A DNA stretch of 20,391 nucleotides from a virus: positions 1 to 20,391 of the IMG/VR virus record IMGVR_UViG_3300034521_000324; one strand, written 5' to 3'. The notes under the pieces were generated by a model, which saw only the letters and a program-made list of their open reading frames with translations, had not been told where the DNA came from and made no database searches. A program made the translations under genes and the position numbers. This document shows positions 1 to 20,391 of this stretch, in pieces (within the stretch, counting starts at the first letter, position 1; each line of letters starts with the position of its first letter).

Positions 1-1
1 A

Positions 2-253
2 ACCAGCGACATTAGACATGAAGTGTATGCGGTTATCAAACACTACCACCATCTGGCTCCATTCGTGCACAAGTACTGGGACAGAATTCTCCACTACCTC
101 AAGCCGCTTGACTTAGAAGCCATAGCCAACTGGATCGTGAATACTGCCAGAGAACTCGAAGGGAGGCGGTGTTATTCTTGTGATAATCTTAATTGCTTCC
201 TGGATCCTACTTTCCGTTGTTCTGGTTTCCGCCCGGAGGGGGGACACCAATGA
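2..253 (+). CDS. Partial early protein with Cys motif, 3' end only
   Basis: The frame is open from the left window edge to a TGA at 251-253, so 83 residues of the C-terminal part are visible and the true start lies outside; a GTG at 23 is possible but has no clear ribosome site. I do not recognise the family. The visible part is rich in His, Tyr and Trp and looks helical, then ends with four cysteines spaced C-x2-C-x4-C-x7-C (CYSCDNLNC followed by RCSGF), which could bind zinc. The stop overlaps the RNA polymerase start as ATGA, so the two are probably translationally coupled. Its place just before the RNA polymerase corresponds to the T7 early region, where small host-takeover proteins are encoded, but no function can be assigned. 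Confidence 0.6.
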   Translation, partial: TSDIRHEVYAVIKHYHHLAPFVHKYWDRILHYLKPLDLEAIANWIVNTARELEGRRCYSCDNLNCFLDPTFRCSGFRPEGGHQ

Positions 254-2505
254 TCGATAAAGAGCTCGAACTTGAAGGGCTTATGCTGCAGCGGGGCATT
301 GACAGAGATGAGAAAACCCACGAATACCGTGTGAAAGCCCTCATCGCCAATCTGTTCGCACCACGCATTCTCGGGCGTTTCATGAAATGGTTCCCGGGTA
401 TGCGTGGTGCCTACAAAGACGTAGCACCGCTGTTCGAGGGCCTGAAACAAAAGGACATTATGTCACTCATCGTGGTGGCACTGGAGACTTTGCTTTCGAA
501 GAACGGCCATGCCAGAACAGGCCTGATACGTGCACTGGGTCACGCAGTACTGCAACAGGTTAGTGTCCTCCAGATACCGCCGAAGACTTATCAGACGATA
601 TGGGAGTATGCACGTGTATATAAGCCACACATCGTCCACAGAATTCTCAGGGAAAACGCCAGGCGCTTTGCCCAGTTGCCCGATGTAGATGCGTTCCGTG
701 TAGGACTGCTGTTCTATGCACTGCTCAAAGAAGCCGGGCTCATCGAAGAAATGCATGGCAACGCACCACGTCGCAAAACCATTCAGGTGTTCCTGAAACC
801 ACAGCTGGAACAGGTACTACTGCGGCACCGCTGGGTTCGACCGCAATATTTACCCATGGTCGTACCTCCGCTTGACTGGAAGCTGTCCGAAGACGGTGAC
901 GTGCTTGAAGGCGGCTACTATACGCTCGCCGAACGGCTCATCCACGGCATACGCAAGGAGTTCAAGCCACAGCCGGGCTTATGGCTGGATGCAGTCAACT
1001 GTTTGCAGGCAGTACCCTATCGCATCAATACAGAGATGCTGGAGTTTTTCAGGGAGTGCCTCACACATCGCTGGCTTGTGACACCGCCGCCCGACTTCTA
1101 CAGAAAACCAGAAAAACCACAATCCGACGACCCAATGCTACGCAAGGAGTTTAAGTACCGCACGCGAGAGTATTATGCAAACGTGGCACGAAGCAAGTCG
1201 CTCTGGCTGTCCTACTTTTATACCAGAAACATCGCAGAAGATTATGCGGCATATGAGCGCATATACTTTCCCGCATACGCAGATTTCCGAGGCCGTGTTT
1301 ATTACAACGGTTCGTTCCTGAATCCTCAGGGCTGTGACTTTGCCAAGGCTTTGCTTGAGTTCGCAGAACCACGTCACATCACTACTGACGAAGGCCTGCG
1401 TGCTCTCAAAATCTACGTCGCAAGTCTTTATGGTTACGACAAGCACACATACACGGAGCGTTTGCAGTGGTTCGATGAACACGAAGACCTCGTGCTGGAA
1501 GTTGCCAGGCGCCCTGCGGCATACATCGACGTCATTGAGCAAGCCGATGAACCGTTTCGGTTTGTTGCGGCATGCAAGGCTTACGCCAAAGCGCTCGCAG
1601 GCGAACCTACGGGTTTCATAGTGCAGATTGACGGCTCCAACAACGGCACGCAGCATGTTTCGGCCATGCTTGGCGTCAACAACAAATACGTCAACATGAC
1701 CAGCGAAGAAAGATACTACGACTTTTACTCAGAGGTTGCCCGGCGTGTCACTGAACTCATTGCCGACGATACCGATATCAAGAACCAACGCGCAAAGTTG
1801 TTTTGGCTCGAGAAGGGCATTACCCGTGACCTTGTGAAGCGCAATTCGATGACATACGTTTACTCGGTGACGTTCCCGGGCATGGTTGACCAGAACCTGC
1901 ATTATATCATCAAAGAACACGGCCTACAGTTCTTCGAAGGCTACAATGTGTTCGAGATCGTCAACTACCTCACGACGAAGATCTATGAAGCCCTCAAAGA
2001 GCTGGGCTCCCTCGAATTCCTCCGCTGGCTACAGCAGATCGTCGCAAAGATCGACGCACCGCTGGAATGGATCACGCCGTCGGGCTTTGTGGTGTCGCAG
2101 GCTTACCGCCGCACCGTGGTTTACCAGATAGCGACGTTCTTTGGCAAACGCAAATTGTCTATGCGCTACCACGACTATACCGAGAAGCTGCACAAGAAGA
2201 AGATGAAGCTTGGAATTTCGCCGAACTTTGTACATTCGTACGACGCAGCGCATCTTGCGCTCATAGTCAACCGTTGCGACTTCCCGCTACTTGCCCAACA
2301 CGACAGCTTTGGCACGTACCCCGATCACATCCCAGAACTTCACAGAATTATCAGAGAAACCTTCGTGGAGATTTACTCAAAGCCCGTGCTGTTGCAACAC
2401 AAGACCGAGTGGGAACGCAGGTACGGAGTTAGGCTTCCCGATCCGCCCATTCAGGGCGAACTGAACTGTGAGGAAATTCTGAGAGCGCCATATTTCTTTT
2501 CGTGA
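250..2505 (+). CDS. T7-like single-subunit DNA-directed RNA polymerase
   Basis: This is a 751-residue phage RNA polymerase that would transcribe the middle and late phage genes from phage-specific promoters. The start at 250 is chosen over an in-frame upstream start at 193 because GGAGGGGGG (235-243) sits 6 bases before it. Visible motifs are PAYADFRGRVYYNG with NPQG; motif A IDGSNNGTQH with catalytic Asp461 (T7 D537); motif B RDLVKRNSMTYVYS with Lys530 and Tyr538 (T7 K631, Y639); NFVHSYDAAH; and motif C HDSFGT with His684 and Asp685 (T7 H811, D812). The C-terminus ends in aromatic residues (YFFS), like the T7 FAFA foot. It is about 130 residues shorter than T7 (883), with the loss split between the region before motif A and the palm/fingers insertions. 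The residue after Tyr538 is Ser, where T7 has Gly640. The specificity-loop region (around RYHDYTEKLHKKK) differs from T7, so its promoters will too. Confidence 0.97.
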   Translation: MIDKELELEGLMLQRGIDRDEKTHEYRVKALIANLFAPRILGRFMKWFPGMRGAYKDVAPLFEGLKQKDIMSLIVVALETLLSKNGHARTGLIRALGHAVLQQVSVLQIPPKTYQTIWEYARVYKPHIVHRILRENARRFAQLPDVDAFRVGLLFYALLKEAGLIEEMHGNAPRRKTIQVFLKPQLEQVLLRHRWVRPQYLPMVVPPLDWKLSEDGDVLEGGYYTLAERLIHGIRKEFKPQPGLWLDAVNCLQAVPYRINTEMLEFFRECLTHRWLVTPPPDFYRKPEKPQSDDPMLRKEFKYRTREYYANVARSKSLWLSYFYTRNIAEDYAAYERIYFPAYADFRGRVYYNGSFLNPQGCDFAKALLEFAEPRHITTDEGLRALKIYVASLYGYDKHTYTERLQWFDEHEDLVLEVARRPAAYIDVIEQADEPFRFVAACKAYAKALAGEPTGFIVQIDGSNNGTQHVSAMLGVNNKYVNMTSEERYYDFYSEVARRVTELIADDTDIKNQRAKLFWLEKGITRDLVKRNSMTYVYSVTFPGMVDQNLHYIIKEHGLQFFEGYNVFEIVNYLTTKIYEALKELGSLEFLRWLQQIVAKIDAPLEWITPSGFVVSQAYRRTVVYQIATFFGKRKLSMRYHDYTEKLHKKKMKLGISPNFVHSYDAAHLALIVNRCDFPLLAQHDSFGTYPDHIPELHRIIRETFVEIYSKPVLLQHKTEWERRYGVRLPDPPIQGELNCEEILRAPYFFS

Positions 2506-2519
2506 GGAGGGATAGCATG
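2503..2519 (+). repeat. 17-base stop/ribosome-site/start junction, copy 1
   Basis: TGAGGAGGGATAGCATG contains the RNA polymerase stop, the ribosome site and the SSB start. An identical 17-mer is at 5401-5417. Confidence 0.85.
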
Positions 2520-3080
2520 GCAAAGAAGGAAAGACCGTTCAGGCTGTTCACAACACCACCTCTTGAAACCAAATGGGTGTATCTTGCACAACCCAACGAC
2601 CACTTCGAGAACGGCATGTATCAGGTAGTGTTCAAACTGCACGAGGAAGACCATGCAAAAGTCATCGAGCAGCTCATAAACATCGAACAGGAGTTGCTCA
2701 ACGAGTTGGCTAAGGAGGTCCCCACCGCCAGGAAGGCCCGCATGAACAAGCAGCCTCTGTTGAGAGATGAGCTCATAGATGACGTGCCGACTGGTTATCT
2801 GCTTCTCAAGGCCAAATCCCAGTATGCGCCTGTGGTGTTCAACGCAAACAACCAAAAGATTGAACCACCAGAGGTTGTGCCCAACGGTTCTATTCTTCAG
2901 GGCCACATCAGACTTGCCGGCTACATTGCAGGCTACAACTACGGTGTCACGGCTTATCTCATTGCCGTTAGGATTATAGAACTGCGCCACAGCGTCGGCA
3001 ACATTGACCCGACATCGGTGTTCGGTGATCCGCTTGCTGCTGCTGACGACGACGCCGACGACGAAATGCCGCCGTTCTAA
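2517..3080 (+). CDS. Single-stranded DNA-binding protein, T7 gp2.5-like
   Basis: The protein has 187 residues, beginning MAKKERPFRLFTTPP. It would coat single-stranded DNA at the phage fork and recruit helicase and polymerase. Recognition rests on position (directly after the RNA polymerase, as gene 2.5 is in T7), a short basic N-terminus like T7 MAKKIF, a middle region that fits an OB fold (VPTGYLLLKAKSQY, PNGSILQGHIRLAGY, GVTAYLIAVRIIEL), and an acidic tail (DDDADDEMPPF) ending in Phe, the hallmark of gp2.5, whose final Phe contacts other replication proteins. It is shorter than T7 gp2.5 (232). The in-frame ATG-like start at 2502 is rejected because the ribosome site GAGGAGGG lies between it and 2517. 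The stop, ribosome site and start form a 17-base junction that recurs exactly before the dNMP kinase gene. Confidence 0.87.
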   Translation: MAKKERPFRLFTTPPLETKWVYLAQPNDHFENGMYQVVFKLHEEDHAKVIEQLINIEQELLNELAKEVPTARKARMNKQPLLRDELIDDVPTGYLLLKAKSQYAPVVFNANNQKIEPPEVVPNGSILQGHIRLAGYIAGYNYGVTAYLIAVRIIELRHSVGNIDPTSVFGDPLAAADDDADDEMPPF

Positions 3081-3092
3081 GGAGGTGTAAAC

Positions 3093-3440
3093 ATGGGCAA
3101 ATGGCAGAGACGCAAGGGTTACGAAGGGGAACACGAGGTCGAGCGCCTTCTTAGAAGGTTTGGACTCAATGCCAGGCGTGTGCCGCTCAGCGGCGGCACC
3201 GCCTTCCAGAAGGGCGATGTAGTGGCCTACGACGTCCGTGGCAAAGTCGGTGCCGTCTTCGAAGTCAAACGCCGCAAAGATGCCTACAAAGAATTGTACC
3301 GCTGGCTGGCAGAAGCAGATGGCGTGTTCTTCAGAAACGACAGGGCGCAATGGCTTGTCATCATGCCCTTCGATCGCTGGATCAAGCTCGTCAGAGGTGA
3401 ACTACGGCTGTTCGATGCTGATGTCGACGACGGCAAATGA
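3093..3440 (+). CDS. Hjc-like Holliday junction resolvase / PD-(D/E)XK nuclease
   Basis: The 115-residue protein has the archaeal Hjc pattern: GYEGEHEVERLL near the N-terminus with a catalytic Glu (Glu11 or Glu13), RRVPLSGG, then KGDVVA with Asp42, and FEVKRRK with Glu57 and Lys59, forming the E...D...ExK metal site of the PD-(D/E)XK fold. Such enzymes cut four-way DNA junctions. It occupies the gene 3 slot, where T7 has endonuclease I, also a junction resolvase, so it probably does the same debranching before packaging and may also degrade host DNA. A strong AAGGAGGTG site lies just before the ATG at 3093, and the spacing to the SSB gene is 12 bases. The family assignment is good; strict specificity for junctions is inferred. 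Confidence 0.85.
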   Translation: MGKWQRRKGYEGEHEVERLLRRFGLNARRVPLSGGTAFQKGDVVAYDVRGKVGAVFEVKRRKDAYKELYRWLAEADGVFFRNDRAQWLVIMPFDRWIKLVRGELRLFDADVDDGK

Positions 3441-3454
3441 AGGGAGGGGCGGTT

Positions 3455-3766
3455 ATGTTAGAAGGCCTGAGGCAAGAAGATGAACAGAAGCTGTGGAACG
3501 CAATCGGTACGCTTCAGAGGGGAGGCGCCAGGCTTATCACGCTTGAGTTCGGTGGCAAACCCTATAGGCATTCAGTCACGCTGCAACTTGCAGCAGAACG
3601 TGGTTCTGTGGCCGATGAGCTGACAGCTGCCGCAGTGCTTCGAGCAACGCTCAAGCATTCGTTGTTCAGGCCGAAGACGGACGAAGCGCTCTTTGACCTG
3701 TACATGCCCATCGACACGCTCTATGAATTCCTTGCAGACATGGTCATCTACCGTCTTTACGAGTGA
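3455..3766 (+). CDS. Hypothetical protein, 103 residues, in the T7 lysozyme position
   Basis: I do not recognise this protein. The start at 3455 (MLEGLRQEDEQ) follows GGGAGGGGCGG; an alternative ATG at 3437 overlaps the resolvase stop but lies upstream of that ribosome site. The sequence looks like a compact alpha/beta protein without cysteine, membrane segment or signal peptide: a helix (EDEQKLWNAIGTLQRGG), a strand-turn-strand (ARLITLEFGGKPYRHSVTL), then helices with SVADELTAAAVLRATL and YEFLADMVIYRLYE. It sits between the resolvase and the primase-helicase, where T7 encodes gp3.5 lysozyme, but has none of the amidase zinc ligands. A replication or transcription accessory role is possible from position only. 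Confidence 0.75.
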   Translation: MLEGLRQEDEQKLWNAIGTLQRGGARLITLEFGGKPYRHSVTLQLAAERGSVADELTAAAVLRATLKHSLFRPKTDEALFDLYMPIDTLYEFLADMVIYRLYE

Positions 3767-3777
3767 GGTGACAGAGC

Positions 3778-5403
3778 ATGGGCGAATTTCTGTACCACAC
3801 ATCGTGCCCAAGATGCGGCAGTAAGGACAACGTGGCCGTCTGGCGCAAGCCGGACGGCTCTTTGCAGGGCAAATGCTTCACACCGGGTTGCGATTATTTC
3901 TTCGTTGCCAAGCCCGGCGAAGATGCTCCACAGCCCACCGAACGCACCAAAAAGCACAGCCTCGAGAAGCTTTTGCCGTTCGAATACAAAGACCTGCCGA
4001 CACGTGGCATCGGCGCACCAATATGCCGTGCGTTTCTCTATGGCGTTACAAAACACAAAGGCGAATGGTTGCACGTTGCCAACTACCTCAACGCCCAGAA
4101 CGAGATCATTTGCCAAAAAATCCGCACACAGGACAAACGCTTCTGGATCGTGGGAGACACCCAACAGCCCCGCTTGATGTTCGGGCAACACCTCTGGCAT
4201 GGCGGTGGCAAAGTCCTCGTCATAGCTGAAGGCGAGATCGATGCCATGTCCATAGCTGAGGCAACACACATGTCAGTGCCTGTAGTTTCAGTCACAGACG
4301 GCGCCGGCTCAGCCGCCCGCAACATCAAGCAACACATAGACTGGATTGAGTCTTTCCAGAAGATCGTTTTAGCCTTCGACAACGACCAGGCAGGGAAGGC
4401 AGCCATTGATGAAGCCGTCAAACTGCTAACGCCAGGCAAGGTCTACGTTGTCAACTGGGGCAAGTACAAAGACGCCAACGAGGTTCTGCTGAACGAAGGT
4501 GGCGCCACCCTTGCCAAGTACATCGAGCGTGCCACACCATATACCCCAGAAGGCGTCGTCCTTGGTTCTGCCATCAGCTACGAAGACGTCGTGCTATCGC
4601 ACAACATAGAGAACTACGAGTTTCCCTATCCTGGGCTGAACTTGATGCTCAAGGGTCTTCGCAAAAAAGAATTAACGGTCATCACAGCTGGCACAGGCGT
4701 TGGAAAATCCACGTTCGTTCGTGAATTGGCCTACCACCTCGTCAAAGAACACAGCAAGCGTATAGGCTATGTAGCGCTCGAGGAAAGCATTGACCAGACC
4801 GTGCGTGGCTTTGTAGCGCTCCACAACAACATCCCACGTGGCGAGGTAGAACTGAAGCCCACACTTATCACGCCTGAGATGTTCGAACAAACCAAAGAGA
4901 AGATCCTGAACAACTGTGTGTTCTTCCAGCATTTCGGCTCGCTGGCTTCAGAAAACCTTATGACTACCCTGCGCTACCTCGCAGTTGGCCTCGATGTCGA
5001 CTTCATCATTATCGACCACATCTCCATCGTGGTCAGTGGCCTCGAAACCCACGACGAACGCAAGCTCATCGATATCCTAATGACTCGCTTGCGCCAGTTC
5101 GTGGAGAACACAGGGGTGGGCATGGTGGTGGTTTCGCACATCAGAAAGTCTCAGTCACAGGAGACGGCCGAAGAAGGGCGCAGGGTCACGCTCGATGACC
5201 TGCGAGGTTCTGGCAGTATCAAGCAACTTGCCGACAACGTCATCGCAATCGAAGTAGTAGACCCAACAACAAGACTTGTGCGTGTCCTCAAAAACCGACT
5301 GTTTGGCGTCACAGGTGAAGCCGATATTCTGCGCTACAACAGATCTACGGGACGTCTCGAGCCGTATGCCATAGCTGCCTTTGACAATCCTTCGGAATTT
5401 TGA
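3778..5403 (+). CDS. Bifunctional DNA primase-helicase, T7 gp4-like
   Basis: The 541-residue protein (T7 gp4 is 566) would unwind DNA as a ring on the lagging strand and make RNA primers. Domains in order: an N-terminal zinc ribbon with Cys10, Cys13, Cys33 and Cys38; a TOPRIM primase core with VIAEGEIDAMS (Glu151) and AFDNDQAG (Asp201, Asp203); and a RecA-type helicase with Walker A AGTGVGKST (Lys309), CALEES-like VALEES, Walker B DFIIIDHIS (Asp413), VVVSHIRKS and DLRGSGSIKQLADN. The start at 3778 follows a GAGGTGAC ribosome site, 11 bases after the previous stop. T7 makes a shorter helicase-only form from an internal start. No in-frame Met with a good ribosome site is visible just after the zinc domain, so only the full-length form is predicted. 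Confidence 0.95.
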   Translation: MGEFLYHTSCPRCGSKDNVAVWRKPDGSLQGKCFTPGCDYFFVAKPGEDAPQPTERTKKHSLEKLLPFEYKDLPTRGIGAPICRAFLYGVTKHKGEWLHVANYLNAQNEIICQKIRTQDKRFWIVGDTQQPRLMFGQHLWHGGGKVLVIAEGEIDAMSIAEATHMSVPVVSVTDGAGSAARNIKQHIDWIESFQKIVLAFDNDQAGKAAIDEAVKLLTPGKVYVVNWGKYKDANEVLLNEGGATLAKYIERATPYTPEGVVLGSAISYEDVVLSHNIENYEFPYPGLNLMLKGLRKKELTVITAGTGVGKSTFVRELAYHLVKEHSKRIGYVALEESIDQTVRGFVALHNNIPRGEVELKPTLITPEMFEQTKEKILNNCVFFQHFGSLASENLMTTLRYLAVGLDVDFIIIDHISIVVSGLETHDERKLIDILMTRLRQFVENTGVGMVVVSHIRKSQSQETAEEGRRVTLDDLRGSGSIKQLADNVIAIEVVDPTTRLVRVLKNRLFGVTGEADILRYNRSTGRLEPYAIAAFDNPSEF

Positions 5404-5417
5404 GGAGGGATAGCATG
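5401..5417 (+). repeat. 17-base stop/ribosome-site/start junction, copy 2
   Basis: TGAGGAGGGATAGCATG contains the primase-helicase stop, the ribosome site and the dNMP kinase start, and is identical to 2503-2519. The flanking bases differ on both sides, so the identity ends exactly at the junction. Confidence 0.85.
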
Positions 5418-5924
5418 CGTGTGATGATTTTTGGCAAACAGCGGGCAGGCAAAGACACGGCCGCCGATTACCTCTGCGAACAGTACGGCTTCACAAAGAT
5501 CAGGCTTGCAGATCCCGTCTACGACATCGCCAAGAAGTACTTTGGCATGCGCAAGAAAGACAGAGGGCTGCTCATAGCCATCTCCGAACATCTCAAACAG
5601 ATCGACCCTGACGTATGGGTCAAATATGCCCTCAAGCGTGCCAGACGCTATGACAGAGTTGTGATAAGTGACGTCAGATTCCCCAACGAGTATGCCCTGC
5701 TGAGGCAGGAAGGGTTCAAAGCCATATATATCGTAGCAAGTCAGGAAGCCCGAAGCAAGCGTGACGGTTATTCCCCTGAGTACGAAGATCATCCGTCGGA
5801 AAACTACTTTCAACAGTTTGCGGCAGACTATGTTATCGTGAACGAACTCAGGCTGGTCGATCTTTATCGCCAGCTCGACGTCGTCATGCGTCGTTGGTTG
5901 AGCGAAGAGGAGGCGAAAGCATGA
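5415..5924 (+). CDS. Deoxynucleoside monophosphate kinase
   Basis: The 169-residue protein begins MRVMIFGKQRAGKDTAADYL. The P-loop (GKQRAGKDT, Gly7 to Thr15, with Lys13) and the later VVISDVRFPNEYALL segment are typical of the phage dNMP kinase family that includes T4 gp1. The enzyme would phosphorylate dNMPs, released for example by breakdown of host DNA, to dNDPs for phage replication. The start at 5415 follows GAGGAGGG; the in-frame start at 5400 precedes that site. The gene lies between primase-helicase and DNA polymerase, and its stop overlaps the polymerase ATG as ATGA, so synthesis of kinase and polymerase is probably coupled. T7 itself has no such kinase here (its 1.7 kinase is of another type). 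Confidence 0.88.
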   Translation: MRVMIFGKQRAGKDTAADYLCEQYGFTKIRLADPVYDIAKKYFGMRKKDRGLLIAISEHLKQIDPDVWVKYALKRARRYDRVVISDVRFPNEYALLRQEGFKAIYIVASQEARSKRDGYSPEYEDHPSENYFQQFAADYVIVNELRLVDLYRQLDVVMRRWLSEEEAKA

Positions 5925-7621
5925 TCTACGTTGTGCCTGCGGGCGCTCTTGCGCCTTTTCGCTTGGTTGGCCTTGGCATCCAGCAAGAGAACGGCAAGCG
6001 CATTATCGCAAGCGGTGCAGAGATAGACGAAGCCATCCAAATGCTGGATGGTGCCGAGATAGTAATGCACAATGGCGTTCAGTGGCTGACAGCGATTCGG
6101 CGCCACTACAACGTCCAACCCAAGAGCCTTTATGACACAGCGTTATTTGCCGCTTTTGCATGGAATGACATTCGTAGCATTGACCAGAAACTGCGCAAGA
6201 AAGGGCGGGTGATGTCAAGCAAAGACCCGTGGAGCCTCGAAGCCTTTGCCATGCGCATCGGGCGCATCAATAGGCGTTTGCGGATAGGGTCGCCCGACCG
6301 CATGACTCCTGAGTGGAGAGAGTACCTTCTTGTTGCCCTCGACACACTGCCCGTTCTCTACGAGAAGTTGCGCTCCCACAATAGCTATTTTGCCAACATC
6401 GAACACGCCGTGAACCTCGAATACAACGTTGCCGAAATCATAGCTCGTTGCCGACTCAACGGCATAGGCTTTGACCATGCAAGGGCTTTGGACTATGCGT
6501 GGCAGATTCGAAGCGAGATGGACAAGCTTTGGGGGCTCATCCAGGAAGCCTTTCCACCGGTGGTCAAACAACTGTCCAACGGCGACACCATCACAATACC
6601 GATGAACCCCAAAAGTACGGCTTCCATCGCTGAGCACTTGATGGCTATGGGCTGGCTACCACGTCGCTTCAACGCTGCGGGCAGACCTGTGGTGAACGAT
6701 AGAACGCTCGAGGTTCTGGCTGAAGTCAACCCGAGTCTCAACTATGTGCGTCGCTATATCTATCTTTTGCGCATGCAGAGGCTTCTTGAGACAGGCAACG
6801 AAGCGTGGCTGAAGTACGGCGAGACCGGGCGCATTCATCCTGTCATCAACACGATGGGCGCCATCACTCATCGCATGACGCACGCAGCACCGAACCTTAC
6901 TCTTGTGCCATCGCCCGACGGCGACTGGGGTAGTAAACTGCGCTCGCTGTTTGTGGCCGGCGAGGGATACAAACTTGTCGGCTGTGACGCAAGCGCTTTG
7001 GAGTTGCGTTTGCTTGCGCATTATCTGGCTGAGTACGACGGCGGTGCATTCGCCAAAGCCTTCGAAGATGACATTCACACACGCAATGCAGAAGTTCTCG
7101 GCGTTGACCGTGACACAGCAAAGCGCTTTGTCTATGCGTGGATATATAGTGCTTCCGATGAAACACTGGCCGAGATCCTGAACAAGAACCTTGTGGAGAC
7201 CTCAGAACTGCGCAGAAAATTCGAAGCATCTCTGAAAGGCCTCGAGCAACTTATGAAGAGGTTACACAGGGAAGCAGAGCGTGGCTATGTTATCGCCCTC
7301 GACAAACGCAGGCTTGCCGTTCGCAAATCCTATGCACTCCTCAACGTACTGCTTCAGTCGGCTGGTGCCATCGCCATGAAGAAGGCACTCGTTATAGCCG
7401 ACGAAAGGCTGCGCAGCGTGGGCAAGCCCGGCGAAGACTGGAGGTGGGTTCACAACATACACGACGAGTGGCTGGTTGAAGCCAGAGAGGAGATCGCCAG
7501 CAAAGTCAAAGACATCCTCGTAGATAGCATTCGTGAAGTTGGCAAGGAACTGAACGTGCCACTGGATGCCAAGGCGTCTGTTGGCGACGACTGGACAGAA
7601 CTGAAGGAGGTGGGGGCATGA
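5921..7621 (+). CDS. Family A DNA polymerase, T7 gp5-like, exonuclease apparently degenerate
   Basis: This 566-residue replicative polymerase starts at 5921 after GAGGAGG; an in-frame GTG at 5894 lies upstream of that site. Polymerase motif A is GCDASALELR (Asp356), motif B is AKRFVYAWIYSAS (Lys401, Tyr405, Tyr409) and motif C is HDEWLVE (Asp515). GAITHRMTHAAPNL matches the T7 GAVTGRATHAFPNL segment. The N-terminal exonuclease domain can be aligned but looks inactive: T7 has Asp5 and Glu7 (SDIEAN), whereas this protein reads VVPAGA, and the T7 HNGHKYD Asp is Leu56 in HNGVQWL. Asp72 (YDT) and Asp141 remain. At 566 against 704 residues it is short, largely because the thumb insertion that binds thioredoxin in T7 is missing (IQEAFPPVV to MAMGW). 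Motif B lacks all three glycines found in T7. Both neighbouring genes overlap it by ATGA. Confidence 0.95.
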   Translation: MIYVVPAGALAPFRLVGLGIQQENGKRIIASGAEIDEAIQMLDGAEIVMHNGVQWLTAIRRHYNVQPKSLYDTALFAAFAWNDIRSIDQKLRKKGRVMSSKDPWSLEAFAMRIGRINRRLRIGSPDRMTPEWREYLLVALDTLPVLYEKLRSHNSYFANIEHAVNLEYNVAEIIARCRLNGIGFDHARALDYAWQIRSEMDKLWGLIQEAFPPVVKQLSNGDTITIPMNPKSTASIAEHLMAMGWLPRRFNAAGRPVVNDRTLEVLAEVNPSLNYVRRYIYLLRMQRLLETGNEAWLKYGETGRIHPVINTMGAITHRMTHAAPNLTLVPSPDGDWGSKLRSLFVAGEGYKLVGCDASALELRLLAHYLAEYDGGAFAKAFEDDIHTRNAEVLGVDRDTAKRFVYAWIYSASDETLAEILNKNLVETSELRRKFEASLKGLEQLMKRLHREAERGYVIALDKRRLAVRKSYALLNVLLQSAGAIAMKKALVIADERLRSVGKPGEDWRWVHNIHDEWLVEAREEIASKVKDILVDSIREVGKELNVPLDAKASVGDDWTELKEVGA

Positions 7622-8436
7622 AGACGAGGCTTTTGATAGACGGAGATTTGCTCGTGTGGCGAACGGCGGCGGCTGCCACAGTCAGGGCGTTTGACGGCGC
7701 CCTGACGTTCAATCCGCATTTCATCGAAGATTACCTGATGAAGCTCATTGACTACGTGAAGGAGCGGCTGTACGTCAAGGAAATCGTCGTGGCCATCAGC
7801 GACAAGCCCACGTTCAGGCACGAGGTGTTCCCTGAGTACAAACAGCACAGGCAGAAGCGAGAGACACCGCCCGGACTCGAATACACCTACGAAGTCTTGA
7901 CACAGAAGCTGAAGCTGGATGTTCTGCGACTGCCAAGCCTTGAAGCCGACGACGTCATCGGTTTACTATCGAGGGAACCAGAGTACAAGAACATCATCTG
8001 CAGCGTCGACAAAGACCTCGATCAACTCGTGGGCTTTCACTACAACTGGGTGAAGGATCTGTACTATGCCATCGACAACTACGTTGCACACCGCAAACTG
8101 TATGTGCAGGTGCTCGCAGGAGATCCAACGGACAACTTCAAAGGGTTGCCACAAGTCGGGCGCAAGCGGGCTGCCAACATCGTCGACGCCATCGAGAAGG
8201 AATACAAAGTCGACATGGAAGACATCGATGCCTGGCTAAAGCTACTTGCCGAACAGTACATAGCACGTGGCCTGTCCATGATTGATTTTTACACCAACTG
8301 GGTTTGTGCGTACATCCTGCGCCAGCCCGACGAATACGACTTTGCCGCTTTCACGGTGACTTCAAAGTATTATCAGCGCTTGCAAGAGCTCCACATAGTA
8401 GGGAAGGAGGCTGGGGATGATGCCGAGCAGATTTGA
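7618..8436 (+). CDS. 5'-3' exonuclease, FEN family, T7 gp6-like
   Basis: The 272-residue protein has the flap endonuclease / 5' nuclease pattern: LLIDGDLLVW with Asp8, FRHEVFPEYKQHR (basic arch region), LEADDVIG with Glu109, Asp111 and Asp112, SVDKDLDQL with Asp131 and Asp133, and LAGDPTDNFKGLPQVG with Asp169 and Asp172 leading into the helix-hairpin-helix DNA-binding segment. These acids hold the two metal ions. In T7, gp6 removes RNA primers and degrades host DNA, and gene 6 follows gene 5 just as here. The ATG overlaps the polymerase stop as ATGA and is preceded by AAGGAGGTGGGGG. Length is close to T7 gp6 (about 300). Confidence 0.93.
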   Translation: MKTRLLIDGDLLVWRTAAAATVRAFDGALTFNPHFIEDYLMKLIDYVKERLYVKEIVVAISDKPTFRHEVFPEYKQHRQKRETPPGLEYTYEVLTQKLKLDVLRLPSLEADDVIGLLSREPEYKNIICSVDKDLDQLVGFHYNWVKDLYYAIDNYVAHRKLYVQVLAGDPTDNFKGLPQVGRKRAANIVDAIEKEYKVDMEDIDAWLKLLAEQYIARGLSMIDFYTNWVCAYILRQPDEYDFAAFTVTSKYYQRLQELHIVGKEAGDDAEQI

Positions 8437-8629
8437 GGAATACCGGCGACAGAAGAGACTGCCGGAGAACACCAAGGATTTCCTCGAGATGATGCTTGAG
8501 GAATACCCCGAGATCCTAAATCCAACTTTGTGTACGCACGACGAACTTATAGAGCATCTGTCTGTGCGTGCGTTCCTGCTGAAGTGCCTACACAAGCTAA
8601 AGGGCGGTGATGACGATGGCAATAGCTGA
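8417..8629 (+). CDS. Small hypothetical protein between exonuclease and portal
   Basis: The product is 70 residues from ATG 8417, or 69 from the adjacent ATG at 8420; AAGGAGG at 8404-8410 serves both. I do not recognise it. It is helical and acidic with a basic start (RFEEYRRQKRL), a central FLEMMLEEYPEIL segment and a DELIEHLSVRAFLLKCLHKL helix, ending in an acidic GGDDDGNS. It overlaps the exonuclease gene by 20 bases and the portal gene by 14, which argues for a real, co-translated gene. In T7 the genes between 6 and 8 include 6.7 and 7.3, small virion or assembly proteins; the position suggests but does not prove a similar role. Confidence 0.75.
   Translation: MMPSRFEEYRRQKRLPENTKDFLEMMLEEYPEILNPTLCTHDELIEHLSVRAFLLKCLHKLKGGDDDGNS
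8596..8608 (+). promoter_or_regulatory. Possible phage RNAP promoter core before the portal gene
   Basis: The sequence GCTAAAGGGCGGT recurs almost unchanged before the capsid gene (11003-11014) and resembles the CTAAAGGGA core of the T3 phage promoter. A start at the first G would leave a leader of only about 14 bases, and the same bases act as the portal ribosome site, so this could simply be a Shine-Dalgarno sequence. Confidence 0.22.
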
Positions 8630-10136
8630 CATCTTCGGGCGGCTGGATGCCGCCCGTTCTGCTATCATAGACCGTGCAGTTGAATGTGCAAAGTACACTA
8701 TCCCGTCAGTTTTGCCACCACGGGACTGGGACGAGTCCCAGAAACTGCCCACGCCGTACCAGAGCGTTGGCGCCAGAGGTGTCAATCAGCTCACTTCGAA
8801 GCTTGCGCTGGTTATGATGCCGGCGAATGTGCCGTTTTTCAAGCTGAGCATAGCGCCGGCGTTGTTGAAGCGAGCCGGCATATCCAAAGCGGCTGCCGAC
8901 GAAATCCTTGCAACGCTTGAGCAGAGGGTTATGCAATTGATCGAAACTACCAATTTACGCAGCGCCGTCACAACCGCCATCCGTGACCTGATTGTGACTG
9001 GCAACGCACTGCTGTATGTGGGCAAAACGGTGAAGACGTACCGTTTGCATAACTACGTTGTGCAGAGAGATGCTGCCGGCAACGCAAAGCTTCTCATCGT
9101 CAAAGAACGCATAGCAAGAAACGTGCTCGACGACAACCTCGTGCGCATTCTGGAACAGAAAAAGAAGGCGCAAGGGCAAACATCACCCGACGACCTTGAA
9201 CAGTTCACGTTGTGGACGATGGCACAGCGCCAAGGAGACAAATGGGTCGTCACACAGGAGATCGAAGACATCCCTGTGAAGAAAGAAACGTTCAGCATCG
9301 AGACGTTTCCTTTCCTGATCCTACGCTGGTCGCACGTGCCTGGCGAGAATTACGGGCGTGGTCTTGTGGAACAATACCTTGGCGACCTGAAGACCCTCGA
9401 AAGCCTTTATGAAGCGCTCGTCAGCGGCGCTATACAGTCTTCACGTGTTATATGGCTGGTCAGCCCGCAGTCGCCGTTGACCCCACGTGATATTCAGAAC
9501 GCATGGAATGGCGATGTTCTTGTGGGTATGGCTGGCGACGTGTCGGCTGTACAGCTGAACAAGTATGCAGACTTCCAGTGGATATTCAACATGGCGCAGG
9601 TGATTGAACAGAGGCTTGCGCAGATCTTCTTTATGGTTCAGAACACAATCAGGAACGCAGAAAGGGTTACTGCAGAAGAAGTGCGCCTGATCTCGCAGGA
9701 ACTTGAAGCTGCTCTTGGCGGCGTCTATACGCTGTTGACAGCCGAACTGCAAAAGCCACTTCTGAGACTGCTTCTCAATCGCTTGCGAGAAGAGGAAGGC
9801 GTCGATATTCTTGACAGGTACAAGGACATCATCGAAGTCAAGATCATCACTGGCTTTGCAGGCATAGGCCGAACGGAGGACTTCAACAGACTGACGACAT
9901 TCATGCAAGCGGCCGCAATAGTGCCCAACGCTGCCGCTTACATAAAGCCAACGGAAGTTCTGCGCCAGCTTGCGGTGTCCCTCGGTGTTGACCCCGCGGT
10001 GGTTAAGACAGACGAAGAGATGGCGCAAGAAATGCTGCAGGCACAGCTTCAGCAACAGATGGCGGCCATGGCTTTGCAGCAGGCGGCGGGAGGTGTTGCA
10101 GATGGGCAAATACCAGAGAATTCTGGAAATGCGTAA
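8616..10136 (+). CDS. Portal protein / head-tail connector, T7 gp8-like
   Basis: The 506-residue protein (T7 gp8 is 536) would form the dodecameric ring through which DNA is packaged and ejected. The match to T7 gp8 runs along the whole length: CAKYTIPSVLPP, YQSVGARGVNQLTSKLAL, TGNALLYVGK, YRLHNYVVQRDAAGN, ENYGRGLVEQYLGDLKTLE, and RVTAEEVRLISQELEAALGG, each with a clear T7 counterpart. The C-terminus is Gln/Ala-rich (LQQQMAAMALQQAAGG), as in other connectors. The start at 8616 is chosen over GTG 8607 and ATG 8610, because AAGGGCGGTG lies about seven bases upstream of 8616 and would overlap the others. It opens the structural block. Confidence 0.95.
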   Translation: MAIADIFGRLDAARSAIIDRAVECAKYTIPSVLPPRDWDESQKLPTPYQSVGARGVNQLTSKLALVMMPANVPFFKLSIAPALLKRAGISKAAADEILATLEQRVMQLIETTNLRSAVTTAIRDLIVTGNALLYVGKTVKTYRLHNYVVQRDAAGNAKLLIVKERIARNVLDDNLVRILEQKKKAQGQTSPDDLEQFTLWTMAQRQGDKWVVTQEIEDIPVKKETFSIETFPFLILRWSHVPGENYGRGLVEQYLGDLKTLESLYEALVSGAIQSSRVIWLVSPQSPLTPRDIQNAWNGDVLVGMAGDVSAVQLNKYADFQWIFNMAQVIEQRLAQIFFMVQNTIRNAERVTAEEVRLISQELEAALGGVYTLLTAELQKPLLRLLLNRLREEEGVDILDRYKDIIEVKIITGFAGIGRTEDFNRLTTFMQAAAIVPNAAAYIKPTEVLRQLAVSLGVDPAVVKTDEEMAQEMLQAQLQQQMAAMALQQAAGGVADGQIPENSGNA

Positions 10137-10332
10137 GCAAATTATTGAACGGTTAAGGAGGCGAAAGAATGCCCGAGGAAATGACTCAGAGCCAGTCGGC
10201 GAATCCACAGCCGATGCCATCTCAGGAAGCGCTGCCGTCGGAGCTGGACATAACGATGTCGGACGAGGAACTGCAACAGGTGATAGAGAAAGCGCAGACG
10301 CCCGTAGAAAGCGAAAAGCCCGTAGAAAGTGA
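10102..10332 (+). CDS. Candidate overlapping small gene bridging portal and scaffold
   Basis: A second reading frame opens at ATG 10102 inside the end of the portal gene and runs 76 codons to 10332, overlapping the scaffold start. It has an excellent ribosome site, GGGAGGTG at 10088-10095, with a 6-base spacer. The first 23 residues (MGKYQRILEMRKQIIERLRR...) read like a basic amphipathic helix, while the rest, overlapping the scaffold gene, is low-complexity and ends in a run of Arg/Lys (RRKRKARRK). This may be a genuine basic peptide, a device for coupling translation to the scaffold, or chance. T7 has no known gene at this site. Confidence 0.27.
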   Translation: MGKYQRILEMRKQIIERLRRRKNARGNDSEPVGESTADAISGSAAVGAGHNDVGRGTATGDRESADARRKRKARRK

Positions 10333-10999
10333 ACAGCTACTTGCGGGCAAGTTCAAAACGCCAGAAGAACTTCAGAAAGGGCTTATTAACTTGCTTTCGA
10401 AGATCGCAGGCACCGATGACCTCGAAGGGCTGTATAAAGCGCTCGAGAGCAACCTTGGCAACCTTCAGGAACTGCAGGAAGGCGAAGCAAGTGAAGGAGA
10501 ATCTGCCGACTGGGAAGCCACCCTCGACCAGTATGTGGATGCTTATGCTCAGAGCGGCGAACTGCCGCAGGAACTCCTCGATAAAGGCGTCGACCCTCAG
10601 CTGCTAAAAATGGCGCTCGACGCCAGGGTTCAGTACTGGCAAAACTTCGTCAAAAGTGTGGTGGATTATGCAGGAGGAGAGCAGGAATACCAGAAGATCC
10701 TGCAGTTCATCGACAACAACCTCAGCAAAGAGGAAGCGTCGGCTTATGCAGCTGCTATTATGACGCAGGATCTCCACCTCATACAGCTTGTTATCGACGG
10801 AGTCAGAGCAAGGATGCGCACCACGCCAAGCCTTGTCGAAGGCACTGAAACGGCGATGCCATCACTTCAGATATTCGAATCCGTCGATGACGCACTGAAG
10901 GCCATCAGGGATCCACGCTACGGCGTTGATCCCAAGTACACGGCTGCAGTTCAGCAGAGGCTTCTTGCCTCTGGCTTTGATTTCACTGAGCTGTTCTGA
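10169..10999 (+). CDS. Capsid assembly scaffolding protein, T7 gp9-like
   Basis: The 276-residue acidic protein (T7 gp9 is about 307) would line the inside of the procapsid and leave before or during DNA packaging. Support comes from its place between portal and capsid genes, a Gln/Pro/Ser-rich acidic N-terminus, the LLAGKFKTPEELQKGL segment that resembles the LAGKFK-type motif of phage scaffolds, and helical acidic stretches (LGNLQELQEGEASEGE, NNLSKEEASAYAAAI). The C-terminal part (VDPKYTAAVQQRLLAS) is more ordered, consistent with the shell-binding C-terminal domain of podovirus scaffolds. AAGGAGG at 10155-10161 precedes the start. The gene is followed by a 120-base non-coding gap before the capsid gene. 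Confidence 0.88.
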   Translation: MPEEMTQSQSANPQPMPSQEALPSELDITMSDEELQQVIEKAQTPVESEKPVESEQLLAGKFKTPEELQKGLINLLSKIAGTDDLEGLYKALESNLGNLQELQEGEASEGESADWEATLDQYVDAYAQSGELPQELLDKGVDPQLLKMALDARVQYWQNFVKSVVDYAGGEQEYQKILQFIDNNLSKEEASAYAAAIMTQDLHLIQLVIDGVRARMRTTPSLVEGTETAMPSLQIFESVDDALKAIRDPRYGVDPKYTAAVQQRLLASGFDFTELF

Positions 11000-11002
11000 G
11001 CC

Positions 11003-11014
11003 GCTAAAGGCGGT
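11003..11014 (+). promoter_or_regulatory. Possible late phage RNAP promoter core before the capsid gene
   Basis: GCTAAAGGCGGT matches the word before the portal gene and resembles CTAAAGG of the T3 promoter, and the site is where T7 has phi10. A weaker relative, CTCTTAAGGG, lies just after the capsid gene at 12234-12243. The call rests on only two or three copies and cannot be separated from the overlapping CCGC/GCGG hairpin. Confidence 0.3.
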
Positions 11015-11024
11015 TGAGCAGCCC
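11012..11024 (+). repeat. Copy 1 of GGTTGAGCA(A)GCCC pair flanking the capsid gene
   Basis: The word GGTTGAGCAGCCC lies between two hairpins upstream of the capsid gene. A near-identical word with one extra A is at 12276-12289 downstream, again between two hairpins. Shorter TTGAGCA matches occur in coding sequence, so the repeat is defined by its longer match and setting. Confidence 0.5.
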
Positions 11025-11056
11025 ATCGGCCACCTCTGCGGAGGCAAAGCCGATGG
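11023..11056 (+). promoter_or_regulatory. Nested hairpin in the capsid mRNA leader
   Basis: CCATCGGC (11023-11030) pairs with GCCGATGG (11049-11056), and inside it CCTC (11033-11036) pairs with GAGG (11041-11044) around a TGCG loop. The lack of a T tract points to a leader structure, such as an RNase processing or mRNA-stabilising element, and not to a terminator. In T7, RNase III sites process late mRNA, but this call is structural only. Confidence 0.55.
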
Positions 11057-11119
11057 ACAACTGCAACATACCAGCCAGATGCGGCAACCAACTAATCTGC
11101 GATGAAGGAGGGTTCTAAT

Positions 11120-12223
11120 ATGGCTGGAGAATTCTTCGATTACCTCAACAGGTTGGGTACCGAGACTGGAACTGGAACGTACGGAGCCGAACTCCCAACA
11201 GGGTCTAACGTTGAGAGATTCAAGGTACTGTTCGGCGCTGAGATTCTTGCAAACTTCAAGGCTGCGCTGGTGTTCGGAAGGGCTACAAGGATCAAGAGCA
11301 TTGATCAAGGCAAGGGATGGGAATTCAACCTGTTGGCTGAGATGGGTGCCGCCTACCACTACCCTGGTGACGTCCTCAGCGGCCAGAGGATAGCCAGGGG
11401 AACAAGGCAGATCTTCTTGGACGGCATCCTCACCTCCTCTGTCTATGTCCACAGACTCGACGAACTCCTCAACCACACCGACGAAAGAACCAGATACGCT
11501 TCTGAGATGGGCTATGCGCTGTCCAAGACCTACGACAAAGCTATAGCTGCCGAGATCATCAGAGGCGCCCTTGTGGCACCCGTTCCTGGCATCGAAGCCG
11601 ACGTCGCAAGAGGCGGGACAATTGTCGAAGCTGACATAAGTGGCGCCACCGACAAAGCCATAGCGCTCTATCAGGCTATTCTCACGCTTGGAAACGAGCT
11701 CGACAAGAAGAACGTGCCCGAAAGCGGCAGAAGGCTCATCCTCAAGCCTGACTACTACTGGATACTGTTCGAGAACCTCGACCTGATCAACACTCTGCAC
11801 CCGGGTATCGGAAGCATAGCCGAAGGAAACGTCCTCAGAATCGCTGGATTCACCATCGAGAAGTCCAACAACTTCCCGACAAGCTCTGCCGACGTCAAGT
11901 ACCACGAGATACCCGCCGCCTATCAAGCCAATGGAACCACGGCGTCTCAGTACGCCAACATTCCAACCAACGCATCCATCGGCGGACAGACGCTGACCTA
12001 CCGCAAGTTCAACAAGGAAGACGACGTCGCTAAGGTTGCCGGTGTGTTCTACACCAACGACGCTGTCGTGACGCTCAAGAGGAAGGGGCTCACGGTGGAA
12101 ACGCAGGAATACCTCGACAAGATGGCGACCCTCATAGTCGCTTCCATGCTCGTCGGACACGGATGGCTTAAACCCATAGCCTGTGGAATGGTCATCGACA
12201 CACCATCGAGTGTCATAGTCTGA
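11120..12223 (+). CDS. Major capsid protein, T7 gp10A-like
   Basis: The 367-residue protein (T7 gp10A is 345) would form the icosahedral HK97-fold shell. The match to T7 gp10 is clear in LFGAEILANFKAALV, the FLDGILTSSVYVHRLDELLNH segment (T7 IDGLLTADVLIYDIEDAMNH), ERTRYASEMGYALSKTYDKAIAAEI, NVLRIAGFTIEKS, and the C-terminal LVGHGWLKPIACGMVI (T7 AMGHGGLRPEAAGAVV). The start at 11120 follows GAAGGAGGG; an in-frame ATG at 11102 precedes that site. Codon use is unlike its neighbours: 16 of 17 arginines are AGA or AGG and GGA glycine codons are frequent, as expected of the most highly expressed gene. A -1 slip near the end would add only a few residues before TAA 12238, so no 10B-like extended form is predicted. 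Confidence 0.96.
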   Translation: MAGEFFDYLNRLGTETGTGTYGAELPTGSNVERFKVLFGAEILANFKAALVFGRATRIKSIDQGKGWEFNLLAEMGAAYHYPGDVLSGQRIARGTRQIFLDGILTSSVYVHRLDELLNHTDERTRYASEMGYALSKTYDKAIAAEIIRGALVAPVPGIEADVARGGTIVEADISGATDKAIALYQAILTLGNELDKKNVPESGRRLILKPDYYWILFENLDLINTLHPGIGSIAEGNVLRIAGFTIEKSNNFPTSSADVKYHEIPAAYQANGTTASQYANIPTNASIGGQTLTYRKFNKEDDVAKVAGVFYTNDAVVTLKRKGLTVETQEYLDKMATLIVASMLVGHGWLKPIACGMVIDTPSSVIV

Positions 12224-12233
12224 TCTTGAAAAT

Positions 12234-12243
12234 CTCTTAAGGG
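12234..12243 (+). promoter_or_regulatory. Weak candidate phage promoter core after the capsid gene
   Basis: CTCTTAAGGG shares the C-x-CT-x-AAGG pattern with the pre-capsid word at 11002-11010. If real it would feed transcription across or up to the terminator 90 bases downstream. The evidence is thin. Confidence 0.15.
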
Positions 12244-12259
12244 CCGATGTCAGCCGGCC
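12242..12259 (+). promoter_or_regulatory. Short GC hairpin
   Basis: GGCCG (12242-12246) pairs with CGGCC (12255-12259) around an 8-base loop. It is the first of three tandem hairpins after the capsid gene. Confidence 0.45.
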
Positions 12260-12275
12260 TAATGCTCCCCGTTTG

Positions 12276-12289
12276 GGTTGAGCAAGCCC
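12276..12289 (+). repeat. Copy 2 of GGTTGAGCA(A)GCCC pair flanking the capsid gene
   Basis: GGTTGAGCAAGCCC follows one hairpin, and its final CCC forms the base of the next. The upstream partner is at 11012-11024 and lacks one A. Confidence 0.5.
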
Positions 12290-12308
12290 TCCTCCTTCAG
12301 GGGGAGGG
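12287..12308 (+). promoter_or_regulatory. Strong C-rich/G-rich hairpin
   Basis: CCCTCCTCC (12287-12295) pairs with GGGGGAGGG (12300-12308), giving nine pairs including one G-T, around a TTCA loop. No T tract follows it, so it is probably a processing, stabilising or pausing structure ahead of the terminator. Confidence 0.6.
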
Positions 12309-12330
12309 TAGCTGGCAGTCTGATAACAAC

Positions 12331-12357
12331 AGCCCCGGCAGCGCCGGGGCTTTTTTA
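12331..12357 (+). terminator. Intrinsic terminator after the capsid gene (T-phi-like)
   Basis: AGCCCCGGC (12331-12339) and GCCGGGGCT (12343-12351) form a perfect 9-bp GC-rich stem with a 3-base AGC loop, followed by a T tract from 12351 to 12356. The position right after the major capsid gene matches T7 T-phi, which partly stops the phage polymerase so that capsid mRNA exceeds tail mRNA. Confidence 0.92.
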
Positions 12358-12377
12358 TTCCCTTGGGGGTGAAAACA

Positions 12378-12932
12378 ATGACCAAGCTGGATGCCATAAA
12401 TCGCATGCTGCGGCTTGTGCAAGCCGAACCGCTCACCAGCCTCGCAGAAGAAGACCTCACCTACGAACAGCAGACGGCCATCGAGTTGTTCGAGCAGATC
12501 GACCGCTTTGTCCAGGCACAGGGCTGGTGGTTCAACACCTTCGTAGTTACCCTCACCAGAGACGCCAACGGCTTCATCGTTATTCCCGAGAGCTATCTGC
12601 AGGTTGATCCTGTGGATCCCACCATAGATGCTGTGCCCTCCAACGGCAAGCTCTACGACCGCACAAAAAAGACTTACGTGTTCGACCGGGACGTCGAAGT
12701 CGAAGCGGTGGTACTTCTTGACTTCGAAGAACTACCACCGACAGCGCAGGAATACATCACAGTTAAGGCAGAAGGCGCAATGCTCAGGGCAATATATGGC
12801 GCCACCACAGACAATTCCCTTGTCATGAGAGAGCAGGAAGCGTACCTTGCAATGATGCGCCAGCAGAACAACGCAGCCGATTACAATGTCCACAAAAACC
12901 CGCAGATCATGCGGGCAATGTGGCGGTGGTAA
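12378..12932 (+). CDS. Tail tubular protein A (gatekeeper/adaptor), T7 gp11-like
   Basis: The 184-residue protein (T7 gp11 is 196) would bind below the portal and join it to the tail nozzle. Matches to T7 gp11 include an N-terminal KLDAINRMLRLVQAEPLTSL (T7 AVNDILASIGEPPVSTL), FVQAQGWWFNTF (T7 IQSRGWTFNI), LYDRTKKTYVFD (T7 VYDRTSQSDRFD) and an EYITVKAEGAMLRAIYGA segment. The start at 12378 lies 7-8 bases after TTGGGGGTG; the in-frame alternative at 12363 overlaps that site. It is the first gene after the terminator, so its level depends on read-through or a promoter in the gap. Confidence 0.92.
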   Translation: MTKLDAINRMLRLVQAEPLTSLAEEDLTYEQQTAIELFEQIDRFVQAQGWWFNTFVVTLTRDANGFIVIPESYLQVDPVDPTIDAVPSNGKLYDRTKKTYVFDRDVEVEAVVLLDFEELPPTAQEYITVKAEGAMLRAIYGATTDNSLVMREQEAYLAMMRQQNNAADYNVHKNPQIMRAMWRW

Positions 12933-12933
12933 T

Positions 12934-15600
12934 ATGGCCCGGGTGAAGACGACGTTCATTACCCTCAATCAGGGCATAGACACCCGCCCGTTGCTTCAGG
13001 CATCCATCGGCAGCGCCCGGGACATCGTGAATTTCTTCGTGCACGAAAAAGGTCTCACGAAACGTCCCGGGATCAGGCTGATGGAAACCCTGAGTCGAAC
13101 GGGCGAATACATAGATTCGCATTTGCTCACCGTCGAAGGCCACGATTGTATGGCAGATATCTTCTGGAACAACGGCATCGTGGCGCATGTGCGCAGCCTC
13201 GAGTCTGATGCCGTTAACCTGACACTGCAGGCCACAGTTGCACGCACCACAAAGCCTGCGTGGGCTAAAGTGCTGTATCTCAACAACAACCAGTTCATGA
13301 TTGTCTGTGAAGGCGCCAGACTTGTGCCGGTTCAGGCCGAGGCCAGCTATGACCCGCCGGCGAACTGGCTGGCGTTCGAAACAAGATACCTCACGGATTC
13401 CCTCGATACGCTTCAAGCTACAAGCGGTGACTACGTCTCGATTAGCTTTGCGCTTGAAGGTACGCCGTATGTTATTCGCTGGAGGCATACTTTTGCCGAC
13501 AACGAAGCGTTCTACAACGTCTTCGACAAGTTCAACGCAGACATGATGTGCTGGCTCAATGAGCTGTTCAGCCGCCTTTACTCTGCGTCTGGCTACACGT
13601 GGCAGACGATTAACTACGACACTAACAAGGTTTCCATGGTGCTGCACGAACCGTGGGTGAATGGGTTTAACCCAAACTACACTTCAGCAAACGGCACGCT
13701 AACTCTGAACGGCGTTATCGATATTGGCACAACCATCGGCAACACCATCGCTTCCTACAACGGCACGATAGACTACAGCATCACGCCAGAAGGTGGTAGT
13801 TTCACGCTGACGCTTGGTTCTACCACGATAAGCGGTATCACGGGCATCGGGCTGTACTCGGCCTCGATGAGTCTTGCCAATCTCGCAGATAAGATAAAGC
13901 TGATCTTCAAGCGTGTTACCAACGAAGAAGAGCTGCCCTACGGCACAGCAGGGTTCACCGTTGAGCTCATCGATTCCGCCGGCAGGCTCAAAACCTACGT
14001 CGTCGACAGACCTGGTGTTGTACGGCCAACGCCGATATACAGGACGAAGCTGTTTGAGTACAACGGAGCCAACTTCGTCATAAAGCGAGAGACAGCGCCG
14101 AGCGGCATCGAATTCGTCAACATTGCTGCAGGTAGCGTTAGTTCGCTTACGGGAACCTATGCCATCAACGACGGCTACACGATGCTGTTGAACGACGACG
14201 TCAACATCGCTGAGTACCTTGTTATGCCGTCGGTTCTCAGCAAAAGCCTTTCGGACGTTACAAGCTACCAGGGGCGTGTTGTGTACTGCGGAGGGCAGGC
14301 AGTAACCTTCAGCAAAACCGACGAGCCATTCGAGGTTGTAGCAAGAGACCCGATGAACGTTGTGGCAACAGACCCGGTAGATCTTGTGTTCGAAACAGAC
14401 ATCTACTACGTCATGCCCTATGACAGGTATTTGATGGTCTTCGGCGCCAACGAACAGTACGTTATCAGCTGGAATAACTACTTTGCGCCCGATACGGTTG
14501 CCGTAACGCCCGTGACGTCCTACAGCATAGCAAGAACACGCCCAGCACTCATTGGCAACTCCCTGCTGTTTCTGACGGCACAGGGCAAGCTGATGGAATT
14601 CTACGTGCGTGAAGCCAATGCACTGCCGATAGCCATAGCCATATCGCAGGAAACACTGCCGACCGGCTTCAACAGGCTTGTGCCTGTCCCCAGCATGCCG
14701 GCAGGTCTTGTGTTCAACTCCGATGGAACGGAGGCTTACTACATATACATGCCGCCTATCGGGGAAACGCTATACAGACCCATCAGCAAGTGGCAGTTTG
14801 CAGTCGGCGCAACGCCTGTGGGCGAAGCCAACCAGAAGCTGTACTTTGCTCGATACTACAACGCCACACTGTACGTGGGAACCATTGACCTTGAGATGCT
14901 CAAGCGCATTATCATCAACGACCTCGAAGAGTACGAGTTCCTTGCGCTTGACTGGGCGCAAGCGGCCACAGGCATAACGCCGTCGTGCCCAACAACGTAT
15001 GGCAACGATGCCCATATGCTGTGGACTGCAGAATTTCCAACAAACTGGCTGGATGCGTCTTTGCCGTCTGTGTTCTTTGCCTACAGGGACTACTACAACA
15101 GGCTGGACGAAGCCACGGATATCATTTCACAGACAAACCTTACCGTGCAGTTTCGTGATCCGCTGTACCTGTGTATTGACACAGGCGCTTCCTATGTTCT
15201 CGACAACGACGTCGTGGCAAACTACGGCGTCGACACGGTTTACCGTGGCTATAAAGTGCAGGCCAAGGTCAGATTCCAGGTGCCACCGCTGAACGGTTCC
15301 AACATCATCCCCACGAAGCGCTATTCTGTGTCGGCCATCGAACCGCTTGCGTTTGGCGGCGAATACATCGTCAACTTCTACAAAAGACCCGACGACACGA
15401 CGCCGTACGCCGTGCGCAAGGTCGTCGGCCAGGTGATAGGCCTTGATCGCTTCAACTACGTCACCTACCGTGACGACCTCGCACGCATTCGGCAACCACT
15501 GAACGGCGGTGGTGTCATCGAATTCTCGCAGGAAGTGCTGGAACCCTGGATACTGTTCGGCTATTCTGCAGTGATCGACGTAACCGAAAGGGGGTTCTGA
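12934..15600 (+). CDS. Tail tubular protein B (nozzle), T7 gp12-like
   Basis: This 888-residue protein (T7 gp12 is 794) would form the hexameric tail nozzle. The N-terminus (LNQGIDTRPLL, then GLTKRPGIRLME) matches the T7 LKGGISQQPDI...GLQKRPP pattern. In the middle, YQGRVVYCGGQAVTFSKTDEPFEV, DPVDLVF, YDRYLMVFGANEQYVISW and RTRPALIGNSLLFL line up with the T7 FRNRLGFLSGENIILSRT...EELLIWSDEAQFVLT...GIGRNVYF region. The start is one base after the tail A stop, with only a weak GGTGG-type ribosome site, so re-initiation by terminating ribosomes is likely. The in-frame start at 12886 lies inside the previous gene and gives a non-phage-like leader. It is about 90 residues longer than T7, the extra length lying at least partly in the Gly/Thr-rich region near residues 245-310. 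Confidence 0.93.
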   Translation: MARVKTTFITLNQGIDTRPLLQASIGSARDIVNFFVHEKGLTKRPGIRLMETLSRTGEYIDSHLLTVEGHDCMADIFWNNGIVAHVRSLESDAVNLTLQATVARTTKPAWAKVLYLNNNQFMIVCEGARLVPVQAEASYDPPANWLAFETRYLTDSLDTLQATSGDYVSISFALEGTPYVIRWRHTFADNEAFYNVFDKFNADMMCWLNELFSRLYSASGYTWQTINYDTNKVSMVLHEPWVNGFNPNYTSANGTLTLNGVIDIGTTIGNTIASYNGTIDYSITPEGGSFTLTLGSTTISGITGIGLYSASMSLANLADKIKLIFKRVTNEEELPYGTAGFTVELIDSAGRLKTYVVDRPGVVRPTPIYRTKLFEYNGANFVIKRETAPSGIEFVNIAAGSVSSLTGTYAINDGYTMLLNDDVNIAEYLVMPSVLSKSLSDVTSYQGRVVYCGGQAVTFSKTDEPFEVVARDPMNVVATDPVDLVFETDIYYVMPYDRYLMVFGANEQYVISWNNYFAPDTVAVTPVTSYSIARTRPALIGNSLLFLTAQGKLMEFYVREANALPIAIAISQETLPTGFNRLVPVPSMPAGLVFNSDGTEAYYIYMPPIGETLYRPISKWQFAVGATPVGEANQKLYFARYYNATLYVGTIDLEMLKRIIINDLEEYEFLALDWAQAATGITPSCPTTYGNDAHMLWTAEFPTNWLDASLPSVFFAYRDYYNRLDEATDIISQTNLTVQFRDPLYLCIDTGASYVLDNDVVANYGVDTVYRGYKVQAKVRFQVPPLNGSNIIPTKRYSVSAIEPLAFGGEYIVNFYKRPDDTTPYAVRKVVGQVIGLDRFNYVTYRDDLARIRQPLNGGGVIEFSQEVLEPWILFGYSAVIDVTERGF

Positions 15601-15601
15601 C

Positions 15602-16213
15602 ATGCTTGAACTTTTGCTTGGAATCGGCGCCGTTGTTGGCATAGCGTCGTCCATAGCCAACATTGCCAACAGCTACTCAGAAGAACAGCAGGCCAAAGCT
15701 GCTCTTGCGCGGGCCAAAGCCATTCAGATGCAACAGGTGCGGGAAAACATCAAACAGGCCGCTGTGTCTTTCAGATACAACTACATAGCTATACAGCAGA
15801 AGCTTGAGCAAGCACGCCAGCAAAGTCTTCTTGAACAGTACGAGCGATATCGCCAGATGCTGCGTGAAGTTGCACTGCACAAAGTGGCGCAGTACGCCGC
15901 AGGAGTGCAGGGCGGTGTTGCTCGCCTTGCAGAGATACAGACCAGGCTGGACGCAGACAAGGACATCAACGTCCACAAGAGAAATCTTGCGAACGTTGCC
16001 AAGCAACTTGGGTTGACCAAGGAAGCGCTGGAAGCTGAGTACAACGCCGCACTGCAACAAGCGGCCTTGCAGATGCAAGCCATCGAACAGGCTACGTCGT
16101 GGGAAGAGCTGCAGCTTGCCAATCAGTATGCAGCATACCGCACGCAGATGCTTGGGCAAGCACTGCAGAGCGCTGTGCAGGCGTGGAGTTATTTCCAATC
16201 GGCAGGGGGATGA
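15602..16213 (+). CDS. Internal virion protein, T7 gp14-like
   Basis: The 203-residue protein (T7 gp14 is 196) begins with a hydrophobic, Gly/Ala-rich helix (LELLLGIGAVVGIASSIANI) that could insert into a membrane, followed by a long helical Gln/Ala/Lys-rich region with coiled-coil character (EEQQAKAALARAKAIQMQQV, KLEQARQQSLLEQYERYRQM). T7 gp14 is ejected first and forms the channel in the outer membrane. Position after tail protein B and before the two very large internal proteins matches T7 genes 14-15-16. GAAAGGGGG precedes the start at 15602. The sequence is diverged, so the call leans on size, composition and synteny. Confidence 0.8.
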   Translation: MLELLLGIGAVVGIASSIANIANSYSEEQQAKAALARAKAIQMQQVRENIKQAAVSFRYNYIAIQQKLEQARQQSLLEQYERYRQMLREVALHKVAQYAAGVQGGVARLAEIQTRLDADKDINVHKRNLANVAKQLGLTKEALEAEYNAALQQAALQMQAIEQATSWEELQLANQYAAYRTQMLGQALQSAVQAWSYFQSAGG

Positions 16214-16218
16214 TATAG

Positions 16219-19200
16219 ATGGCACTCAACAAACGCATGCCAGTGCAGCCAACGATGTCCTTTGACTATACAACGCCAGACCTGCGAGTCGTTGCAAGTG
16301 CCGTGGTGCCCGACATCCGCATTGACTACTCGGCAGACCTGCAGGCTATTCAGAGGCAGCTGGAGTATTTGCGGTCGAGAACGTCGGGCTTCACCATGCT
16401 TGGTGCTTTTGCGCAGAACGTGGGCGAAGCGCTGCGCACAATCAAAGAAGTACAGCTTCAGCAAGATCAACAAAGACTCGATAGCATTCTGCGGTATTCC
16501 CTCACGTTTGATCCTGACGAATACAGCAAGCTGAAAACACCCGAAGGCAAACGCCTGTACGTGCAGGCCGTTGCTGCTAACTATTTCAAGAACTTCGAAG
16601 GCGAACTCACGAAGCTGTTCGAGGTTGACTGGAAAGACGATGACCCGACTACGGTCGCAACAAAAGCCAAAGAATATCTGCTCGCAAAGGTCGAAGAGGC
16701 CATCGAAACACTGCCAGAAGACGTCAGAGACTCGTTCAAGGCACAGGCTTCGACTGTGGCCAATTACCTTGCTGTCCAGATGAAGACCCACGCCTTCAAC
16801 CGCCTTGTGGAAAGCATCAAGCAAAAGAATGCCGCAGCCAGCGAAAACACGTTCAAGACAGCTGTGGCGCTTGGTATGGCAGATCTTGGCGCTGAGTTCG
16901 AGTCGCTTGCGGCGTTCGTAAAAAACACCATCGAACCTCACGTGCTTATTGGCGGTACGTTGGCCGACATCGACGATAAGACGGGCAAGCCCTACGACGC
17001 CTTGTACAAGGACAAACTCGCAGAATTGTTCGCACAGATCGATGGCTGGGTTGATGCACGCAGTGATTTGCCCGAGGACGTGCGAGAACAGGTCAGGGCA
17101 GCCCTTAAGGAACAAGCCGCTTCCTATGCTATGGGTTTGCTCGACGACACGCTCAACACAGCCATCAACGTTCAGCAACAGATAGCAGCGCAGGCTACAG
17201 CTGAGACCCGCATGAAACTCGTTGCCAGCTCCGTACAGTTGTCGAAAATCAAGCGGCTGGTTCAGGACTACACCAATGGCGTTGTTCTCAACACCTTCAA
17301 CCTGCCGCAGACCGGCGCAGGCCAGCGACCGTCCGAAGAACCAGAAATACCGCTGCCTGGTGTGCCGGCAAGAACGGCAGAACCATCGATGCTCGCCAAA
17401 GCCATCAGGACAGAAATAGACACGATAGCGCTCAGACTCAGGGACACAGGGATGTTCAACGACCTCAGCGACGGGCAGCTAAGAGGTCTTGTGGCTTCCT
17501 ACGTTCTCCAGGACATCGGCGAATTTGCCGTGAAACACGGCATGCCAGAGCTTCTGGACTTCGTTGACGTGAAGGACGCCGATGGCATATCGCTGTCCAT
17601 GGTTGCAGATAAAAACCTTCAGCAGATGATCCAGCAGTACCGTGAGGCTGCCATCGAACAAGCCAACGCCATAGCTGCAGAACAGGAGAAGATGCTTGAA
17701 GAGATACGGCAGAAGGTCGTAGAACAGACCAAGGCGCAGGTTCTTGTTGCCGCCTACAAGCAAAAGTTCTGGCGAACACAGGGAGTCGATCCTTCGCAGG
17801 ACGCAGAATTCCAGCAGTTCCTGCAAGAGATCGGCGCAACCGAAGACGACGTAGTGCAAAACCCTGCGCTCTATCAAGTGCGCTTCCTTGAATGGCATAA
17901 AGCCAACGTTATAGCGCAGATCATAAGCGATCCAACGCTTGATGTAGACACCAAGCAGGATCTGATAAAGCAGTTCGAGACCTTCAGCGACGTTGAGTTT
18001 GCAAGCACAAGTTCTCCAAACATCTACAGCTTCCTACGAACGCAGGTTATGACCGGCAAGATGACTGCATACGATCTGCTACCGTATGCCACTGCGCTGT
18101 CTGAAGCAGACTTCCATGAACTTACAAGGCTTGCGATGAACACGCAGGAAAATGGCCTCAGCACTGTCCTTGCACAGGCCGAGAAATACATCGATAACGC
18201 CCTTAGCGTGTGGAAAGAGCAGCTGACGCAGACAGCGGCACTCACTGGCGATACCACTATTGTCGCCGCCATCGACAGCTTCTTCGAAAACGCAAAACTT
18301 GCGTACCTCGAAGAATTGCGTCGGCAGGCAGCGGAGGCTATGGCAACAGGGCAGGCGCTCAAAATCACCATGTCAGACATCGTGACCGACTTCAACAATC
18401 GAATGAAGGCCATGTACGGCATAGATCTGACGCAGGCAAGCCTTGCAGGTCTCAACACCATCATGGAACAGCAAATGCTGACAACTCTCCAGAACATGCC
18501 GCAAGATATTCTTCCTGCGCCTGTTCTGTTTAATGCGCAGAAAGAACTGGAACAGAAAAAGTTGCAGCCAGAAACCACCATCGTCTGGCGTGGCTTTCTG
18601 CAGCCTATCGCCGAGCAAAGCGCCACCTTGCGCAAGTACGGTGGCGACCCCAATCAATGGGAAGATCTGCGCAAGCTTTATCTGGATGCTCTTAAAGACT
18701 TTGCGAACAACGATCTGCCAAAAGTTTATGTGAGCGCTTTGAACATCATCACCGAAGGGCAAAAGCTGACCTTCGCCACGCCTGGTGACATCTTCAACAC
18801 CACAAGCGTTGCCAAGCTGAAGAACTACCTCAAAAGCAAGCTCTCGACCAAGCTCAAGACGAAGTTGGGCAGTGCACCGCTGACAGTAACCATGCTGTCT
18901 GGAGAACAGCCACGCATGTTCACTGGCAGATGGTCGCAGTTTGCCGATGATGTCGTCGAAAGCAACGACCAGTTCTTTGAAGCGGTGGCACGTGGCATAC
19001 TGCTGGATCAAGCTGCAGACATCATAGCCCAGCAGCTCGACCTGAACAGCACTGCGCTGTTCGACACGACTATCACAAGTCTTGCGCTGGACGTTGCAGA
19101 AAGTCTCGGTTACACCGAGGATGAAGCCGCTGCAGTTGTGCAATACATCTACAACCGCATACTTGCCAAGCGCTTCGTGTTAGAACAGCAAGAGGAGTGA
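16219..19200 (+). CDS. Large internal virion protein, T7 gp15-like
   Basis: The 993-residue protein is considerably longer than T7 gp15 (747). It is largely alpha-helical, Gln/Ala/Glu-rich and lacks cysteine in the parts inspected, which fits the elongated ejection proteins that stack inside the capsid on the portal and form the conduit across the periplasm. A Pro-rich, probably flexible stretch near residues 361-391 (NLPQTGAGQRPSEEPEIPLP and on) splits it into two helical halves. GGGGGA at 16205-16210 precedes ATG 16219. The identification rests mostly on synteny between a gp14-like and a gp16-like gene; I see no strong sequence motif. A fusion of gp15 with extra material would explain the length. 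Confidence 0.72.
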   Translation: MALNKRMPVQPTMSFDYTTPDLRVVASAVVPDIRIDYSADLQAIQRQLEYLRSRTSGFTMLGAFAQNVGEALRTIKEVQLQQDQQRLDSILRYSLTFDPDEYSKLKTPEGKRLYVQAVAANYFKNFEGELTKLFEVDWKDDDPTTVATKAKEYLLAKVEEAIETLPEDVRDSFKAQASTVANYLAVQMKTHAFNRLVESIKQKNAAASENTFKTAVALGMADLGAEFESLAAFVKNTIEPHVLIGGTLADIDDKTGKPYDALYKDKLAELFAQIDGWVDARSDLPEDVREQVRAALKEQAASYAMGLLDDTLNTAINVQQQIAAQATAETRMKLVASSVQLSKIKRLVQDYTNGVVLNTFNLPQTGAGQRPSEEPEIPLPGVPARTAEPSMLAKAIRTEIDTIALRLRDTGMFNDLSDGQLRGLVASYVLQDIGEFAVKHGMPELLDFVDVKDADGISLSMVADKNLQQMIQQYREAAIEQANAIAAEQEKMLEEIRQKVVEQTKAQVLVAAYKQKFWRTQGVDPSQDAEFQQFLQEIGATEDDVVQNPALYQVRFLEWHKANVIAQIISDPTLDVDTKQDLIKQFETFSDVEFASTSSPNIYSFLRTQVMTGKMTAYDLLPYATALSEADFHELTRLAMNTQENGLSTVLAQAEKYIDNALSVWKEQLTQTAALTGDTTIVAAIDSFFENAKLAYLEELRRQAAEAMATGQALKITMSDIVTDFNNRMKAMYGIDLTQASLAGLNTIMEQQMLTTLQNMPQDILPAPVLFNAQKELEQKKLQPETTIVWRGFLQPIAEQSATLRKYGGDPNQWEDLRKLYLDALKDFANNDLPKVYVSALNIITEGQKLTFATPGDIFNTTSVAKLKNYLKSKLSTKLKTKLGSAPLTVTMLSGEQPRMFTGRWSQFADDVVESNDQFFEAVARGILLDQAADIIAQQLDLNSTALFDTTITSLALDVAESLGYTEDEAAAVVQYIYNRILAKRFVLEQQEE

Positions 19201-19204
19201 GAGT

Positions 19205-20391
19205 ATGGCAAGACTTTACGATATAGCAAACGAATTTCTGAACACATACGGCGAACATTATGGTGAGATCGACAGCAGCGAACGCCTGCAAAGGTTCCTC
19301 AACAGGTTCGAAGGCAGGAACATTGACCTCATCGCACGCTTTGTGAACCCACATTTGCTTGCGGGCATCGCAAGAAACGAAAGTGACTGGGGTACAACTT
19401 CGACCAACATCTTCCAGATCAAAAACAGCCTCGTCAACGACCTGTTTCGCTTTTACCCCGACGAGATGGAAGCATTCGTCGATGAATATGACTCCGTACT
19501 GCCCACAACTGACAAAGACGGCAAAACGCTTGAGCCCATCGAAAGGGTTAAGGCCTTCCTGGAAAATCCTGGCAACAGTTCGGCCAGCCGTGAGGCTGTG
19601 CTTGCCCTCGGCGTCGTTGGAGTGGCCAGAAAAGCCCAGAACACCGCATATGCCCTGCGAGCGAACATAGACGGCCAGGAAGTGCGACTGGATAGCCTTC
19701 TGGCCGACGACGAGTTCTACCAGAATTTGTCGGACGAAGAACGCCAGCAGCTCGAGGCTCGCTTCACGACTCTTGTTGGCGATGCGTGGCACAACTGGGA
19801 TGCCGAAGTTGCCGAACACTTCACGCCGGCTTCCACGAGTGCGCATGACATCATCACTGCTCTCGGGGAAGCTGTTGCCCATCTGAACTACAGCGCCAAC
19901 AACGAAACGCATTACATAGTGCCATTCACTGTGGCAGAGATGGCGCAGCAGGACGCAGACCTTGCGACGGCTTTTATCAGGAACGCTGGACTACCGCAGA
20001 ACATATGGCAAAACTGGGTTGACGCCATGGTTGAGAACCGTGGCTACAACCCACAGATAGGCGACACCGCTTTCAGCGTGTTTGCGCTTCGGCCGTTCCA
20101 GCCACAGCTGGCACAAGCACCAGCTGAAGCACAGCAACCAATCCAACCTGAGCAAACCGAAGCGCAGCCTGAGGTCGCCCAACAGCCGCCGCAGGCAGTA
20201 GCGCAGCCTGTTGTGGCTCAAGCGCCAGAACAACAGCCCGAGATAGCGCAACAGCCAGAAGGCGCCGAAGAACCCATAACAACATTCGCCGCACTGCAGC
20301 AACCGGCAGAAGAGGAAGAAGCTGAAAGCTTTTTTCGTCCTGAGCCTTCGGATCTTCTTGCGGATCTGCCGGTGGATACTCCGACTACTAC
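19205..20391 (+). CDS. Internal virion protein, T7 gp16-like, 5' part only, possible muralytic domain
   Basis: The frame opens at ATG 19205, four bases after the gp15-like stop, and stays open for 395 codons to the window end. Near residues 50-72, HLLAGIARNESDWGTTSTNI followed by FQI resembles the catalytic start of lytic transglycosylases and muramidases; Glu59 in ARNES would align with the T7 gp16 catalytic Glu37 in AWTES. In T7 this domain opens the peptidoglycan for the ejection conduit. From about residue 298 to 375 the protein becomes a Pro/Gln/Ala/Glu-rich low-complexity linker with repeated AQ-P and Q-P-E units, then an acidic stretch (AEEEEAES). T7 gp16 is 1318 residues, so most of the gene is probably outside. 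The enzyme activity is inferred from a short motif. Confidence 0.68.
   Translation, partial: MARLYDIANEFLNTYGEHYGEIDSSERLQRFLNRFEGRNIDLIARFVNPHLLAGIARNESDWGTTSTNIFQIKNSLVNDLFRFYPDEMEAFVDEYDSVLPTTDKDGKTLEPIERVKAFLENPGNSSASREAVLALGVVGVARKAQNTAYALRANIDGQEVRLDSLLADDEFYQNLSDEERQQLEARFTTLVGDAWHNWDAEVAEHFTPASTSAHDIITALGEAVAHLNYSANNETHYIVPFTVAEMAQQDADLATAFIRNAGLPQNIWQNWVDAMVENRGYNPQIGDTAFSVFALRPFQPQLAQAPAEAQQPIQPEQTEAQPEVAQQPPQAVAQPVVAQAPEQQPEIAQQPEGAEEPITTFAALQQPAEEEEAESFFRPEPSDLLADLPVDTPTT

Follow-up and report, generated by a model that had tools for sequence, protein, structure and literature searches.

A putative Hjc-like Holliday-junction resolvase in the gene 3 slot of a T7-like phage

Which enzyme takes the part of T7 endonuclease I in a T7-like phage whose gene between SSB and primase encodes another nuclease? 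The question is raised by a 20,391-base virus record, analysed over its full length and referred to here as the window. The gene under study spans positions 3093 to 3440 on the plus strand, starts with ATG and encodes an Hjc-like PD-(D/E)XK nuclease of 115 amino acids that carries E13, D42, E57, K59 and an S33-G34 loop. A ribosome-binding stretch (3081–3092, plus strand; AAGGAGGTG), in which GGAGGTG is read, lies just 5' of the ATG. The ATG is located 12 bases past the SSB stop codon, and the nuclease stop codon overlaps the next ATG (ATGA, 3437–3440). Compared with its nearest relative, the nuclease of contig L016, codon positions 1, 2 and 3 differ at 37, 30 and 66 of 105 codons, respectively, which indicates that the gene has been kept as a protein. 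The open reading frame is confirmed as a real gene.

The neighbouring genes follow the T7 plan, which runs from RNA polymerase on to SSB, endonuclease I, lysozyme and primase. In the window, a T7-type single-subunit RNA polymerase, the marker of T7-like phages (193–2505, plus strand; PF00940, E = 4.7e-76; phrog_414, E = 1.6e-153), precedes a gp2.5-type SSB (2502–3080, plus strand; phrog_112, E = 1.3e-18), the nuclease, an open reading frame of 109 amino acids (3437–3766, plus strand) and a T7-type primase-helicase (3778–5403, plus strand; phrog_239, E = 3e-157; PF21268, PF03796). With the SSB as upstream and the primase-helicase as downstream border, as in T7, the nuclease occupies the T7 gene 3 slot, just as the first-pass annotation had proposed. 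The 109-residue frame sits where T7 carries its lysozyme gene (3.5) and has no assigned family (no Pfam family at E ≤ 1; best PHROG at E = 0.06); in phages HTVC011P, BB8 and RHEph21 an amidase or lysozyme is found at this place. A deoxynucleotide monophosphate kinase (5400–5924; PF21448, phrog_139) separates the primase from a family A polymerase of 575 amino acids (5894–7621). In this polymerase, the Pfam polymerase domain covers residues 237–569 only, while the PHROG profile phrog_17 aligns from residue 43 on; proofreading may have been lost, as Pfam lists no 3'-5' exonuclease family at E ≤ 1. An exonuclease and a portal are also encoded according to Pfam and PHROGs, and the capsid protein is about 30% identical to capsids of marine T7-like phages.

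The occupant of the slot is neither endonuclease I nor RusA. The endonuclease I profiles PF05367 and phrog_945 give no match to it at E ≤ 1, while all five positive controls (the slot nucleases of T7, HTVC011P, P-SCSP1u, BB8 and P60) match. Local alignment against four endonuclease I sequences likewise remains at chance level (shuffle-based Z of -0.0 to 1.7), in agreement with the earlier claim that this is not T7 endonuclease I. RusA (PF05866) does not match at E ≤ 1 either, a profile that finds eight out of eight scanned RusA slot proteins. Neither the endonuclease I nor the RusA profiles match elsewhere in the 20,391 bases, although another resolvase could lie outside because the window is a virus record of unstated completeness. 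The first-pass annotation spoke of a non-homologous replacement. A different family does fill the slot, but T7 endonuclease I and Hjc are both PD-(D/E)XK-type nucleases, so that 'non-orthologous' is the better term; the RusA fold differs from the PD-(D/E)XK nuclease fold. The active site of T7 endonuclease I has been likened to that of archaeal Hjc (PMC8805305).

Profile searches place the nuclease among the Hjc-like proteins of phages. Its best PHROG is phrog_244 (E = 5.2e-15, the next best being at 1.1e-3), of which it is a member, and the first four of its six PHROG matches are families named after Holliday junction resolvases (phrog_244, 2002, 23036 and 6591). In Pfam, the Hjc family PF01870 is matched over residues 13–64 with 25.5 bits against a cut-off of 21.1, in line with the Hjc type named in the first-pass annotation. 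Pfam Hjc also exceeds its cut-off in the bacterium Thermotoga maritima and in three archaea among 14 control genomes, and is thus not purely archaeal. The only NCBIfam match, the archaeal Hjc equivalog NF040854, stays far below its cut-off (19.6 versus 70 bits). The Hjc-type catalytic pattern proposed earlier is real: E (motif I), D (motif II) and E-x-K (motif III) are present as E13, D42, E57 and K59, all conserved in 38 out of 38 aligned proteins, and the only other invariant columns are G9, S33 and G34. The sequence GYEGEHEVERLL, described as the start of the protein, is indeed present, but at residues 9–20 rather than at the very start. Motif I reads G-x3-E-x10-G-L, close to but not identical with the form given in PMC8805305, where the catalytic residues of Hjc_15-6 correspond to E13, D42, E57 and K59. 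Phages D6E, CBP1, CRP-823, Vibrio D254 and Pelagibacter Hodr match phrog_244 as well, and Thermus P23-45 does so more weakly. Judged by profiles and motifs, the window nuclease is a member of this broad phage Hjc-like family (phrog_244/PDDEXK_15).

The PHROGs name of phrog_244 is 'RusA-like Holliday junction resolvase'. None of its members scanned here matches Pfam RusA, some are matched by PDDEXK_15 or Hjc, and E-D-ExK is present in those that were aligned, so the 'RusA-like' label looks wrong. Records of T5-type phages put the same label on D14, a protein that was found with the protein of contig L355 (L355:3181–3537).

The best Pfam match, however, is the generic PDDEXK_15 (29.6 bits, cut-off 27), a family without assigned junction activity that beats Hjc by 4 bits. 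A general family as best match had been regarded at the outset as an argument against a junction resolvase; this much was found, yet Hjc is above its cut-off too. VRR-NUC, the other family then considered, is not listed by Pfam at E ≤ 1 (a search run without a positive control). The protein might accordingly be a general PD-(D/E)XK nuclease that degrades branched DNA or host DNA without real junction specificity, for instance for nucleotide scavenging. T7 endonuclease I itself also breaks down host DNA, which counts in favour of such a role.

The predicted fold bears on this alternative. In an AlphaFold model built from 32 sequences (pLDDT 87.1, pTM 0.78), a first helix is followed by three strands, a second helix, two more strands and a final helix. 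When the model was compared with the PDB by Foldseek, ranks 1 to 11 were all A. fulgidus Hjc (best E = 8.8e-4). VIA-align scored A. fulgidus Hjc at Z 8.2, tied with the homing endonuclease I-Ssp6803I at 7.6, followed by Hjc_15-6 at 7.4; restriction-like and other nuclease folds reach Z 5–7, as a general nuclease would also allow. The T7 endonuclease I structure is not among the 50 rows listed in the PDB fold comparisons, which excludes nothing. Among predicted viral structures, the best match is a named Holliday junction resolvase (E = 4.2e-5, TM 0.75), and a protein named VRR-NUC follows at rank 47 (E = 0.033), behind many named Holliday junction resolvases. Taken together, the modelled fold points to Hjc and by itself leaves room for other nucleases. 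A 'Holliday junction resolvase' at rank 30 of the same comparison had suggested Synechococcus phage P60 as a further phage with an Hjc-like slot gene. This candidate was dropped: the slot gene of P60, gp12, is an endonuclease I, and the accession of the structure differs from that of gp12.

The tie with I-Ssp6803I, together with the HNH gene 3.8 that T7 carries after lysozyme and before primase, raises the possibility that the gene is a selfish nuclease, such as a free-standing homing endonuclease, that inserted itself behind the SSB gene and ahead of the primase. We consider this very improbable: the I-Ssp6803I alignment has just 10% identity, the nuclease gene overlaps tightly within an operon-like block, endonuclease I was not found displaced to another place in the window, and several relatives adjoin replication or recombination genes of other phages.

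The slot was also compared among other T7-like phages. SSB, endonuclease and primase occur in this order in T7, HTVC011P, P-SCSP1u, BB8 and RHEph21, with the SSB place in P-SCSP1u being taken by a hypothetical protein so positioned. For a broader survey, contigs were gathered with two primase queries, a portal query and an RNA polymerase query (the best 80 rows each, plus earlier loci), and the slot was typed with our own profiles for endonuclease I, RusA and Hjc-like proteins over the 2.6 kb before the primase. Removal of two pieces of the window itself (L001 and L261) from 208 loci with distinct primases left 206. In 185 of these, a resolvase-type family is present within that distance: endonuclease I in 163, RusA in 17 and an Hjc-like protein in five, whereas no type was recognised in seven and the upstream region was too short in 14. 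As these loci derive from the best 80 rows per scan and near-identical phages are counted apart, the counts are not natural frequencies. An SSB was seen in 154 out of 163 endonuclease I loci, 15 out of 17 RusA loci and all five Hjc-like loci; in the first survey round, 71 of the 73 loci with all three genes showed the order SSB, endonuclease I, primase. Nine of the 17 RusA and three of the five Hjc-like calls come from our own profiles alone. Eight RusA proteins and the slot protein of L138 were cross-checked in Pfam and PHROGs: all eight scanned RusA proteins pass Pfam RusA, and the L138 protein passes PDDEXK_15 and matches phrog_244 at 1.3e-15. The L355 protein matches the 'putative resolvase' D14 proteins of T5-type phages. 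The five Hjc-like carriers consist of the window and a separate four-member lineage.

Some loci show further arrangements. RusA occupies the slot in L103, L107, L108, L110, L117, L121, L146, L159 and nine more. In a clade of four T7-like contigs (L104, L105, L109 and L142; support 100), no resolvase was recognised in the stretch from SSB to primase, and in L104 and L109 the two open frames overlap. In L061, L062 and L063, a remote T7-type portal (20% identity, E about 1e-8) lies about 3.5 kb downstream of an Hjc-like gene.

That endonuclease I or RusA fills the slot in 180 of 206 surveyed loci, and that Hjc both ranks first among the PDB folds and exceeds its Pfam cut-off, speaks against a general nuclease without junction specificity. 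We regard that explanation as improbable, though less so than the other alternatives considered here. A junction resolvase is thus the preferred assignment of the window gene.

Since the slot types differ among loci, the slot appears to have been refilled by different enzyme families with the same presumed job. How often this happened was estimated on two trees, both from a quick search: a primase tree of 82 rows (including 58 of 159 endonuclease I, 15 of 17 RusA and four of seven 'none' rows) and an RNA polymerase tree of 45 out of 127 rows. The primase tree requires two changes for Hjc-like and seven for RusA, four of the latter forced by well-supported branches; with shuffled labels, these numbers are 4.9 and 14.0. 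The RNA polymerase tree gives two changes for Hjc-like and five for RusA (three forced). The 15 placed RusA contigs are spread over several distinct parts of the primase tree. Both the nearest primase row to the window (L101) and its nearest named isolate by primase (RHEph21, 43% identity) carry endonuclease I. The RNA polymerase data reject a grouping of the Hjc carriers in one clade (p-AU 0.005), in a test with four of the five carriers present and in which the window, of odd letter make-up, joins another long branch. This grouping is not rejected by the primase data (p-AU 0.307) or by the Hjc protein data (p-AU 0.401), where the group nevertheless appears in 0% of 200 bootstrap trees. These tests disagree; an Hjc-like gene probably entered the slot twice, and the repeated entry of RusA, likewise estimated from the trees, is firmer.

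The origin of the window nuclease was then considered in relation to its closest homologues. Among named phages, 20 records match at E ≤ 1, with a best identity of 40% (D6E), and comprise phages of Geobacillus, Caldibacillus, Parageobacillus, Thermus, Vibrio, Roseobacter and Pelagibacter, the deep-sea thermophilic D6E and one faecal contig. In IMG/VR, 116 relatives were confirmed and 80 of these kept. The nearest homologue (61% identity) is encoded by L016, a contig that also encodes an AAA ATPase and a D12-class DNA adenine methylase; in 7,242 of its 9,796 bases, no window protein besides the nuclease finds a match. Close-relative scans of viral contigs with the nuclease alone or the primase alone as query confirmed none. 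Among 84,980 prokaryote species, a pattern-limited scan confirmed five relatives, none archaeal and all Bacillota according to their titles (Bacillus, Paenactinomyces, Thermoactinomyces, Kroppenstedtia and Parageobacillus).

The first-pass annotation had named an archaeal gene pool as a possible source, and direct capture of an hjc gene from an archaeon or archaeal virus would fit the Pfam Hjc match (albeit shared with T. maritima) and the five of eight archaeal rows that align above Z 3.5. Nonetheless, all 42 phage and bacterial rows (L016 at Z 55.9, the other 41 at 9.5–33.7) outscore all eight archaeal rows (0.1–6.8), and the confirmed prokaryote relatives and the failed NF040854 match also disfavour this source. 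In the nuclease tree, the window pairs with L016 (95/85 in one tree, 100/99 in another) and the archaeal rows split off as a separate set (100/100), a separation favoured by the use of two query sets, as the archaeal rows (seven viruses and one plasmid) were selected for their similarity to S. solfataricus Hjc and most phage rows for their similarity to the window. A direct archaeal source is hence not supported by these comparisons, and we see very little chance of it. A phage source appears likelier, because the nearest rows are phages and Bacillota contigs and the archaeal rows stand apart.

The amino acid composition is partly consistent with a hot environment. The IVYWREL fraction follows growth temperature. 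In the window RNA polymerase it is 0.453, the highest of 54 T7-like polymerases (mean 0.387), and in the primase 0.413, the second highest of 102 (mean 0.380). Over all window proteins it amounts to 0.419 against 0.371–0.384 in three T7-like references, with 0.412 and 0.453 in pieces of Thermus G20c and D6E, respectively. The charged-minus-polar measure ranks the RNA polymerase fifth of 54 and the primase 58th of 102, thus agreeing with IVYWREL for the polymerase only; over all window proteins it is 4.7 versus 3.1, 4.1 and 10.5 in the T7-like references and lends no support to heat. With one of the two composition measures being thermophile-like, a thermophilic host or a thermophile phage pool is plausible. 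The thermophile virus pool suggested at first therefore retains the nearest named kin and IVYWREL on its side, but not clearly the second measure.

We estimate a probability of roughly 80% that the window gene is the phage's Holliday-junction resolvase, Hjc-like, doing the work of T7 endonuclease I and acquired from another phage as its substitute. The nuclease would be made together with the SSB and the primase from one operon-like block, as gene order and overlaps suggest. Presumably as a dimer, it would bind four-way or otherwise branched DNA arising from replication and from SSB-promoted annealing and recombination. By analogy with Hjc, E13, D42 and E57 would serve metal binding and catalysis, and K59 would touch the scissile phosphate. 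Metal-dependent paired nicks would then resolve the branches and, as in T7, render the concatemers packageable. In the lineage of the window, this nuclease would have replaced the endonuclease I that is still present in its nearest T7-like relatives, after its gene had come, probably in a hot environment, from a different phage and not directly from an archaeon.

More broadly, we lean, with less assurance, towards the view that the T7-like slot between SSB and primase is reserved for 'a resolvase' rather than for one gene. Selection would keep function, position and timing, while enzymes of at least three families (endonuclease I, RusA and Hjc-like) would repeatedly have taken each other's place, the Hjc-like type having come in at least two times and that of the window out of a pool of thermophile phages. 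T7 serves as a textbook case of replication and packaging, in which the product of gene 3 has been regarded as a constant component. Should resolvases of different families be acceptable in the slot, natural replacements instead of mutants may show what a T7-type replisome needs, the candidate needs being junction cleavage by itself, interaction with SSB or polymerase, and host-DNA breakdown. The window nuclease is, moreover, a small and possibly heat-stable putative junction resolvase. Replacement of one resolvase family by another has reportedly long been known in general, from Aravind and colleagues in 2000, whose study is named in PMC8805305. The endonuclease VII carried by phiKMV-type phages would be a further replacement. 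In the partly accessible literature, which covers few subscription journals, no report was found that places Hjc or RusA at the T7 gene 3 position.

The closest known systems are the phrog_244/PDDEXK_15 nucleases of Geobacillus and Caldibacillus phages, which have the same invariant residues (D6E being 40% identical), with the T5-type 'putative resolvase' D14 as a relative of the L355 form. Unlike the window, these phrog_244 phages show no T7-like gene set in the flanks, and the Pfam Hjc cut-off is passed by the window nuclease and L016, but not by D6E, CBP1 or CRP-823. T7 endonuclease I (gene 3, PF05367) shares the place between SSB and primase and the presumed function, but neither a profile match nor an alignment above chance; similarly, RusA (PF05866) of other T7-like phages has the same position and annotated function, while the window nuclease has no RusA match. 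Archaeal Hjc (A. fulgidus 2wcw, P. furiosus 1gef, S. solfataricus 1hh1) and Hje (1ob8) have the fold and catalytic motifs of the window nuclease, but the archaeal rows form a clade of their own, and the window nuclease falls under the NCBI equivalog cut-off. A thermophilic phage with an archaeal-like Hjc has been described before: Hjc_15-6 of Thermus phage Tth15-6 (PDB 7bgs, 7bnx) combines this fold with E-D-ExK and, in PMC8805305, is reported to cut junctions, with structure and activity published. It aligns with the window nuclease at Z 7.4 and 32% identity over 85 residues, but is longer (155 versus 115 amino acids), its direct sequence match is weak (E = 0.31), and its homologues in Thermus phages G20c and P23-45 lie in Oshimavirus genomes, which are not T7-like.
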